From assembly GCF_003856835.1 (NCBI RefSeq), contig NZ_CP034145.1, positions 2,170,001-2,234,000 of the forward strand: a DNA stretch of 64,000 nucleotides, given 5' to 3'. Of the stretch, positions 1 through 64,000 are shown piece after piece (the first letter of the stretch is position 1; every line of letters starts with the position of its first letter). The notes beneath the pieces were generated by a model, which saw nothing but the letters and a program-made list of their open reading frames with translations, did no database searches and was not told the DNA's origin. The stretch comes from Haloplanus aerogenes (GTDB taxonomy: Archaea; Halobacteriota; Halobacteria; Halobacteriales; Haloferacaceae). Both the position numbers and the translations under genes were made by a program.

Positions 1-483
1 GCAGGCTTGACTGAATTTCTGGCAGAAGTCTTCGTACTTGGATGGACTGTGGCTCGCTGCGGTGTACAGGTGGTCTCCTTTGCCGCGATGTCCCCACAGA
101 TAGACGTATGCATTCCAGACACGACGGTCGTAAATTGGGAATTTCACCGAGTACTGATCCGGTTCGCTTGCCGCCAGATGGAGCAGAAAGGCCGGTGTGA
201 CGAGACTCCCCGAGTTTAGAATCTCGTGGTCGCACAGCCGCGAAGACAACGATTCGACTGCGTTTTGCTGGGGGCAGCGGACGTACTCCTCGAAATCCAC
301 CTGTTCGATTATCGGCGCTATGTCGTCAAACGGGATGCTTCGATTCAGACCTTTCCAGTTCCAGAGCGACTCGGCCCGATCTAGCAGCTGTGTGCATTCC
401 ATCGCATCGCGGTATTTTTCACCGTAGTTGGTGTAGACGGGATACAGCGAGGACCAATAGTCGACATTAAGTCGTGTGGACAT
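1..483 (-). CDS. hypothetical protein, C-terminus off the window edge
   Basis: An open minus-strand frame runs from an ATG at 483 to the window edge without a stop, giving at least 160 residues. The protein begins MSTRLNVDYWSSLYPVYTNY and is rich in Tyr, Trp and acidic residues, with no membrane segment or motif I recognise. Scattered Cys residues (about 45, 84 and 98) do not form a zinc knuckle. Two plus-strand frames over the same bases have arginine-rich, biased composition and are shadows. Coding on this strand is supported by continuous openness and natural composition only; function unknown. Confidence 0.5.
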   Translation of the reverse strand, partial: MSTRLNVDYWSSLYPVYTNYGEKYRDAMECTQLLDRAESLWNWKGLNRSIPFDDIAPIIEQVDFEEYVRCPQQNAVESLSSRLCDHEILNSGSLVTPAFLLHLAASEPDQYSVKFPIYDRRVWNAYVYLWGHRGKGDHLYTAASHSPSKYEDFCQKFSQAC

Positions 484-789
484 ACAGTTCACCCGATTCT
501 TTGATCAAATAATTGTAGTGGTGGCCTCAGTATTGCTCACGGAAGACGGTTGTGAGCGAGGGTGAGACGGTCAGGTTCCGGGCCATCGTGCTCGGCCCCT
601 CTCAGAACTCTCGACAAATTATCACAATTGACCGTGGGTGTGACGGGACGAACGGTACCCGTGGTGAGGTTCCAGAATGAAAGTCACCCGGGGTCGATCC
701 TCTAACAGATTCCCGACACTTTGAGGACGCTGTTCCAAGGGCCAGCCCGTGCAGAAAGCTTTTCTCCGGGTATGAGACACAAATCGTCC
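484..789. other. intergenic stretch, no gene seen
   Basis: About 300 bases between the divergent edge gene and the LURP-one gene. Short frames on both strands lack natural composition. An AT-richer patch around 615-630 and a TTTTCT run near 759-764 are the only promoter-like features; the latter lies about 27 bases upstream of the start at 790. Confidence 0.5.
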
Positions 790-1392
790 ATGTCCGAGCC
801 CTCCACGTCCGCATCGGGATCGTCACCGTACGATATCTCCACAGTCAATCTCGACGATGACCGCTACGAGGTCAAGCAGTCGGCGGTACGGAACAAGTAC
901 ACCGTCCGCGACAGTACCGGTGAGGTCGTCCTGCGCGGGAAGCAGAAGATGTTCAAGATGAAAGAGGAGTTCCCGTTCGTAACCGGCGATGGCGAGGACG
1001 CGTTCACGGTGAAAGCGGGCGGCATCATGGACGTGGCCGGGAACTACGCAATCACGGATTCGGGGACCGGCAACGAGGTCGTCGTCCTCGACGAGGACTT
1101 CTCGTTGTTCGTGGAGAACTGGACGATCCGTGACCCCGAGACGGGGGAAGCGCTGGCGACCATTCGATCGAAGAGCAAACTTTTCGCAGCGCTCCGGCAC
1201 CTCATCTCCATCGCGAACCTCATTCCGAACAAGTACGAGATATTCGACGCCGACGGCGAGCATGTCGGCGACATCGAGGGACAGCTCTCGCTGCGGGATA
1301 CCTACACGGTCAGCATCGACGACGCCAGCTCGATCCCGAAAGAGGCGGTCGTCGCCGCCGCGTGTATTCTCGACGCTCTCGAAAACCAGTAA
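790..1392 (+). CDS. LURP-one-related (tubby-like) family protein
   Basis: About 200 residues with the repeated beta-strand pattern of LURP-one/DUF567 proteins: 'KYTVRDSTGEVVLRGKQK', then 'FVENWTIRDPETGEALATIRS', then 'NKYEIFDADGEHVGDIEG'. Members form a tubby-like barrel around a central helix; the archaeal role is not established, and membrane or phosphoinositide binding known for tubby proteins should not be assumed. No signal peptide or membrane helix is visible, so it is probably cytoplasmic. Start chosen at 790 (MSEPSTSAS), which leaves a weak TTTTCT element about 27 bases upstream as in leaderless genes; an ATG at 772 is the alternative. It stands alone between the edge gene and VapBC. 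Confidence 0.75.
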   Translation: MSEPSTSASGSSPYDISTVNLDDDRYEVKQSAVRNKYTVRDSTGEVVLRGKQKMFKMKEEFPFVTGDGEDAFTVKAGGIMDVAGNYAITDSGTGNEVVVLDEDFSLFVENWTIRDPETGEALATIRSKSKLFAALRHLISIANLIPNKYEIFDADGEHVGDIEGQLSLRDTYTVSIDDASSIPKEAVVAAACILDALENQ

Positions 1393-1552
1393 TCTGACAT
1401 CTCGTACGCTGTAGTCTCCGGGTATCATTTCGATAGCTGAAAGGAAGATAGACTATGGGTGGCGACTCTATCAGACGCACAGACGCGCAAGTCGCTCGCA
1501 GACCTCGCGTTGCCGCAAACCGGACTCGACAGCAAAGCGACGGCTAACATTA

Positions 1553-1564
1553 ATGTGTACACAT
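1553..1564. promoter_or_regulatory. perfect 12-bp palindrome upstream of vapBC
   Basis: ATGTGTACACAT is a perfect palindrome 17 bases upstream of the antitoxin GTG start, in a short AT-rich stretch. VapB-type antitoxins usually repress their own operon by binding such sites; autoregulation here is inference. Confidence 0.55.
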
Positions 1565-1580
1565 ACCCATACGCAAAACA

Positions 1581-1841
1581 GTGGCCTCGAAGAATATCGC
1601 GATCAAGGAAGACGTCTACGAGCGGCTCAAGGCGCACAAACGAGGGGGCGAGAGTTTTAGTGAGACCCTCGATCGCCTTCTCCACGAACTCGATTCCGAT
1701 TGGCGGACGAACGCAGGCTTTCTCACAGACGAGGAGGCCGCCGAACTCGAAGCAGAAGTCGTCCGGGGCCTCGAAGATCTCGGCGAATCGTTCGACGGAC
1801 TCGGCGACGAGATCGATGAGCGCCTCTCGGGAGAATCGTGA
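1581..1841 (+). CDS. vapB: VapB-type antitoxin (archaeal DUF217/UPF0330-like)
   Basis: An 86-residue protein starting at GTG 1581. Its N-terminal half, 'KNIAIKEDVYERLKAHKRGGESFSETLDRLL', is typical of short archaeal VapB antitoxins (ribbon-helix-helix-like DNA-binding part). The C-terminal half is a strongly acidic helix expected to wrap the toxin. The stop overlaps the toxin start by four bases, so the two are co-translated. It should neutralise the PIN RNase encoded next and repress the operon through the palindrome upstream. Length fits the family. The GTG start is preferred because the protein lines up with the family from its first residues and no earlier ATG is usable. Confidence 0.82.
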   Translation: MASKNIAIKEDVYERLKAHKRGGESFSETLDRLLHELDSDWRTNAGFLTDEEAAELEAEVVRGLEDLGESFDGLGDEIDERLSGES

Positions 1842-2224
1842 AGCTCGTCGACGCCTCGTTTCTGATCGACTACGCCAAAGGTGACGACGCTGCAATCGCC
1901 TACCTGATTACCCACGACGACGAGGAGATCGGCGCGTCGACGATCGTTCTGTCCGAACTCTACCGCGGGCTGATGATCACGCAGGAGATGCCTCAGGAAG
2001 AGGCGATGTCGAAGTACGAATGGGTAGAACCGGTGTCGTTCACAAATACGGCCGCCGCGGAAGCGGCCAAAATCTATGCCGAACTACGTGCCGATGGAGA
2101 GATGATCAACAAGAGCGATATTTACATCGCCGGGACTGCGCGCTCCCTCGGTGTTCCGCTCGTCGTCGGCGACGACCATTTCAGTTCCATCGACGATTTA
2201 GACATCGAAACGTACCGAGGATAG
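1838..2224 (+). CDS. vapC: PIN-domain ribonuclease toxin VapC
   Basis: A 128-residue PIN-domain protein. It opens with 'MKLVDASFLIDYAKGD', giving the first catalytic Asp at residue 5. A conserved Glu lies in 'TIVLSELYRG' (about residue 41), further acidic residues in 'INKSDIYIAGTARSLG' (about 93), and 'VVGDDHFSSI' near residue 111. These four acidic positions coordinate the metal in PIN nucleases. VapC enzymes cleave tRNA or rRNA and arrest growth when VapB is lost. Start is GTG 1838, overlapping the vapB stop. The key residues look intact, so the toxin is probably functional; its RNA target cannot be read from sequence. Confidence 0.85.
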   Translation: MKLVDASFLIDYAKGDDAAIAYLITHDDEEIGASTIVLSELYRGLMITQEMPQEEAMSKYEWVEPVSFTNTAAAEAAKIYAELRADGEMINKSDIYIAGTARSLGVPLVVGDDHFSSIDDLDIETYRG

Positions 2225-2397
2225 GTCTCCCAGCGGAGGTAGATGATTATCATCCCGACTACGGTAATCATATCGCTAAAAGCGACCAAGAGATGCGACC
2301 GATCCGAGAGGCTCAGGGGATGACCTCGATTCACGTCGATGCGCGCCGAAAAACGAGGCGGCGATACATTTTCCAATCACTAGAATAACATGACAGC

Positions 2398-2781
2398 ATG
2401 GCCGAGACTGAGTCGCTAAAACGCAGTGCTGGTTACGGTGTGCGATGGGTGTGGTTCATCCTCGTTGGTTTTTTCTGGCGGATTGTTATCACTCTCTCAA
2501 TCATTCTCGTCGCTCTCGCGCTATTCGCCCCGGTCGCGATGATTGCGGGTGGGGCTGGCGCAGTGGCTGGAGATACCGCTTCCTTCGTCGTTGGGGTCGT
2601 CGCCCTCCTCGCGTGGCCAGTCTGTCTGGGCGCTATCGGAGACAAGACGGGTATTGGCTATCCTCGGCTCTCGGTCGATCTCTCGTTCCATTCACCCGAG
2701 GAAGACGACGGACTGGACGGACCCAGCGACACTGATACAATCTCGCCAACCACGCCAACTGACGCTGAGAACGAGATTTAA
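2398..2781 (+). CDS. small membrane protein, haloarchaeal hypothetical
   Basis: 127 residues from ATG 2398. A short Lys/Arg-containing N-terminus is followed by about three hydrophobic segments (roughly 17-38, 41-63 and 66-83) and an acidic, Thr/Pro-rich cytoplasmic-type tail. I recognise no family. Its last base is shared with the ATG of the next gene, so it is very likely translated with the AN1/CAP-domain membrane protein. A joint envelope role is inference. Confidence 0.6.
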   Translation: MAETESLKRSAGYGVRWVWFILVGFFWRIVITLSIILVALALFAPVAMIAGGAGAVAGDTASFVVGVVALLAWPVCLGAIGDKTGIGYPRLSVDLSFHSPEEDDGLDGPSDTDTISPTTPTDAENEI

Positions 2782-3899
2782 TGGCGGACTGCGACCATCC
2801 GGGTTGTGACGGCGACGACAACCTTCCGAACACCTGCAACTTCTGTGGGGGGCAGTTCTGCGCCGAGCATCGACTTCCCGAGAAACATTACTGCGTCCCC
2901 GAGAAACCCGCGCCGGAGTCCTCCCCCGAGTTTCGAGACAGAGATACTGATACCGACGATCAGCGATCATCGGCCTCACCAGCCGGGACTGGGGGTCAGA
3001 CCTCAAGTAGAACGCGTGGCCCGTCGAGTCGGGATCCGCCGACTGCGCGTTCTCCAGCCGTCGAAACGAAAGATTCCAGGCGGACGACAGAGGACAAGAC
3101 CGATATCAGCACAACACTTCGCGATAGCGTTGGTCGGGTGCAATCCAGACTTGCGTACGGAGTCCGCCGACTTCGATACTACGTCTGGCGGACAGTCGGT
3201 ATCGGTCTGACGCTGACGAAGTACGCGGTAATCTTGGCTGTCATCGCCTTCGCCGTGATCGGGGCCCTCAGTATCGTTCAACCAGGTCTACTGACACCAC
3301 TATCGGATGCCGGTCTGCCCGTCCCTGATGGTGGAGAATCCTCGCCCACGGGCGTCGAGCAATCTCCTGCAAGCGATGCTGGAGTTGGTGCTGGAACGTC
3401 GACGGTGACAGCGACACAGACAGACGAGCGTGCCACAGCAGCCAGCTCCGATTCTCAGCGAGAGCGGATTGAAAACCAGATCCACCAGAAAATCAACGAG
3501 CGCCGGGATGCGAACGGTCTCGATCCGATCCCGAAAGACGACCTCCTTCGACAGATCGCCCGATCACACAGTGAAGAGATGGCCCAACAGGGATACTTCG
3601 CACACGAATCGCCATCGGGAGAGACCTTCGAGGACCGGTACGATCAATTCGGCTACAACTGCCGAGTTCCGATCGGGAGCGGCCGATATGTGACGGGTGG
3701 TGAGAACCTCTGGCGGATGACGGCGTCAACCGAACCATCGGCGGAAACCATCGCGTCGAACGCTGTCCGAGGCTGGATGGAATCGCCCGCTCATCGACGG
3801 AACATTCTACGCCCCTATTGGGACGATATGGGAATCGGTGTGTACGTGTTGGATACGGGTGGGGGTGTGGAAATCTACGCGACGCAGAATTTCTGCTGA
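2781..3899 (+). CDS. AN1-type zinc finger, transmembrane, CAP (SCP-like) domain protein
   Basis: 372 residues with an unusual domain order. Residues 1-45 carry Cys/His pairs in AN1-like spacing ('CDHPGC', 'CNFCGGQFCAEHRLPEKHYC'). Residues 50-115 are a low-complexity, charged linker. One membrane helix lies near 150-172 ('YAVILAVIAFAVIGALSIV'), followed by a Ser/Thr/Gly-rich linker. A CAP/SCP domain fills about 235-372: 'KINERRDANGLDPIPKDD', 'SHSEEMAQQGYFAHESPSGETF', and the C-terminal 'WMESPAHRRNILRPYWDDMGIG'. Topology implies a cytoplasmic zinc finger and an extracellular CAP domain. CAP proteins bind lipids or act at surfaces; the substrate is unknown. It overlaps the preceding small membrane protein gene by one base. 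Confidence 0.8.
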   Translation: MADCDHPGCDGDDNLPNTCNFCGGQFCAEHRLPEKHYCVPEKPAPESSPEFRDRDTDTDDQRSSASPAGTGGQTSSRTRGPSSRDPPTARSPAVETKDSRRTTEDKTDISTTLRDSVGRVQSRLAYGVRRLRYYVWRTVGIGLTLTKYAVILAVIAFAVIGALSIVQPGLLTPLSDAGLPVPDGGESSPTGVEQSPASDAGVGAGTSTVTATQTDERATAASSDSQRERIENQIHQKINERRDANGLDPIPKDDLLRQIARSHSEEMAQQGYFAHESPSGETFEDRYDQFGYNCRVPIGSGRYVTGGENLWRMTASTEPSAETIASNAVRGWMESPAHRRNILRPYWDDMGIGVYVLDTGGGVEIYATQNFC

Positions 3900-3977
3900 G
3901 TTTGCGCCATCGTCCGGGCGTACTACCTGCTTCAGCACCTCCTCGGCGGCGACGTGTACTGACCGGACACGGTCGGG

Positions 3978-4082
3978 ATGGTGGCCGTGTTCGGCGTCCT
4001 CCTCGTCGTGGTCGTCGGCACGGCCACACTGATTCTCGGGGCAGTCGGGCTGAAAGTCGGGGCGCGCGTGCTAGCGACCTGA
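3978..4082 (+). CDS. possible 34-residue single-pass membrane microprotein
   Basis: ATG 3978 opens a 34-codon frame that is almost entirely hydrophobic (MVAVFGVLLVVVVGTATLIL, then a short Lys/Arg-containing end). An in-frame stop at 3960-3962 fixes the upstream limit. Haloarchaea encode many single-helix proteins of this size, but Val-rich translations also arise by chance in GC-rich DNA, so support is weak. It is convergent with the enoyl-CoA hydratase. Confidence 0.25.
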   Translation: MVAVFGVLLVVVVGTATLILGAVGLKVGARVLAT

Positions 4083-4088
4083 GCTGCG

Positions 4089-4862
4089 CTACTCGAAGTC
4101 GGGGTCGCGCTTCTCGACGAACGCCGACATCCCTTCGCGCTGATCCGGCGTGCCGAACAGCCCGCTCCAGGCCCGCCGCTCCACGTTCAGGCCCGTCTCG
4201 ACGCCGCCCTCGTGGAAGGCGTTGAGCGCCTCCTTCGCGGCGTAGAGGGCGTGGCGGGGTTTGGCCGCCAACTCGGCCGCCATCTCGTCGACGTGGTCGT
4301 AGAGTTCGTCGTGGGCGACCACCTCACCGATCAGTCCCCGTTCGTGGGCGTCGCTCGCGTCGAGGCGTTCGCCGAAGAAGATCAGCCGGCGCGCCGTCTC
4401 GTCGGGAACGAGTCGCTGGAGGAGCTGCGTCCCGCCCCAGCCGGGGATGATCCCGAGGTCGATTTCGGTCTGCCCGATGACGGCGCGTTCGCTCGCCACC
4501 CGCAGGTCGCAGGCGAGGGCGAACTCACAGCCTCCGCCGAAGGCGTAGCCGTTGATGGCGGCGATGGTGACGCCGGGGAAGGAGAGCAGGTCGCGGACGA
4601 TATCCTGCCCGCGTTCGGCGTAGGCGAGCGCTTCGGGCGTGGAGAACTCCTTCATGTATTCGATGTCGGCGCCGGCGATGAACGCCTTGTCGCCGGCCCC
4701 CGTGAGGACGAGAACGCGCGCGTCCTCGCTTTCGGCTTCGGCGATGGCGTCGCCGATTTCGTCGAGCGTCTCGGTGTTCATGGCGTTCAACGCGTCGGGG
4801 CGGTCGACCGTGAGGCGGGCGACCCCGTCGGCAACGTCGAGCGTAACGGTGTTCCAGGACAC
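4089..4862 (-). CDS. enoyl-CoA hydratase/isomerase (crotonase) family protein
   Basis: 257 residues from GTG 4862 (VSWNTVTLDV). The oxyanion-hole segment 'FIAGADIEYM' lies at 62-70. Both classical catalytic glutamates are present: E113 in 'GYAFGGGCEFALACD' and E133 in 'QTEIDLGIIPGWGGTQ'. This supports true hydration of 2-trans-enoyl-CoA in fatty-acid or 3-hydroxyacyl-CoA metabolism rather than another crotonase reaction. A longer in-frame extension to about 5141 has Arg/Asp-biased, non-conserved sequence and would overlap the start of the RND gene; it was rejected because the family starts exactly at VSWNT. The gene is divergent from the RND exporter. Confidence 0.88.
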   Translation of the reverse strand: MSWNTVTLDVADGVARLTVDRPDALNAMNTETLDEIGDAIAEAESEDARVLVLTGAGDKAFIAGADIEYMKEFSTPEALAYAERGQDIVRDLLSFPGVTIAAINGYAFGGGCEFALACDLRVASERAVIGQTEIDLGIIPGWGGTQLLQRLVPDETARRLIFFGERLDASDAHERGLIGEVVAHDELYDHVDEMAAELAAKPRHALYAAKEALNAFHEGGVETGLNVERRAWSGLFGTPDQREGMSAFVEKRDPDFE

Positions 4863-5003
4863 GGCCGCTCGGAGGGCGGCCACAGGCGTAAACGTTCGGG
4901 GTGGGGCGTGGGGAACCACCCGCGACCGCGTCGTCGTAGTTTTAAGTATCTCGGGGGCTGAAAGACGGCGTCGACGCCCGTCCCCGCGTTCGACGAGAGT
5001 GAC

Positions 5004-7484
5004 ATGAACTATCAGTGGCTGATCGACCGCGTCGACCACTACATCGTCGACTATTCGCGTACGGTCGTCATCGTCTTCCTGCTCGCGACGGTCGTGTTCA
5101 GTGGTGGACTCGGCAGTATCGAGACCGAGAGCGGCCAGCAACAGTTTATTGAGGATTTGCCCTCCTTTCAGGCGTTAGAGGACGTACAACGGGATTTCGG
5201 TGCGACGTTCTCGCAGGTCAGCACGACCACGACGCTCGTCCAGAGCGACCAGAACGTCCTCTCGAAGCCCGCACTGCTCGATATGCTCCGCACGCAGGAG
5301 CAAGTCGCCGAGAGCGATCCATTACGGGTCGAAGATACGTCGAGTGCGGCCCAGACGGTCGCGCTGACCCTCGATCCGGACGCGACGACGACCGAGGAGC
5401 AGATCAGGGCGGTCGAGCGAGCGACGCCGGGCGAAATCGACCGTGCGGTGCGCCGTGCCGCCGACCGACGGGAGAGCTTTCGCTCGCAACTGAGTACGGA
5501 TTTCAACCGGCGGTCGGCGTCCGCGTCGGCCACGGAGGCGACGGTCACGCATCGCGCCGGACCGGGTGCTGGCAGCGAGGGTGGCCCCGGCGGGGCGTCG
5601 GAGTTCCCCGCGAACAAGAAAGAGCGGATCGACCGGATCGTCCGGGCCGAGACGAGCGGATCGACTATCCGCGTCCTCGGGACGGCGCCGGACACGACGA
5701 CCACGACGCTGACTGTCGTGTTGCCCATCGCGCTCGTCCTGATCGTCATCATGCTGGCCGTCGCGTACCGTGACCTCGTCGACCTCCTGATCGGCCTCGC
5801 CGGGATCATTATGACGCTGATCTGGACGTTCGGATTCATCGGCCTCGTCGGCATCCCCTTTGCCGTCCTGCTGATCGCCGTGCCGCCCATCCTCATCGCG
5901 GTGGGCATCGACTTCGGTATCCACGCGATCAACCGCTATCGGGAGGAGCGCGTCAAGGGAACGGGTGTCTCGGAGTCGATGCGGCTGACGACCGATCAGG
6001 TGAGCGTCGCCTTCTTCATCGTGATGGGCACGTCCGCCATCGGCTTCTTGTCGAACGTGATCAGCGCCTTCCCGCCGACGCGCGATTTCGGCGTCACCGC
6101 GGCGGCTGGTATCGTGTTCACGTTCCTCATTTTCGGCATCTTCGTCCCGGCGACGAAGGTGTCCGTGGATCGGCTCCGGGAGACGTATCCGATTCCGACG
6201 ATCACGCAGACGCCGTTCGGGTCGGAGTCGTCGCCGCTGGGGCGGGCGCTCAGCGGCGGCGTCACCATCGCGGAACGGGCGCCCACGCTGTTCGTCCTCC
6301 TCGTCGTCCTCTCGACGGCCGGCGCCGGCGTCTACGCGACCGGCGTCGAGACCGGCTTCAGTCCGGACGACTTCCAGCCCGCCGCCGAGACGCCCGAGTA
6401 TCTCCAGTATCTCCCCGAGCCGATCCGCCCGCCGGCGGAGTTCGAGTACGTGAAAATCGACAATTTCCGGGACGAGAACTTCGAGCAGGAGGGGCAGGTG
6501 TTGATGTACGTCGAGGGACCGATGCGACAGGACACGGCGCTCGAACGGCTCCACCAGGCAGGGAACGACCCTCCACCGACGTTCGTGCGCGAGGGATGGC
6601 ACGCCGAGTCACGGAGCATCGTGACGCTGATTCGGTCGCACGCGCGGAACGACTCGGAGTTCCAGCGCGTCGTCGAGCGCAACGACCGCAACGACAACGG
6701 CATCCCCGACGACGACCTGCCGCAGGTGTACGCGGCGCTGGAGGAGTCGGCCGGTGAGGATCGGGTCGCCGAACTCCTGAGCGAGGAGCGACGGAGCGCG
6801 CTCGTCGTCTACACGGTCGACGGCGACGAAGCGGACGACGCGATCACCGACGACGCGTACCGCGTGGCGGGCGACCTGCGATACCGCGCCCAGCCGACGG
6901 GGAACTCCGTCATCTTCGACGAGGCGCTGGCGCTCGTGCTGGAGACGGTGATCCAGAGCCTCGTCCTGACGCTCGTCGGCGCGTCGCTGTTCCTGATCCT
7001 GATCTACTGGATCGTCGAGGGCCGGCCTTCGCTCGGCATCGCCAACGTTATCCCGATTCTCGTCACCGTCGTCGCGCTCGTCGCGTCGATGCGGCTCTTC
7101 GGGATCAAGTTCAACGCGATCAACGGGACGATTCTCGCTATCGCGGTCGGTCTCGGCATCGACTACTCGGTCCACGTCGTCCACCGGTTCGTCGACGAGT
7201 ACGCGGAGCGGGACCTGTACCCCGCCCTGCGACGGACGGTCGTCGGGACCGGCGGAGCGCTGACCGGGAGCATGCTGACGACGGTGTTCGGCGTCGGCGT
7301 CCTCGCGCTCGCGCTCAACCCCGCCGTCGGCGTCTTCGGTATCCTGATCGCCCTCAGCGTGCTGTACGCGTACCTCACCTCGATCATCATCCTCCCGTCG
7401 ATACTCGTGCTCTGGGCGCGGTTCGTCGACGAGAATGAGGAACGGAACACCGATATGGGGGACGCCCGAACCGCCGGCCGATGA
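5004..7484 (+). CDS. RND-superfamily (MMPL-type) transporter
   Basis: 826 residues with RND duplication. Each half has one leading helix (about 18-36 in the first half, 430-450 in the second), a large extracytoplasmic domain, then a block of five helices (about 232-380 and 645-810). Each half also carries the charged motif in its central helix ('VGIDFGIHAINRYREE' and 'VGLGIDYSVHVVHRFVDEY'), where the Asp relays protons. This matches archaeal and mycobacterial MMPL-like exporters driven by an ion gradient. Substrate unknown; lipids or hydrophobic compounds are plausible. No periplasmic adaptor or outer-membrane partner is nearby, as expected in archaea. Its end overlaps the start of the DUF5797 gene by four bases, implying coupled translation. 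Confidence 0.85.
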   Translation: MNYQWLIDRVDHYIVDYSRTVVIVFLLATVVFSGGLGSIETESGQQQFIEDLPSFQALEDVQRDFGATFSQVSTTTTLVQSDQNVLSKPALLDMLRTQEQVAESDPLRVEDTSSAAQTVALTLDPDATTTEEQIRAVERATPGEIDRAVRRAADRRESFRSQLSTDFNRRSASASATEATVTHRAGPGAGSEGGPGGASEFPANKKERIDRIVRAETSGSTIRVLGTAPDTTTTTLTVVLPIALVLIVIMLAVAYRDLVDLLIGLAGIIMTLIWTFGFIGLVGIPFAVLLIAVPPILIAVGIDFGIHAINRYREERVKGTGVSESMRLTTDQVSVAFFIVMGTSAIGFLSNVISAFPPTRDFGVTAAAGIVFTFLIFGIFVPATKVSVDRLRETYPIPTITQTPFGSESSPLGRALSGGVTIAERAPTLFVLLVVLSTAGAGVYATGVETGFSPDDFQPAAETPEYLQYLPEPIRPPAEFEYVKIDNFRDENFEQEGQVLMYVEGPMRQDTALERLHQAGNDPPPTFVREGWHAESRSIVTLIRSHARNDSEFQRVVERNDRNDNGIPDDDLPQVYAALEESAGEDRVAELLSEERRSALVVYTVDGDEADDAITDDAYRVAGDLRYRAQPTGNSVIFDEALALVLETVIQSLVLTLVGASLFLILIYWIVEGRPSLGIANVIPILVTVVALVASMRLFGIKFNAINGTILAIAVGLGIDYSVHVVHRFVDEYAERDLYPALRRTVVGTGGALTGSMLTTVFGVGVLALALNPAVGVFGILIALSVLYAYLTSIIILPSILVLWARFVDENEERNTDMGDARTAGR

Positions 7485-7972
7485 CACTGTCGGCAGCGGA
7501 ACGCGAGCGGCTGGCGGACGTGGTCCGCCTCCAGCCGACGAAGAACAAGGAACTTCAGGAGCGGTGGGGGATGGAGAGCGGCAGCGAGGTCCACAGCTAT
7601 CTGGAGGAGCACCTGAGCGACTACTACTACCGCAACGAGAACAGCTACATCTGCGCGACGCCGGAGGCGGCCGAACTCACCGGCGTCGATCCCGGCGTCG
7701 AGGGCGACGAAGATGGGGTGGAGGTCATCCGCGTCCCCGAACTGGAGGCGCAGGTGTTCGAAGTGGTGGCAGGCCCCGACGAACGCTCCGAGAGCGTCGT
7801 GAGCGTCCTCCAGAAGGTCCGCGAGGCGTTCGACGCCGACCCCGAGGTGGACGACGTGCGGGAAGCGCTCCAGAGCCTCCGGCGCAAGGGCGTCGTCGAG
7901 GTGGAGTACCGCACGGTCCCGACGTTCAGACTCGCGGTCGAGCGCGACGACGTGACGGTCGAAGTCGTCTAG
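7481..7972 (+). CDS. DUF5797 family protein, HTH-like
   Basis: 163 residues beginning MTLSAAERERLADVVRLQPT, recognised as the haloarchaeal DUF5797 family. The N-terminal third ('PTKNKELQERWGMESGSEVHSYLEEHLSDYYYRNENSYICAT') reads like a winged helix with a wing tip. The rest is acidic and includes a second small helical unit ('VREALQSLRRKGVVEVEYR'). A role in gene regulation is inference. The start overlaps the RND transporter stop by four bases, and its end overlaps the convergent DUF5787 gene by four. Confidence 0.75.
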   Translation: MTLSAAERERLADVVRLQPTKNKELQERWGMESGSEVHSYLEEHLSDYYYRNENSYICATPEAAELTGVDPGVEGDEDGVEVIRVPELEAQVFEVVAGPDERSESVVSVLQKVREAFDADPEVDDVREALQSLRRKGVVEVEYRTVPTFRLAVERDDVTVEVV

Positions 7973-8946
7973 CGCCGTCGCCGCCGTCGATCAGCCAGCA
8001 ATCGCTGAATCCCTTTTCCGGGTCCGCCCTCGATGGGCCACCCCTTCGTGCGCCACGCGGGTGGTTCGGGCTGGAATTCGGGACACGACCCCGAACACTC
8101 GGCGGCCGTTGGGTGGCGCTCCTTCGCGGCACACCACGGGACGAACGCGCCGGCACGCTCGCGGAGTTCGAACCACCGGCAGTCGGGGCGCATCGTCTCG
8201 ACGTAGGATCGCCAGCCGTCGCCGTAGGCCCGCTCCGCGATTTCGAGGCGTTTGTCGGCCTTCTCGCTCGCGGAGAGGGACGTGTCGGCCGTCGGATCGA
8301 GCGTCGCGGGGTGCCACGCGACGGTCGCCTCGGGGTCACCGTCGAAATCCAGCGCTAACACCCCCGCCTCGACCGGCAGGTCTTCCAGCAGGGCAGGTTC
8401 GACCGTCGCGCCCGTGGCGGCGGTGGCGACCCACACCTCGTCGGCCAGCGCCGTCGCCACGTCGTGTTCGAGTTGGTCCGCGAGCGCTCGCGCCGCGCTG
8501 GCGTCCAGATCGGGTTTGTTCTCGATGGCGACGATCCGGCGCACCCAGTCGGGGTACGGCGCAATCTGCCGAATCTCGATTCGATTCCCGTCCCGGCGCG
8601 TCTCGACGACGCCGCGAGCGTCGGCGCGATGAATCGCCGCGCGGACGTACCGCCACGGATAGCCGGGGTGCGGGAGCGCGTCGCGGTACCACGCCCACTC
8701 GGCGGGTGCGTTGCGGACGACGTGGAGGAGGTCGGAGTCGAGCGCTCGGTTACCGAAGGCGGCGCGGGCAGCGAGGGCGGTGGGATCGGCCTCGACGACG
8801 ACGGTGTCCCAGCGCCGCCGCTGAGTACCGAGTTGCCGGGCGACGACGGGGATAGCGTCGGCGTCGCGGTCGGGTGGCCACGCGTGTTCGGCCCACCGGC
8901 AGGTGACGAGTTCGAAGCCGAACTCGGCGTCGCCGGGATAGCTCAT
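7969..8946 (-). CDS. DUF5787 family protein, possible PD-(D/E)xK nuclease with a four-Cys cluster
   Basis: 325 residues, recognised as haloarchaeal DUF5787. 'RWDTVVVEADP' (46-54) followed later by 'RIVAIENKPDL' (138-147, E142-x-K144) has the order expected of a PD-(D/E)xK nuclease core. Near the C-terminus four Cys are spaced C-x15-C-x11-C-x3-C ('CRWFELRERAGAFVPWC', 'CSGSC'), reminiscent of Fe-S or zinc clusters in Cas4/AddB-like nucleases, although the spacing differs. A DNA-repair or nuclease role is therefore inference. The end is very basic (RRRRRR). The start codon lies inside a 16-bp perfect inverted repeat. The Nudix gene lies upstream on the same strand, 86 bases away. Confidence 0.75.
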   Translation of the reverse strand: MSYPGDAEFGFELVTCRWAEHAWPPDRDADAIPVVARQLGTQRRRWDTVVVEADPTALAARAAFGNRALDSDLLHVVRNAPAEWAWYRDALPHPGYPWRYVRAAIHRADARGVVETRRDGNRIEIRQIAPYPDWVRRIVAIENKPDLDASAARALADQLEHDVATALADEVWVATAATGATVEPALLEDLPVEAGVLALDFDGDPEATVAWHPATLDPTADTSLSASEKADKRLEIAERAYGDGWRSYVETMRPDCRWFELRERAGAFVPWCAAKERHPTAAECSGSCPEFQPEPPAWRTKGWPIEGGPGKGIQRLLADRRRRRR

Positions 8947-9026
8947 ACGGGTAGTCGTACGTCAGTACCGCGGCTTCGCCACGGTGTTTCGGCGAGCCAG
9001 CGGTACACCGGTACGACTACCCGTAT
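8945..9026 (-). repeat. 82-bp structured inverted repeat covering the DUF5787 start codon
   Basis: Arms ATACGGGTAGTCGTAC (8945-8960) and its exact complement (9011-9026) flank 50 bases that also contain nested pairs (TACCGC with GCGGTA, and CGCC with GGCG). In the minus-strand transcript the 3' arm ends in the DUF5787 ATG. It could be an RNA switch or attenuator, a terminator for the Nudix gene, or a small palindromic mobile element. Confidence 0.8.
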
Positions 9027-9032
9027 CACTGC

Positions 9033-9494
9033 CTAGCCGAGATAGGTCCGCTCCTCGCCGGCGTCGGCCTCGGTGGCGAGTTCGTCGAGATAGTCGTGGG
9101 CCTGTTCGAGGATTTCGCGGGGACCGTCCTGCGTAATCGTGTTGATCGCCTGCTCGTAGTCGCGCCACTGGAGGTCGCGGTGTTCGTTCGAGAGTTCGGC
9201 GCTCGCCTCGAACGACCGGGCGATGAACAGGTGGACCGTCTTGTGGATGGTGTTGCCGCCGGCTTCGAAGACGTAGTCGTACTCCTCGCGGAAGCCGTCG
9301 ATGAGACGGAAATCCTCGATGCCAGCCTCTTCGCTCACTTCTCTGATCGCAGTCTGCTGAAGCTCCTCGTCGCCTTCGACCCCGCCTTTCGGGAACTCCC
9401 AGTCCCCGGGACGGCTCTTCAGGAGGAGATACTCCCGGTGGCCGCGGGTGTCGCGGAAGAGGATGGCTCCAGCACTGGTCGCTTCGACCGTCAT
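9033..9494 (-). CDS. Nudix hydrolase, diadenosine-polyphosphate hydrolase-like
   Basis: 153 residues from ATG 9494 (MTVEATSAGAILFRD). A complete Nudix box begins at 'GGVEGDEELQQTAIREVSEE' and continues AGI, matching GX5EX7REUXEEXGU. The preceding 'LLLKSRPGDWEFPKG' is typical of bis(5'-nucleosyl)-tetraphosphatase-like Nudix enzymes, which cleave Ap4A or related nucleotides using Mg2+. A longer upstream extension (to about 9704) is not conserved in character and was rejected. The gene may be co-transcribed with DUF5787, with the structured inverted repeat between them. Confidence 0.85.
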   Translation of the reverse strand: MTVEATSAGAILFRDTRGHREYLLLKSRPGDWEFPKGGVEGDEELQQTAIREVSEEAGIEDFRLIDGFREEYDYVFEAGGNTIHKTVHLFIARSFEASAELSNEHRDLQWRDYEQAINTITQDGPREILEQAHDYLDELATEADAGEERTYLG

Positions 9495-9597
9495 TACCGG
9501 CAGTAAACGGTCACAACTTATAAAGATTTCAAGGGAAGGAAGCGCCGAGCCAGGACGCGTGTGTTTTTGGGTGTCGAGCGCGCATGGACGGACAACG

Positions 9598-9930
9598 ATG
9601 GCCTTCGTCACCAAACTCAGCTTCCAGAGCGGCGACCGGGACGCCCTGGAATCACTCGTGACAGATATCAAACGGATGGTGGAACGCAAGGGCGCCGAGT
9701 GCAAGGGTCCTCACTCCGCGCCGCCGGAACGACTCACCGTCCCGCAGTATCGCACGCTCGCACCCGGCGATCAGTTCCCCGCGTGGGACTACACCACCTA
9801 CACCCGCCGCATGGAGATTCACGGCAACGACGAAGTCGCGCGACGCGTCGGCCACATGGACTTCCCCGACCACGTCCACGTCGAAATCGAGGTGGACCGG
9901 AAGAAGCCGATGGGGCACCGGAAGGACTAG
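9598..9930 (+). CDS. uS10/mL48-family ribosomal-protein-like paralogue
   Basis: 110 residues from ATG 9598 (MAFVTKLSFQSGDRDALESL). The fold elements of S10 are visible: an N-terminal strand, 'LVTDIKRMVERKGAECKGPH', the loop 'PPERLTVPQYRTL' that lines up with the S10 hairpin, and 'YTRRMEIHG'. It is not canonical haloarchaeal S10 and belongs to the uS10/mL48 paralogue group; ribosome association is not established. Its stop codon overlaps the stop of the convergent DUF7513 gene. Confidence 0.72.
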   Translation: MAFVTKLSFQSGDRDALESLVTDIKRMVERKGAECKGPHSAPPERLTVPQYRTLAPGDQFPAWDYTTYTRRMEIHGNDEVARRVGHMDFPDHVHVEIEVDRKKPMGHRKD

Positions 9931-10189
9931 TTTTCGTCGACGACGCCGAGCAACTCGCCCCGCCCCGCCCCGTCGACTCTTCGGCGTCGAAGTCGGTGAC
10001 GCGCAGGCGAACGAGTCGGTCGCCCAGTCCGCGCTCCGCGTCGGGAAGTTGGATGATGGTATCGCCGATCCGCACCTGCGCGACCCCGTCCTCGTAGCCC
10101 GTCACGAAGGCCGTGAGTTCGTCGCCCGCAGTGTAGGACAGTCGGTTCGTTCGGAACGTCCATCCCGCAAACAGTTTGCCGAGGTTCAT
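9927..10189 (-). pseudogene. DUF7513 family gene with a frameshift at a (GGGGC)3 tract
   Basis: From ATG 10189 the frame reads MNLGKLFAGWTFRTNRLSYT and continues through 'VRIGDTIIQLPDAERGLGDRLVRLRVTD', recognisable as haloarchaeal DUF7513 (about 85 residues). The expected ending 'GRGELLGVVDEN' plus stop is present but in another frame. The break falls in three tandem GGGGC units (minus strand, 9957-9971); removing one unit restores an 85-codon gene ending at 9927. As read, translation would run on antisense through the uS10-like gene. The start overlaps the end of the NhaC fragment (ATGA). A real slippage mutation or an assembly error are both possible. Confidence 0.7.
9957..9971. repeat. three tandem 5-nt units (GCCCC on the plus strand)
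   Basis: GCCCC occurs three times in a row inside the DUF7513 gene. Gain or loss of one unit changes the reading frame, and the current copy number puts the gene out of frame. Confidence 0.85.
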
Positions 10190-10731
10190 ACGCGCGCCAC
10201 CTCCTCGCTCTGGCGGTCGGGAACGTACTCCAGTCCGTAGCCAGTCCACGCCGCGACGAGGAAGACGGCGACGAGGAACCAGCCGTGGAAGACGTACGGC
10301 CACACCGCGGCGGGGTTGGCGGGCATCGCTTCGGTGAACCAGTCGAACTGCTGGGGGAGTTGGATCATCGCCGCGTAGCCCGCGAGGACGCCGCCACCCC
10401 ACGGGAAGATGTAGCCGAGCGCGGACGTGTTGGCGTCCAAGATGTTGGCTCGGCGGTAGCCGTTGATGTTGAACCGCTGGCCGAGCGTACCGATAAACGG
10501 CGCGATGGCGATTTCGGCCGCCGTGTTGATCGTGATCGTCGCGTTGACGATGGCGGTGCCGATGACCATCGTCGTCTCCGCGCGGCGGACGGTCGTCGCG
10601 ACGTGCTCCAGTAGCCACTCCTCGATGGCGGCGAAGCCGCCGCCGGCGCGCATCACCTGCGCCGCGCCGACGATGAGGAGGACGAGGACTCTCCCGTGGA
10701 CCGAGTAAAATGGCGCGGAATGTCTCCGCAA
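10186..10731 (-). pseudogene. C-terminal fragment of an NhaC-family Na+/H+ antiporter
   Basis: 181 open codons. The bulk, from 'VLVLLIVGAAQVMRAGGGF' through 'VIGTAIVNATITINTAAEIAIAPFIG', 'DANTSALGYIFPWGGG' and the last helices, matches the C-terminal part of NhaC-type antiporters, which are usually about 450-500 residues. The first ten codons (MRRHSAPFYSVH) are unrelated, and at that point the divergent amidohydrolase promoter begins. More than half the transporter, including N-terminal helices, is therefore missing. A 180-residue remnant is unlikely to exchange ions. The neighbouring DUF7513 gene, with overlapping start, is also broken, suggesting one decayed operon. Confidence 0.7.
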
Positions 10732-10775
10732 TACCGGGGCGACAACTTATGCCACCCGCCGCCTGTTGGTGGGGC

Positions 10776-12047
10776 ATGAGCACGACCGACGACCTGATCG
10801 ACCTGCGACGCGACCTCCACCGCCACCCCGAACCCGCGTGGCGGGAGTTCTACACCACCGCCCGCCTCGTCGACGAACTGGAGACGCGACCACTCGACGA
10901 ACTCTACGTCGGGCCCGAAGTACTGGCCGAGGAGCGCCGGGGCGTCCCCGACGACGACGAACTCGACGACTGGGCACGGCGAGCGGTCGACGCCGGTGCC
11001 CGCGAGGACGTGGTCGACCGACTGGCGGGCGGCTACACCGGCCTCGTCGCCGTCCTCCGGAGGGGTGAGGGGCCGACCGTCGGCCTCCGGGTCGACATCG
11101 ACGCTCTCCCGATCACCGAGGCCGACGACGGGGATCACGAACCCGCACGCGAGGGCTTCCGCTCCGAGAACGAGGGCTTCATGCACGCCTGCGGCCACGA
11201 CGCCCACGCCACCGTCGGCGTCGGCGTCATCGACGCCATCGCCGAGAGCGACTTCTCGGGCACGCTCAAAGTGTTCTTCCAGCCGAGCGAGGAGATCGTC
11301 TCGGGCGGCGAACCGATGGCCGAAGGGGGCCATCTGGACGACGTGGAGTACTTCCTCGCGCTCCACGTCGGCCTCGACCATCCCACCGGCGAGGTGGTGG
11401 CGGGCGTCGACGGCTTCCTCGCACAGCAGCACTTCCGCGCCGACTTTTCGGGCGCCTCCGCCCACGCCGGCGGCCACCCCGAACGCGGCCGCAACGCGGT
11501 GCAGGCGATGGCGACGGCCATCCAGAACCTCTACTCCATTCCGCGGCACGACGAGGGTGCCACCCGCGTGAACGCCGGCCTCGTCGGCGGCGGCACCGCC
11601 TCGAACATCGTCCCCGAGGACGCCTTCATCGAGGGCGAGGTGCGCGGCGAGACGACCGAGTTGCGGGACTACATGGACGATCACGCCCAGCGTATCCTCC
11701 AGTCGGCCGCGGAGATGCACGACTGCGAGGTCGAGGTGGAGTACGGGGGCCGCGCGCCGGGCGGCGAGAGCGACGACGAACTCGCCGGCATCGTCGCGGA
11801 GGTGGCTGGCGAGACGGCTGGCGTCGACTCCATCCTCGACAGCGACGACCTCGGCGGGAGCGAGGACGCCACCTACCTCATGCAACACGTCCAAGATCGG
11901 GGCGGCCTCGCCTCGTTCGTCTGCGTGGGCACCGACCATCCCGGCGGCCACCACTCGCCCACGTTCGACGTGGACGAGGAGACGATTCGCATCGCTATCG
12001 ACGTGTTCAGCGGGACGATCGAACGGTTGGGGCGGGAGGCGGTGTGA
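10776..12047 (+). CDS. M20-family amidohydrolase, AbgA-like
   Basis: 423 residues from ATG 10776 (MSTTDDLIDLRRDLHRHPEPAWREFYTTA). Metal-site motifs of the M20 family are present: 'VGLRVDIDALPI', 'HACGHDAHATVGVG', 'FFQPSEEIVSGGEPM', 'LHVGLDHPTGEV', and a C-terminal 'GTDHPGGHHSPTFDVDE'. The long N-terminal region before 'GYTGLVAVL' is like AbgA (p-aminobenzoyl-glutamate hydrolase subunit). The enzyme should hydrolyse an N-acyl amino acid or aminobenzoyl-glutamate-like amide; exact substrate unknown. No AbgB partner is next to it. The start abuts the truncated NhaC fragment. Confidence 0.82.
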   Translation: MSTTDDLIDLRRDLHRHPEPAWREFYTTARLVDELETRPLDELYVGPEVLAEERRGVPDDDELDDWARRAVDAGAREDVVDRLAGGYTGLVAVLRRGEGPTVGLRVDIDALPITEADDGDHEPAREGFRSENEGFMHACGHDAHATVGVGVIDAIAESDFSGTLKVFFQPSEEIVSGGEPMAEGGHLDDVEYFLALHVGLDHPTGEVVAGVDGFLAQQHFRADFSGASAHAGGHPERGRNAVQAMATAIQNLYSIPRHDEGATRVNAGLVGGGTASNIVPEDAFIEGEVRGETTELRDYMDDHAQRILQSAAEMHDCEVEVEYGGRAPGGESDDELAGIVAEVAGETAGVDSILDSDDLGGSEDATYLMQHVQDRGGLASFVCVGTDHPGGHHSPTFDVDEETIRIAIDVFSGTIERLGREAV

Positions 12048-12054
12048 CCGACGG

Positions 12055-12747
12055 TCACTCCAGCAGGATCGAGAACCCCCACCGTTCCGACGACTCCGGT
12101 TCGGCCGCCTCGGAGACGACGGAGATGGTCGTCTCGAAGCGGTACTCGCCGACGGGGAGACAGGCATCTCCGTCCGGCGTCGCGTAGAGGTCGACCGGAC
12201 GGGCGCTCGACCCGCCGGCCTCGATCTCGAACGTCCGGTACTCCTCGGTCGTGGCGATGCCCTCGTGCAGCCGCCAGCAGTCGGGGTCCGCGGGGTACTC
12301 GCCCCCGCCCGGCAGGAGCACGAGTTCGCCCGCGTCGTCCATCACGTACTCGAAGTGGACCGCCCGGCCCTCGCCGACACGAATCGGCTCGTCGGCCGTG
12401 CTCGTGAGCACCGTTCGGAGCCCCGGCGGCTGCTCCGGTGTCGCGGCTTCGCGGACGACTTCGATGGCCGGCTGAACCGGGAGGGCCGGGCAGTCGTCGA
12501 CGGCGACGAGCGTCACACCCGGACCGCCGGTCCCCGCGGGTCGGGTGCCGCTTGCACTATCGCTACAGGAACCGATCCCGTTCGTGTCCGGGGGCGGTTC
12601 GCTACTCGACTCCGTCGGGGTCGCCGAGTCCTCGCCGCCGCCGTCGCCGTCGCCGTCGCCGTTGCTCCCACCAGCGCAACCGGCGAGACCGATCAGGAAT
12701 GCGGGACCGCCGATACGGCGGAGCCATCGTCGTCGCGTCGGATGCAT
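12055..12747 (-). CDS. Tat-type lipoprotein, hypothetical
   Basis: 230 residues from ATG 12747. The N-terminus 'MHPTRRRWLRRIGGPAFLIG' with following LAGC is a Tat-like signal plus lipobox (Cys about residue 24). Then come a Gly/Asp/Ser-rich spacer and a beta-rich domain. Two or more Cys (for example in 'DDCPALP', 'PDCWRLHEG', 'GDACLPVGEYRF') may form disulfides. The C-terminal 'GEYRFETTISVVSEAAE...WGFSILLE' resembles extracellular Ig-like folds. Probably anchored on the outer face of the membrane. Function unknown. Confidence 0.7.
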   Translation of the reverse strand: MHPTRRRWLRRIGGPAFLIGLAGCAGGSNGDGDGDGGGEDSATPTESSSEPPPDTNGIGSCSDSASGTRPAGTGGPGVTLVAVDDCPALPVQPAIEVVREAATPEQPPGLRTVLTSTADEPIRVGEGRAVHFEYVMDDAGELVLLPGGGEYPADPDCWRLHEGIATTEEYRTFEIEAGGSSARPVDLYATPDGDACLPVGEYRFETTISVVSEAAEPESSERWGFSILLE

Positions 12748-12829
12748 ACTTGACAAAGAATTCACACGTATGTAACGTTGTCTCCGATCCTCGTCGCGGG
12801 CCATCGACCGGAGTGGCCGGAGCCGGCGG

Positions 12830-14197
12830 CTAGTACTTCGGCTCCGCGCCCGTCGTCTCGTACACCCGCTCCATCAGCGAATCACGGTTCTCCTGCCACG
12901 CCGCGAGCCCGGACGGATCGGACGGGTACGCCTCGTATCGATCGATCAGTTCCTCCGCCAACTGCTTCGTCCGGTAGAAATCGAGGATGGTGCCCCAGTA
13001 GCCGAAGCTCTTGACCGCGCTCTTGAGTTTCAGGCCGAAACTCATCGAGGTGGACCCGGAGTAGAGCGCCTCGGCCAGTTTCTCGCCGGGGAGGGCGGCG
13101 AGCAGGCCCATCAGGTCGTCCACGTCGACGGCGGTGGAGAGGACGTTGTACACGTCGAGGCCGGCGTAGCGGCCGCCGAAGTGGTCCATGACGCGCTCGT
13201 TGTACTCCCAGAGCGCGGCCTCCGTCGGCCCATCGCCGGAGATGGCGTCGACGATGGCCTCGGCGGCGTAGGTGCCGGCGTAGGCAGCGCCCGCGATGCC
13301 GCCGCCGGTGGTCGGGTTGACGTGCCCGGCGGCGTCGCCGACGGCGACGAAGCCCGGCGCGACGGCCGAGTCGTAGGGACGGCGAGTGGGGAGGGCGGCG
13401 CCGAGTTTGTCTTTCACCTTCGCGCCCCGGAACTCGGGCCGATTCTGGAGGTCACGGCGCAGGTCTTCGACCAGTTTCATCGGCTCCTCGGTCATCTGGA
13501 AGCCGAGGCCGGCGTTGATGGTCGTGCTCGTCCGCGGGAAGTACCAGAGGTAGCCCGCGGCGCGCTGGGTCGGCTTGAACACGAGGGCGTCGTCCCACTC
13601 GACTTCCTCGGGCACCTCGACGATTTCGCGGTAGGCGGAACAGAACTGCGAGTAGGAGACGTTGGTGTCGAAGGTGGCGTTCTCGAAGTCGACCTTGTCC
13701 TGCAGGATGGAGAGGGCGCCGGCGGCGTCGACGGTCACGTCCGCCTCGTAGGTGACGGGGTCACCCTTCCGGATGCCGCGGACGCCGGTGACGCGCGCAC
13801 CGTCCTGTAACACGGCCTGAACGACCGTGTCGTAGTGGAATTCGGCACCAGCGGTCGACGCGCCCTCGATGATGCGACGGCCGTACTCCCAGCGGTCGAT
13901 GACGGCGAGTTCGCCCGGAATCGGGATATCGAGCACCGTGTCGTGCTGTGGGAGTTCGAATCGGCCGTGGTCGACGCCGGTGTTGGTGAACGAGGACTGG
14001 ATCTGTGACTTCGGAATGGAGTCGGGGAAAGCGTCGGCGCCTTTCAGCGCGTCGCCACACGCGATGTGGCCCGCCTCCGACTCGTCTTTCCGCTCGACGA
14101 CGACGACGTCGAGGCCGGCGCGGGCGGCCGTGGCCGCGGCGTAACACCCGGCGGTCCCCGCCCCGACGACGACGACGTCGTACTCGTGGGTAGTCAT
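12830..14197 (-). CDS. geranylgeranyl reductase family FAD-dependent oxidoreductase
   Basis: 455 residues. The Rossmann motif 'VVVVGAGTAGCYAAATAARAG' (8-28) binds FAD. 'GHIACGDALKGADAF' carries the Cys region typical of the family. 'GFVAVGDAAGHVNPTTGGGI' is the second flavin-binding motif. The C-terminal half is helical, as in geranylgeranyl reductases. Members saturate isoprenoid chains of archaeal lipids (digeranylgeranylglycerophospholipid) or of other prenyl substrates such as menaquinone; which one cannot be decided here. Start is the ATG at 14197. It is followed on the same strand by the lipoprotein gene 82 bases away. Confidence 0.85.
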   Translation of the reverse strand: MTTHEYDVVVVGAGTAGCYAAATAARAGLDVVVVERKDESEAGHIACGDALKGADAFPDSIPKSQIQSSFTNTGVDHGRFELPQHDTVLDIPIPGELAVIDRWEYGRRIIEGASTAGAEFHYDTVVQAVLQDGARVTGVRGIRKGDPVTYEADVTVDAAGALSILQDKVDFENATFDTNVSYSQFCSAYREIVEVPEEVEWDDALVFKPTQRAAGYLWYFPRTSTTINAGLGFQMTEEPMKLVEDLRRDLQNRPEFRGAKVKDKLGAALPTRRPYDSAVAPGFVAVGDAAGHVNPTTGGGIAGAAYAGTYAAEAIVDAISGDGPTEAALWEYNERVMDHFGGRYAGLDVYNVLSTAVDVDDLMGLLAALPGEKLAEALYSGSTSMSFGLKLKSAVKSFGYWGTILDFYRTKQLAEELIDRYEAYPSDPSGLAAWQENRDSLMERVYETTGAEPKY

Positions 14198-14297
14198 TGA
14201 CAGGGTGTCGCGCCCCCGGTGGGAAAACTCTTTATTCCCGTTTCGTCGGGCGCGAGGCGACGGAACCGGGATCGACTCGGAACTGTCGGAAGACGGC

Positions 14298-15644
14298 CTA
14301 CGACGCCCCCTCGACCGCTCGCTCGATCACGGCCCGCGCCTCCGTCACGAGGTCGTCGACCGACTCGCTCTCGGCGTAGAGGCGGACGTAGGGCTCGGTG
14401 CCGCTCGGCCGGACGAGCAGCCACGAGCCGTCCGGGCGTTCGAGCCGCACCCCGTGGGCGGTGTCGACGCTCGCCTCGGGGAACGCCTCGGGAAGCGTCG
14501 TCCGCAGTCGCTCCATCGCGTCCGCCTTCGCCGGATCGGGACAGGGGACGCTCACCTTCCGATACGGCCGTTCCGTGACGGGCGCGCGGAGGCCGTCGAT
14601 CCCCTCCGCGGCGACGTGGCGCGCGAAGACGGCCGCGCTGGCGACGGCGTCGATCCACCCGCCGAAGGCGGGGTGGATGTGTTTCCACGGCTCGGCCGCG
14701 AAGACGACCGTTCCTCCCTCCTTCCGCACCGCTGCGATCCCTTCGTGGAGCGCGCCGAGGCGGACGCGTTCGACGCGCCCGCCCGCCGCCGTAACGCGCT
14801 CGTCGATTCGAGCGGAGGCGTTGGGCGTCGTCACGACCACCGGATCGGCCGCGTCGCTCGCGCGGACGTATCGCTCCGCGACGATGGCGAGGACGGTGTC
14901 CTCGTGAACGACCTCTCCGCTGCCGTCGACGATCACGATCCGGTCGGCGTCGCCGTCGTGCCCGATACCGAAGGCGACGTCGCCGTCGGCGACGAACCGG
15001 CGGAGCGTGGTGAGCGATTCAGGCGTCGGCTTGCTCTCGCGGCCGGGGAAGTGGCCGTCGACGTTGCCCTCCAGCGTCTCGACGGTCGCTCCGAGGTCGC
15101 GGAGGACCGCGGGGGTAGCGAGTGCGCCGACGCCGTTGCCGCAGTCGACGGCGACCGACAGGTCGTCGAGCGGCGCGCCGTATCCGCGCGCGTAGTCGAC
15201 GACGGCGGCGCGGTAGGCGTCGAGCACCGATTCCTCGTGGCCGTCGCCCCACACGTCCCACGCGACGGGGTCGTGATCGGCGGCCACGCGCTCCTCGATC
15301 ACGCGCTCCCGGTCCCGGTCGTACTCGACGCCGTCGACGAAACACTTGATGCCGTTGTCACCGGGCGGGTTGTGCGAGGCGGTGAGCATCACGCCGTATC
15401 GCCCGCGCGAGGCGAATGCGAGCGCTGGCGTGGGCACGACACCGACGCGGCGGACGGCGGCGCCGCCGGAGCGGACGCCGGCCTCGACGGCGGCCGCGAG
15501 CGCCCCGCCCGTGGTCCGGCCGTCGCGGCCGACGACTACCTCACCAGCGTCGCGACCGACCGCCTGCCCGACCGCCACCGCGAGTTCCGGCGTCACCTCG
15601 GTCCGTACGCTCCCGCGGATGCCCGCGGTGCCGAACAGGTCCAT
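14298..15644 (-). CDS. glmM: phosphoglucosamine/phosphohexose mutase
   Basis: 448 residues of the alpha-D-phosphohexomutase family. The N-terminal 'MDLFGTAGIRGSV' binds substrate phosphate, the phosphoserine loop 'VMLTASHNPPGDNGIK' has S90, the Mg2+ loop 'DGDADRIVIVDG' is intact, and 'RPSGTEPYVRLYAE' near the C-terminus is the phosphate-binding loop. Archaeal members of this length are GlmM-type, interconverting glucosamine-6-P and glucosamine-1-P, with possible phosphomannomutase activity. The product feeds UDP-GlcNAc and glycan synthesis. It is divergent from the Agl23-type gene, also linked to glycosylation. Confidence 0.85.
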   Translation of the reverse strand: MDLFGTAGIRGSVRTEVTPELAVAVGQAVGRDAGEVVVGRDGRTTGGALAAAVEAGVRSGGAAVRRVGVVPTPALAFASRGRYGVMLTASHNPPGDNGIKCFVDGVEYDRDRERVIEERVAADHDPVAWDVWGDGHEESVLDAYRAAVVDYARGYGAPLDDLSVAVDCGNGVGALATPAVLRDLGATVETLEGNVDGHFPGRESKPTPESLTTLRRFVADGDVAFGIGHDGDADRIVIVDGSGEVVHEDTVLAIVAERYVRASDAADPVVVTTPNASARIDERVTAAGGRVERVRLGALHEGIAAVRKEGGTVVFAAEPWKHIHPAFGGWIDAVASAAVFARHVAAEGIDGLRAPVTERPYRKVSVPCPDPAKADAMERLRTTLPEAFPEASVDTAHGVRLERPDGSWLLVRPSGTEPYVRLYAESESVDDLVTEARAVIERAVEGAS

Positions 15645-15727
15645 ACCGGCCTTCCGGTACCCACCGATTTGTATCGGTCGGTGACGGCTATCGAAAGCTT
15701 CACCGGGGCGCCGGCGGATGGGCCGGT

Positions 15728-17407
15728 ATGTCAGCGGCCGATCCGTCCGGCGGCGAGGGGCACGGCGTCGACGCCGTCGTCCTCGCCGTCGCCGCCGTCA
15801 CCGCCCTCGCTCTCGCCGCTCGCTTCGTCGGCCTCGGTGCCCGCCCCTTCCACTGGGACGAGGCTCGTGTCGGCTACTGGAGCCTCCGATTCCTCGACAC
15901 CGGCGCCTTCGAGTACCGTCCCGTCGCCGGCGGACCCTTCCTCTACGTCGTCGAACGGCACGTCTTCGGTCTCGTCGGTACGACGGACGCCACGGCGCGG
16001 GCCGTCGTCGCCGTGATCGGCGGGCTATCGCCGCTTGCCGCCCTGCTCTTTCGCCGGACTTCGTCCGGTTCAGCGAGGGACGCCGCTCCTCGATACCGCC
16101 TCGACGACGCCGAGACGGTCGCTATGGCGGGATTGCTGGCCGTCAGCCCCGCGCTCCTCTACTACAGCCGGTTCCTCCGGGGCGACCTGCCGCTGGCCGT
16201 GTTCGGCCTCGTCGTCGTCGGCTGTACGATTCGCGTCCTGGATACGGACGACACGACGACCGTCCGCCGCGCCCGGTACGTCGGCGCCGCGGCGCTCGGC
16301 CTCGCGGCCGCCACGTCGGCCTTTTTCGTCGGCTATCTCGTCTGCTGGCTGGCGGCCGCGGCGCTCACCGTCGATCAGCGCCGCCTCGTCGACACGGGGG
16401 CGGACGCCCGCCAGCATCTCGAAACCGCCGTCGGCCGCCTCCGGGGGACGACTCGTTCCGCACTCAGCGCCGTCGGGGTCTTTCTGCTCGTTCACCTGTA
16501 CTTCTACGCGCCGCGGACGGGCGGGTCGATCCAGCCGTCGCTCGCGACCATCGGGGCGGCGTTCGTGGACACGGCCCGGAAGTTCTACGGCGTGCGCGTC
16601 GTCGGACGGCGACAGGGTGGCGAACACCAGTTGCTCCCGTACCTGAGCGCCCACGTGGAGACGCTGCTCGCGGCGTCGGCCGTGGTCGTCGCGCTGGCGG
16701 CGGTCGGCTTCCTCGTCGACCGGTACGGCCGAGGGGCGACGCGCCCGGTCGTCGCCTTCCACGCCTACTGGGCTGGCGTCTCCCTCCTCGTCTTCCCGAT
16801 GATCACCGAGGAGAGCGCGGCGTGGCTGAGCGTCCACACCGTCGCCCCGGCAGTCGTCCCCGCGGCGGCGGCGGTCGGGTTGCTCGTCCGCTACGCCTCG
16901 GCGTCCCTGTCCCGGGACGACGCAGTGGGCGTCGCGGTGGCGGCGCTGATCGCGCTCGCAGTGGCAGGACAGCTCGGCGTCGCGGTGATGGGAACGGCCT
17001 ACGGGCCGACGACGTCCGAGAATCCGCTAGTGCATCACGCCCAGCCGGGTGACGACCTCGACCCCTTCGTGACCGACGTGTCGGCGGCCATCACGGGCAA
17101 CGAGGGCGTCGACGTACTCTTCTACGGGCCGACGTTCGTGGCGAACTACGACGACGACCCCGACTCCCCACCCGCGAGCGACGCGTGGGGGAACCGACTC
17201 CCGCTCCCGTGGTATCTCGAACGGATGGGCGCGGAGACGGGTGGCGTGCGCGACACGTCGGGACTGGCGCGGATGGAGTCGCTCCCGCCGGTGGTCGTCG
17301 CGGACGCCAGCCAGCGCTCGACGCTGTCGGCGCAACTGGAGGGCTACGAAGCGAGTACGTACCGCCTGTCGCTCTGGAACCGAGAAGTCGTGGTGTTCGT
17401 TCGTTAG
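15728..17407 (+). CDS. Agl23-type (TIGR03663) GT-C membrane protein
   Basis: 559 residues from ATG 15728 ([20 protein letters not shown]). The first membrane helix is followed by '[22 protein letters not shown]', the Asp-Glu loop typical of GT-C glycosyltransferases such as PMT/ArnT/oligosaccharyltransferase, and about ten to eleven hydrophobic helices follow. The C-terminal domain ('[19 protein letters not shown]', '[13 protein letters not shown]') lies outside the membrane. This matches the haloarchaeal TIGR03663 family named flippase activity-associated protein Agl23; a direct role in flipping is not proven. The first 100 codons of a longer frame antisense to GlmM were rejected. Its end overlaps the convergent TFB gene by four bases. 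Confidence 0.78.
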
Positions 17408-18357
17408 CGGAAGCCCATCGCTTCGATCTGTTCCTGATAGCGGTTACGGATGGTAACCTCGGTCACCTGCGCCACGTCCGCCACCTCGCGCTGGGTCTTC
17501 TTCTCGTTGCAGAGGAGGGACGCGGCGTAGATGGCCGCGGCGGCGAAGCCGGTGGGCGACTTGCCCGAGAGGAGGCCCTGTTCCGCCGATACGTCGATGA
17601 TCTCCGTCGCCTTGGCCTGGACCTCCTCGCTGAGGTCGAGGGCGGAGGCGAAGCGGGGCACGAACTGCTTGGGGTCGACGGGTTTGAGTTCGAGACCGAG
17701 TTCCTGCGAGATGTAGCGATACGTCCGACCGATCTCCTTCTGCGGGACGCGGGAGACTTCGGCTACCTCGTCGAGCGAGCGGGGAATCCCCTCCTGTCGG
17801 CAGGCGGCGTAGAGGGCGGCGGTGGCGACGCCCTCGATGGAGCGGCCACGAATCAGGTCCTCGTTGAGCGCGCGTCGATAGATGACGGAGGCGACTTCGC
17901 GGACGGAACGCGGGACGCCGAGCGCGGACGCCATTCGGTCGATTTCGGACAGGGCGAACTGGAGGTTGCGCTCGCCCGCGTCCTTCGTCCGGATGCGCTC
18001 TTGCCACTTGCGCAGACGATGCATCTGCGAGCGTTTCTCGGAGGAGAGCGAGCGACCGTAGGCGTCCTTGTCCTTCCAGTCGATCGTCGTCGTCAACCCG
18101 CGGTCGTGCATCGTCTCGGTGATCGGCGCGCCGACGCGGGACTTGCTCTGCCGCTCGGAGTGATTGAACGCCCGCCACTCCGGTCCACGGTCGATCTGCC
18201 GTTCGTCGATGACCAGTCCGCAGTCGTCACAGACGAGTTCCCCCTGATCCGCGTCCGTGACGATGTTATCTGACCCGCATTCGGGGCAGTCAACGGATTC
18301 GTCCGCTTCCTGTTCCGTTTCTTGGCTCCGCTGACGTTGGCGGCTCGGACGTTCCAT
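17404..18357 (-). CDS. tfb: transcription initiation factor IIB (TFB)
   Basis: 317 residues. An N-terminal zinc ribbon ('[24 protein letters not shown]', about 24-48) is followed by the B-reader/linker and two cyclin-like repeats (about 120-210 and 215-310) ending '[22 protein letters not shown]'. It recruits RNA polymerase and contacts the BRE next to the TATA box with TBP. Haloarchaea carry several TFBs with partly specialised promoters, so this may be one of a set. Transcribed from an AT-rich stretch around 18360-18390 with TTTAAA-like bases. Confidence 0.93.
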
Positions 18358-18459
18358 TATAAGTGTCGTGGCGAACCTGTTATTTAAACCTTTGGCTGGT
18401 TACTCCCGTCGGTGCCGCCGAGTCGACGCCGTCGGTGAACTAGTGGGGCGTTGGCCCGA

Positions 18460-18861
18460 TCAGCCTTCGACGGGCTGGGTCGTCTCGGCGCCCTCGTACT
18501 TGTTCTCGAACTCCTGGATGAGCTGCCCCATCTTGGCGTACCAGTCGTTGAGCATGCGCTGCAGGTCGTCGGCGATCTTCGAGGGGTCGGTTGGCGAGTA
18601 GACGTGGTAGTAGCCACCCTGGTCGTAGTTGACCTGCTCTTTGGTGATGAACCCCGTCTGAAGCAGACGCTGGACGGCCCGGTAGGCCGTCGATCGCTCG
18701 CGGTCGACCGCGGCGGCGATTTCGTCGACGGTCAGCGGTTCGTCGGTGTCGACGAGCGCCTGGAAACACTTCCGGTCCAACTGCTTGAGACCGTGGAAAC
18801 ACTCGAGGAGCCCCTCGCACTCCATATCCTGCTGGAGTTGTTCGGACATCGAATCCGGCAT
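18460..18861 (-). CDS. winged-helix transcriptional regulator, candidate regulator of the sulfur cluster
   Basis: 133 residues. After 'LLECFHGLKQLDRKCFQALVD' comes a clear winged helix: 'PLTVDEIAAAVDRERSTAYRAVQRLLQTGFITKEQVNYDQGGYYHVYSPTDP' (about 40-92), then a coiled C-terminal helix ('IADDLQRMLNDWYAKMGQLIQEFENKY') for dimerisation. It lies last in a run of minus-strand sulfur genes, and a TTGTGC site sits 52-57 bases upstream of its ATG, just before a TTTTAA box. Control of the cluster and of itself is inference. Two N-terminal Cys (in 'DMECEGLLECF') could sense sulfur or redox state. Confidence 0.75.
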   Translation of the reverse strand: MPDSMSEQLQQDMECEGLLECFHGLKQLDRKCFQALVDTDEPLTVDEIAAAVDRERSTAYRAVQRLLQTGFITKEQVNYDQGGYYHVYSPTDPSKIADDLQRMLNDWYAKMGQLIQEFENKYEGAETTQPVEG

Positions 18862-18912
18862 TGTATCGGTATTATGTAGGTACTACCCGGTTAAAAGACT
18901 TGTGTGAATATT

Positions 18913-18918
18913 GCACAA
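18913..18918 (-). promoter_or_regulatory. TTGTGC motif upstream of the wHTH regulator
   Basis: Minus strand reads GTTGTGCAATATTC, directly upstream of the TTTTAA box (about 18889-18894) of the regulator gene. Closely matches the site at 20154. Confidence 0.45.
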
Positions 18919-18933
18919 CTGCCTGCGCGTTGG

Positions 18934-19908
18934 CTACGACGTGAGCAATCGACACCAGGTGTCGCCGTGGCCGTCGCGGAGGCGGCAGACGGCCGCGAGA
19001 ACGACGGCGCCGCTGACGAGAACCGTCGCGCCGAAGATGAGGGCGACGGAGACGGTCGCCAGCGCCTCGATGCCGTACGCCGAGCCGACGTGTTTCGTCG
19101 CGACGGCGAGACTCCCCGCGAGGAGCATCGCGGCGAAGTAGCCCTTGATCTCGTCGTCGTCGACGAGGCTGGTGGCGCCGGCGCCGATGCGGGCGCCGAG
19201 CGCGCTCCCGAGGAGGAGCGTGGCGACGACGGGCAGGGCGACCAGCCCGTCTTTCGCGTAGACGAAGGCACCGTACGCCCCCGAGAGCGTGATCTGAAGG
19301 ATGTCGGTGCCGACGGCGATGGCGGCGGGCACGCCCAGTCCGTACATCATCGCGGGCATGAGGAGGAACCCGCCGCCGACGCCGAGGAAGCCGGAGAGAA
19401 TGCCGACGACGAGACCGAGGGCGGCAATGAGCGTCGCGGAGACGCGCACGTCGCCCCGGAGCGTGACCATGGGTGGAATCTCGAGCGCCTGCACGCGTTC
19501 GGAGAAGTCGACGCCCGACCCGGCCTCGGACCACGCGTCGCGGAGCGTCACGAGGCCGACAGCGGCCAGTAGGCCGACGTACGTGACGCTGATGACGAGG
19601 TCGGCCGACCCCGCCGCGTGGAGCGTGTCGACGACGCGCTTGCCGACCTCGATGCCGACGGTCATGGCGACGATCATGATGCCGGCGAGTTTGTAGTCGA
19701 CCTGGCCGTGATCGCGGTGTCTGAGCGCGCCGATCACGCTCGTCCCGAAGACGAACGCGAGACCGCTCCCGACGGCGACGCGGGAGGGATACCCCATAAC
19801 GAGGAGCGCGGGCGTGACGAGGAACGAGCCCCCCATTCCGAAGAAGCCAAAGAGGATACCGATGAGGAGGCCGAAGACGACGAAGAGCGCGAGCATCGTG
19901 GGCTCCAT
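18934..19908 (-). CDS. TauE/SafE-family sulfite or sulfur-anion exporter
   Basis: 324 residues with two halves of about four helices each. Each half begins with the family glycine motif ('GILFGFFGMGGSFLVTPALLVMGY' and 'GILSGFLGVGGGFLLMPAMMYGLG'). The 25-30 residue insert around 'SEAGSGVDFSERVQALEIPPMVTLRGD' separates them. TauE/SafE proteins move sulfite, sulfoacetate, thiosulfate or related anions. Its place with YeeE, TusA and rhodanese genes supports a sulfur anion. DUF7512 lies three bases upstream. Confidence 0.85.
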   Translation of the reverse strand: MEPTMLALFVVFGLLIGILFGFFGMGGSFLVTPALLVMGYPSRVAVGSGLAFVFGTSVIGALRHRDHGQVDYKLAGIMIVAMTVGIEVGKRVVDTLHAAGSADLVISVTYVGLLAAVGLVTLRDAWSEAGSGVDFSERVQALEIPPMVTLRGDVRVSATLIAALGLVVGILSGFLGVGGGFLLMPAMMYGLGVPAAIAVGTDILQITLSGAYGAFVYAKDGLVALPVVATLLLGSALGARIGAGATSLVDDDEIKGYFAAMLLAGSLAVATKHVGSAYGIEALATVSVALIFGATVLVSGAVVLAAVCRLRDGHGDTWCRLLTS

Positions 19909-19911
19909 CGG

Positions 19912-20055
19912 TTACTCACCACCGAGCGCACGGCGTACGCTCTCGCCGACGGCCGCGGTTACCGCGCCGTAGCCGATGTAGAGCGCAATCGATTCTCCGA
20001 GGACGGCGCCGATGAGGAGGACGGCCCGTGCCGTATCGGGTGCGACGTCGATCAT
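19912..20055 (-). CDS. DUF7512 family small membrane protein
   Basis: 47 residues (MIDVAPDTARAVLLIGAVLG, ESIALYIGYGAVTAAVGESV, then RRALGGE). It has a single hydrophobic helix and matches the short haloarchaeal DUF7512 family, whose genes typically sit beside TauE/SafE. Three bases separate its stop from the TauE start, so the pair is almost certainly co-translated and the peptide may be a TauE subunit. A 14-codon frame (20052-20096) overlaps its ATG in ATGA fashion and could be a leader peptide. The TTGTGC motif and an ATATTAA box (20131-20137) lie upstream. Confidence 0.75.
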   Translation of the reverse strand: MIDVAPDTARAVLLIGAVLGESIALYIGYGAVTAAVGESVRRALGGE

Positions 20056-20153
20056 CGGCCGACTCCCACCCCGCCGGATAGTCGTGTGAACTTCATACTA
20101 TTCTGCATACCATCAGTAGTCGGCGAGAGCATATTAACGCTTTTGGGAATATC

Positions 20154-20159
20154 GCACAA
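20154..20159 (-). promoter_or_regulatory. TTGTGC motif upstream of the DUF7512-TauE promoter
   Basis: Minus strand reads AATTGTGCGATATTCC, about 20 bases upstream of the ATATTAA box. Shares TTGTGC and the following ATATTC with the site at 18913. Confidence 0.45.
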
Positions 20160-20173
20160 TTCTGTCTGGTGGC

Positions 20174-20632
20174 TCAGTCGGCGCCAGCCGTCGTGGCGTC
20201 GGGCGCCGTCGACCGACTCCGCCAGCGACCCTGCAGGTACGCGCCGAGGAACATGCCGCCGATGGCCCAGAGGATGGCGACGTTGCCGACGCCGAGACTG
20301 GCGTAGGCGGCCCCGGGACAGACGCCCGAGAGTCCCCAGCCGACGCCGAAGATGGCGCCGCCGACGAGGACGTTGCGGTCGAACGGTTTCAGGCGTCGCT
20401 CGAACCGGTCGCCGGTGAGCGGCGCGCGGCCGAGCAGTCGCGGACCGAGGGCGTACGCGAGGCCGGTGACGGCCGCACCGCCGAACATGACGAAGAGGAG
20501 GCCGAAGTCCTCGAACTGGAGGAAGTTCAGCACGACTTCGGGTCGCGCCATGTGGCTGTACGCGAGGCCGAACCCGAACACCAGCCCACCGACGAGGACC
20601 AGCGGCATGAACAGCGGATGACGATCCGCCAT
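20174..20632 (-). CDS. YeeE/YedE family protein, C-terminal-half type
   Basis: 152 residues from ATG 20632 (MADRHPLFMPLVLVGGLVFG), with four hydrophobic segments. The signature 'GWGLSGVCPGAAYASLGVG' (about 103-121) with its Cys is conserved in YeeE/YedE (TsuA-type) thiosulfate transporters, where Cys residues relay the sulfur anion. In many bacteria both halves are one protein of about 330-350 residues; here they are two genes overlapping at TAATG. They likely assemble as a heterodimer importing thiosulfate or a similar anion. Confidence 0.83.
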   Translation of the reverse strand: MADRHPLFMPLVLVGGLVFGFGLAYSHMARPEVVLNFLQFEDFGLLFVMFGGAAVTGLAYALGPRLLGRAPLTGDRFERRLKPFDRNVLVGGAIFGVGWGLSGVCPGAAYASLGVGNVAILWAIGGMFLGAYLQGRWRSRSTAPDATTAGAD

Positions 20633-21123
20633 TACGGCGTCACCCCCAGTGCCGCGACCAGTTGTGCCGTGCCGATGGCGACGAGCAAGAACGTGACGAC
20701 GCCGGCGATGGACGTACGCGACGCCGAGCCGACGCCACAGATGCCGTGGCCCGACGTACAGCCCTTGCCGATACGAGTGCCGATACCGACGAAGACGCCG
20801 CCGAGCAGGAGTCGCCACCATCCCACGTCGGTCGACCACGGCCCACCCTGGAAGACGACGGCGTAGACGCCGGCACCGAGGACGATGCCGAGCGTGAAGA
20901 CGAGACGCCAGTCGCGCGAGGCGACGTACCGCTGGAACCGAGAGACCCCGGAGACGTACGACAGCGTCGATTCGAGGAACGTGCTCGCGCCGGCGCTGAT
21001 GCCGGTGCCGAGGTAGATGACGGCGGCGCCGAGACCGACGAGGAGGCCGCCGATGGCGTACCGGGCGACCCCGTTCGGGAAGAGGTCGGCCACCAGCGTC
21101 AGCGAGACGGGATCACCCGGCAT
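20632..21123 (-). CDS. YeeE/YedE family protein, N-terminal-half type
   Basis: 163 residues with four hydrophobic segments. 'GTRIGKGCTSGHGICGVGSASRTS' (about 115-138) contains the paired Cys motif of YeeE/YedE transporters. It overlaps the next YeeE gene by 3 bases and shares its ATG region with the end of the rhodanese-MBL gene (21123). The order enzyme, YeeE half 1, YeeE half 2 implies one operon for uptake and processing of a reduced sulfur compound. Confidence 0.83.
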   Translation of the reverse strand: MPGDPVSLTLVADLFPNGVARYAIGGLLVGLGAAVIYLGTGISAGASTFLESTLSYVSGVSRFQRYVASRDWRLVFTLGIVLGAGVYAVVFQGGPWSTDVGWWRLLLGGVFVGIGTRIGKGCTSGHGICGVGSASRTSIAGVVTFLLVAIGTAQLVAALGVTP

Positions 21124-22316
21124 CAGTCACCGGCGAGCGAGCCCTGACTCGCCGCGCAGTTGTTGGGGCCGAGTTCGAGTTCGAAGGCGTCCTCGTCGTC
21201 CACGTCGTTCCGACCGAGGTTCGTGGCGATGATCTCCTCGTAGTTCGCCGGTCGCGGGGGCATATCCGAGAGGATCAGGTCGACGAATTCGTCCGCGTCC
21301 ATCGTGAGCGCGTCCATCCGTTCCACGAGGTCGCCGAGCGGCGCGGTGTAGGTGCCGTCGTCCGCAGGAACGGCGGCGTCGCTGGCGTGCGACCCGCCGA
21401 CGAGCGTGTCGTCGGGGAGCGTGAGCACCCGCTCCTGCAGCGACTCGTAGAGCATCCGCGCGGCGTCGGGCGCGCCGTCGGCCCCGTCTTCGAGGTCCGG
21501 CCGGGCGACGCTCTCGACGAAGAGGCCGTCACCGGTGGCGAGGAACGACTCGTCGACGAGATACGAGGTCATGCCCGTCGTGTGGCCGGGCGTGTAGACG
21601 GCCTCGATGGTCGCGTCGCCGACCGGGAACTGGTCGCCGTCGTCGGCGAGCGTCACCGCGTCGGTGTAGGTCACACCGCGGTCGGCGGCCGGGGCAGGAA
21701 GAACGCCCTCGACACCCGCGTCGGCGAGTTCGCGCACGCCCGAGATGTGATCCGCGTGGATGTGCGTATCGAGGGCGTAGACGAGGTCCGCCCCCTGCGC
21801 CGCGGCGTCGTCGAGGTAGCGGTCGGTGAAGGCGCGAAGCGGGTCGATCACCGCGGCCTCGTCGCCGTCGACGAGGAGGTACCCGAGACAACCCGAGGAC
21901 GGGCGCTGGTACTGCCAGAGGGTGCCGGCACCGTCGTAGCCGGTCACTTCGACGGCCTCGTAGATGCGCGCCCAGGCGTTCATCCCGCCGTCGAGGTTGT
22001 CGACGTCGTAGCCGCGTTCGGCGAGTTTGCCGCCGACGAACTGGCTGGCGCCGCCCTTCGCACAGACGATCGTGACCGGGCGGTCGTCGGGAATCCGATC
22101 GAGCGTCTCGTCGTCGACCTCGTCCTCGAGGAACTCGAAGTACGGGACGTTGATCGACTCGACGTTCTCGCCCTCGATGTGCCACTTGTCGTACTCCGAC
22201 GCCATGCGCACGTCGAGAAGCGTGATCGCCTCGCCGTTCTCGATGCGCCGGTACAGCGCCTCCGGGTCGACGGTCTCCACGTCGATGTCCAGAGTCGGGA
22301 AGTCTTCAGGATCCAT
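21123..22316 (-). CDS. rhodanese-metallo-beta-lactamase fusion, persulfide dioxygenase-like
   Basis: 397 residues. The N-terminal rhodanese domain (about 10-118: 'LLDVRMASEYDKWHIEGE', active loop 'CAKGGAS' with C85, 'LDGGMNAW') is followed by an MBL domain (125-350) with 'THIHADHISG' (H185, H187, D189, H190), 'YTPGHTTGMTSY' and 'LATGDGLFVE'. ETHE1/Blh-like persulfide dioxygenases oxidise glutathione or protein persulfides to sulfite. Here the rhodanese comes first. With TauE nearby, sulfite made by this enzyme could be exported; that link is inference. It heads a minus-strand operon with YeeE. Confidence 0.83.
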   Translation of the reverse strand: MDPEDFPTLDIDVETVDPEALYRRIENGEAITLLDVRMASEYDKWHIEGENVESINVPYFEFLEDEVDDETLDRIPDDRPVTIVCAKGGASQFVGGKLAERGYDVDNLDGGMNAWARIYEAVEVTGYDGAGTLWQYQRPSSGCLGYLLVDGDEAAVIDPLRAFTDRYLDDAAAQGADLVYALDTHIHADHISGVRELADAGVEGVLPAPAADRGVTYTDAVTLADDGDQFPVGDATIEAVYTPGHTTGMTSYLVDESFLATGDGLFVESVARPDLEDGADGAPDAARMLYESLQERVLTLPDDTLVGGSHASDAAVPADDGTYTAPLGDLVERMDALTMDADEFVDLILSDMPPRPANYEEIIATNLGRNDVDDEDAFELELGPNNCAASQGSLAGD

Positions 22317-22356
22317 GTGTCACCCCAACCTACCCGAGCGACGCACATAAATGTTT

Positions 22357-22377
22357 GTATAGTAATTCCCACTATAC
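22357..22377. promoter_or_regulatory. inverted repeat upstream of the rhodanese-MBL operon
   Basis: GTATAGT and ACTATAC, perfect 7-base arms with a 7-base spacer, lie 41-61 bases upstream of ATG 22316, just upstream of the likely TATA element (AACATTTATG, minus strand). The position suits an activator or an upstream repressor site. It adjoins the TTGTGT copy at 22376. Confidence 0.55.
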
Positions 22378-22381
22378 ACAA
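22376..22381 (-). promoter_or_regulatory. TTGTGT motif upstream of the rhodanese-MBL operon
   Basis: Minus strand reads AGTATTGTGTATAG, a one-base variant of the TTGTGC core found at the other three promoters of the sulfur cluster. Confidence 0.35.
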
Positions 22382-22499
22382 TACTACCAATCCAGAACAG
22401 CCGTATCACCGCCTCAAAACGCGCATCTACACTGCATCATAAACCACCAGTTAGAGTGTTTCACAAGAACCGCTATTCTTTTAACCTCGGGGAGGGTAT

Positions 22500-22505
22500 T
22501 GTGCG
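22500..22505 (+). promoter_or_regulatory. TTGTGC motif at the tusA-dsrE promoter
   Basis: Plus strand reads GGTATTGTGCGTTAGC. It lies 15-20 bases downstream of a TTTTAA box (22480-22485), near the expected transcription start, a repressor-type position. Confidence 0.45.
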
Positions 22506-22538
22506 TTAGCTCCAATACATACCACGGAGTAGATCACC

Positions 22539-22787
22539 ATGAACACCGAATTCGATATCGCGGAGACGCTCGACGTGAAGGGTGCATCGTGTCCGATGCC
22601 AGTCATCAAGACGAGCGAGGCGGTCGGCGACCTCGACGTGGGTGACGTGCTCGAAGTGCTGGCGACGGACGCCGGCAGTATGAGCGACATCGACGGCTGG
22701 GCTTCGAGCACCGACGGCGTCGAACTACTCGAGCAGGTCGACGGGGGCGACGTGTACAAACACTACCTGCGGAAGACGGGCGAATGA
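22539..22787 (+). CDS. TusA-family sulfur carrier protein
   Basis: 82 residues. 'LDVKGASCPMPVIKTSEAVGDL' has the invariant Cys (C18) in the CPxP motif that carries a persulfide. The rest forms the small two-layer fold ('GDVLEVLATDAGSMSDIDGWASSTDGVELLEQ'). TusA proteins pass sulfur between rhodaneses, DsrE-type proteins and acceptors, and TusA-like proteins pair with YeeE transporters. It overlaps the next DsrE-like gene by four bases (ATGA), and is divergent from the rhodanese-MBL operon. Confidence 0.88.
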   Translation: MNTEFDIAETLDVKGASCPMPVIKTSEAVGDLDVGDVLEVLATDAGSMSDIDGWASSTDGVELLEQVDGGDVYKHYLRKTGE

Positions 22788-23362
22788 GCACCGACAGCGC
22801 ACCGACGGCGGGCGACGGGCCCACGCGCGAGGACCTGCAGGAACAGGTCGAGACGTTGCGCGACCGGGTCGAGAGCCTCGAAGCCGCAGCCGACGACGAC
22901 GGCCCGAAGAAGATGACGATCGTCGCGACACAGGGGTCGTTCGACATGGCGTACCCGCCCCTGATCCTCGCGAGTACGGCCGCCGCGTTCGGCTGGGACG
23001 TAGTCGTCTTCTACACGTTCTGGGGGCTCGACGTCCTCCACGAGAAGAAGTCGCGGAAGCTGAAGCTGTCGGCGGTCGGCAATCCGAACATGCCGATGCC
23101 GAACGCCCTCGCGGCGCTTCCCGGGATGGACCGACTGGCGACCCGGATGATGGAGAAGCGGATCGCCGACAACGGCACGGCGACCATCGAGGAGCTGATC
23201 GACGTGTCGCTCGATCAGGGCGTCGACCTGCAGGCCTGTCAGATGACGATGGATCTGATGGAGTACGACGCGGACGACTTCTACGACGGCGTCACCGCCG
23301 GCGTCGGCGCCGCGACGGCGCTCCAGCACATGGCCGACTCGGACGTGCAGTTGCTCGTCTAA
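22784..23362 (+). CDS. DsrE/DsrF/DrsH-like family protein
   Basis: 192 residues. A short coiled-coil N-terminus ('REDLQEQVETLRDRVESLEAA') precedes the DsrE-like core: 'KMTIVATQGSFDMAYPPLILASTAAAFGWDVVVFYTFWG', then a charged insert and 'VDLQACQMTMDLM' with the conserved Cys (about residue 151). DsrE-like proteins accept and hand on sulfane sulfur. The gene is translationally coupled to tusA, so the two likely form a relay for sulfur imported by YeeE. Confidence 0.85.
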   Translation: MSTDSAPTAGDGPTREDLQEQVETLRDRVESLEAAADDDGPKKMTIVATQGSFDMAYPPLILASTAAAFGWDVVVFYTFWGLDVLHEKKSRKLKLSAVGNPNMPMPNALAALPGMDRLATRMMEKRIADNGTATIEELIDVSLDQGVDLQACQMTMDLMEYDADDFYDGVTAGVGAATALQHMADSDVQLLV

Positions 23363-23520
23363 CGGGGACGGCCGATATCGTCGCAGAGAGGGCTTCTGAG
23401 TCGGAAATACAACGCGGTGAGAATACCCGGCAGACACAAACGTCTACGGCTTTCGAGTGAGGTTGTGACGAGTTACTGGACTACTTCGGTCGACGTCGAG
23501 CGCCCGACTGCGACCGACGG

Positions 23521-25560
23521 ATGAACACGCGACAGCTCTTCCTGCTCGGGCTGGTCGCCGTCGCCGTCGTCCTTTCCGGCTCCATCCTCGTCGGGTTTCA
23601 ACTCTACAAGGGAACGGTCGCGGACCGCCACGAGTCGGAGGTGAGCCACACGGCCGATCAGGTGCGATCGGAACTGGACGCTCGACTCGCTGGGCATCGA
23701 CAGACCGTCGAACTCTGGACGACGACACCGGCCGTGGCACGGCACGGTAGCGCCAGCCAACGGGCCGCGCTGGTCTCCTTCGTCGACGAGACGGCGTTCG
23801 CCGGCGCGTCCGTCATCGCCGCGAACGGGACGATGACGGCCATCGCCGCCGGCCTCCCCGCCGAGCGTCGCCGGAATCTGACCGGGCAGGATTTCAGCGA
23901 ACGGACGTACCACCAGCGGGCGATGCAGGGCGAGACGTACGTGAGCGCGCCCGTCGAAGCTGAATCGGGCAACTACGTCATCACGATCAGCGCGCCGATC
24001 CGACGGGGTGGGCGGATCGTCGGCACGCTCAACGGGGCGTTCCACCTCTCCGACGGCGTGATCTTCGAGTCGATTGCGGCGTCGGTCGGGGAGAGGAAGG
24101 GCGTGACCATCCGCGCCAACGACGGGACCGTCATCTACCACAGCGCGCCGACGCCGGAGACGGACCTCACCGTCGCGAACGCGACGCTACGGGAGACCGG
24201 GTGGTCGGTGAGCATCCGCGAGAGTCGGTCGGTGATCCGGCCGACCATCCAGCGGACGACGACCCTCCAGTTCGGCAGTCTCATCGTCGTGCTCTGCTCT
24301 ATCGGTGCGGTGGGCTGGTGGAACTACCGGCGGAACCTCCAGCAGATCGACCCGCTCCTCGACGGCTTCGACGCGCTCGAAGCCCACGAATACGGAACGA
24401 CCATCGACGTCGGCGGCGCGCCGGAGTGGGAGCGGATCGGCGAGAAGTTCAACGAACTGAGTCACACCCTGGAGCAGTATCTCACCCGGATCGAGCGTCG
24501 AGAACGGGCGCTACGGCGGTTCAGCCGGGCGGTCGAAGCCGCCGGCAACGCCGTCTTCATCACCGACACGGACGGCACTATCGAGTACGTCAACCCCGCG
24601 TTCTCGGAGATCACGGGATACGACCGGTTGGACGCCGTCGGTGAGACGCCGAACCTCCTCGACTCCGGCGAGATGCCCGACGAGTACTTCGAGGAACTGT
24701 GGGCGACGATCCGCGCCGGCGAGGGCTGGGAGGAAGAGATCGTCAACCGGCGGGCGAACGGCGACCTGTATCACGCCAAACAGACCATCGCACCGATCAC
24801 CGAGGGCGACGGCGACGAAATCGAGGGGTTCGTCGCCGTCCAGATCGACATCACCGAGCGCAAGGAGCGCGAGCGACATCTCCAGGTGCTCGGGCGCGTT
24901 CTGCGGCACAACCTCCGCAACGAGATGAGCGTGATTCAGGGACGCGCGCAAGCGATCCGCGCCGAGGCGAACGAGGCGGTCGCCGCGGACGCCGACCGGA
25001 TCGTCGAGCGGTGCGAACGGCTCCTGAAACTCGGCGATCAGGAGCGGAAGATCGTCGACATCCTCGTCGAGAATCCGGAGCGGACGGCACTCCCGGTCGA
25101 CACCCTCCTCGGTCGCCCGGTCGCGACAGTTCGGGACGCCCACCCGGAGGCGACGATCACGGTCGACGGTCCCGATATCGACGTGATCGCGATGCCACAG
25201 ATGGAGACGGCGATGAAGGAACTCCTCACGAACGCGGTCGTCCACAGCGACCAGTCGACACCCGAGGTCACCGTCACCGTGCGCGTCGACGACGGCCGAG
25301 TTCGGATCGAGGTGGCCGACGACGGCCCGCGAATCCCCGAGATGGAGCGGCGGATACTCGTTCGAGGGCAAGAGATCGAGCCCCTGTTTCACGGCAGCGG
25401 CCTCGGCCTGTGGCTGGTCTACTGGATCGTCACTCGCTCGGGCGGGACGCTGACCTTCCACGAGAACGAGCCCCGTGGCAATCGCATCCGGATCGAGTTA
25501 CCGGTGGCCGATACTGGAGACAAAGGTATTAGCTCCGACAACTCGTCGCGTGAGACATGA
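23521..25560 (+). CDS. membrane sensor histidine kinase with Cache-like and PAS domains
   Basis: 679 residues. Membrane helix 1 (about 7-29), an extracellular Cache-like sensor (about 40-245: 'FSERTYHQRAMQGETYVSAP', 'YVITISAPIRRGGRIVGTLNG'), membrane helix 2 ('LQFGSLIVVLCSIGAVGWW'), a HAMP-like linker, then a PAS domain ('GNAVFITDTDGTIEYVNPAF', 'YHAKQTIAPI', ending 'ITERKERE'). The kinase core has the phosphoacceptor box 'VLRHNLRNEMSVIQG', N box 'KELLTNAVVH', 'DDGPRIP' and 'GSGLGLWLVYWIV'. This is the usual haloarchaeal type that lacks a nearby response regulator. Signal unknown. Confidence 0.87.
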   Translation: MNTRQLFLLGLVAVAVVLSGSILVGFQLYKGTVADRHESEVSHTADQVRSELDARLAGHRQTVELWTTTPAVARHGSASQRAALVSFVDETAFAGASVIAANGTMTAIAAGLPAERRRNLTGQDFSERTYHQRAMQGETYVSAPVEAESGNYVITISAPIRRGGRIVGTLNGAFHLSDGVIFESIAASVGERKGVTIRANDGTVIYHSAPTPETDLTVANATLRETGWSVSIRESRSVIRPTIQRTTTLQFGSLIVVLCSIGAVGWWNYRRNLQQIDPLLDGFDALEAHEYGTTIDVGGAPEWERIGEKFNELSHTLEQYLTRIERRERALRRFSRAVEAAGNAVFITDTDGTIEYVNPAFSEITGYDRLDAVGETPNLLDSGEMPDEYFEELWATIRAGEGWEEEIVNRRANGDLYHAKQTIAPITEGDGDEIEGFVAVQIDITERKERERHLQVLGRVLRHNLRNEMSVIQGRAQAIRAEANEAVAADADRIVERCERLLKLGDQERKIVDILVENPERTALPVDTLLGRPVATVRDAHPEATITVDGPDIDVIAMPQMETAMKELLTNAVVHSDQSTPEVTVTVRVDDGRVRIEVADDGPRIPEMERRILVRGQEIEPLFHGSGLGLWLVYWIVTRSGGTLTFHENEPRGNRIRIELPVADTGDKGISSDNSSRET

Positions 25561-25692
25561 AGGATGCCGCTCAGTCACTCATCGGCGGTATCGGAGACGA
25601 ACTACAGGACGGGAGCTGAACACGTCCGATTATCGGAAACGATCACCTCGGGCGCACGTTTAAGTTAGCGCCTCGCATAGCGCCGACGAACG

Positions 25693-27321
25693 ATGTCAGG
25701 GGACGCCGCGTCGGGGACCGATGGGACGTTCGACGGCCTCCGCCGACGGCTCGTCCGAACCTACGAGATGCTCCGGGGATCGACCCTCGACGTGCGCCCG
25801 TTCCGACCGGGCGAGGACGGCCCACTCGCCTCGTTCGACCTTCCGTCGGGGCACGAGGAACTCGATCGTTACTGGGTGAACGCCCCCTTCGCGTACGTCG
25901 TCATCACGCACGACCTCGAGGAGAGCAAGAACCGCTATCACGCCGTCGAACCGGATCTGAACCCGTTCGAGGCGACGCTCCGCGACCGGGTGCTGGCGGA
26001 CATCCGTGACCCCTTGCTCTACCGGGACGACGACGACGGGGCGGCCGACGAGTCGGTCCTCTCGACCGAACTCGAATCGCTGCTCGAGGAGTACGGCGTC
26101 GACGTGGACATGCACACCTTCCACAAACTCCTCTACTATCTGCTCCGGGGCTTTCGCGGGTTCGGCCGGATCGACCCCCTGATGCACGACCCACACATCG
26201 AGGACGTGTCGTGTGACGGCTACGACCTCCCCATCTTCGTCTACCACGACGAGTACACGGATATTGAAACGAACATCATCTTCGAGGACCCGGAAGAACT
26301 CGACAACTACGTCGTCCGGTTGGCCCAGCAGTCGGGTCGGCACATCAGCGTCGGTGACCCCGTCGTCGGGACGACCCTGCCCGACGGCTCCCGGATCGAA
26401 CTCGCCCTCGGCGAGGAGGTGACACCACGCGGGTCGGCCTTCACCATCCGCCAGTACGCCGACGAACCCTTCACCCCCATCGACCTCATCGACTACGGCA
26501 CGTTCAACGTCGAGCAGATGGCGTACCTGTGGCTCGCCATCGAACACAACAAGTCTCTCATCTTCGCGGGCGGGACGGCCTCCGGGAAGACCACCTCGAT
26601 GAACGCCGTGTCGATGTTCATCCCGCCGCGGTCGAAAGTCCTCTCCATCGAGGACACCCGCGAACTCTCGCTGTACCACGACAACTGGCTCTCCAGTGTC
26701 ACGCGCGAACGCCTCCACGAGGGCGCCGACATCGACATGTACGACCTGTTGCGGTCGGCGCTCCGTCACCGGCCGGAGTACATCATCGTCGGCGAGGTGC
26801 GCGGCGACGAGGCCGTCACCCTGTTCCAGGCGATGAACACCGGCCACACCACGTTCTCGACGATGCACGCCGACAGCATCGAGACGGTGATCAACCGGCT
26901 CGAGAACGAACCGATCAACGTGCCGCGGGCGATGATCCAGTCGCTCGACCTCCTCTCGATCCAGCGGCTCACCCGCCTCGACGGCGAACGGGTGCGCCGG
27001 TCGAGCGCGATCAGCGAGGTCGGCGGCATCGACCAGCGGACGGGTGAACTCGACTACTCCAACGCCTTCACCTGGGACGCCGACACCGACACCTTCGACA
27101 AGCAGGACAGCTCCCTCCTCGACGAGATTCAGGACGACCGCGGCTGGACGCGCACCGAACTGCTGGAGGAACTCCGGAACCGGCGGCGATTCCTGACGGC
27201 CTTGCAGGACCGCGGCATCACCGATTACCGACAGTTCACCGCCCTCGTCAACGAGTACTACGCCGATCCGGAGCGCGTCCTCGAACGCATCGAGTACGTT
27301 GACGACGGAGCCGGACCGTGA
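25693..27321 (+). CDS. pilB: type IV pilus assembly ATPase, PilB/GspE-like
   Basis: 542 residues of the type II/IV secretion ATPase family. The N-terminal domain (to about 200) is followed by 'ALGEEVTPRGSAFTIRQY', Walker A 'IFAGGTASGKTTSMNAV' (about 293-302), the Asp box 'LSIEDTRELSLYHDNW', Walker B 'PEYIIVGEVRGDEA' and the His box 'FSTMHADSIETVINRL'. All catalytic elements look intact. It powers assembly of haloarchaeal adhesion-type pili together with the PilC gene that overlaps its end. No prepilin or pilin peptidase is beside it. Confidence 0.88.
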   Translation: MSGDAASGTDGTFDGLRRRLVRTYEMLRGSTLDVRPFRPGEDGPLASFDLPSGHEELDRYWVNAPFAYVVITHDLEESKNRYHAVEPDLNPFEATLRDRVLADIRDPLLYRDDDDGAADESVLSTELESLLEEYGVDVDMHTFHKLLYYLLRGFRGFGRIDPLMHDPHIEDVSCDGYDLPIFVYHDEYTDIETNIIFEDPEELDNYVVRLAQQSGRHISVGDPVVGTTLPDGSRIELALGEEVTPRGSAFTIRQYADEPFTPIDLIDYGTFNVEQMAYLWLAIEHNKSLIFAGGTASGKTTSMNAVSMFIPPRSKVLSIEDTRELSLYHDNWLSSVTRERLHEGADIDMYDLLRSALRHRPEYIIVGEVRGDEAVTLFQAMNTGHTTFSTMHADSIETVINRLENEPINVPRAMIQSLDLLSIQRLTRLDGERVRRSSAISEVGGIDQRTGELDYSNAFTWDADTDTFDKQDSSLLDEIQDDRGWTRTELLEELRNRRRFLTALQDRGITDYRQFTALVNEYYADPERVLERIEYVDDGAGP

Positions 27322-29444
27322 TCGGACCCCTGCTACCCCTCCTGCTGGTGGTCGTCCTCGCGCTCCCGATACTCCTCATCCCGGTCAGCCGCCGCGCGAA
27401 CCTGCTCGTCTCGCGGCTGGCCGTCCCCATCTTCGGCGACTACGTCGTCGGGAGCTCCCGACGAGACTGGCAACAGGAGCGCCTGCGAGCGACCCACATC
27501 GGCACGACCCACCGCGTGTTCGCCTCGCGGACGCTGCTGATCAGCGGCCTCTCGGGCGTCATCGGCGCCATCCTCGGCGTCTACGTGGCGACGTGGCTGG
27601 TCGATCTCTTCTCTATCAGCCGGGCGTCGATCCTCGAAGTCGTCCCCCCGGCGCTCTCCTTTCTCGCTGGACTCACCCGCCTGCAGGATCTGACGCTGCT
27701 CGGCCTGTTCGTCCTCTTCCTCTTTTTCGGCGCGACCGTGGGGACGACTCTCGCACTCGGCGTCTACTGGGCGCGGTGGACGTATCTCGACCAGTTGGCG
27801 AACGCTCGCGCGAGCGAAATCGAGGCGACGCTCCCGCGGACGATCGCGTTCGTCTACGCGCTCTCCCGGAGTGGCATGCCGTTCCCGAAGGTGCTGGATA
27901 CGCTCGCCCGCAACGAGGACATCTACGGGGAAGCGGCCCGGGAGGTCGGGGTCGCCGTCCGCGACATGGACACGTTCTCGACGGACATCCTGACCGCGAT
28001 CCGGCGGACCGCCGATCGGACGCCCAGCGACGGGCTGGCGGAGTTCTCCGACAACCTCGCGAGCGTCCTCGGGAGCGGACGCAACCTCTCCTCGTTCCTC
28101 CGCGACCAGTACGAGCGCTATCAGGAGGAAGCGGAGGCCCAGCAGGAGCAGTATCTCGAACTCGTCTCGACGCTCGCGGAGGTGTACGTCACCGTCCTCG
28201 TCGCCGGCCCGCTCTTTTTCATCACCGTCCTCGTCGTCATCGGGCTCGTCATCGAGGACACGATCACCATCGTCCGGATCGTCGGCTACCTCGGCATCCC
28301 GCTCGCCAGTGCCGGGTTCGTCGTCTACATCGACAGCTTGACTCAGAGCGATACGGCGCTGACGGACGTCAGCCGCGACGCCGCGAGCGCGCTCGACGTA
28401 GCCGGCCGAAGCGGGGGCGACGACGACGGCCACTCGACGGCCGTCGCCCGGTCTGACGGCGGCACGGTCATCGGCGCCGGCACCGATGCCTCGTGGCGAC
28501 GGAACGCCGAGCGTCTCGCCGCCTACGACCGCCTGCGGGAACTCCGCCGGTGGATGCGGGAACCGCTCCGGAGCGTCCTCGAACGGCCGTGGATCAGCTT
28601 CGTCGTCACCGTCCCACTCGGTGTGGGGTGGGCGCTCTACCGATCCGTCCCGATCCCACTCGGCCCGTCGGCGCTCCAGACGCTCGACGCTCCGACTATC
28701 GAAGCCACCATCTTCGTCATGACCGTCTTCGCCGTCCTGCACGAGGTGCACAAACGGCGCGTGCGCGCCATCGAACGGGCGGTGCCCGACTTCCTCGACC
28801 GTCTGGCGAGCGTCAACGAGGCGGGCATGAGCGTCGTCGAGAGCCTCCGACGAGTGGCCGACACCGACCTCGGCGGACTGGAAGGGGAAGTAGACCGCAT
28901 CTCGAAGGACGTGCGCTGGGGAGCGGACGTGAGCACCGCACTCCGGCGGTTCGCCGCGCGGACGCGCGTCCGGATGGTCGCGCAGGCAGTCACGTTGATC
29001 ACCAACGCCATGAGTGCGAGCGGCGACATCGCACCCGTTCTCCGCATCGCCGCCGACGAAGCCCAAGAGACCCGGCGCCTCCGACGGCAGCGCCGACAGG
29101 AGATGCTCACCTACATCCTCGTCATCTACATCTCCGTGTTCGTCTTCCTCGGCATCATCGCCGCGCTGACCGTGGCGTTCATCCCCGCGGTGCAAGACGC
29201 CGGCGGGACGGCAGCCACCGGGAGTACACCCGATGTCGGTACGGGTATCACGGGCGCGTTCACCGGCAGCGAAGTGAACACCGACGCGTACGAACTCCTC
29301 TTCTTCCACCTCTCGACCGTGCAGGCCGTCTGTTCCGGCCTCATCGCCGGGCAACTCGCGGAAGGGGGCATCGCCGACGGCGTCAAGCACGCCACCGGGC
29401 TACTCGTCCTCACCTACCTCGTGTTCGCGCTCGCGTTGCTTTGA
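27318..29444 (+). CDS. pilC: type IV pilus assembly membrane protein, PilC/GspF-like
   Basis: 708 residues from GTG 27318, which overlaps the PilB stop. It has two T2SSF repeats: 'IEATLPRTIAFVYALSRSGMPFPKVLDTLA' with its helices, and 'VPDFLDRLASVNEAGMSVVESLRRVADTDLGG' later on. Helices also lie at the N-terminus, about 290-345 and about 595-708. The long form is normal for euryarchaeal PilC. It forms the membrane platform on which PilB acts. An acidic linker near 355-395 ('GRSGGDDDGHSTAVARSDGG') is low complexity. Confidence 0.85.
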   Translation: MIGPLLPLLLVVVLALPILLIPVSRRANLLVSRLAVPIFGDYVVGSSRRDWQQERLRATHIGTTHRVFASRTLLISGLSGVIGAILGVYVATWLVDLFSISRASILEVVPPALSFLAGLTRLQDLTLLGLFVLFLFFGATVGTTLALGVYWARWTYLDQLANARASEIEATLPRTIAFVYALSRSGMPFPKVLDTLARNEDIYGEAAREVGVAVRDMDTFSTDILTAIRRTADRTPSDGLAEFSDNLASVLGSGRNLSSFLRDQYERYQEEAEAQQEQYLELVSTLAEVYVTVLVAGPLFFITVLVVIGLVIEDTITIVRIVGYLGIPLASAGFVVYIDSLTQSDTALTDVSRDAASALDVAGRSGGDDDGHSTAVARSDGGTVIGAGTDASWRRNAERLAAYDRLRELRRWMREPLRSVLERPWISFVVTVPLGVGWALYRSVPIPLGPSALQTLDAPTIEATIFVMTVFAVLHEVHKRRVRAIERAVPDFLDRLASVNEAGMSVVESLRRVADTDLGGLEGEVDRISKDVRWGADVSTALRRFAARTRVRMVAQAVTLITNAMSASGDIAPVLRIAADEAQETRRLRRQRRQEMLTYILVIYISVFVFLGIIAALTVAFIPAVQDAGGTAATGSTPDVGTGITGAFTGSEVNTDAYELLFFHLSTVQAVCSGLIAGQLAEGGIADGVKHATGLLVLTYLVFALALL

Positions 29445-29469
29445 TATCCGTCCCCGGCGACGGTCGACC

Positions 29470-30129
29470 ATGGACCGCCCGGCCCCGCACCACACCTACG
29501 ACCACATCGCGGACCACTTCGCCGCGACGCGGGAGTATCCGTGGCCCGAAATCGAGTCGTTCGTCGACGGCGTCGACCGGGTCGGGCTCGCCCTCGACGT
29601 GGGCTGTGGAAACGGCCGCCACGCCGAGGTACTCGCAGCGCATGCCGACCGCGTCGTCGCCCTCGACGCGAGTCGCGGCCTCCTGCGGACGGCGCGGCGC
29701 CGGGAGCGCGACCACGGGTTCGACGCCGACCTCGTGCAGGGCGACGCCGCTGCGCTCCCTCTCCGGAACGACTGCGTCGGCCTCGCGGTGTACGTCGCGA
29801 CCCTTCATCACCTCCGTCCGCGGGCGAGGCGGGTCGCCAGCCTCGACGAACTCGCGCGCGTCCTCGAACCCGGTGGTCGGGCGCTCGTCAGCGCCTGGAG
29901 TACCGTTCACGACCGCTTCGACGCCGACGAGGGGTTCGACACGACCGTCGACTGGACGCTCCCCGGCGGCGAGACGGTCCCCCGGTACTACCACATCTAC
30001 GACCCCGTGGAGTTCGACCGCGACCTCGCGGCGAGCGCACTCGCCGTCCACGAATCGTTCGAATCGAGCGGCAACTGTTACGCGGTGGTCGGGCCGGCCC
30101 GGTCTGGATCGAACGCCGCACAGACGTAG
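29470..30129 (+). CDS. class I SAM-dependent methyltransferase, Trm9-like
   Basis: 219 residues. 'TYDHIADHFAATREYPWPEIESFVDG' followed by 'LALDVGCGNGRHAEVLAAHADRVVALDASRGLL' is the start and SAM motif I of Trm9/ABH8-type methyltransferases, which modify wobble uridines in tRNA. 'VQGDAAALPLRNDCVGLAVYVATLHHL' and 'LARVLEPGGRALVSAW' are motifs II-IV. 'YYHIYDPVEFDRDLAAS' matches the C-terminal Trm9 region. The archaeal substrate is not certain. It lies 25 bases after pilC. Confidence 0.78.
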   Translation: MDRPAPHHTYDHIADHFAATREYPWPEIESFVDGVDRVGLALDVGCGNGRHAEVLAAHADRVVALDASRGLLRTARRRERDHGFDADLVQGDAAALPLRNDCVGLAVYVATLHHLRPRARRVASLDELARVLEPGGRALVSAWSTVHDRFDADEGFDTTVDWTLPGGETVPRYYHIYDPVEFDRDLAASALAVHESFESSGNCYAVVGPARSGSNAAQT

Positions 30130-30164
30130 TACACTTAACCGGACGGGACCGTTACTCCGCACCG

Positions 30165-31202
30165 ATGACCGACAGCGACCCCACGACGTACGACGTCGCC
30201 GTCGTCGGCGGCGGGCCGGCCGGCCTGACCGCCGCGCTCTACACGACCCGTCTCGGCCTCGACACCGTCGTCGTCAACCGCGGCGGCGGCCGCGCCGCGA
30301 TGATGCAGGAGACGCACAACGTTATCGGAATCACCGAGGACGTGTCGGGCGCGGAGTTCCTGCAGACCGCACAGGAACAGGTGCAGGCCTACGGCGCCGA
30401 CTACCGCCGCGGGTTCGTGAGCGATATCGACGAGGCGGACGACGGCTTCCGTCTCACCGTCGACGACGGGCACGCCCTCTCCGCCCGGCGGGTCGTCCTC
30501 GCGACGGGGTTCAGCGACGAGAGACCCGACCCGCCGCTCCCGCCGACCGGCCGCGGCCTCCACTACTGTCTCCACTGTGACGCCTACATGTTCGTCGACG
30601 AACCCGTCTACGTGATGGGCCACGGCGACAGCGCCGCCTACGTCGCCATGATCATGCTCAACTTCACCGACGAGGTGGACCTCCTCCTCCGCGGCGACGA
30701 CCCCTCGTGGAGCGACGAGACCGACCGCATGCTCCGCGCCCACCCCATCGACGTGATCGATGCGGAGATCACGGGCATGAACCGCGGTCCCGACGGCTGG
30801 CTGGAGAGTTTCGAGTTCGAGGACGGCACCACCCGGGAGTACCGTGGCGGCTTCCCCATGTACGGCTCCGACTACAACAACGACCTCGCGGCCGGCCTCG
30901 GCTGTGACCGCAACGACGACGGCACCGTCGTCGTCGACGACCACGGCCGCACCAGCGTCGACGGCGTCTACGCCGTCGGCGACCTCGTTCCCGGCCACAA
31001 CCAGATCCCCGTCGCGATGGGACAGGGAGCGAAAGCCGGCATCGCCATCCACATGGATCTGCGGGCGTTCCCGCGGAGCGTCGAGGAGATAGAGGAACAG
31101 GGGCCGGTCGACCCCGCCGAGGTGCCCGCCATGTCCGAGTCACTCCGGGAGACGGCGCGGGCGTTCCGGGAACAGGCGGCTGAGTCGGCGGCAGACGACT
31201 GA
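30165..31202 (+). CDS. thioredoxin-reductase-like FAD/NAD(P) oxidoreductase
   Basis: 345 residues from ATG 30165 (MTDSDPTTYDVAVVGGGPAG). The FAD Rossmann motif is 'VAVVGGGPAGLTAALYTTRLG', and 'DGVYAVGDLVPGHNQIPVAMGQGAKAGIAIHMD' is the second FAD motif. A CxxC pair lies in 'LHYCLHCDAYMF' (C135, C138) at the redox position of TrxR-like proteins. The NAD(P) domain motif is degenerate ('VYVMGHGDSAAYVAMIM'), so the electron donor is uncertain. Partner unknown; no thioredoxin gene is adjacent. It is the last core gene before the tRNA and accessory island. Confidence 0.8.
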   Translation: MTDSDPTTYDVAVVGGGPAGLTAALYTTRLGLDTVVVNRGGGRAAMMQETHNVIGITEDVSGAEFLQTAQEQVQAYGADYRRGFVSDIDEADDGFRLTVDDGHALSARRVVLATGFSDERPDPPLPPTGRGLHYCLHCDAYMFVDEPVYVMGHGDSAAYVAMIMLNFTDEVDLLLRGDDPSWSDETDRMLRAHPIDVIDAEITGMNRGPDGWLESFEFEDGTTREYRGGFPMYGSDYNNDLAAGLGCDRNDDGTVVVDDHGRTSVDGVYAVGDLVPGHNQIPVAMGQGAKAGIAIHMDLRAFPRSVEEIEEQGPVDPAEVPAMSESLRETARAFREQAAESAADD

Positions 31203-31290
31203 GTGTCGGGACTCGGCGATAACCGAACATCGCACGGCGGCGCACGCCAAACGTAACTGCCTTATCCCACGACCCTGAAGCCACTCGTGC

Positions 31291-31361
31291 GCGCCGGTGG
31301 TCTAGTGGTAGGACCTGAGCCTTCCAAGCTCATGGCCCGGGTTCAAATCCCGGCCGGCGCA
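31291..31361 (+). tRNA. tRNA-Gly (anticodon TCC)
   Basis: 71 nt folding as a cloverleaf. Acceptor stem GCGCCGG (31291-31297) pairs with CCGGCGC (31354-31360), discriminator A. The anticodon stem TGAGC/GCTCA holds loop CTTCCAA, anticodon TCC at 31323-31325. The T arm is CCCGGGTTCAAATCCCGG. CCA is not encoded. A TTAT element lies about 30 bases upstream. An IS6-type element begins 3 bases after the gene, and the accessory island follows, so this tRNA may be the integration site. Confidence 0.93.
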
Positions 31362-31364
31362 GTT

Positions 31365-32055
31365 GGTCGCGTTAAGTTAGAGGATGAGGCGTTCGAGTTC
31401 TGAGTGTCTATGGCAGAATCCGAACGCCTCAGCAAGTGTATCGAGTGGATCGACTTGTCGTTTGTGGAGCGAGATCGGACTCCCGAGTGGGCGATTCAAG
31501 TGGGCATCCGGCGTCATCTCGCAGATATGTCAACGAGGGATGCCAGTCAGTTTCTCGATGAGTTGGGAGTCCAACGCAGTCACATCGCGGCTCACAACTG
31601 GGTTCACAAGGCCGAGCTACAGCCGGTTTCGACGGTGAGTGCGGATCAGCTTGCGGTCGACGAGAAAGTGATCCGCATCAACGGCGACGACTACTGGCTG
31701 TACGGTGCCGTCGATCCCCAAACGAACGAAATCCTCCATTTCAGGCTGTTTCCAGCGACAACGAAACAGACGACGCGATGGTTTCTGACCGAACTTCATC
31801 GACGATATCGGCTAGATGGCGTCGAATTTCTCGTCGATGACGCCGATTACTTGGTGAACGTCCTCGACGAAGACGGGTACCGATTCCAGATGATTTCACA
31901 CGGGAATCGGAATGCCATCGAACGTGTCTTTTGGGAGATAGAACGACGAACCTCATCGTTCGCAACTAGTTTCAGCCATGTCGAACCGCAGACAGCAGAA
32001 TCGTGGCTCAAAGCCCTCGCCGTCCGGCACAACTCACGCCAAAGTTAACGCGACC
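31365..32055 (+). mobile_element. IS6-family insertion sequence, about 690 bp
   Basis: Ends are GGTCGCGTTAAGTT (left) and the complement of GGTCGCGTTAACTT (right), one mismatch in 14. One transposase gene fills the element. The 8 bases outside the two ends do not match, so the target duplication typical of IS6 insertion is missing, which suggests deletion or recombination next to the element. Its right end runs directly into the first copy of the 20-bp repeat array. Confidence 0.82.
31410..32048 (+). CDS. IS6-family transposase
   Basis: 212 residues from ATG 31410 (MAESERLSKCIEWIDLSFVE). The catalytic DDE triad is visible: Asp in 'LAVDEKVIRINGDDYWLYGA', Asp in 'EFLVDDADYLVNVL', Glu in 'NRNAIERVFWEIERRTSSF'. 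The short N-terminus and HTH-like segment ('ADMSTRDASQFLDELGVQRSHIAAHNWVHKAE') are usual for haloarchaeal IS6 members. Intact and probably active. Confidence 0.88.
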   Translation: MAESERLSKCIEWIDLSFVERDRTPEWAIQVGIRRHLADMSTRDASQFLDELGVQRSHIAAHNWVHKAELQPVSTVSADQLAVDEKVIRINGDDYWLYGAVDPQTNEILHFRLFPATTKQTTRWFLTELHRRYRLDGVEFLVDDADYLVNVLDEDGYRFQMISHGNRNAIERVFWEIERRTSSFATSFSHVEPQTAESWLKALAVRHNSRQS

Positions 32056-33167
32056 CCTCGGACAGAGTGTAAATCGGCCATTGACCGTCTCCTGATGTTT
32101 TGTCTAACGCGTATCATCCGTCAGGAGTATCGAGCCTATCCCGAGTGTAAGTGGCGATCACGAGGCGCCTATTCGAACGAATGGACACCCCTCATCAAGA
32201 GTGTAAACGGCGGACGTCGGTTGATTCACCACACCCCTCGTCAAGAGTGTATATCACTCGATCGTTCCAGACAGTCCGAGCGATCGAGACCACACCCCTG
32301 ATCCAGAGTGTAACTCCTGTCGAATTAAGTATCAATTTTCACTAGATTAGAAGTTGAAAGAAGCGTCGGACGCATGGCAGACACCCCTCGTCCAGAGTGA
32401 AAACCAGTCGCGATAGATTGCCTTCTCGATCGAATCAAGCGAATCGTCGAAGTCAGTCTCCTCCACCACCCCCAGTCAAGAGTGAACTGCGATGAAATTC
32501 ACGAGAGACTGAACGAGATCTCGCAGTAAGGTCACTGGTCGTTATACCTGACCGATGAACGGGAGGCGCGCAAAGTCTGCTCACTCCCTCTTGAGTATCC
32601 AGCTGTCACGGTGCTTCCGACAGAGATCACGAGAGTTGGCTCCGTTGACGGTGGAAATGAACTCCTGAAATCTCGGGACATACGTCGAACCAGTGAGAGT
32701 TCTCGAGATCCCTCACAGAGAATGGACGACTCTTGCGGTACCCACACACCCCTCGTCCAGAGTGTAACGCCACAGCGATACACGAGGAGGTGCGGAGAAA
32801 GTGCCCGACGAAAGACGGAGACGAGACAGAAACCACGGGACTGGAGAGCGATCAACCCACGAAGCACCTCTCCACAAGGATGGTAGTCGCTCCAACCTAC
32901 CACTTTACTTAGTGTTGTCTAGAAGTTTTATTACTTCCCTCTGCTAACTGTTCTCCAAGTGCATTTAGCACGAGGGAGGACGAAGACGGCATTCGTCCGG
33001 TCGATCGTGAACCGCTGCTCGTGATGGTTGGTTCTTTCCTCCCGTCCTCAACCGTGTTGGCGGCTCTATCCGTGCTTTTCTTCTCTCTGCCATCTCGTGG
33101 ACCTCTGTTTCGTGTGCACGTACCTCCTCCCTCTCACTCTGTTTTCACTCTGGACGAGGGGTGTGTG
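32053..33167. repeat. array of 20-bp origin-box-like repeats around an AT-rich tract
   Basis: Near-copies of ACCCCTCGTCCAGAGTGTAA occur on the plus strand at about 32053, 32135 (degenerate), 32187, 32233, 32294, 32383, 32468 and 32748. A reverse-oriented copy (CACTCTGGACGAGGGGTGT) lies near 33146-33164. Spacing is irregular (46 to 280 bp), so it is not CRISPR. The last forward copy and the inverted one face each other across an AT-rich stretch (about 32893-32965), with the G-run pointing outward in both. This resembles haloarchaeal origin recognition boxes flanking an unwinding element. No orc1/cdc6 gene lies in the window. No protein gene is supported in 32056-33222. Confidence 0.6.
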
Positions 33168-33222
33168 TGGCCTCTCTCGACTCCCCCGACAAAGGACTCA
33201 CCGACCATGGATTCTCACTCGT

Positions 33223-33609
33223 TCATTTTGGATTCACCGGAGCGATGTACTCGTTTTTCCAAGAATCGCCCTCTCGCCATTGCCAGTAGAAGTACCGGTA
33301 CGATTTATCGGTGGTTTCCTTCGTCGTCTTCACCGTGATGTACGCACCACTCGTCGGGACGTCTTCGTAGTCCTCTGGATCCGTCGAGATCTCGCGCTCG
33401 TCCAGCTCCTCGAGTTCTTCCTCATCGACCTCGTCCTCGGCTCGTCGACGTTCGAGTTCTTCCTCCCGCTGTCGATGTTTCCATTCCGCCAAATCAGCCG
33501 CGTACGCCGCGACTGCTTCCAACCGTTCCGGGGATTGGTTCTCGAGTGGTTCGCGAAGATACTTCGGCAACTCAGGTGCGGGCGGTTTCTCCGGGACGTC
33601 TTCGGTCAT
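33223..33609 (-). CDS. small acidic protein, DUF6788-like
   Basis: 128 residues. The N-terminal half is helical ('LPKYLREPLENQSPERLEAVAAYAADLAEWKHRQREEELERRR'), followed by a Glu-rich stretch. The C-terminal part 'AYITVKTTKETTDKSYRYFYWQWREGDSWKNEYIAPVNP' resembles the 'GPYYYLSWREGGKTRSRYV' ending of DUF6788 proteins, although the Cys pair of bacterial members is absent. Function unknown. One of the four 42-bp palindromes ends one base upstream of its ATG, so its promoter lies inside that palindrome. Confidence 0.65.
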   Translation of the reverse strand: MTEDVPEKPPAPELPKYLREPLENQSPERLEAVAAYAADLAEWKHRQREEELERRRAEDEVDEEELEELDEREISTDPEDYEDVPTSGAYITVKTTKETTDKSYRYFYWQWREGDSWKNEYIAPVNPK

Positions 33610-33610
33610 A

Positions 33611-33652
33611 GTTACCCCACGAACGGCGTGTCACATCAATTTGTGGGGTAAC
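33611..33652. promoter_or_regulatory. GTTACCCCAC / GTGGGGTAAC palindrome, copy 1
   Basis: 10-base perfect arms, 22-base spacer. In the direction of the DUF6788-like gene the right arm ends 1 base before ATG, and the spacer contains AAATTGAT about 26-33 bases upstream of the start, a TATA-like position. The arms would thus flank a leaderless promoter. Confidence 0.8.
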
Positions 33653-33788
33653 TCCAAGATTCGACGACGTACACTCCCCGTTATCGATGTGTAAACTACG
33701 CCGTTACTCCGTGTTCCGGCTGATTCCTCGATTTTCGGTCTTCGGCAAACGTGGGTGAACTCCCGAATCGGCAATAACACTCGTTGAG

Positions 33789-34099
33789 CTAACCGAGGAT
33801 ATCGCTTGGCGTGAACAACGAGAGGTCGTCTCGTTCAGTAGCGGTACTGCGGAGCCCGTCGGAGAACCCCGAGCGACAGAAACAGCAGTAGTGATACGTC
33901 AGCTCTTCACCGCCATCCGGCGACCACTGGATCTCTCTTGCCGTCCGCTCGAGATCGGCGAGATCGCTTTCAGTTATCTCTTGTTCGTGTACTTGCACTC
34001 GCCGGCGACGAGCGTCCCGTCGCTTCCGAGTCCGACGACGTCGAGTTCGTGATTGCGATGCCACCAGTAGCCGATCCCCTGGTACTGACGATTATCTAA
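33789..34099 (-). pseudogene. relic of a DUF234-type archaeal ATPase C-terminal (nuclease-like) domain
   Basis: Two frames join into one recognisable C-terminus. The first reads QYQGIGYWWHRNHELDVVGL and goes on through 'LVAGECKYTN' (to about 33984); the second continues 'QEITESDLADLERTAREIQWSPDGGEELTYHYCCFCRSGFSDGLRS' to the stop at 33789. A single missing base near 33978-33984 accounts for the shift. The P-loop ATPase half, normally over 300 residues, is absent. 'ELDVVGL...GECKY' is the restriction-nuclease-like signature of this family. Dead remnant of a mobile or defence-type gene. Confidence 0.65.
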
Positions 34100-34124
34100 A
34101 TCACGATTTTGTTAATCGTGATTT
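34098..34124. promoter_or_regulatory. 11-base inverted repeat between relic and HTH gene
   Basis: AAATCACGATT and AATCGTGATTT, perfect arms with a 5-base spacer, then a T-rich run. Could be an operator for the HTH gene downstream or a terminator. Confidence 0.45.
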
Positions 34125-34247
34125 TACTCTTGTCTGTACCGATTGCAACTTCTGCGGCATCGAGATTCGATACAGCGATACTCAGTCAGTTCAAGTGATT
34201 CGTCTTTCGGCGAAACGCTTACCACCGAATTGGATAGTTCGTCTATC

Positions 34248-34658
34248 ATGGGCGACACGGATTCGTGGGCAGGAGATCTCGATACCGTTCGCGAGCGACT
34301 CAAGGTTGTCACCCAGGAGACGCGATTTTCGCTCGTCCAGGACATCCTCGGGCATCCGTCGGGGCTACCGACGCTGAAGGAGTTGGACTACGCCAATCCG
34401 AGTCGGAGTCAAACGACGATCCGCCAGCATCTGCAACACCTCGTCGACGCGGGTATCGTCGAGAAAGTCGAACTCTCCGAGGAGCGCCGGCAGAACGATC
34501 TGCCGTACACGTTCTACGGGATCAGCGAGGAGGGGCGTCGATTCCTCGAGGAGCACAGGCTCCTGCGTGCCGAGGAGACGCTCCGAGCGATCTACGACCG
34601 GGTCGAGAAGACCGCTGAGATCGAGCGCTACGAGTCAGCCCCGCGTCCTGCGCGATGA
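34248..34658 (+). CDS. winged-helix (ArsR/PadR-like) transcriptional regulator
   Basis: 136 residues from ATG 34248 (MGDTDSWAGDLDTVRERLKV). 'VTQETRFSLVQDILGHPSGLPTLKELDYANPSRSQTTIRQHLQHLVDAGIVEKVE' is a winged helix with recognition helix 'SQTTIRQHLQHLVDAG', and 'PYTFYGISEEGRRFLEEH' forms the wing. The C-terminal helix 'LLRAEETLRAIYDRVEKTAEIERYESAPRP' is shared almost motif for motif with the protein at 41096-41539, so the two are paralogues on one island. Target genes unknown. An earlier in-frame start is possible. Confidence 0.78.
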   Translation: MGDTDSWAGDLDTVRERLKVVTQETRFSLVQDILGHPSGLPTLKELDYANPSRSQTTIRQHLQHLVDAGIVEKVELSEERRQNDLPYTFYGISEEGRRFLEEHRLLRAEETLRAIYDRVEKTAEIERYESAPRPAR

Positions 34659-34692
34659 GTGATTCAGCGATATAGCGTTGATGATATCTGAA

Positions 34693-34731
34693 GTTACCCC
34701 ACGAATTGGATTCTATCTCGCGTGGGGTAAC
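34693..34731. promoter_or_regulatory. GTTACCCCAC / GTGGGGTAAC palindrome, copy 2
   Basis: 10-base perfect arms, 19-base spacer. It lies 35 bases after the HTH gene and about 190 bases before the Mrr-like gene. Unlike copies 1, 3 and 4, no ATG follows either arm within ten bases. Confidence 0.75.
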
Positions 34732-34918
34732 TCCTCTCTGTTACTGAGGAGCGAAGCTACCGTTCACAGTGAGGATCATGTCGCTTGGTTGTCCATCAAC
34801 CCAAATGACCGCCTCTGCTGAGATATTGATCCTGATGTCACCAGGATTGATGATGTCTCTTGGGTCATACATTCGGTAACGTATTTGTTAGTCGCCACTT
34901 ACTCTTCACCCATCTCGG

Positions 34919-36283
34919 ATGGCTGTCTTGGACGACCTCTCTGGATTCGAGTTTGAGGATTTGATGGAAGACGTGTTCCGCAACCTCGGCTACGAGAATG
35001 TCCGCCAGGCTGAACGAACGGCTGACGAGGGTCGAGACATACTGATGGAGGAGGTCGTCGACGGCACCCGTCGAACGGTTGTCGTCGAGTGCAAGCACAC
35101 GGGAACCGTCGGGCGCCCGGTCGTCCAGAAGCTCCACTCGGCCATCGCCACATTCGATTTCGACGGTCCCAAACGCGGGATGGTCGTCACAACCGGCCGG
35201 TTCACGGGGCCTGCCGAGGAGTACGCTGCACGCCTCCAGCAGAACGACGATCCCTATCCCATCGAACTGATCGATGGCGAAGATCTCCGGGAAATAGCGG
35301 ACGAAATCGGTCTTGACCTCTACAACGGTCGGATCGAGATCCTCTGTAACGAAACACTCCGTCCGTACGATCCAGCAGTAGACGTCGACGCGCCCGTTCA
35401 GGAGGCGTTCCGCGACATCGAAAACATCGAGCCCGCCGATCTTCCGGCGCCGCACTCGCAGGTGACCTTTCGGCCGGTGGTCGCGATCACCGCCGACACG
35501 AACGCTGTCTTCGAGACGTCGGTGGGCGTCATCCACCGGATCAACGACCGCACACAGTTCGTCGTCCACGCTGAACGCGGACATCCACGGGTGGCCGACG
35601 ACGACATCGCGACACTGGTGACCGAGAACTTCCACGCGACGGTTGACCTCGATGCCGATCGATTCGAAGACGTGTTCGACGAGATTTCGGAGCGTCGGTT
35701 CGGCCAAACCCAAACGGAGTACAAGGAGTGGGCTGTCGACCGCCTTCGGGACTACCACACGACGACGGTAACCTACACTGGCGACAACAACGTCACGTAC
35801 AACAAAACGTGTGAGCCGAATCTCTCGGACATCTCAGTGCACTCGATTGAGCCGGTGTATCTACCTGAGGTTCGCCATACAACCGAGATACAGGAGTACA
35901 CCTACCTCTCCGAATACTACGCGGCGGGACCATCGCGAGTGACGACCGAGGATGGAATTCATCGCTGCGTCCACTGCGAGACGAGCGGTGTCGACGAGAC
36001 GTACACCTACTGTCCGAACTGCGGGGCGGTTGCCTGTGGTAGCCACATCAAGACCGAACGGCTGGAAGGGGAGCCGGTCTGTACGGGCTGTGCGGTCACG
36101 GAGCGGTTCGCGCTGAAGACGAAGTACTTCTACGATGAGGAGAATCTCGAGGCGTTCCGCGAGGAGTACGCCGCGATGCCGATTCACGAGAAGGCGATGG
36201 AGAACAAGCTCCTCGCTGGAGGCGGCTTGATCACGATGGTGCTGGTCATCCTCGCTCTCCTCGTGCTGGGCGGTCTGGTCTGA
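34919..36283 (+). CDS. Mrr-type restriction endonuclease with zinc ribbon and membrane anchor
   Basis: 454 residues. The N-terminal Mrr-like nuclease domain has 'GFEFEDLMEDVFRNLGYENV', D40 in 'EGRDIL' and E57-x-K59 in 'VVVECKH', the PD-(D/E)xK set, followed by 'GMVVTTGRFTGPAEEYA'. The middle (about 150-340) is unassigned. A zinc-ribbon-like Cys cluster lies at about 355-405 ('CVHCE', 'CPNCGAVAC', 'CTGCAV'). The last 30 residues are one hydrophobic helix ('GGGLITMVLVILALLVLGGL'). The enzyme is probably tethered to the membrane and could cut incoming modified DNA. Start ATG 34919 immediately precedes the conserved domain. Confidence 0.83.
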   Translation: MAVLDDLSGFEFEDLMEDVFRNLGYENVRQAERTADEGRDILMEEVVDGTRRTVVVECKHTGTVGRPVVQKLHSAIATFDFDGPKRGMVVTTGRFTGPAEEYAARLQQNDDPYPIELIDGEDLREIADEIGLDLYNGRIEILCNETLRPYDPAVDVDAPVQEAFRDIENIEPADLPAPHSQVTFRPVVAITADTNAVFETSVGVIHRINDRTQFVVHAERGHPRVADDDIATLVTENFHATVDLDADRFEDVFDEISERRFGQTQTEYKEWAVDRLRDYHTTTVTYTGDNNVTYNKTCEPNLSDISVHSIEPVYLPEVRHTTEIQEYTYLSEYYAAGPSRVTTEDGIHRCVHCETSGVDETYTYCPNCGAVACGSHIKTERLEGEPVCTGCAVTERFALKTKYFYDEENLEAFREEYAAMPIHEKAMENKLLAGGGLITMVLVILALLVLGGLV

Positions 36284-36512
36284 GTCGGCGTGTTCTCATG
36301 TTGCTCCGCGCCGGTACTATGATCCACTCTTTCCATCAAGTAGTAGAGTCAACGACAATCGCTCGTCACGGATCGGTCACGACGTGTCGCACACACGTTG
36401 TTCTCGTGAACCGGCTCCACCGAGAGTCAGCGCGATGTGCCACAGAGCGTGACGATATACGACCCCTCGAACTTGCGGACGTCATTGAGCGTTCCAAAAG
36501 TAGTCGACAGAG

Positions 36513-37334
36513 TTACTCGCATGACTGCTCGCCCGCCTTTCCCCGGAGTTCGACCGCTGCACGCTCGAAGTGTTCCGCGAGGAACGGCGTTCCCGATGTC
36601 GCCCGCTCGTCGAGGAATTTGACAGCGTTAGTGACCGCATCAGCGTCGCGTTCCGTGGCGACGACACAGTCGACGTACCCGTCGAGTGCCCGACTGAAGG
36701 CACTCGAGAAGTGATCGTACGCACCGTCGACGCGCTCCATGTTGTCGTCGAGCGACTCGACGAGTGCCCGGTAGACGGTCGCCGCTGACGCGTACTGCCC
36801 CTGCTCGCGGTACTCGTTCGCGAGGTTGAACCACTGCGTGAAGTCGATAGGCTCGAAGACGACGTCGTATTCTGGGTTCCGCTCCTCGAACCGCCGGTCG
36901 ATCGAGGTGCGAAGTTCGTCGACCGACCGCCTTGTCGATGCACCGACTCTGGCGAGAAATCGGTCGCGGAGATCCGCATCGGTCACGAGCTCTTCACGCA
37001 GGAACGCGCGGAGTTCGTCGACATCGGTACCGTTGAGTGCGGCGTCGAGTCGAGCGCCTTCGTCCGGGGGACGGTCGTCCACACATCGAAGCAACACGGC
37101 GACGACGTGCTTGCACGTTCCCGGCCCGTCGTACGGACAGTCGCACCGCGGGGCAAACTCGTCGGCGGCGAGGTCGACACGGACATCGTACTGACGACTG
37201 CCGCTCACGACTGCGGTGACGGTGGTGTCGACGCGGTGAATCTCGCGGATACGGCCCTCCGCGAGGTAGCGTTCACCGCGTTCGAAGACCGCGTCCGTGC
37301 AGACGCCCCGAACCGTGTCCTCGGTTACGTCCAT
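36513..37334 (-). CDS. SWIM zinc finger protein
   Basis: 273 residues. The SWIM motif CxCx(n)CxH is in 'PRCDCPYDGPGTCKHVVAVLL' (about 63-83), preceded by 'ERGERYLAEGRIREI' as usual in this family. The rest is alpha-helical with a TPR-like stretch ('WFNLANEYREQGQYASAATVYRALVESLDDNMERVDGAYDHF'). SWIM domains bind DNA or proteins and occur near helicases; no helicase is adjacent. It is convergent with the Mrr-like gene. Confidence 0.8.
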   Translation of the reverse strand: MDVTEDTVRGVCTDAVFERGERYLAEGRIREIHRVDTTVTAVVSGSRQYDVRVDLAADEFAPRCDCPYDGPGTCKHVVAVLLRCVDDRPPDEGARLDAALNGTDVDELRAFLREELVTDADLRDRFLARVGASTRRSVDELRTSIDRRFEERNPEYDVVFEPIDFTQWFNLANEYREQGQYASAATVYRALVESLDDNMERVDGAYDHFSSAFSRALDGYVDCVVATERDADAVTNAVKFLDERATSGTPFLAEHFERAAVELRGKAGEQSCE

Positions 37335-37638
37335 GTGTGTGGATAGAGTTCCGGCGTGAGCGGATAAAACCGATACGTCGATGTCGCTTTCGCTCCGGAT
37401 CGGAACATGTTCCTCTGAGAGACCCTACGAAACTATCGCCGTACCGCAGCAACAACACTCGGGCGCGACGGGATACCGCTGCTGCCCGGTCTCGAAGGGT
37501 GGATTCCTTCTGTACTCTGGTGGTCGTCTTCCTTACTATACTTTCGACGACGCTCCTACCAAGCAGAGGTGGTTAAGCAACGCACCGTTCTGAACGGCTA
37601 TTCAATCCGTCTGAGTCAACTACCCCACCCTACTTCGC
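37335..37638. other. intergenic stretch between SWIM gene and tnpB
   Basis: Contains the tnpB downstream flank with a hairpin at 37585-37597. A 70-codon plus-strand frame (37381-37593) has no recognisable motif and overlaps the hairpin; not called. Confidence 0.4.
37585..37597. repeat. 13-bp hairpin near the right end of the tnpB element
   Basis: CCGTTC and GAACGG flank a single T, 42 bases beyond the tnpB stop. IS200/IS605 ends and TnpB guide RNAs carry subterminal hairpins at this side of the gene. The exact element end was not determined. Confidence 0.45.
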
Positions 37639-38895
37639 TCAGTCTGACGACTTCGCTCGTGGAGGGTGGGGCTTGTCCGTGTCCTCGGCCTCGAACCCGT
37701 CCGGGTGGGCGGTAAATCCGCCACTCGGCGTCACCGTTCCAGACTTCAGGGCAAGCTGACTGTTGCCCGTCCGCCGAGACGACTGTTGGCCTCGACGGAC
37801 ATAGCGCATCCCGATGTTTTTCGCCGCGTTGTAGTCTGCATTCGCTTCCGACTCGCACTTCTGACAGCAGAAATCGTTTCGAGTCGGGCGATTCTCGTCG
37901 GCTGTGAAGCCACACTCTGCGCACCGCGTGGACGTGTACGCCGAGCCCACCTGCTTCACCGAAATCCCTTCCGCTTCGGCTTTGTACTCCACCTGCTCGT
38001 ACAGTGTTCGGAACGCCCACTTGTGGCCCCACGACCCACCCGTGCGGTCGCGGATGTGGGTCAGATCCTCGAACGCGATCACATCGCACTCGTATCGGAG
38101 TGCTTCGTCTACGATGGCGTTCGACGCCCGGTGGAGTACGTCGCGGATGTACCGAAGTTCGCGCCCACTCGACTGTTCCAGCGTTCGGTGGGCGCTTCGG
38201 GTCCCGGTCTGCTGGAGTCCGGCGCGTACCTTCTCGAACTCGTGGAGGTCGTGGGCCAACTCCCGCCCGCTAAAGAAGTAGGCAGTGCTGGTGACAGCGA
38301 GGTTTTCGATACCGAGGTCAATCCCGAGGACCGTTCCGTCCTCGGCGGTGTTCCGTTCGGCATCGGTCTTGTGTCGGCGGAAACCGATGTGCAAAAAGTA
38401 GTCCCCATCACGGGCGGTGAGCGTGCTTTCTGTGGGACTCCACTCGTCGGAGTCAAGATACTGCCGTTGGTAGCCGTCATCGTCGTCGGGCAGAGCAAGG
38501 TCACACCGGACGCGGCTCGCTGTGGTGGAAAGCGACACCGTACCGTCGTCAAAAAGCGTCATCGTCCGGGTGTCGTACTTCACCGTGGGTGCGGTGAACG
38601 TCGGTTTGCTGACCTTCTTGCCTTTCGAGCGGCGTTCGATACAGCCGGTGATGGCTTGTGCGGCTTGGTGGGTGGCGAGAATCGCGTGCTGACTCCCGAG
38701 GTCAGTTTGCTCACGCACGTCGTCGTAGGCGAGGGGTTGTACATCGCTCTTGGCGTTGCACTTGCCCCACGCTATGTCGGTGGCGATCTGGCACCCACGC
38801 TTCCACTCGGAGATGGTTTCTTCGAGGAGGTCGCGCTGCTCTCCATCTACCGAGAGTCGGGTGATTGCCGTCCGACGCACGTAGTCGTCTGCCAC
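37639..38895 (-). CDS. tnpB: RNA-guided endonuclease TnpB (IS200/IS605 or IS1341 type)
   Basis: 418 residues with intact RuvC residues: D193 in 'LGIDLGIENLAV', E276 in 'IAFEDLTHIRD' and D354 in 'ANADYNAAKNI'. The zinc ribbon is complete ('CAECGF' C325/C328, 'CCQKCE' C344/C347). The N-terminal part fits the wedge/REC region. TnpB uses a guide RNA from the 3' end of its own element to cut DNA, favouring retention of the transposon. No TnpA transposase gene lies beside it, so the element is of the solo IS1341 kind. Confidence 0.9.
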   Translation of the reverse strand: MADDYVRRTAITRLSVDGEQRDLLEETISEWKRGCQIATDIAWGKCNAKSDVQPLAYDDVREQTDLGSQHAILATHQAAQAITGCIERRSKGKKVSKPTFTAPTVKYDTRTMTLFDDGTVSLSTTASRVRCDLALPDDDDGYQRQYLDSDEWSPTESTLTARDGDYFLHIGFRRHKTDAERNTAEDGTVLGIDLGIENLAVTSTAYFFSGRELAHDLHEFEKVRAGLQQTGTRSAHRTLEQSSGRELRYIRDVLHRASNAIVDEALRYECDVIAFEDLTHIRDRTGGSWGHKWAFRTLYEQVEYKAEAEGISVKQVGSAYTSTRCAECGFTADENRPTRNDFCCQKCESEANADYNAAKNIGMRYVRRGQQSSRRTGNSQLALKSGTVTPSGGFTAHPDGFEAEDTDKPHPPRAKSSD

Positions 38896-39211
38896 AGTTT
38901 CAATGTAGTACTGTGGCTACTTACAAACAGGTGTTTGTGACAGATACGAACCCGCTTCTCCCCTCCCTGCTCGCTCCCTTCGGTCGTTCCTTGAGGAAGG
39001 GGAATCCGCGCTACCGCTTCAGTTGAATACGACATTCAGAACGACGTGACGTACCACGAGATCGAGTGGCTTGATGAGTATCGGCGCCTGTTCATGTCGT
39101 CTCTCGAGTAGTTCGACTCGCAGATTGAATTGTCTCTCCGAAATACGTTTGTACAAACGCCTCACCATTTGACGACCCACACTGAAGCGTTCAGAGTTTG
39201 TATTCCACTTT
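38896..39211. other. stretch upstream of tnpB with a short protein relic
   Basis: A plus-strand segment around 39020-39111 reads 'VEYDIQNDVTYHEIEWLDEYRRLF' and stops, looking like the C-terminus of a lost gene I cannot name. The tnpB element's left end must lie between it and 38895. No complete gene seen. Confidence 0.35.
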
Positions 39212-39239
39212 CACCGATATACTTATAACTATATCGGTG
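39212..39239. promoter_or_regulatory. operator-like palindrome over the TATA box of the HTH-nucleotidyltransferase gene
   Basis: CACCGATATA and TATATCGGTG, perfect 10-base arms with the 8-base spacer CTTATAAC. The TTATAA box sits in the spacer, 24-29 bases before ATG 39252, the spacing for leaderless transcription. Binding here would block TBP/TFB. Confidence 0.75.
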
Positions 39240-39251
39240 GAATTGGAATTT

Positions 39252-40913
39252 ATGAGGGGAGCGGAGCTACGAGTTATCGACTGTTTGCGGGATCAGTCCT
39301 ACTCGGTTGGCGAATTAGCCGATGCAATCGATAAAAGTCAGAGCTGGACGTCAGAGGTCGTTGGCGACCTCGAAAACGCCCATCTTGTAGACCGAACTGA
39401 CGGCGTCCAATTGGCCACCACATACGAAGCATCACTGCTTGCCGAGCTCCTCGACCGCTACGCACTCGAGAACGTGCTGATAGGGACGAAAGAGGACATT
39501 TTGGGTGCGCTGCTCGGCGGTCCGAAGACGATTTCGGAGTTACAAACGAAGGGCTTCGCCAAGTCCACGCTCTACAAGCATTTGAACGAGATCCAGGAGA
39601 CCGGTGCGATCGCACACACGGACGACGGGTATGCTATCACCGATGACACGCTTCGGTCGTTCCTCGAAGCTAGAACCCGAACGACACCGTTCGAAACCGA
39701 ATACCGCGCGAACGGCGACCGACTGGTCGCGACGAGCAAGGACACTGTCGATGGGACGCCGACTGCGTTCTCGGCGTTCACTCGCTACGGTGTTGATTAT
39801 CACCCAGCGAAGACCTACGTCTATCAAGGTGATCGGTCGCTGGGACTCGAAGAGGTTCTGATCCATGCGGTGACCGTCGCTGAGAACAAGAAACAGATGG
39901 CGATGGCTGGCGTGTTCTATCTGACGCACCGCGCGACCCTCGACGCCAGCGACCTGTGGCGGCTCGCAAACAGGTGGGAGTGCGTCGAGAAATGGGCAGA
40001 TCTCTTTGCATACATCGACCAGCGGGAGGTCCACCACGATGAGCTCTTTCTCCCGTGGGAGGAATTCATCGATCTCGCGAACGACTATGGGGTCTATCCG
40101 CGCGGCCAACATCCGGAAGATAGCCTTCGACGGGGGCTCGAAGAGCTTGGCGACCACCTGGAGACGCCTGTCGACGTGTATCTTCTCGGAGGCGGCAACC
40201 TCATTCTGCGTGGGTTGAAAGATTCGACGAAGGACGTCGACATCGTCGTTGAGGACGGACAGACGTTCTTTGCAATCGCCGAATCGCTCCAGGACCTGGG
40301 ATACGAGGAGCGTAGTGACTTGGAAGCGGCATACAACCAGCTTGATCCCAGTATTGTGGTGGAGAAGGAAGGGTTTCCACGCTGGGATATTTTCGTGGAG
40401 GCGGTCGCCGGCCAGCTCCAGTTGACGCCGGCGATGATCGAGCGGTGCGACCAATCATTCGAGTACGGCAATCTTCACGTACATCTGCTCTCGCTGACCG
40501 ACATCTTCGTGTTCAAATCGATTACGGAACGCGAAGGAGATCTCGAAGATGCCGCACTGATCGCCAGACAAGCCGACCTCGACTGGGAGAGCATCTTCCA
40601 GGAGATCAAGACCCAGGAAGATCGTACTGGCCAATTATTCTCGTTTGCTGTGCTCGATACGCTCGATGTCCTCGACGAGCGACACAATATTGTCTCCCCA
40701 ATCACGGACCGGCTCGTCTCGTACTGTCTTGAGAACGCGTTGCTCGTCTCACTTGATGCCCCGAAAACCATCGAAGATCTCCGAGAAGAGCTGGATTTCC
40801 CCGATCACCAGATCTACAACAAGCTCCGGAAACTCGAAGAGGAAGGACAGCTCACCGTCGATCGTAGCGGTCGGCTCAATACGTACCAGCGAGCTGAATC
40901 AACTGACCGGTAA
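39252..40913 (+). CDS. HTH - nucleotidyltransferase - HTH protein, AbiEii/MNT-like
   Basis: 553 residues from ATG 39252. An N-terminal winged HTH ('MRGAELRVIDCLRDQSYSVGELADAIDKSQSWTSEVVGDLENAHLV') is followed by a second HTH ('PKTISELQTKGFAKSTLYKHLNEIQETGAI', about 91-120) and a middle domain of about 130 residues with no assignment. The nucleotidyltransferase core has 'VYLLGGGNLILRG' then 'STKDVDIVVE' (D328, D330), the G-x-(11-17)-DxD pattern. A third HTH-like unit lies near 500-550. DNA binding and an AbiEii-like transferase toxin in one chain suggest a self-repressing defence or toxin-antitoxin gene; this is inference. The operator over its TATA box supports autoregulation. Confidence 0.75.
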   Translation: MRGAELRVIDCLRDQSYSVGELADAIDKSQSWTSEVVGDLENAHLVDRTDGVQLATTYEASLLAELLDRYALENVLIGTKEDILGALLGGPKTISELQTKGFAKSTLYKHLNEIQETGAIAHTDDGYAITDDTLRSFLEARTRTTPFETEYRANGDRLVATSKDTVDGTPTAFSAFTRYGVDYHPAKTYVYQGDRSLGLEEVLIHAVTVAENKKQMAMAGVFYLTHRATLDASDLWRLANRWECVEKWADLFAYIDQREVHHDELFLPWEEFIDLANDYGVYPRGQHPEDSLRRGLEELGDHLETPVDVYLLGGGNLILRGLKDSTKDVDIVVEDGQTFFAIAESLQDLGYEERSDLEAAYNQLDPSIVVEKEGFPRWDIFVEAVAGQLQLTPAMIERCDQSFEYGNLHVHLLSLTDIFVFKSITEREGDLEDAALIARQADLDWESIFQEIKTQEDRTGQLFSFAVLDTLDVLDERHNIVSPITDRLVSYCLENALLVSLDAPKTIEDLREELDFPDHQIYNKLRKLEEEGQLTVDRSGRLNTYQRAESTDR

Positions 40914-40954
40914 CGCTACACCACGAGTATACTCCATGGGTGAGTCGACGACAT

Positions 40955-41086
40955 ATGGATCTGAAGGAGACCGTCGATTATCTCGCCGAAAAACTCGATC
41001 TGGAGCGGAGCGACTCCGTCCGTGAAGTCGGTCAGTCCGTGGTGATCTCCGGGACTAATGACAGACTATCGCTCCCTATTCTCTGA
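40955..41086 (+). CDS. possible 43-residue protein or fragment
   Basis: ATG 40955 opens 43 codons (MDLKETVDYLAEKLDLERSD, SVREVGQSVVISGTNDRLSL, then PIL) with natural acidic haloarchaeal composition. No family recognised. It sits convergent with the HTH gene at 41096 and could be the 5' end of a truncated gene. Confidence 0.3.
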   Translation: MDLKETVDYLAEKLDLERSDSVREVGQSVVISGTNDRLSLPIL

Positions 41087-41095
41087 CAATCTCTT

Positions 41096-41539
41096 CTAAT
41101 CCGGACGGGGCGCATTCTCGTACTTGACCATCTTCTCGGGTTTGTCGGAGATGGTGTCGTAGATCTGCTGGAGCGTCTCCTCGGCGGCGAGCAGGTTGTG
41201 CGTCTTCAGGAATTTCCGACCCTCGTCGGTCAGACCGTAGAACTTCCAGGGATAGTCCTGTCGGCGCTGGTCATCGTCTAGGGCGACTTCCTTGACGATG
41301 CCGGCGTTGATGAGCTTCTGGATGTGCTTGTAGACGGTGGCATCGCTCACACTAGGGTTGAGTTCTTCGAGTTCGTACATCGATGGGAGTTGTTGGGGAT
41401 GGGCGAGAATATCGTTGAGAAGTGAAAACCGGGTCTGCTGTGTAATGAAGTGGACGAGTTCGCGTGGTGTCGTGTCGTCATCATCGCCCAAACTGCGCCC
41501 ATATCTATGTATTCGACTGAGAGTAGCAAAGTAGTTCAC
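41096..41539 (-). CDS. winged-helix transcriptional regulator, paralogue of the 34248 gene
   Basis: 147 residues by the longest reading (GTG 41539). The conserved core is 'ITQQTRFSLLNDILAHPQQLPSMYELEELNPSVSDATVYKHIQKLINAGIVKEVALDD', then 'WKFYGLTDEGRKFLKTHNLLAAEETLQQIYDTISDKPEKMVKYENAPRPD'. The same blocks occur in the protein at 34248-34658. The GTG lies inside a palindrome, so a downstream TTG at 41491 (MGDDDD...) is a plausible true start. Probably a DNA-binding repressor of accessory genes. Confidence 0.75.
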   Translation of the reverse strand: MNYFATLSRIHRYGRSLGDDDDTTPRELVHFITQQTRFSLLNDILAHPQQLPSMYELEELNPSVSDATVYKHIQKLINAGIVKEVALDDDQRRQDYPWKFYGLTDEGRKFLKTHNLLAAEETLQQIYDTISDKPEKMVKYENAPRPD

Positions 41540-41554
41540 CCTAGAGTAAACTAC
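41531..41554. promoter_or_regulatory. 24-bp near-palindrome at the start of the wHTH gene
   Basis: Outer arms GTAGTT and AACTAC, inner CTAG centre, with only two mismatched pairs over 24 bases. Covers the first possible start codon of the gene; candidate autoregulatory operator. Confidence 0.5.
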
Positions 41555-41796
41555 AGAGACTGCTCACTCTATTCGATGCGTTGCTCGATTCGCGTACTAC
41601 CCCTCGGCGACGACCTTCTTTCGGAGCGAGTCGAGGCCCTCGCTGCCGGACACAGTGATTCCCTCGGCGAGGATCTCGCGACGTTTTGACCCAGCCTGAG
41701 TACGCTCTCGGTGAATTCGACATACGGCTCGAACGCGAATCGGTCGCCGCCGAAGCGGCCGGAACAGTTCGTGGACGACGGCCTCTCGTGGAATGG
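41540..41796. other. short stretch with gene debris
   Basis: Fragments such as 'GDRFAFEPYVEFTESVL' and 'LAEGITVSGSEGLDSLRKKVVAEG' appear in different minus-strand frames between 41580 and 41800. They look like decayed coding sequence; no gene can be named. Confidence 0.3.
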
Positions 41797-42366
41797 TCAC
41801 GCGTCGAGGCGTTGGAGCAATTGCGTGACGTAGGGACTATTCTCCCAGCTACGATGCGGGCTGATCGTCGTAATCAGTGTGTTCGCTTCTTCCGTGGTCA
41901 GATACCCGTTCCGGGCGTAGTCGACGATCAGCCGCGGTGTCGGGACGATCCGCGGGCCCTGCAGCACAGCGTGAATCAGCGGGAAGTTCGTTCCGCCGAA
42001 CTCGTCGGTGAGAAACCCGTCCACGGCGAGCGCATTCGCGAGGACGATGCCATCGGTTTCGCCGTCGTCGAGGCCGAACGTGGGCCGGGAGTCTGGCGTC
42101 TCGTCGCGCTCGTATGGATCCTCGACCGTGTAGTGGCTGCGGGCTGCGAGGACGTTGTTCGCAGCTGCGCCGTGGATGTCCTGATACTGCGTGATGTCGC
42201 GGAGTTCTGTAACGACTTCCGGAGGTACGAACACCTCACACGAGGTGAGGAGATACTGGAACGGATCTGGGGTGGCGGTATCGACGGCCGCGTCGGCTCG
42301 GGGAACGCCGAGACCGACGAGTGCGCTGGTGTCGGCAACGACCGTTCGCAGTCGCCGGCCGCTCAT
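41797..42366 (-). CDS. PIN-like nuclease toxin of an RHH-PIN pair
   Basis: 189 residues. 'VVADTSALVGLG' (D12) is the first PIN strand and acidic residue. 'PPEVVTELRDI' has the second acidic position, 'DDGETDGIVLANAL' the third, and 'VDGFLTDEFGGTNFPLIH' the last. The overall layout is longer than classical VapC and resembles PIN-like proteins that pair with CopG/RHH partners. Its ATG overlaps the stop of the antitoxin-like gene (ATGA), so the two are translationally coupled. RNA cleavage is expected from family knowledge; the target is unknown. Confidence 0.75.
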   Translation of the reverse strand: MSGRRLRTVVADTSALVGLGVPRADAAVDTATPDPFQYLLTSCEVFVPPEVVTELRDITQYQDIHGAAANNVLAARSHYTVEDPYERDETPDSRPTFGLDDGETDGIVLANALAVDGFLTDEFGGTNFPLIHAVLQGPRIVPTPRLIVDYARNGYLTTEEANTLITTISPHRSWENSPYVTQLLQRLDA

Positions 42367-42731
42367 CGCTCATCGTCGGCTGCGGGCTCGACTGTCGTCG
42401 CGTCGCCATCGTAGACGTCGACGTCGTCGGGGGCAGCGATATCGAGTGGCTCATCCTCGAGATCTGCTTTGAGAAGCCGGAGCCGCTGGGCAGTCTCGGC
42501 GCCGACCAACTGCTTGACCGTCTCGAACTCGAGCTGGTCGTCGTAGTACTTGGTCGCGACGAGTTCCTGGAACGTCTCACTATCGGCGGTATCTTCGATG
42601 TACTCGCGAATCGCCTCGACAAGCAAATCCGTCCGATCCTTGTCGAAGAGCTCCGCGATCGCATCCAACCGGTCGACGAGGTACTCCGGCGACTGGAAGT
42701 GCACTCGTCGCGGATCGTCGCTCGCACTCAT
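42363..42731 (-). CDS. ribbon-helix-helix antitoxin-like protein
   Basis: 122 residues from ATG 42731 (MSASDDPRRVHFQSPEYLVD). The N-terminal 45 residues ('RRVHFQSPEYLVDRLDAIAELFDKDRTDLLVEAIREYIED') form a ribbon-helix-helix DNA-binding unit. The remainder is acidic and helical ('FQELVATKYYDDQLEFETVKQLVGAETAQRLRLLKADL'), fit for binding the PIN partner. A perfect 9-base inverted repeat lies one base upstream of the ATG. A longer reading to 42797 would run through that operator and was rejected. Confidence 0.78.
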   Translation of the reverse strand: MSASDDPRRVHFQSPEYLVDRLDAIAELFDKDRTDLLVEAIREYIEDTADSETFQELVATKYYDDQLEFETVKQLVGAETAQRLRLLKADLEDEPLDIAAPDDVDVYDGDATTVEPAADDER

Positions 42732-42732
42732 T

Positions 42733-42755
42733 CTATGTGCAAGTTCTGCACATAG
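42733..42755. promoter_or_regulatory. operator palindrome of the RHH-PIN operon
   Basis: Arms CTATGTGCA and TGCACATAG, perfect, 5-base spacer, ending one base before the antitoxin ATG. Further TGCA half-sites follow at about 42757 and 42788. Typical position for antitoxin autoregulation. Confidence 0.7.
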
Positions 42756-42829
42756 GTGCATAACGGTTTCGGCGACTGCACAGAGCTTGCACATCAAAGC
42801 ACTTGGAACAGGACTCGCTCACGCCAGTC

Positions 42830-42997
42830 TCAGCAGTTTTCCTGGGCGTTCAGTTCGTCGAGAAACCAACTGGCTGCCGTTGCGATCCGAACGCCGTCGA
42901 CGTTACGCAATTCGAGGTCATTCGTGGCGGTCCGGAACGGTTCGTTGTCGACGAGGGTGCGGTGGATGACAGGGGTGCCGCACGCGGGGCAATCCAT
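42830..42997 (-). CDS. small CPxCG-like zinc-finger protein
   Basis: 55 residues from ATG 42997: MDCPACGTPVIHRTLVDNEP and onward to 'WFLDELNAQENC' plus stop. The CPxCG knuckle at residues 3-7 is typical of short haloarchaeal zinc-finger proteins, but the second CPxCG pair is missing. Only a His and the C-terminal Cys could complete a site, so it may be degenerate. Role unknown. Confidence 0.4.
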   Translation of the reverse strand: MDCPACGTPVIHRTLVDNEPFRTATNDLELRNVDGVRIATAASWFLDELNAQENC

Positions 42998-43135
42998 AGT
43001 CGTCCCAAGGGGTGCCTGTCTGTTGAAGATAGTGAAGCAATGAGACCGTTACACACGGTAACCGGATAGTGTCGGGTACAAGGGTATCTAGTGGTAACTG
43101 AGAACGGGAGACGACAGCCTCCGTGTTAGGGCTCT

Positions 43136-44431
43136 TCAAGCAACGAGCACGTCCCCGACTCGTCGAACGATGGCAGGCGCGGCGGCCGCGAAGCGGTTCG
43201 CAACGGCGTACTGCGCGTAGAGGTAGCGTCCGGGCGAAGAGACGGTGTCTTCGCGGATGTCTCTATCGGCGTTCCGAATCGGATTGCGAGCGTAGACGGC
43301 GAGACGGCGTGCAAGAAGCGCAGGTGATGTGTCGAGAAGGGCGCGGAGCTCCTCAACGGCGGCGGTACGTTCCGCCTCGATCGGATCGATCGATTCGGGG
43401 ACACTGTATGCACCGTCCGAAATGATATCCATCGCGTCAGCGAGGGCACGATCCGCGGCGAGTGCCCGCATCGCGGAGACGATGGCGAGTGTGTCTCGGC
43501 CGTCGTCGTGGTCCTCAACAGCCATTTTCGCGCCGCTCCATCGACTACGCGCGAGTTCTTCGAGCAGTTTCGCGGCTACGGTGTTCTCGATATTGCGCTC
43601 GACTCCGCTCATCAGCGCCTCGCGGTCGGGGGCGTCCACGTGCGAATCGATGTCCGAGACGAGGGTGTCCGCGACGCGCGAGAACCGATTCCCGTAGTCG
43701 CGCTGGTCGTTGAGCGTCGCCACATAGTGCTCCCGAAGACGGCGGGCGTCTGCGGTGTACGCGCGACCCCACTCGATGTTCTGTGCGAGTTCGGCAACGT
43801 GCAGAACGGTGTTCTCGTACTCGTGGCGTCGGTTTGCTTCGGTGAGTCGGATGCCGGTGCGACCCCAACCCACGATGCGAGCGTGTTCGGTGAGTGCGCC
43901 TACTGGGTCGTCGGACGGGCCAACGTATCGGTAGTCGTCGAGGAACGCCCCGGCGTCGTGATGATGGCGGTCGCGACGTGCGGCGATATCCGCCGCGGTG
44001 AGGTCGCCGTCGAACGCGGCGAGACCGGCGTGGACGAACATCGCCTCCGAGCGCGGATACGTCAGACCGGCGAGTGCATCGATGCGCGTGGATTCATCGT
44101 CGTTCTGGGCGAGGGCTGCGCGGGCCGAATCGCGTTCGCGAGCGAGGCGATGGCGGACGACTCCGTTCGGAACCTCTGAGATCTCCGTGTCCGGGTCTTC
44201 GAGGAGCGAATGGACACGCTCGCGGGCGGAGGTGAGGTGCGCTGACGTTGGCTGGACGGGGATTGCGGCGGCCATTCGCGGTAGATCACTGGGGAGTGTC
44301 GCGAGCGCCGACTCGTCGTACTCGACGGTCTCCTCACTCGACAGGGGATTCAGCTCACTACAGCCCGCGAGCGTGCCAATGAATGCAGTACCGGTGGCGG
44401 CGAGCAGCGAGCGACGGGTGTGTCGACTCAC
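43136..44431 (-). CDS. Tat-exported lipoprotein, hypothetical (second gene of pair)
   Basis: 431 residues. The signal 'MSRHTRRSLLAATGTAFIGT' followed by LAGC is a Tat lipobox signal (Cys about 24). The mature part is largely alpha-helical ('HARIVGWGRTGIRLTEANRRHEYENTVLHVAELAQNIEWGRAY', 'LLARRLAVYARNPIRNADRDI'). No family recognised. Its start overlaps the stop of the upstream lipoprotein gene (ATGA), so the two are made together and may form a surface complex. Confidence 0.7.
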   Translation of the reverse strand: MSRHTRRSLLAATGTAFIGTLAGCSELNPLSSEETVEYDESALATLPSDLPRMAAAIPVQPTSAHLTSARERVHSLLEDPDTEISEVPNGVVRHRLARERDSARAALAQNDDESTRIDALAGLTYPRSEAMFVHAGLAAFDGDLTAADIAARRDRHHHDAGAFLDDYRYVGPSDDPVGALTEHARIVGWGRTGIRLTEANRRHEYENTVLHVAELAQNIEWGRAYTADARRLREHYVATLNDQRDYGNRFSRVADTLVSDIDSHVDAPDREALMSGVERNIENTVAAKLLEELARSRWSGAKMAVEDHDDGRDTLAIVSAMRALAADRALADAMDIISDGAYSVPESIDPIEAERTAAVEELRALLDTSPALLARRLAVYARNPIRNADRDIREDTVSSPGRYLYAQYAVANRFAAAAPAIVRRVGDVLVA

Positions 44432-45054
44432 GCCGACTCACTCCCGTTGCGGTAGCGTTCGGGAATCGGATCGCAGCTACCGCCACTCCCGAGGGAGAAG
44501 CCGCCGTACTCGCTGCTGGGGAACGGAAGGCGAACGAACGCGGCGACGTGGTCACGCGCACGGCGCTCGCAGGCGGTGTGAGCGTCTCGGATCACTTGAC
44601 AGAAGTCGACGTCCGGGTCGCCGTCGGGGTCTCTGGTGACGTAATTCAGCTTCAGCCGGTAGCACTCGCCGATCCGCGTCTGGTAGACGAGCACTGATTC
44701 GCTCGCGTACGCCGTCTCCGAGATGAGTCGGCGGACGGCCGCGACGTTCGTGGCGCCGTCCGCGAACTCGAACCCCGACGCACCGCTTTCGCTCTCGATC
44801 GTGTGAATGGAGAGCGGTTCGGGCGTCGCCGACGTCTCCTCTGCATTCCCCGCGTCACCGGTATCTTCGCGTGGCGCGACGACGGGTGGGCGCTCGCCAG
44901 TCGAGCGTGTCATCGCAGCGGTATAGTCGGTGACGAGCGTCCCGCCGTCGGGCGTTGCGCTGTCCGTTTCGGAGGCGTTACAGCCAGCGAACGTGGTGGC
45001 GACACTGGTACCCACGCTGGCGAGGAGGGCACGTCTGGAGGGCGTGAGGTCCAT
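44428..45054 (-). CDS. Tat-exported lipoprotein, hypothetical (first gene of pair)
   Basis: 208 residues from ATG 45054 (MDLTPSRRALLASVGTSVAT), with lipobox TFAGC (Cys about 24). An acidic Ser/Thr/Pro-rich spacer is followed by a compact domain with 'LVYQTRIGECYRLKLNYVTRDPDGDPDVDFCQVIRDAHTACERRARDHVAAF'. Four Cys could form two disulfides. No family recognised. ATGA overlap with the next lipoprotein gene. Confidence 0.7.
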   Translation of the reverse strand: MDLTPSRRALLASVGTSVATTFAGCNASETDSATPDGGTLVTDYTAAMTRSTGERPPVVAPREDTGDAGNAEETSATPEPLSIHTIESESGASGFEFADGATNVAAVRRLISETAYASESVLVYQTRIGECYRLKLNYVTRDPDGDPDVDFCQVIRDAHTACERRARDHVAAFVRLPFPSSEYGGFSLGSGGSCDPIPERYRNGSESA

Positions 45055-45167
45055 CGCGATTCGGCGATAGCCGCGGAGCGACAAGAAGGCTGGCGGTCAG
45101 TTCTCGATGTCGGACGACATGCCGGGTTTGGGTGTCTCGACCTTGGTGTCCGTCGCCCGGATCGTGG

Positions 45168-45602
45168 CTATTCACTCCAGAGAGTCGCGATCCGATCTTC
45201 GATCTCGTTGAGCACGAATGCCACTACGTCACGATGGTCGACCGGCCACGTGGTGTCCTCGCCGGGCGTCGCGGCTGTGGGTGGTGGGTGGAAGTGGTCG
45301 CGCGTATTGTGGGGATTCGGGTGCCGGTCCCACCGGCACTCCCAAGCGTGGTCTGCGTGTTCCTCTCGATAGTGGAGCTTGAAATCGTCGTTCGTGTACC
45401 AGCGAACTGACAGCCGCGCGTCGTCGACGCTCGCCGGATAGTAGGCCGGTGTAAAGACGACGGTGAGCTCGAGGTGACCGCTCGCATCCGTGATGGTCGC
45501 TTGAGAGACTTGCCTCGTGGCCTGAATCCGTGTCTGGATGAACTCGAGGATGGGGCGGTCGATGGGAGCGGGACTCCCGCCATCACCTGTCGGTGGTACC
45601 AT
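45168..45602 (-). CDS. conserved haloarchaeal hypothetical, partner of DUF7342
   Basis: 144 residues. 'EFIQTRIQATRQVSQATITDASGHLELTVVFTPAYYPASVDDARLSVRWYTNDDFKLHYREEHADHAWECRWDRHPNPHNTRDHFHPP' carries a striking Trp/His-rich core (WECRWDRHPN, HNTRDHFHPP), then 'VDHRDVVAFVLNEIEDRIATLW'. The layout recalls metal-dependent or toxin-like small proteins, but no function is established. It starts eight bases after the DUF7342 gene ends, so the pair is one operon. Confidence 0.65.
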   Translation of the reverse strand: MVPPTGDGGSPAPIDRPILEFIQTRIQATRQVSQATITDASGHLELTVVFTPAYYPASVDDARLSVRWYTNDDFKLHYREEHADHAWECRWDRHPNPHNTRDHFHPPPTAATPGEDTTWPVDHRDVVAFVLNEIEDRIATLWSE

Positions 45603-45610
45603 CGAGCAGA

Positions 45611-46144
45611 CTACCCGGAGGCTTGCTCTCGCTCGCCACCCGTGCGTTGCTGGCGGGCACGTTCGTGACGCTCGCGCTCCTCGCGGGCGGTTGCCCAGTC
45701 AGCGAGGTCGCCGTACACCTCGTCGATGGTTCGTTCGTCGCTGCTCTCTGTGACGGCGACGGCATCGACTGCGGCCGGTGACGCGGCATCGTACGTCTCC
45801 TCGTACTCGGAGATGCGCATCGAGAGTTCACGAACGCGGTCCTGTAGTTCCTCGACGGAGTGATCGGCAGCGAGCTGATTGATACGTCGCCACTCGAAGT
45901 ACGCATCATTTCGTTCGTAGGTGGTTGGATGACCGTCGTGACGGGTGACGATTCCTAGATTGGCGAACCAGCCCAGATACTTCCGAGCGGTCTTCGGATC
46001 GCAGTCGACCTGATCCGCGATGGCCCTCACTGTCGTCGGCTCACGGGTCTGGAGGATAGTTCCGTAGATGCGCTGTTCGACATCGTCGCCACTGAACGGC
46101 TCCTCGAAGGATGGCGGGTCATCGGGAGATTCTGTCCCGGCCAT
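45611..46144 (-). CDS. DUF7342 family HTH protein
   Basis: 177 residues from ATG 46144 (MAGTESPDDPPSFEEPFSGD). 'VEQRIYGTILQTREPTTVRAIADQVDCDPKTARKYLGWFANLGIVTRHDGHPTTYERNDAYFEWRRINQL' is the winged-helix core of haloarchaeal DUF7342. 'LQDRVRELSMRISEYEETYDAASPAAVDAV' is a coiled segment, and the end is charged and helical. The frame is open upstream into an AAA ATPase fragment, so a fused reading also exists. I favour the internal ATG because an AT-rich TATA-like stretch (AACTATATCAG, minus strand, about 46160-46175) lies just upstream and the family begins here. Confidence 0.72.
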   Translation of the reverse strand: MAGTESPDDPPSFEEPFSGDDVEQRIYGTILQTREPTTVRAIADQVDCDPKTARKYLGWFANLGIVTRHDGHPTTYERNDAYFEWRRINQLAADHSVEELQDRVRELSMRISEYEETYDAASPAAVDAVAVTESSDERTIDEVYGDLADWATAREERERHERARQQRTGGEREQASG

Positions 46145-46921
46145 ACGCAATTTTGCAGAGCTACTGATATAGTTCTTGCTTTCAGGAATAGTATCCGTTA
46201 CTCGGCGCTTGGCCTCTGTGACGAGTTCCTCGATGTCAGCACCGCTGAGGCCGACAGTATTACTCGCGAGTTGTGCCAGCTGGTCCCCGATGAGTTCGTG
46301 TGGAACCCCCTCAATTTCGACTGGAATATCGCGTGATGACTCTCCCGGAAGTCCGATCTCGACGTGCGTCGCGAGTCGCCCAGGCCGAAGAATTGCAGGG
46401 TCGATGTCCTCGGGCCGATTCGTTGCGCCGACGACGATCGCCGTTCGATCGTCGGCAGTGAGATGGACGAGCAGCTCGCTGGTGATCTTCCTGTCCTCGG
46501 CGTGCGCTCCCCCAGCGCCGACATCGCGACCGCCAAATAGGTGTTCGGCCTCGTCGAGGAAGATCACGCAGGGGCCGACTGCTTCGGCTTCCGCGAAGAG
46601 CTGGCGGACCCGCTGAGGCCCTTCGTTGATCCACTTGCTGGTTACGTCTGCAGGCCCTAGCTCAACGAACGGGATATCGAGTTCACCAGCAAGAGTCCGG
46701 GCGAACATGGTTTTGCCCGTTCCCGGGGGTCCATAGAAGAGAATTCCTCGCGACGGTTCGATCCCGAACCGATCGTATCGGTCGTCACCCCGTGCCGCTG
46801 CTTGGACCGGCTGGAGGACCTCTTCTGCGAGTCGTTCCTTCACTTCGTAATAACCGGCGACGTCGTCGCCGAAGTCGTCGAACTCTGGGAGCCCCGGAGC
46901 GAGAAGATCGATCAGGTCGGG
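46145..46921 (-). pseudogene. AAA+ ATPase (Cdc48/FtsH-like module), truncated at both ends
   Basis: The frame reads 'DLLAPGLPEFDDFGDDVAGYYE' then 'VKERLAEEVLQPVQ' and a complete AAA module: Walker A 'GILFYGPPGTGKTMFARTLAG', Walker B 'PCVIFLDEAEHLFG', sensor 1 'IVVGATNRPEDIDPAILRPGR' and 'GLSGADIEELVTEAKRR'. Homology-like sequence begins directly after an in-frame TAG (46922-46924); the first usable start is GTG 46843. The 5' part is lost, and the 3' end flows in frame into DUF7342. The ATPase core is intact, so a shortened or fused protein (GTG 46843 to 45611, 410 residues) cannot be excluded. Confidence 0.55.
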
Positions 46922-46948
46922 CTACTCGGCGACGAGTCACGGTCTGGG

Positions 46949-47171
46949 GGACGCCGAGCAACGCGTCGAAACGGGGGACGTTGAGTCGGTCATCGCCCAC
47001 GCAGCCGAGGACGCGACACTGGTAATCGCCGGCGCAAGCGAGCGTGGACTCTTTACTCGACTGGTCAATGGCTCACCAGTCGTCGATCTCGTTGACGACA
47101 TCGACTGTTCGATTTTGCTGGCCGAGCGTGCCCACGAACGAGGCGTTCTGGATCGTTTACTCGGAAGATAG
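46949..47171 (+). pseudogene. C-terminal fragment of a UspA-domain protein
   Basis: In frame: 'AEQRVETGDVESVIAHAAED', then 'ATLVIAGASERGLFTRLVNGSPVVDLVDDIDCSILLAER' and a stop at 47171. This is the last 70 or so residues of a UspA-type stress domain, as found fused to or beside APC permeases. The N-terminal part is missing; it joins the AAA fragment within about 25 bases. The break marks the right edge of the accessory island. Confidence 0.65.
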
Positions 47172-47309
47172 TCAGCGATAGAACAAATGAAACATCTGAT
47201 TTGATCGCGTATCCTGCCCTTTCGTACGGATCGTTGTGACTGATCACCGGCGTCCGGTGCGTGAGAAAGAGCGGGATATTTCAACTGGGGATGTAGAACA
47301 CTACGGAAG

Positions 47310-47993
47310 ATGTATCTCGTGATCGTTGGGGCAGGCGACATCGGCACACCCCTCATCGAAATTGCGACTACCGGGGGCAACGAAGTCGTCGTCATCGAAC
47401 GCGACGAAGAGCGGGCCGAACGGGCGTCGAGACAGTACGATTGCCTCGTCATCAACGACGATGCCACGATCAAAGATACGTTACAGGACGCGGGTGCCGA
47501 ACGTGCAGACGCACTCATTTCGACGACCGACCAGGACGCGACGAACATCATGGTCTGCCTGCTGGCACAGGAACTGGACGTGCCAACCATCGTCTCGGTC
47601 GTCCACAACCCCGACCACATGAACGTGTTCCGGCAAATCGGCGTCAACACGATGCAGAATCCCCAGCGCCTCATCGCCGAATATCTCTATCGATCGGTCA
47701 AGCGTCCGTCTATCGTCGATTTCATGCGTATCGGCGAGCAGGCAGAGGTGTTCGAAATCACCGTCGAGGCCGACGCACCGATCGCGGGCAAGACGTTGCG
47801 GGAAGCCGACGAGGCGGGTCTCATCGGCGGCCAGATGTTGATCGTCGCCATCGAGCGCGACGGCGACGGCGAGCCGATCACGCCTCGCGGAAACACGCGC
47901 ATCGAGGCGGGCGATCTACTCACGGTCTACTCGGGTGAAGGTGCGACACCCGAAGTGACGGATATCTTCGGCCACACCGAGGATCAGAGCTAA
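47310..47993 (+). CDS. trkA: TrkA-type K+ uptake regulatory subunit (single RCK)
   Basis: 227 residues. 'MYLVIVGAGDIGTPLIEIATTGGNEVVVIERDEERAERASRQYDCLVINDDATIKDTL' is the NAD(H)-binding RCK_N domain with GxGxxG. The TrkA_C domain follows ('EVFEITVEADAPIAGKTLREADEAGL', 'PRGNTRIEAGDLLTVYSG'). It gates the TrkH channel encoded two bases downstream. Single-RCK form, unlike the tandem-RCK TrkA at 59235. Confidence 0.9.
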   Translation: MYLVIVGAGDIGTPLIEIATTGGNEVVVIERDEERAERASRQYDCLVINDDATIKDTLQDAGAERADALISTTDQDATNIMVCLLAQELDVPTIVSVVHNPDHMNVFRQIGVNTMQNPQRLIAEYLYRSVKRPSIVDFMRIGEQAEVFEITVEADAPIAGKTLREADEAGLIGGQMLIVAIERDGDGEPITPRGNTRIEAGDLLTVYSGEGATPEVTDIFGHTEDQS

Positions 47994-47994
47994 T

Positions 47995-49689
47995 ATGTCC
48001 GGGCGGCACGGCGATTGGCTCTCGACGGATCTGAAGATTATCACGCGAGACATCGGTTCGCTCCTGTTGATGGAAGCCGGACTGATGACCGTCACGACGA
48101 TCATCGCGCTCGGATTTCGGGAGTTTCACGCCGCGCTCGGTTGTTTGCTCGCGGGCGGGGTGACTGCGGCCGTCGGTGGCCTCGCCAATCGGGGGTTCGT
48201 GGACGCGCCCCCGCCCAAAATGAAACATGGAATGGTCATCGCCGCCGGTGGCTGGCTTGCAGTCGCCACGTTCGGGGCACTCCCGTTCCTGTTGACCGCG
48301 TGGGTGACGCCACCCGCAGTGATGGATACGTTCGTTCCTCTGGGGACGGACACGAGCGCGTGGGAACCGATCGGCGTCGGCGGCACCACGACGCTGTCCA
48401 GTCTCGCCTATTTCCGCAATCCGCTCCACGCGTTCTTCGAGAGCATGAGCGGGTGGACCGGGAGCGGTCTGACGATGGCGATTCACGAACCCTCCCTCCC
48501 CCGGGCGATTCAGTGGTGGCGGTCGTTCATCCAGTGGGTCGGCGGCGTGGGCGTCATCGTCCTGACCGTCTCCATTCTCGCGCGACCGGGAAGCGGGAGT
48601 TACGCCCTGTATCGGAGCGAAGCGCGCGAAGAGAAGATCCACCCGAGTATCGTCTCTACCGTCCGAACCGTCTGGAAACTCGTCGTCGGGTACACGCTCC
48701 TGGCGTTCGTTCTGTTGTTCGGGGCGATCCTCGGGAGCGAGAGCGAGTACGCCGAGTCGCTCCCGCTGTGGGAAGTCGCTTGGCAGGCACTGAACCACGC
48801 CATGACCGCCCTCACGACCGGCGGTTTCTCCGTCACGGACAACTCTATCGCGACGTACAACTCCCCGCTCGTCGAGGCGGTACTCCTCCCGATCATGATC
48901 CTCGGAGCCATCGCTTTCCCCGTCCACTACGTCGTCCTTCGGGACCGGAAGGTGCGCGAACTGGCCGCCGACCTACAGACACGCTGGCTACTCGTACTCC
49001 TCGGACTGGGCGTCGCTTCCCTCTCGCTACAGAACGTGCTATCGGTCCCGTCGACGTCGGGCGCGTTCGCTACCCGATCGTTCCTGTCGTTCTCGGTTCC
49101 GGCACTGGACGGGGCGCAACTCGACGCGATTCGGGATTCGACGTTCCAGTGGATCAGTGCGCTAACGTGTACCGGATTCCAGTCGGCGCCGATCGGTCGC
49201 TGGCTCGCCGGTGCCAAGGTACTGGTCGTGGGAGCGATGGTCCTCGGGGGTGCTGCCGGCTCCACCGTCGGCGGCATCAAGATCATCCGCGGATACACAA
49301 TCGCCCGCGGCATCATCTGGCAGTTCTCGCGTGTGTTCCTCCCGACAAACGCCGTCGTAACCGCTCGCATCGGCGACAGAACGCTCGACCGCGAGGTGAT
49401 GGAACGCGAGTTCAGCGAAGCGGCCATCGTCACGCTCCTGTGGCTCATCGTTCTCGTCACCAGTAGCGTCGTCCTCGTCAACGTCGTCGGACCCGACTTC
49501 GGCTACGCCGACGCACTGTTCGAAGTCGCCAGCGCACAGGGCAACGTCGGCCTCTCCACCGGCATCACTGGGCCGGGGATGTCGCCGATCGCCGAAGGGA
49601 TGTTCGTCCTCAACATGTGGGTCGGCCGGTTGGAGATCATCCCGGTACTCGTGTTCGTCCGTGCCGGACTGTACGGACTGGACCCCTGA
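47995..49689 (+). CDS. trkH: TrkH-family potassium uptake membrane subunit
   Basis: 564 residues with the four-fold M1-P-M2 repeat of Trk/Ktr transporters. Pore-loop regions are visible: 'FFESMSGWTGSGLTMAIH', 'AMTALTTGGFSVTDNSI', 'TFQWISALTCTGFQSAPIG' and 'SAQGNVGLSTGITGPGMS', each with the filter glycine. 'GAAGSTVGGIKIIR' is a typical M2C turn. It starts one base after trkA stops, so the two are coupled. The end 'LNMWVGRLEIIPVLVFV' is diagnostic of TrkH. Confidence 0.9.
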   Translation: MSGRHGDWLSTDLKIITRDIGSLLLMEAGLMTVTTIIALGFREFHAALGCLLAGGVTAAVGGLANRGFVDAPPPKMKHGMVIAAGGWLAVATFGALPFLLTAWVTPPAVMDTFVPLGTDTSAWEPIGVGGTTTLSSLAYFRNPLHAFFESMSGWTGSGLTMAIHEPSLPRAIQWWRSFIQWVGGVGVIVLTVSILARPGSGSYALYRSEAREEKIHPSIVSTVRTVWKLVVGYTLLAFVLLFGAILGSESEYAESLPLWEVAWQALNHAMTALTTGGFSVTDNSIATYNSPLVEAVLLPIMILGAIAFPVHYVVLRDRKVRELAADLQTRWLLVLLGLGVASLSLQNVLSVPSTSGAFATRSFLSFSVPALDGAQLDAIRDSTFQWISALTCTGFQSAPIGRWLAGAKVLVVGAMVLGGAAGSTVGGIKIIRGYTIARGIIWQFSRVFLPTNAVVTARIGDRTLDREVMEREFSEAAIVTLLWLIVLVTSSVVLVNVVGPDFGYADALFEVASAQGNVGLSTGITGPGMSPIAEGMFVLNMWVGRLEIIPVLVFVRAGLYGLDP

Positions 49690-49724
49690 CACTCGGGCGA
49701 CGAGTTATCAGAGTGTCTTCCGGT

Positions 49725-50081
49725 TCATTCGTCGTCGGCACTCACGGAACCCACGAACGTCCAGTGGAGGTGCGTCCCTCCTTCCGGACGGGCTTCCTCA
49801 CGGACGTGATAGAGGTAGGGACCGTGCGGACAGTCCTCACAGCCGTCGGCACACGAAAACTGCTTCACGACTTCAGTAAACCCATCACGTTCGGTCGCTC
49901 GAAGGATATCTTCCCCCGGACCGGGTTCGATCGGAGATGTCGTCTCCTGGTGAAACTGGAGCAGTTCCTGAGCGTGAATGATCGTGTTACGGAGTTCCTC
50001 GGGCGTGAGCTGGCCAAGCTCCGACGCAAGCGATTCGGGTAATCCATCCGGAGGAGTCGGTGTGTCCGTAGCGTCAGTCAT
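49725..50081 (-). CDS. conserved haloarchaeal hypothetical with a Cys cluster
   Basis: 118 residues from ATG 50081 (MTDATDTPTPPDGLPESLAS). A helix 'LTPEELRNTIIHAQELLQFHQE' is followed by 'GFTEVVKQFSCADGCEDCPHGPYLYHVREEARPEGGTHLHWTFVG'. The Cys triad C-x3-C-x2-C then HGPYLYHV looks like a small metal site. The helix-plus-'GPYLYH' arrangement is like DUF6788, as in the gene at 33223. Function unknown. Confidence 0.65.
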   Translation of the reverse strand: MTDATDTPTPPDGLPESLASELGQLTPEELRNTIIHAQELLQFHQETTSPIEPGPGEDILRATERDGFTEVVKQFSCADGCEDCPHGPYLYHVREEARPEGGTHLHWTFVGSVSADDE

Positions 50082-50542
50082 AGTGAGGGATTCACTCCGG
50101 GAACACATAATACGTCGCCACGACCACAGCGGAGGCGTATTCCAGCCTCCACCGAGCCATGACGGATCGACACCTCAGAGCCATTCTGGCGGGAGCGGAG
50201 CGGATCGCAGAGCACTACGCCCCAGTCGACGGACTACCCTGAACACGAGTCGCACCGGTGTGCTGTACTCCGGCTCTACGGGGGTGACGCCAAGTCGATT
50301 CACGAGACGGTCTCACGTCGAGATCATTAGTAGATCGTGTGCCACAATCGTCCTCGGCAAGGAGCTTCTCACGGACCGAATTGACGGTTGTGCGGACAGC
50401 GTCCTCGGTAATCCCTCTGATATATCCCCACGGAGCGACGGTGTACCGTTCGATGAGATGGACGATGCTGTCCGCAACCGTCGACGGTCGAAGACTGATT
50501 TGAGGCAGTAGACGCTTGTGATATCCGTCACAATGATGAGTT
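50082..50542. other. 461-base stretch before the DHH gene, no firm gene
   Basis: A 27-codon plus-strand frame (50159-50242, MTDRHLRAILAGAERIAEHY, then APVDGLP) has natural composition but is too short to trust. On the minus strand 'ADSIVHLIERYTVAPWGYIRGITEDAVRTTVNSVREKLLAEDD' (about 50480-50350) also looks protein-like within a frame of poor ends. Either may be decayed coding sequence. Confidence 0.35.
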
Positions 50543-51589
50543 ATGCATCCTGCACAGGAGCTCGAAGAACTCCTCGCTGACGGCGAGGAACTCACCATCG
50601 TCTGTCACAACAACCCCGATCCGGACTGTCTCGCGAGCGCGTTCGCGCTGGGCCGAATCGCGATGGCTGCCGGCATCGACGAACACCACATTCTGTACAG
50701 CGGTGATATCTCCCATCAGCAGAACCGAGCGTTCGTCAATCTCCTCGACATCGACCTGAAACCCTTCGATCCCGCAGCCGTCCAAGACCGGCCGGAGGGG
50801 TCACTGCTCGCGTTCGTCGATCATGCGGTTCCGGGGGCGAACAATCGGGTCCCGGAGGGTACCCCAGTCGACATCGTGATCGATCACCATCCGAACGAGG
50901 GTATCGAGGCACGATTCATCGATCACCGCGAGCAAGTCGGCGCGACGGCGACGATTCTGACGGAGTACGTACGAGAGTTGGCCACCGAGATGGACGCCGC
51001 CCTCGGGACGGCCCTCCTGTTCGCGATCCGTCGCGAGACGCTCGGGTTCCTCCGCGGCGTGACCAGCGCCGAGTACGACGCTGCGGGCTGGCTCCACGAA
51101 CACGCGGACGGTGCGTTACTTCGGACCCTCTCGACGCCGTCAATCACCGGGGCGACCGTCGATGCAATCGCGGAGGCGATCACGAATCGGACCGTGCGGG
51201 GGTCGGTCCTCATCTCGGGGATCGGTCGGACGAGCGAGCGTGACGCGTTACCCCAGGCGGCCGACTACCTCGCGACCTTGGAGGGCGTCGAGACGGCCAT
51301 CGTGTTCGGCATCGTGGAGGACGGGGTTCAGCTCTCGGCGCGGTCGACCGATTCTCGGATCCACATCGGTAACGTGCTCGACGGCGCGTTTTCGGATGTC
51401 GGCAGTGCCGGCGGCCACCGCGAGATGGCCGGCGGCGAAGTACCGCTCGGTATTTTCGCGGACTATACGACTGACGACACGCAGCTATTCGCAATCGTCG
51501 ACCAGGTCATGACTGCTCGTCTCGTTGCCGAACTCAATCTCACGACAGAGGCGGAGACACGGACCAAGGCGGACGGCGAAGACGAGTAA
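50543..51589 (+). CDS. DHH-DHHA1 family phosphoesterase
   Basis: 348 residues. DHH motifs: 'LTIVCHNNPDPDCLASAFALGRIA' (metal-binding Asp), 'LLAFVDHAVPGANN', and the name motif 'DIVIDHHPNEGIEARFID'. 'VGATATILTEYVRELA' and 'ALLFAIRRETLGF' continue the catalytic half. The DHHA1 substrate domain ends 'VGSAGGHREMAGGEVPLG' (GGGHxxAAG-like). Such enzymes cleave oligonucleotides or cyclic dinucleotides (GdpP/NrnA type). Its place among Trk genes and a K+ channel makes c-di-AMP turnover attractive, but this is inference. No membrane helix. Confidence 0.85.
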   Translation: MHPAQELEELLADGEELTIVCHNNPDPDCLASAFALGRIAMAAGIDEHHILYSGDISHQQNRAFVNLLDIDLKPFDPAAVQDRPEGSLLAFVDHAVPGANNRVPEGTPVDIVIDHHPNEGIEARFIDHREQVGATATILTEYVRELATEMDAALGTALLFAIRRETLGFLRGVTSAEYDAAGWLHEHADGALLRTLSTPSITGATVDAIAEAITNRTVRGSVLISGIGRTSERDALPQAADYLATLEGVETAIVFGIVEDGVQLSARSTDSRIHIGNVLDGAFSDVGSAGGHREMAGGEVPLGIFADYTTDDTQLFAIVDQVMTARLVAELNLTTEAETRTKADGEDE

Positions 51590-51727
51590 TGCGGACAGTG
51601 TCACTCAGTCTCCGACACCCATCTCCGACCCCCCGCCCGTCGTGGGTGCCATCGGTGGGCGCCGTTGATCGAGCAGTCGCTGGCAGGGGACCGGCTATTA
51701 TGTTCGTGATCGCCGATACCCGATAAT

Positions 51728-53353
51728 ATGGACCAGCGAACACGTCTCACCGCCTACTATCTTCTCATCGTCGTCAGCGTGCTCTCCGGGTTCGTGGTCC
51801 TCTACAACTACGGGATGGCCACGTGGGAGGGTCGGCCCCAGCCGTTGTATCGCTCGATCGAGGTCGTCGTTCAGACGGTCACCACCGTCGGGTATGGTGG
51901 GGACGCTCCCTGGTCGAGCCCACAGATGAACTACCTCGTCTCACTCATGGCCCTCTCGGGACTCGTCCTCATTTTTGCGGCCCTCCCGGTACTCGTCGTC
52001 CCCCTCTTCGAGGACGCGTTCAGATCCAGTGCCTCCTCGTCGGTTCGTGGGATCGATGATCACGTCATCCTCTGTAACTACGGGCCTCGTGAAGAGGTCC
52101 TCATCGACGAACTCACCGAACGCGGCGTCGAGTACGTCATTATCGAGGACGATCGGGAGGCGGCGGACCACCTCTACACGTCAGGGTATACGGTGATATT
52201 TGGAGATCCCGAATCGGATGTAACACTCCGATCGGCTCGGCTGGAGTACGCCGACGCGCTCATCGCGAACGTCGACGACGAGACGAACCCGAGCGTTCTC
52301 CTCTCGGCGCGCGAGATCAACCCCGACGTACGGACGGTCAGCCTGACCGAGGACCCGAATACTGCGGACTATCACCGGTACGCGGGGGCCGACCACGTAC
52401 TCTCACCCAAGCAAATACTGGGGAAACAGCTCGCGGGCAAAGCGGTCGGCACATTCGATCCGGAAGCCATCGAAGCCGTCGAGATCGACGAGGACTTCGA
52501 CATCGCGGAGTTCCCGCTGCAGAGCGGGAGCGAACTGATCGGCCAGACCATCGCGGACAGCGGCGTCTTCGAACGGACGGGAGCAGCCATCATCGGGGTG
52601 TGGATTCGGGGGACGTTCCACAGTCCACCCCCTCCGGAGGCGCGATTCGACGCCCGAAGTGTTCTCGTTGCGACCGGCAGCGAGGCGGAACTCGATCAAT
52701 TGAAGGAGATGACCCTCTCCGAAGGCCGTCACTGGCGAGGAGATGTCGTCGTCGCGGGAATGGGTGTCGTTGGACGAACCGTCGCGACCGCACTCTCGAG
52801 TACCGTGTTCGAGTACACGACCATCGATCTCGTGGACGGCCCGGCCGTCGACGTGGTCGGCGATGCGACAGAACGAGACGTCCTCCGTGAGGCGGGTATT
52901 GTAGATGCTGGCACCATCGTACTCACGCTGGCAGACGATACGGCGGCGATTTACGCGACGTTCGCGATTCGGGAACTGAACCCCGGGATCGAGACCATCG
53001 TCCGAGCGAACGAACACGAGAACGTATCGAAGCTGTATCGCGCCGGCGCGGACTACGTACTGTCGCTCGCGGCCGTGAGCGGGCGGATGCTCGCGTCGAT
53101 CGTCCTCGACGAGGAGATCCTCTCCCCAGGGACGCAACTGAAACTCATCCGGACGACGGCGCCCGGTGCCGTCGGCGAATCGCTCGCCGATGCGGACATC
53201 CGTAATCGGACTGGCTGTACGGTGGTCGCCGTCGAACGAAACGGGAGCGTCGTCACCAATCCGGGAGCGTCGTTCGTGATCGAAGCCGGGGACGAACTCG
53301 TGGTTGCCGGGATCGACGAGAACATCAGTCGGTTTCAGGCGCAGTTCGTTTGA
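51728..53353 (+). CDS. RCK-gated potassium channel with tandem TrkA domains
   Basis: 541 residues. TM1 (about 8-28), the pore with selectivity filter 'TVTTVGYGGDAPW', and TM2 (about 68-90) are followed by RCK domain 1 ('IDDHVILCNYGPREEVLIDEL', about 110-230) with TrkA_C (245-320), then RCK domain 2 ('GDVVVAGMGVVGRTVATALSS', about 345-460) with a second TrkA_C ending 'DELVVAGIDENISRFQ'. The first RCK has CNYGPREE in place of the GxGxxG loop, so nucleotide binding there may differ. An MthK/GsuK-like K+ channel. Confidence 0.88.
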   Translation: MDQRTRLTAYYLLIVVSVLSGFVVLYNYGMATWEGRPQPLYRSIEVVVQTVTTVGYGGDAPWSSPQMNYLVSLMALSGLVLIFAALPVLVVPLFEDAFRSSASSSVRGIDDHVILCNYGPREEVLIDELTERGVEYVIIEDDREAADHLYTSGYTVIFGDPESDVTLRSARLEYADALIANVDDETNPSVLLSAREINPDVRTVSLTEDPNTADYHRYAGADHVLSPKQILGKQLAGKAVGTFDPEAIEAVEIDEDFDIAEFPLQSGSELIGQTIADSGVFERTGAAIIGVWIRGTFHSPPPPEARFDARSVLVATGSEAELDQLKEMTLSEGRHWRGDVVVAGMGVVGRTVATALSSTVFEYTTIDLVDGPAVDVVGDATERDVLREAGIVDAGTIVLTLADDTAAIYATFAIRELNPGIETIVRANEHENVSKLYRAGADYVLSLAAVSGRMLASIVLDEEILSPGTQLKLIRTTAPGAVGESLADADIRNRTGCTVVAVERNGSVVTNPGASFVIEAGDELVVAGIDENISRFQAQFV

Positions 53354-53422
53354 TGGGGCTCTTGTTGGACGATAATGAGACAAGCGCTCCAGAGTGTGTA
53401 GCCACCCGGTCGGGTAAGCGGC

Positions 53423-53635
53423 TCACAGCACGAGGGTAAAGAGGAGGTACGACCCGACGACTGAGAGCGACGGCGTGAGAATCCAGAGAATGACGATTCG
53501 GCTCGTCGCTGCCGGGTCGAACAGGCTATCCGCGGTCAGTTCCTCGATTTCCTCCTCGCCGATCGGAGGGATTGACGGGGACCCGTCGGAATGGCCCTCG
53601 GTGTCAGGAGGCTCTCCGGACGCGGGGTCGCTCAC
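53423..53635 (-). CDS. small membrane protein, hypothetical
   Basis: 70 residues: an acidic N-terminal half ('PPDTEGHSDGSPSIPPIGEEEIEELTADS') and a C-terminal hydrophobic segment ('SRIVILWILTPSLSVVGSYL', then LFTLVL) that makes one or two membrane passes. Good haloarchaeal composition. It lies antisense between the channel and APC genes; accessory function is a guess. Confidence 0.5.
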   Translation of the reverse strand: MSDPASGEPPDTEGHSDGSPSIPPIGEEEIEELTADSLFDPAATSRIVILWILTPSLSVVGSYLLFTLVL

Positions 53636-53695
53636 GGTTGGCCCCCGTACAGCCGGTCGGCGGTTTTATCCGACAGTTGAAACTATTTCTATCGT

Positions 53696-55126
53696 ATGAC
53701 TGAACAGCCTGCCGACGCCGAGCCAACGGGCAAGAACATCGCCGGCGAGGCGCCCGTCGCGGAGCCGGAAGCCGTCACCGACGACACGACGGTCCACGAC
53801 GACGACGTCGAACTCGAACGGACCATCGGGTTGGTCGGCGGGCTGGCAATCGGGATCGGGACCATGATCGGAGCGGGTATCTTCGTCTTCCCGGGACTGG
53901 CGGCGGCCAACGCCGGCCTCGCGGCCACCCTCTCGTTTGCTATCGGCGGACTGATCGCGTTGCTCGTGGCGCTGCCAACCTCGGAACTCGCCACGGCGAT
54001 GCCCCGGAGCGGTGGTGGCTACTACTTCATCTCGCGGGGGATGGGGACGGCCTACGGGGCGATCGTCGGGCTGGGGCTGTGGCTGGGTCTGATGTTCGCC
54101 TCCGCGTTCTATCTCGTCGGGCTCGGCCACTACGCGAGCGCCGTCTTCGCCGAACTCGGTATCGGACTCCCGTTCAGTCCCGTCATCGGGATCGGACTGC
54201 TGTTCGGCGCCGCACTGACGGCATTGAGTATCGGTGGGACGGAGAACACCGCGAAGATTCAGAACGTGGTGGTCGGAATCCTCCTCGTGGTGCTCACAGG
54301 CTTTCTCTCGTACGGCGTTCTCGACGCTGTGGGGGTGTTCGGCAGTGGAACCGTTCCGGAGCAGTTCTTTTCGAGAGGGTACTTTCCGGTGTTGACGACC
54401 GCGGCACTCGTGTTCACGTCGTATCTGGGGTTCGCCCAAGTCGCGACCGTCGCGGGCGAGATCAAACAGCCGGGTCGGAATCTCCCGCTGGCGATGGTCG
54501 GATCGGTCCTGATCGTCACCGTCTTCTACGTCGTGACGATCTTCGTCGCGACCAGTGCGTTCGGAGCCGAGCGGCTGGGCCAGTTCGGGGAGACGGCGAT
54601 GGTCGAGGTTGCCCGTGACTTCCTCGGACTCCCGGGCGCAGTCGCGATTCTGGGTGCCGGATTGCTGGCGACGTTCTCGAGTGCGAATGCGTCGATTCTC
54701 AGTGCCTCGCGGGCGGTGTACGCGCTGAGTCGCGACGCCCTGCTTCCCAGAAAAGCGAGCGAGATCAACCTCCGGTACGGGACGCCACACGTCGCGCTAC
54801 TCGCCGCCGGTGGCCCGATCCTCGCCCTCGTCGCGACCGGCCAGGTCGAACTGCTCGCGGAGGTCGCCTCGTTCCTCCACCTGATCATGTACGGGCTGAT
54901 GTGTGTCGCCCTGATCGTGTTGCGACGACGGAGTCCCGAATGGTACGCCCCCAGCTACCGGGTGCCGGGGTATCCCGTGGTCCCGGCCGTGGGGGCGCTC
55001 GCGAGCTTCGGACTGATTGCCTTCATGCAGCCCGCGTCGATCGGTATCGGCATCGTGGTGATGCTCGTCTCCTACCTCTGGTACCGTTATTACGCTGGGA
55101 ACGTGACACTCAAAGGGGATGTCTAA
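53696..55126 (+). CDS. APC-family amino acid/cation permease
   Basis: 476 residues, about 12 helices. '[26 protein letters not shown]' in TM1 carries the substrate-binding GxG segment, '[24 protein letters not shown]' follows, and '[27 protein letters not shown]' is the typical TM6-loop. The N-terminus is acidic. Haloarchaeal members often lie beside UspA genes, as here (two bases to the next ATG). Substrate unknown. Confidence 0.87.
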
Positions 55127-55128
55127 CT

Positions 55129-55857
55129 ATGACTGACCGACCATCCATACTCGTCCCGATTCGCGTGCTCGAGGGGGAGTCGATCCCGGAGGGGGTGCCC
55201 GATCTCCTCGCGAACGGCCACGTCGTCCTGCTTGGCTACCACGTCATTCCGGAACAGACGGCGACGGGACAGGCACAGATGCAGTTCGAGGACCGGGCCA
55301 CGGAGCGGCTCGACGAGTACCAGGCGATGTTCGAGGAGGCAGGGGCGACCGTCGAGCGGCGACTCGTGTTCACCCACGACGGCCAGAAGACGATCGACCG
55401 GATGACGACCGAGCACGACTGTCTGGCCGCACTCGTTCCGAACGCGACGGGGTCGGTCGAAGACGTACTCGTCGCCGTCCGTGGGACCGTGGGGGTCGAC
55501 CGCATCGCCCACGTCGTCGCAGGCCTGTTCGGGATGACGGACGCGTCGGTGACGCTATACCACGTCGCCGAACCGGACGAGACGGACGAGGACGTCGGGA
55601 CACTTCTGGATGGGATAGTGAATCGGCTGAAGGACCTGGGTATGGACGCCTCGAGGATCGAGACGCGCGTCGAGCGCGATCAGGCGGCCTTCGACGCGAT
55701 CGTCGATGCAGCCGATGCGTTCGACGTCGTCGTCATGGGTGAATCCGACCCCTCACTGGCGACGTTCGTGTTCGGGATGCCGGCCGACCAGGTTGCCGAC
55801 CGGTTTCTCGGACCCGTCCTCGTGGTTCAGCGCGAACCCTCCGAAGGGACGGAGTGA
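55129..55857 (+). CDS. UspA-domain stress protein (tandem)
   Basis: 242 residues from ATG 55129 (MTDRPSILVPIRVLEGESIP). A degenerate first Usp half is followed by a second ('DASVTLYHVAEPDETDEDVGTLLDGIVNRLKDLGMD', 'AFDVVVMGESDPSLATFVFGMPADQVADRFLGPVLVV'). The canonical G-2x-G-9x-G(S/T) ATP site is not clear. Coupled to the APC permease and probably a cytosolic regulator of it. Confidence 0.78.
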   Translation: MTDRPSILVPIRVLEGESIPEGVPDLLANGHVVLLGYHVIPEQTATGQAQMQFEDRATERLDEYQAMFEEAGATVERRLVFTHDGQKTIDRMTTEHDCLAALVPNATGSVEDVLVAVRGTVGVDRIAHVVAGLFGMTDASVTLYHVAEPDETDEDVGTLLDGIVNRLKDLGMDASRIETRVERDQAAFDAIVDAADAFDVVVMGESDPSLATFVFGMPADQVADRFLGPVLVVQREPSEGTE

Positions 55858-55930
55858 TACCGACCTCGGTGGTCCTGTGGGTGCGGGCTCTCTGTTGGAT
55901 TGATACGAATGACGTGCTGAATATACACTG

Positions 55931-56071
55931 AGCCTTGTTTAGACGCGGTGCGGATCACTCTTTCCGATCGTTGTCCGAACAGCGAAATTGGAAAGAGAGG
56001 CATTCACAGGCTAATTCTGTTCACCCAACATAGCCACTAACCTACGTCTTCAGGAGCGTCTAAACAAGGCC
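55931..56071. mobile_element. 141-bp MITE with 15-bp terminal repeats and 9-bp target duplication
   Basis: GCCTTGTTTAGACGC (55932-55946) and its exact complement (56056-56070) bound the element. The bases immediately outside, TATACACTG at 55922-55930 and 56072-56080, are identical, a target-site duplication. No coding capacity. It lies between two UspA-type genes. A parent IS is not in the window. Confidence 0.88.
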
Positions 56072-56309
56072 TATACACTGTATTCAGAATGTACAACAAG
56101 CGCGCATATGCCTCTATGATTACGGTTGCTCGGCTTCTACACCAACCGAATCCCTGTAGAGTCTCCTCGGTAATTCCATCCGGGGAGAATACAGCCACTC
56201 CGAGAATCGTGACAAAGTCGGATACGTCGTAGTGATATACCTGAGCCAATATTTCAATCAGATAAAGGTTGGTCAGGATTTATATCCATACAGACAGAAA
56301 ACGCAGCCT

Positions 56310-57023
56310 ATGGAGCATCAGAATCTTCTCGTATTCTTAGAATTCCCCAAGCCGACGCGTCCCTCGCTTGGACTGCTGAAATCTCTCTCGTACATGGATA
56401 TCACGCTGGTTGGATTTCATTCCACGGTGGATAGCGACGAGTCACAGACGGACCGAGAGGCCGAAATCGAGACGACACTTGAGGAGATCACCGCTAAGTT
56501 CGAAGAACAGGGGATGCAGGTTGAGCAGCACGTAGTTACGGGTGACAGTATGATCGAGACCAGAAACGAGTGGGCCAATCGCGACCAGATTGATGGTGTC
56601 TTGACTCCCGGCGGTGTCAATACTGTCGGGAGAATTTTGGTCGGTCTCCGAGACACCCGAAACGTTGAAAAAATGGCCGAGTTCATCGATCTTATTGACC
56701 GTAAACGAATCATTCACGTTACGCTGTTGCATGTCGCTCCCGAGTCTGAATCCGAGTCCGAATCTGAGGCGACAGTCACCGGTCGTGAAGCGCTCAAGGC
56801 CATGAAATCCGAACTCGTAGATCGTGGTGTGAATCCGGCAGTCATCCATCTCCAGATTCAATTGTCCGATGATCCCGAGCACGAACTCGTGACAGCTGCT
56901 CGGAATTACGATCTGACGGTTCTTGGGAGGACAGAAGAACCCGGCTTCAAAGATCAAGTGTTCGGTCCGGTTTCGAACCAAATTACTGATCGAGCGCACT
57001 CAACGGTGCTGACAGTTACATGA
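56310..57023 (+). CDS. UspA-like stress protein, AT-richer and divergent
   Basis: 237 residues from ATG 56310 (MEHQNLLVFLEFPKPTRPSL). Two Usp-like halves: 'DITLVGFHSTVDSDESQTDREAEIETTLEEITAKFEEQGMQVEQHVVTG' and 'IHVTLLHVAPESESESESEATVTGREALKAMKSELVDRGVNPAVIHLQI...DLTVLGRTEEPG'. The ESESESE run is low complexity. Base composition is richer in A/T than its neighbours, hinting at transfer. It starts 230 bases after the MITE. Confidence 0.7.
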   Translation: MEHQNLLVFLEFPKPTRPSLGLLKSLSYMDITLVGFHSTVDSDESQTDREAEIETTLEEITAKFEEQGMQVEQHVVTGDSMIETRNEWANRDQIDGVLTPGGVNTVGRILVGLRDTRNVEKMAEFIDLIDRKRIIHVTLLHVAPESESESESEATVTGREALKAMKSELVDRGVNPAVIHLQIQLSDDPEHELVTAARNYDLTVLGRTEEPGFKDQVFGPVSNQITDRAHSTVLTVT

Positions 57024-57440
57024 CTTATCGAGAACATACAGATTCTATCGTCACTTGATGTTTCTTTCTGATTTCAGTACTGGAAAATTGATTCCGGAGA
57101 TGTTGTTTGTCTCCAATTGTCTGATTATCGAAATCAGCTCACCATCGGCCGGTAAGTGTCCGCCGTGTGTTCACTCATGACTTCTCTGTCAGACCAGCCG
57201 TTCTACTGCATTCGCGCTCTGTATTCAGCACGCCCTTAGCGAACTATCAACAGATGAGGATTTCAACAAAGCCGTTGAATTCCACCTCGTTTGGCTCCCC
57301 GGAAGCGACGTCCCCACTCTCGTGGACGGTACCGAAGAATCGTGTACTGCAGAGGTATGCTATGCCGGACTGGGGAACACAGCCGGATTTCGACCGCAAG
57401 ACCCACTCGGTCACCCCGAGAAATCCCGTGCTCCCGGGTA
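57024..57440. other. AT-richer gene-free stretch
   Basis: No supported gene. It leads into the TrkA-like relic at 57441. Fragments such as 'FNKAVEFHLVWLPGSDVP' (about 57258-57312, plus) may be further decayed coding sequence. Confidence 0.35.
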
Positions 57441-57597
57441 CTGGGTTCCGAGTCGTGATCGCCGGTGGCGGCTACGTCGGATACCACACAGTCCATCGCG
57501 GTCGGGTTACGTCATCGCCGATACGGACGAGATTGTAACTGTTTCCCAGTGGTTCGCCAAGATAGTCGGGCGAACCACCGGTACGGACTTACAATAG
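57441..57597 (+). pseudogene. relic of a TrkA-N (NAD-binding) domain
   Basis: 'FRVVIAGGGYVGYHTVH' is a clear start of an RCK/TrkA-N Rossmann fold, but the frame soon degrades. 'GYVIADTDEIVTVSQWFAKIVGRTTG' follows in another frame. Remnant of a Trk or channel gene next to an intact TrkH/TrkA pair. Confidence 0.4.
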
Positions 57598-57603
57598 ACC
57601 GTA

Positions 57604-59142
57604 TTACTCGTTCCAGAACGCACCGGTGAACATCACGAACACGGGGATGATCTCCAGTCGACCGATCCACATCAGGAAGACCATCAGGAGTTTGCTCGTA
57701 GCCGGGAAGTCAAGGTAGCTTCCGAACGGGCCCAGAAATCCGAAGCCCGGACCGATGTTCCCGAGCGTGGCCAGACTCGCACTGACCGCTTCCAGCGTCG
57801 TCATTTCGAGGCCGACACGGCCCGCGTCGAGCAGAATGAGCACCGTCGCTACGCCGAAGGTGAGCAGGTACAGGAGGGTAAACCCGTAGATCGCCCTGAT
57901 GACCTCCTCGTCGACGACGTGGCCGCCGAGGCGAACCGGTTTGATGGCGTTCGGGTGGGCAGTCGTGAACAGTTGCCGGCGAATGGCCTTGATAACGACC
58001 AGCCACCGGACGACTTTGACGCCACCTCCCGTGGAGCCGGCCGAGCCACCGATGAACATCGCGAACAACAGGAGGCCCTGTGCGGTCGTCCCCCACTGTG
58101 CGAAGTCACTCGTCGCGTACCCCGTGGAGTTCAGGAGCGACGCGACCTGGAACGTGGCTTGGCGAAGCGAGTTCTCGAGCGCACCCTCGGTGACGCCGCC
58201 GAGTTCCAAGGGCGGAGCCGAGCCGGTGAAGAGAAACCCCCACAGGATGACGATCATCCCGGCGTTCGCACCGAGATAGGCCTGTAGCTCACGATCGCGG
58301 AGAAACTCGACGTAGTCGTCCTGCACCAGCAGGTAAAACAGCGCGAAGTTCATCCCCGCGATGAGCATGAAGGGGATGACGACCCACTGAACGGCCGGCG
58401 AGAACGCTGCGATGCTGTCGGCCTGCGGGGAGAATCCGCCCGTCGGTAACGTCGTGAAGCCGTGGGCGACGGCGTTGTAGACGTCCATGTTCGGTGCCAT
58501 CCCGGCGTAGTGGAGGCCGATCAGGATGGCGACGTACAGCGCGGTGAAGCCCAGGTAGAACAGCCAGAGCAGCCGGGCGGTCTCGGCGATTTTCGGCGTC
58601 AATTTCTGGAGTTCCGGCCCGGGCGCTTCCGACTCGATCAGTTGTGCGCCGTTGACTGCGGCCTCGGGGAGGATGGCGACCATCAGCACGATGATCCCCA
58701 TGCCGCCGAGCCACTGGGTGAGTTGCCGCCACATCAACAGCGCGTGAGAGTGCCGTTCGAGCGAGATTGCGCCGAGGACCGTCGCGCCGGTGGTGGTGAA
58801 GCCGGACATCGACTCGAACAACGCGTTGACCGGATAGCGGAGCGTCGATTCGGTACCGTACCCGGCGATGACGTACGGAACGGCCCCGACGAGGGCGACG
58901 GCCCCCCACGCGAGTGCCACGAAGAGGAGCGCTTCGCGAGCGCCGAGTTGCGGATCGTCGTCGAGGCGTTCCAGCGCGAGGCCGATGACGACTGCGATAC
59001 CAATCGAGAAGAGGAAGACGACGACATCCTCTCCGTAGAGGAGACCGATAGCCAACGGGACGAGCATGGCGACGGCGAGATACTTGACGACCGTGCCGGT
59101 GAACGCAACGCTCTGTCGCCAGTTGACTCGAACCGCCATCAC
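57604..59142 (-). CDS. trkH: TrkH-family potassium uptake membrane subunit (second set)
   Basis: 512 residues. Repeats with pore loops: 'LFESMSGFTTTGATVLGAI', 'AVAHGFTTLPTGGFSPQAD', 'VASLLNSTGYATSDFAQWG' and 'ASLATLGNIGPGFGFLGPFG'. 'GGSAGSTGGGVKVVR' and 'FLMWIGRLEIIPVFVMF' are typical. It follows the tandem-RCK TrkA gene on the same strand, 92 bases apart, forming a second Trk system. Confidence 0.9.
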   Translation of the reverse strand: MMAVRVNWRQSVAFTGTVVKYLAVAMLVPLAIGLLYGEDVVVFLFSIGIAVVIGLALERLDDDPQLGAREALLFVALAWGAVALVGAVPYVIAGYGTESTLRYPVNALFESMSGFTTTGATVLGAISLERHSHALLMWRQLTQWLGGMGIIVLMVAILPEAAVNGAQLIESEAPGPELQKLTPKIAETARLLWLFYLGFTALYVAILIGLHYAGMAPNMDVYNAVAHGFTTLPTGGFSPQADSIAAFSPAVQWVVIPFMLIAGMNFALFYLLVQDDYVEFLRDRELQAYLGANAGMIVILWGFLFTGSAPPLELGGVTEGALENSLRQATFQVASLLNSTGYATSDFAQWGTTAQGLLLFAMFIGGSAGSTGGGVKVVRWLVVIKAIRRQLFTTAHPNAIKPVRLGGHVVDEEVIRAIYGFTLLYLLTFGVATVLILLDAGRVGLEMTTLEAVSASLATLGNIGPGFGFLGPFGSYLDFPATSKLLMVFLMWIGRLEIIPVFVMFTGAFWNE

Positions 59143-59234
59143 TAGTCACCGTCCATTGTGCCACGTCCTCCCTTCGAATCCGGAAAAATCTCCCGTTCTC
59201 ACCATGCTCGTCATCGGGATCGACGATGGAGCAG

Positions 59235-60566
59235 CTACAGTTTACTGCTGGCTTCCTCCAGCGAGTCGATTTCGACGAACACGACCACGTGGTCGCCACG
59301 CTCGACGACGGTGTCTCCCCGGGGGATGACCAACGTGCCGTTGCGGGCGATCGATCCGATGACCACCCCATCCGGGAGGTCGGCGACGGATTCGCGGATG
59401 GGCCGGTCGACGAGTACGCTCTCTTCGGTGATCTCGATTTCGAGAACTTCCGCACGGTCGGATTCGATGATCGCGACGTTTTCGGCCTGGTATTCGCGAG
59501 TGAAGCGTGTTATCTCTTCGGCGGTCGCTTCGCGTGGATTGACTGCCACGTCGATGCCGACCTCCTCGAACAGGTCGACGTACCCGCCCGAATCGACGAC
59601 TGCGACGGCTCGTTCGGCACCGAGACGTTTGGCGAGGAGGCCGACGAGCAGGTTCTTCTCGTCGTTATCGAGTGCCGCAATGACGATATCGACATCGTCG
59701 ATGTGTTCCCGTTCGAGGAATTCCCGATCCGTCGCATCGCTCTCCAGTACGGTGGTTCCACTGAGTGCTTCGGCGAGTTCCCGAGCCCTGTCGTGATCCT
59801 GCTCGACGAGCCGGGGTTTCAGTCCACGCTCCTGTAAGAGACGAGCAGTGTGGTAGCCGATATCGCCGCCACCGACGACGAGAATGTTGGGAGTTCCGTC
59901 GGTGTCGGGTTCGAGTTCGTGCGCGAACGTGTGGATGCTATCGGGACTCCCGATGACGATCACGTCGTCCCCGGGTTCCAAGACCGTCTCCCCGCGAGGG
60001 ATGATCACCGCGTCCTCACGTAACACGGCGGCGAACGTGAGCGATTCGTAGCGGTCGGCCTCCTCGACGGTCAGGTTGGCGACGGGACTCGATTCCGAAA
60101 TCTCGAATTCGGCCATCTGAACGAGTCCATCGACGAACATCTCGACGTCCTGTGCCGCCGGTAAGCCGACGATCCGTGCGATGGTTTCGGCAGCCAAGAG
60201 ATTCGTCGCGACCATGTGATCGATTCCGAACGCACGCTCCGATTGCTGCCACGTTCGCAGGAATTTCGCACTCTTGACCCGGGAGATGGTGAACGCGTCG
60301 GTGACTGTCATCGCGGTGCTACAGGTGACGATGTTCGTCTCGTCGTCGTCGGTGCTGGCGATGAGGATGTCTGCGTCCTCGATGTCGGCTTCCTCCAGCG
60401 TGTCGAGATCGGTCCCGTCACCCTCGATACCGAGGATATCAGTGTCGTACATCAGCGCCTCGACGCGGTTCCCGTCGATATCGATGACGGCGACATTGTG
60501 GGTCTCGGCGAGACTTTCGGCGATGGCCGTCCCGACTTCCCCCGCCCCGACTATCACGACATACAT
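59235..60566 (-). CDS. trkA: TrkA, tandem-RCK type
   Basis: 443 residues with two RCK units: 'MYVVIVGAGEVGTAIAESLAETHNVAVIDIDGNR' (1-34) plus TrkA_C ('ILREDAVIIPRGETVLEPGDDVIVIG'), then 'NILVVGGGDIGYHTARLLQERGLKPRLVEQDHDRA' plus a second TrkA_C ending 'PRGDTVVERGDHVVVFVEID'. Both GxGxxG loops are intact. It controls the TrkH encoded next on the strand. Confidence 0.9.
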   Translation of the reverse strand: MYVVIVGAGEVGTAIAESLAETHNVAVIDIDGNRVEALMYDTDILGIEGDGTDLDTLEEADIEDADILIASTDDDETNIVTCSTAMTVTDAFTISRVKSAKFLRTWQQSERAFGIDHMVATNLLAAETIARIVGLPAAQDVEMFVDGLVQMAEFEISESSPVANLTVEEADRYESLTFAAVLREDAVIIPRGETVLEPGDDVIVIGSPDSIHTFAHELEPDTDGTPNILVVGGGDIGYHTARLLQERGLKPRLVEQDHDRARELAEALSGTTVLESDATDREFLEREHIDDVDIVIAALDNDEKNLLVGLLAKRLGAERAVAVVDSGGYVDLFEEVGIDVAVNPREATAEEITRFTREYQAENVAIIESDRAEVLEIEITEESVLVDRPIRESVADLPDGVVIGSIARNGTLVIPRGDTVVERGDHVVVFVEIDSLEEASSKL

Positions 60567-60668
60567 AAGAGATCCCCCACGTCACACATAATCGATTGAT
60601 TTCTTCGGCGCAGTGAAGTGTATTTCCCTCTGTGGGTGATCGAGGTTCTCTAGCGGTCTCACGAGAGA

Positions 60669-61046
60669 TCACTCCGCATCCAAGCGGGGTTCTGCCCTGA
60701 CAGTCCCGACCGGGACGAGCGGTGTGCCGTCGAACGCCGTCCCGAGTTCACGCCGGCTGGTTTGTTCGGCGTCCTCGGTTGGTCGTGCTGTGACGGTACA
60801 CTCAAGCGTGAGGCCGACGAGCGCTGTCTCGGCCACGACGAGTACCGCCTCCATCGGCGTCCCACAGGTCGTACAGGAGAGCGTCTGGATGCTGATGTCG
60901 CAGTGATCAACGTGTGGGGCATCCGCTTCGCTCACACGTGTTCCGACCCCACTGACGGCGATATTGATCGTGTCCTGTACCGCGTGGGCGCCTCGAACGA
61001 GCCACGGGACCGACAGCGTCACCCAGTACTGTTCGGAGCGGCTCAT
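60669..61046 (-). CDS. UPF0212 (DUF555) family protein
   Basis: 125 residues. 'YWVTLSVPWLVRGAHAVQDTINIAVSGVGTRVSEADAPHVDHCDISIQTLSCTTCGTPMEAVLVVAETALVGLTLECTV' matches UPF0212, with its C-x2-C zinc-like pair ('CTTCGTP') and the TALVGLTLE strand. Usual length about 110-120. Function unknown. Three bases after a 42-codon frame on the same strand, probably one operon. Confidence 0.82.
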   Translation of the reverse strand: MSRSEQYWVTLSVPWLVRGAHAVQDTINIAVSGVGTRVSEADAPHVDHCDISIQTLSCTTCGTPMEAVLVVAETALVGLTLECTVTARPTEDAEQTSRRELGTAFDGTPLVPVGTVRAEPRLDAE

Positions 61047-61049
61047 CGT

Positions 61050-61178
61050 CTACCCTGCGCTGCTGACTGCTGGTCGATCGGCGTTGTCGTCCGCCTCATC
61101 GGCCCGGTCTGGCTCGGTATCGTATATATCACTTAGAAAGCGATGGATCGGCGCCATTCGTTGTGCATCTCGTCTCAT
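61050..61178 (-). CDS. 42-residue protein heading the UPF0212 operon
   Basis: ATG 61178 opens 42 codons: MRRDAQRMAPIHRFLSDIYD, TEPDRADEADDNADRPAVSS, then AG. The second half is strongly acidic, with haloarchaeal composition. It begins 4 bases after copy 3 of the GTTACCCCAC palindrome, whose spacer holds a CTAATCATT box 25-33 bases upstream. No family recognised; it may be a leader or small regulator. Confidence 0.4.
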   Translation of the reverse strand: MRRDAQRMAPIHRFLSDIYDTEPDRADEADDNADRPAVSSAG

Positions 61179-61182
61179 CGAG

Positions 61183-61224
61183 GTTACCCCACGATGGGGA
61201 AATGATTAGCCAGCGTGGGGTAAC
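61183..61224. promoter_or_regulatory. GTTACCCCAC / GTGGGGTAAC palindrome, copy 3
   Basis: 10-base perfect arms, 22-base spacer, 4 bases before ATG 61178 of the UPF0212 operon. CTAATCATT in the spacer suits a TATA box. Confidence 0.8.
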
Positions 61225-61284
61225 CCGACATCATCATGTGGCGAGCGAACGCCTCGACCCATACTGCATCCGGTCCTTCAGCAG

Positions 61285-61784
61285 TTACTCCTCGACGACC
61301 TCGGCGAACGCGAAGTTCTCGTGCACGGTTTCGATCCGGACGAGCGGCTGCTGGCCGATCTCCGTATCGGGGACAAACACGACGTATCCAGGGCCGACCC
61401 GGGCGAGGCCGTCGCCCTGATTGCCGACGTCCTTGATGTCGAGCCGGAGCGTTTCTCCCTCGGTTACTGGCGGGTGGTTCGACGTACGTTCCGTCGAGGT
61501 TGCTGGGGTGCTTGTCTCAGCTCTTGGAGTGACATTCCGGGGAGGTTGCGGTTCAGCCCGTCTCTGCGTGGTCTGGACTTCTCCGCCGTCTCGATCCGTG
61601 GTCACAGAACTCTCAGGGATCGTAGGACTCGAGGTATTCACGCCAGGGTATACCCCGACTCGATACTCTCTCCGGGTTCGAGTGTCCCGAGTTCGACTTC
61701 TTGCTCAGGAACCGTGACGACATACTCTCCATCCCTGGCCTCAACGCGGCCGGTGAACAGACACAGTGGGGTAGACGAGTCCAT
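61285..61784 (-). pseudogene. TRAM-domain protein gene with a one-base deletion
   Basis: From ATG 61784 the frame reads MDSSTPLCLFTGRVEARDGE and continues 'YVVTVPEQEVELGTLEPGES', then drops into 'IESGYTLA' and stops. The +1 frame reads 'VGVYPGVNTSSPTIPESS' and continues to 'GETLRLDIKDVGNQGDGLARVGPGYVVFVPDTEIGQQPLVRIETVHENFAFAEVVEE', a full TRAM domain. One missing T near 61664-61667 would restore 'ESYRVGVYPG' and a single protein of about 165 residues. The 3' part could still start at GTG 61641. TRAM proteins bind RNA and act as chaperones in archaea. May be real decay or a sequencing error. Confidence 0.78.
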
Positions 61785-61857
61785 CGATGCTCGTTTTGAG
61801 CGGGTTCGGATTAATTATGATCGGGTCCTGCCTGAACCGTCGTTCGTCCATGGTCTA

Positions 61858-61899
61858 GTTACCCCACAATACGGAGGTGTGTTCTGTTCGTGGGGTAAC
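61858..61899. promoter_or_regulatory. GTTACCCCAC / GTGGGGTAAC palindrome, copy 4
   Basis: 10-base perfect arms, 22-base spacer, 74 bases upstream of the TRAM ATG. On the minus strand another ATG (61852, 36-codon frame MDERRFRQDPIIINPNP...) follows the right arm by 6 bases. Confidence 0.8.
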
Positions 61900-61907
61900 T
61901 TCTCCGC

Positions 61908-61925
61908 TTTCCACTCGGCGGATTT
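61908..61925 (+). repeat. 18-bp direct repeat, copy A
   Basis: TTTCCACTCGGCGGATTT; identical at 63939-63956. Flanks differ, apart from one matching base on neither side. Could be an IS end or shared relic. Confidence 0.7.
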
Positions 61926-62176
61926 GGCCTTGTTGAAAACCTCATCCGGTGATAGGTTTCATCATCCGTGCGAGATACACAGCGCATATTCAGCAGTGGG
62001 GCAGGGAAGAATTGGGGGGTGACTGGTATCGGTAGCGTACTGTGCGGATCGTCTCGGAGAGAACCAAACGGTACTTTCCACCCGTGCGTTCGTTCCAGAT
62101 CCTGCCGCGACCCGTCGGTGATGGCGTACCAGATGGTACCGCAGTGACGGCTGGGCCGAGAAACTAGATTCCGAAT

Positions 62177-62995
62177 TCACTGCCCAGGGTCGCGTACGGT
62201 CACTAACCCTTGAGCCATGAGTCGCCGGGCGATCACCACGAGGCCGTTCCCGAACCCCTCACCGAAGATTGCCTGTTCCTCTTTGGATTCAGGCATGATC
62301 GAACTCACGAGAAACGCCGACCGGTCGATCAGTACCAACCGGCCGATCGCCGTGTCCTTCTCGGCGGTGTCCTCGCCGTGGAGCCACTCCAGCCCCGAGA
62401 TAAACGTCGTGGCACCTGGGACGGCCGTCTGAACATGATCTTCAAGGGATGGGGTGAGCGCTCCGATGATTATCTCGACGCCGTCACCGATACCATTTAG
62501 CGTGGTGACGAGGTCGTCGGTCAGCAGCGATTCGTCACCGACGACGAGTACGACCTCCTCAGCCGCGTTTTCGATGAGATCGTTTGTCCGATTCTCGATC
62601 GCGGTTCGCCCGGACATCGACCACACTTCTTGAACGGGGGATTCGTCGTCCAGGTCCACGATATCGATCGTGGTGAGGGCGTCGTGTAGTCGCTCCACGC
62701 GATCATCGTACTGGTCCCGGAGCGTCTCGGTCGCCTCCTCCAGGGATACCGCCCGAAACTGCTGTGGACTGGAGTGTTGGGTTTCGACCAGTCCTTGCAC
62801 TTCGAGCACTCGAATCGCGTCGTAGATGCGCGTCCGAGGGACCTCGGTCACCTCGCTAAGTTGCTTTGCCGTCCCAGTATTCAGACGGGAGAGGCCAACG
62901 AAACACCGCGCCTCGTACTCCTTCAAGCCAAGTTGCTGTAGTACCTCTATCGCCTCATCGATGTTTTCAGAATGTCCAAGGGCGGATTTGGCCAT
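62177..62995 (-). CDS. TrmB-family transcriptional regulator
   Basis: 272 residues. 'IDEAIEVLQQLGLKEYEARCFVGLSRLNTGTAKQLSEVTEVPRTRIYDAIRVLEVQGLVETQHSSPQQFRAVSLEEA' is the TrmB winged helix (about 12-88), followed by a coiled linker and a C-terminal effector domain ('NAAEEVVLVVGDESLLTDDLVTTLNGIGDGVEIIIGA'). The sugar-binding end of classical TrmB is shortened. A TTGAAATTTCAA palindrome lies 57-68 bases upstream. Target unknown. Confidence 0.83.
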   Translation of the reverse strand: MAKSALGHSENIDEAIEVLQQLGLKEYEARCFVGLSRLNTGTAKQLSEVTEVPRTRIYDAIRVLEVQGLVETQHSSPQQFRAVSLEEATETLRDQYDDRVERLHDALTTIDIVDLDDESPVQEVWSMSGRTAIENRTNDLIENAAEEVVLVVGDESLLTDDLVTTLNGIGDGVEIIIGALTPSLEDHVQTAVPGATTFISGLEWLHGEDTAEKDTAIGRLVLIDRSAFLVSSIMPESKEEQAIFGEGFGNGLVVIARRLMAQGLVTVRDPGQ

Positions 62996-63051
62996 AACAT
63001 GGCTAGGCCCCCCAAACAGAAAACCCCGTTCACCCAGAAAATCACTCCATT

Positions 63052-63063
63052 TTGAAATTTCAA
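63052..63063. promoter_or_regulatory. TTGAAATTTCAA palindrome upstream of the TrmB gene
   Basis: Perfect 12-base palindrome in an AT-rich region; further TTGAAAT or ATTTCAA half-sites occur near 63090 and 63136. Candidate operator. Confidence 0.5.
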
Positions 63064-63160
63064 CCTAATTCGGTTATTTATGGATATATTGAAATAGAAA
63101 TGTGGGCCGAGAGCTTACATTCGCAAATAGGTTTGAATATTTCAAGCAGTCTCCCGACTA

Positions 63161-63679
63161 TCATTGACCGGTGATCGACCCGTCGTCGCTGTCGTCGTCC
63201 TGACCCGCGTCGGGCTCCGTCCGGGGATAGAAGTGATCCCAAGACTGGACCTTCGTCTCGGAGATAATCTCGGAGCTATGCATCGTCATGCCCAGGTCCA
63301 CCAGTTCGTTGCGAATCTCTTCGATCTCCCCGATCGTACCGGCGACGACCTCGATGTGGACGTTCCGCTCGCCTCCAAGCAAATCGCGGGTAGTCACCAC
63401 CCCGCGAACGTCGAGGATCTGTTCCCTCAGCGATTCCAGCTTGTTCGGATCGATCGTGCAGACAAACATGATGTGGAGTGGGTAGCCCGCTTGCTCGTAG
63501 TTGATCTCGGGGTGGTAGCCCCGGATCACGCCCTCGTCTTCGAGTTTGTCGAGGCGATTCCGGACCGTCGTGGAGGTCACATTCACCTTCTCGGCGATCT
63601 CCGTATTGGTCTGACGTGCGTTGAGCTGGAGTTGATGCAGAATGCTCCGGTCCACGTCGTCGAGTAGGATGTCGTCCAT
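63161..63679 (-). CDS. Lrp/AsnC-family transcriptional regulator
   Basis: 172 residues from ATG 63679 (MDDILLDDVDRSILHQLQLN). The HTH is 'ARQTNTEIAEKVNVTSTTVRNRLDKLEDEGVIRGYHPEINYEQAGYPL', followed by the RAM (ligand) domain 'HIMFVCTIDPNKLESLREQILDVRGVVTTRDLLGGERNVHIEVVAGTIGEIEEIRNELVDLGM'. The tail is acidic. A longer reading to 63868 contains Cys/Arg-rich non-family sequence and was rejected. Ligand (amino acid or metabolite) unknown. Confidence 0.87.
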   Translation of the reverse strand: MDDILLDDVDRSILHQLQLNARQTNTEIAEKVNVTSTTVRNRLDKLEDEGVIRGYHPEINYEQAGYPLHIMFVCTIDPNKLESLREQILDVRGVVTTRDLLGGERNVHIEVVAGTIGEIEEIRNELVDLGMTMHSSEIISETKVQSWDHFYPRTEPDAGQDDDSDDGSITGQ

Positions 63680-64000
63680 TCCATGTCCTTGGACGGGGCG
63701 ACTGAAAAGTCCCCATGTGCCCTTCAAAGGATTCGCTCTGATCTCCCAGTTACAGGCGCAAACACCTGAACCGGCACCTGTCCTGTGCTGAATGCATCCT
63801 CTCTGAGGGACCAGTAAGAAGCGGCAGGGTTGGAAACTGGCTGCTGGCTGTAGTCTGACCGAACTCATGTAGAATCACCCTTCTTACCGTGGATTCATCC
63901 TCTGTATCTTGTACGCCACCAGTATCAACTGCTGAGGGTTTCCACTCGGCGGATTTCTTCGGAAAGAGGGGGTTTCTAGGATTCTGAGTCTCGGATAGAG
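63680..64000. other. 321 bases to the window edge, no gene seen
   Basis: Contains the presumed lrp promoter region and the second 18-bp repeat. No frame with natural composition. Confidence 0.4.
63939..63956 (+). repeat. 18-bp direct repeat, copy B
   Basis: TTTCCACTCGGCGGATTT, same orientation and exact sequence as 61908-61925, about 2 kb apart. Confidence 0.7.

Follow-up and report, generated by a model that had tools for sequence, protein, structure and literature searches.

A dispersed palindrome of Haloplanus aerogenes as the predicted operator of an uncatalogued family of small haloarchaeal plasmid proteins

Small autoregulated plasmid proteins with operators dispersed over backbone promoters are known in bacteria, for example KorA and KorB of RP4 and ArdK and StbA of the IncW and IncN plasmids, and these have known DNA-binding domains. 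Archaeal partition proteins of the SegB/AspA type are also small, DNA-binding and autoregulated, with dispersed sites. The haloarchaeal proteins considered here, which are predicted to act at a dispersed palindrome, differ from both groups. No sequence or domain similarity to KorA/KorB or ArdK/StbA was found, and the putative operators, of about 42 bp, have widely spaced arms. SegB and AspA belong to different protein families, and the family described here is without a constant ParA/SegA partner. The whole family does show distant homology with DUF6788 (PF20586), which has a Cys/His-rich stretch that is absent from the H. aerogenes protein.

A member of the family is encoded by the phage ChaoS9. 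There, ChaoS9 gp49/PhiH1_250/Nmag_4297 is listed only as an 'uncharacterized protein' (PMC6471424), and a text search of that article found no mention of a palindrome or inverted repeat of gp49; an intact repeat, TCTTAACCAACA-N22-TGTTGGTTAAGA, stands directly before its start codon. Text searches of the literature for the arm sequences and for DUF6788 returned no relevant paper, and the motif is undescribed in the papers found. Among the matches listed, nearly all annotated records give the family members as 'hypothetical protein'. The protein-and-site system, which comes in at least four mutually exclusive site classes and is spread over plasmids of salt-loving archaea, is previously unannotated.

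The window, that is, the whole 64 000-nt stretch of H. aerogenes DNA that was analysed, contains four copies of the palindrome GTTACCCCAC…GTGGGGTAAC, with perfect 10-bp arms and spacers of 22, 19, 22 and 22 bp (Table 1). All four had been reported, with these positions, arms and spacers, in an earlier sequence-only reading, which judged chance recurrence negligible. That judgement holds, as the number expected in shuffled sequence is zero, and a search of the entire 3.5-Mb genome, which had been proposed, recovered exactly these four copies, all within the window, and none for a reversed-pattern control. Arms of this class (class A) rarely occur singly, 498 of 527 (94%) being paired in the DNA fetched, and the spacer is 18–24 bp in 185 of 187 distinct palindromes, with a mode of 22. 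Within the taxonomic family, 20 of 171 genomes hold 1–12 copies and controls gave zero. Scanning one genome per GTDB species revealed at least 120 stretches with the palindrome. Among the matches listed, nearly all are haloarchaeal and many plasmid-borne, and the two bacterial ones are, by our own estimate, the number that chance would yield in 257 Gb.

Table 1. Palindrome copies, predicted regulator gene and putative target genes in the window
Feature	Position	Strand	Remarks
Regulator gene (predicted), class A	33223..33609	-	128 aa; helical N-terminus, three-stranded beta C-terminus
Palindrome copy 1	33611..33652	.	Predicted operator over core promoter of regulator gene; 1 nt before its ATG
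Palindrome copy 2	34693..34731	.	Between end of HTH gene (34658) and start of Mrr-type endonuclease gene (34919)
Mrr-type restriction endonuclease gene	34919..36283	+	Putative target of copy 2; Mrr_cat 2.6e-26
DUF555 (UPF0212) gene	60669..61046	-	Putative target of copy 3; DUF555 1.5e-31
Palindrome copy 3	61183..61224	.	Upstream of DUF555/UPF0212 gene
TRAM-domain gene	61285..61784	-	Putative target of copy 4; apparently frameshifted here
Palindrome copy 4	61858..61899	.	Upstream of TRAM gene

The gene next to copy 1 belongs to a family that is abutted by 37 class-A palindromes, most of its starts lying exactly 1 nt off, as in the window; among the 173 acidic ORFs nearest to palindromes, 25 begin at this distance. 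The window protein has no significant match in Pfam or NCBIfam. The label 'DUF6788-like' given to it earlier stands at the level of a superfamily, since a remote paralogue on the host's own 41-kb plasmid matches PF20586 (2e-8), but not at the level of the protein itself, which has no PF20586 match at E≤0.5; proteins of classes B, C and D have none either. The family is an uncatalogued haloarchaeal sister of DUF6788. The paralogue on the 41-kb plasmid (L259; G000:C2:3918-4247), a DUF6788 gene, has an upstream repeat of its own, TCTTACCAAACA-N22-TGTTTGGTAAGA, which suggests that the operator arrangement extends into DUF6788 itself. A sequence elsewhere in the window (49815-50082, minus strand) is remotely related to the regulator family; it includes HGPYLYHVREE, a stretch resembling one in DUF6788, and has neither an upstream inverted repeat nor a Pfam match.

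Domain-profile searches found no recognised DNA-binding domain in the family protein; helix–turn–helix and ribbon–helix–helix domains were absent in Pfam, NCBIfam and PHROGs. Foldseek comparison of the protein model with the PDB gave no match with E≤0.001, and a PDB sequence search gave nothing meaningful. The AlphaFold model (pLDDT 89) consists of helices, one of 33 residues, followed by a three-stranded beta-sheet, and most of the invariant residues (K94, Y106, Y108, Q110, W111 and R112) lie in the sheet. In one protein (L193; G047:C12) an HNH endonuclease is joined to the family's C-terminal beta domain.

Across the order, 159 of 245 sampled genomes and 56 of 78 genera have members of the family; class A is represented by 37 plasmid records and class B by 194. 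The member on pNRC200 of Halobacterium salinarum NRC-1, VNG_RS11815, has lost the left arm of its own operator. Searches of viral contigs yielded no protein relatives, though the phage record of ChaoS9 holds one.

An inverted repeat of the same geometry, with arms of at least 8 bp, lies upstream of 138 of 167 members in the larger set. In a first set, searched over 140 nt around the gene start, arms of at least 9 bp were present in 89 of 104 unique members and in 21 of about 400 random windows (about 5%). Between the arms, the gene-distal half of the spacer contains a conserved AT-rich, TATA-like element (AAATTGAT in class A, AAAACTAT in class B), while the other half is GC-rich. The ATG follows the repeat at 1 nt in class A and at about 14 nt in class B. 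The repeat thus has the form of an operator on the gene's own promoter, and a protein bound there should block initiation because the TATA-like element and the start site lie within or beside it. A clade found mostly in another haloarchaeal family (L329–L348) has no such repeat before its genes, and its proteins differ at the C-terminus, which reads EIAGTxYxYYQWRDGDxIxS.

The sequence-only reading had placed ATGs 1, 4 and 6 nt from three of the copies and, in copies 1 and 3, a TATA-like box between the arms, which would clamp a core promoter. All three ATGs are literally present, on the minus strand, but only that at copy 1 securely marks the start of a gene. The ATG 4 nt from copy 3 opens an N-terminal extension of DUF555 in a reading frame that is open in two relatives; within the window (61046-61179, minus strand) this extension, in-frame in relatives, is interrupted by a stop codon. 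The ATG 6 nt from copy 4 is not conserved, and the TRAM gene begins about 70 nt from the palindrome. The frameshift in this gene is an apparent 1-nt deletion relative to Haloglomus irregulare (L145). Copies 3 and 4 do not overlie their conserved TATA-like element, which stands outside the arms, downstream of the palindrome and toward the gene. The proposed clamp therefore describes the copy-1 gene family and not copies 3 and 4, and distances to start codons, when tabulated as had been suggested, are mostly 1 nt for class-A palindromes at the family gene and variable elsewhere.

The arms vary with the protein clade, being TTACCCCAC, TTAACCAAC, CTAACCCAC or CTAACCAAC; homologues without GTTACCCCAC have repeats of one of the last three kinds at a nearly equal centre-to-centre distance. 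Placed on a tree of 94 proteins, the four arm classes require three changes, the minimum, versus 35 with shuffled labels. Such agreement, taken alone, might arise from vertical inheritance of the locus, and for this reason the dispersed sites, away from the family gene, provide the real test. A residue rule, in which W in strand 3 went with CCCAC arms and I or V with CCAAC arms, was dropped, as the class-C protein of genome G244 has no such W.

Class-A sites occur in all 16 gene-bearing genomes and in 4 of 153 gene-negative ones (Fisher 5e-19, a tally that, like those below, takes genomes as independent and ignores shared ancestry and plasmid co-transfer). Exact class-B sites number about 1,400 in 171 genomes. 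They are present in each of the 103 gene-bearing genomes (median 10), whereas 36 of 61 gene-negative genomes are site-free (Mann–Whitney 2e-25) and the other 25 hold 1–7. Their number climbs with gene copies (rho 0.88; 0.69 within carriers), and two site-rich genomes that were at first outside the list of carriers proved, on direct search, to have 8–9 family genes. For classes C and D, arms were read from a few family promoters and the genomes then scanned as a prediction. Class-C arms gave 7 and 8 sites in the two source genomes, one in G244 and none in 29 others. Class-D arms gave 6, 9, 8, 15, 13 and 5 sites in the six genomes with the gene of that clade, and sites in one of 26 others; the gene arms of two of the six, G057 and G244, had not been read before the scan. 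In G244, the D gene shares its replicon with all five D sites, and the one C site stands before the C gene on another contig. Sites of a class are thus found away from the family gene essentially only where the corresponding regulator occurs, with the exception of the few in the 4 class-A and 25 class-B gene-negative genomes. This class specificity, and the predictions that it passed, are hard to explain otherwise.

In annotated plasmid stretches, which are 74.6% coding, none of 24 sites lies inside a CDS (about 5e-15 under random placement, by our own estimate). Of these, 21 are upstream of a gene; the other three, flanked by convergent genes, show that some sites are not operators. The genes beside sites include those for DNA ligase, cytosine methylase, an Mre11-like nuclease, a PrimPol-like protein and Cdc6, and for ArdC, ParA, HNH, AAA and DUF6610 proteins. 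Most sites precede plasmid genes that serve replication, DNA processing or restriction, and the family gene itself is often near orc1/cdc6 and polB on the plasmids inspected. Away from the family gene, the distance to the nearest ORF start is variable and often 20–80 nt, and a genome-wide search for a fixed TATA or promoter phase downstream of dispersed sites did not find one.

The island carrying copies 1 and 2 has a counterpart in Haloplanus rubicundus plasmid pCBA1113-02, to which window positions 32057-44430 correspond in equal gene order (62% of a 14-kb query, 94% identity), and copy 2 is present there at the same place with one mismatch. For the DUF555–TRAM segment at 61 kb, the matches are to two other Haloplanus plasmids, at 90–91%. 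The island therefore derives from a plasmid, in keeping with the family's occurrence on plasmids. The match to pCBA1113-02 stops just downstream of the regulator gene, beside a transposase-like ORF (31404-32048), and the orc1/cdc6 gene of that plasmid is absent from the window island.

Taken together, promoter placement, intergenic position and the tracking of gene class by the sites support the earlier suggestion of an operator for a shared regulator, and the regulator is most likely the product of the copy-1 gene. We consider it likely that the palindrome is the operator of this protein, which would repress its own promoter and coordinate dispersed plasmid genes, and that the clades have diverged in arm specificity. 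Direct binding is inferred from these patterns, and the model suggests how it might occur: the long N-terminal helix would make a dimer or larger oligomer, with one C-terminal three-stranded sheet reading each arm. The arm centres are 30–34 bp apart, about three helical turns. At its own promoter, where the TATA-like element is enclosed by arms that overlap or adjoin the start site, binding would repress the gene; at dispersed copies before genes for replication, DNA processing, restriction and other backbone functions, the same protein would provide coordination. At copies 3 and 4 and at the dispersed sites the effect may be activation, repression or structural, given that the palindrome is upstream of the TATA-like element and no promoter phase is seen. 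With at least four arm specificities, replicons within one cell need not cross-talk.

An unlikely reading, but the one among the rivals with most to be said for it, is that the palindromes are partition, replication-control or chromatin sites of the ParB/KorB or SegB kind, which mark, segregate or organise the replicon, autoregulation being secondary. Plasmids do hold several sites, some between convergent genes or near orc1/cdc6; family genes are often near orc1/cdc6 and polB, and in three plasmids a ParA gene is divergent from the family gene. Against this, most sites are upstream of genes and that of the family gene has a set position at the promoter, ParA is an inconstant neighbour (directly adjacent at three class-A loci only), and profile searches found no ParB/KorB domain in the protein. 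It is more doubtful still that the palindrome is bound by a different transcription factor, one encoded at another locus, with the family gene only its commonest target. The family protein has no HTH and an HTH gene (34248-34658) does lie between copies 1 and 2, but the four arm classes track family clades and gene presence replicon by replicon. The adjoining HTH gene was rejected as the regulator, as it is not a constant neighbour, being absent beside the family gene in H. aquaticum.

The earlier alternative that the palindromes are the ends of a small mobile cassette was prompted by the two pairs in the window, which bracket 0.7–1.1 kb. This reading, or one of insertion-sequence ends, is now very improbable: the arms are invariant and the spacers free, sites elsewhere are single or unevenly spaced with inter-copy distances that vary, and the DUF555–TRAM pair of pCBA1113-02 exists without any class-A palindrome. 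In the alignment with L145 the arms stay fixed amid substitutions and small indels and no boundary of an insertion is seen, and no segment flanked by two copies was found to move as one unit. Hardly any credence can be given to an RNA hairpin acting as a terminator, riboswitch or RNA–protein site. A stem of 10 bp with a 22-nt loop could fold, but the sequence of the arms is fixed beyond mere complementarity, and the repeat of the family gene, at or upstream of the expected start site, would be largely untranscribed.

The predicted operator system offers a testable function for a family that carries only the label 'hypothetical protein' and occurs in about two-thirds of the genomes sampled from the order and on 194 plasmids with known sequence, and the presence of VNG_RS11815 in the model organism H. 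salinarum NRC-1 makes it immediately testable. More tentatively, and with somewhat less than even confidence, the family may constitute an addressing system of haloarchaeal plasmids and some tailed viruses, in which a new type of beta-sheet DNA-binding protein has an evolvable code and its at least four orthogonal arm specificities serve as replicon identity tags, keeping the regulation, and perhaps the replication or partition, of co-resident plasmids separate. If the operator reading is correct, the family would be one of few candidate global regulators of archaeal plasmids and would probably represent a new DNA-binding fold with natural specificity variants, and its orthogonal regulator–operator pairs would be usable in halophile genetics.
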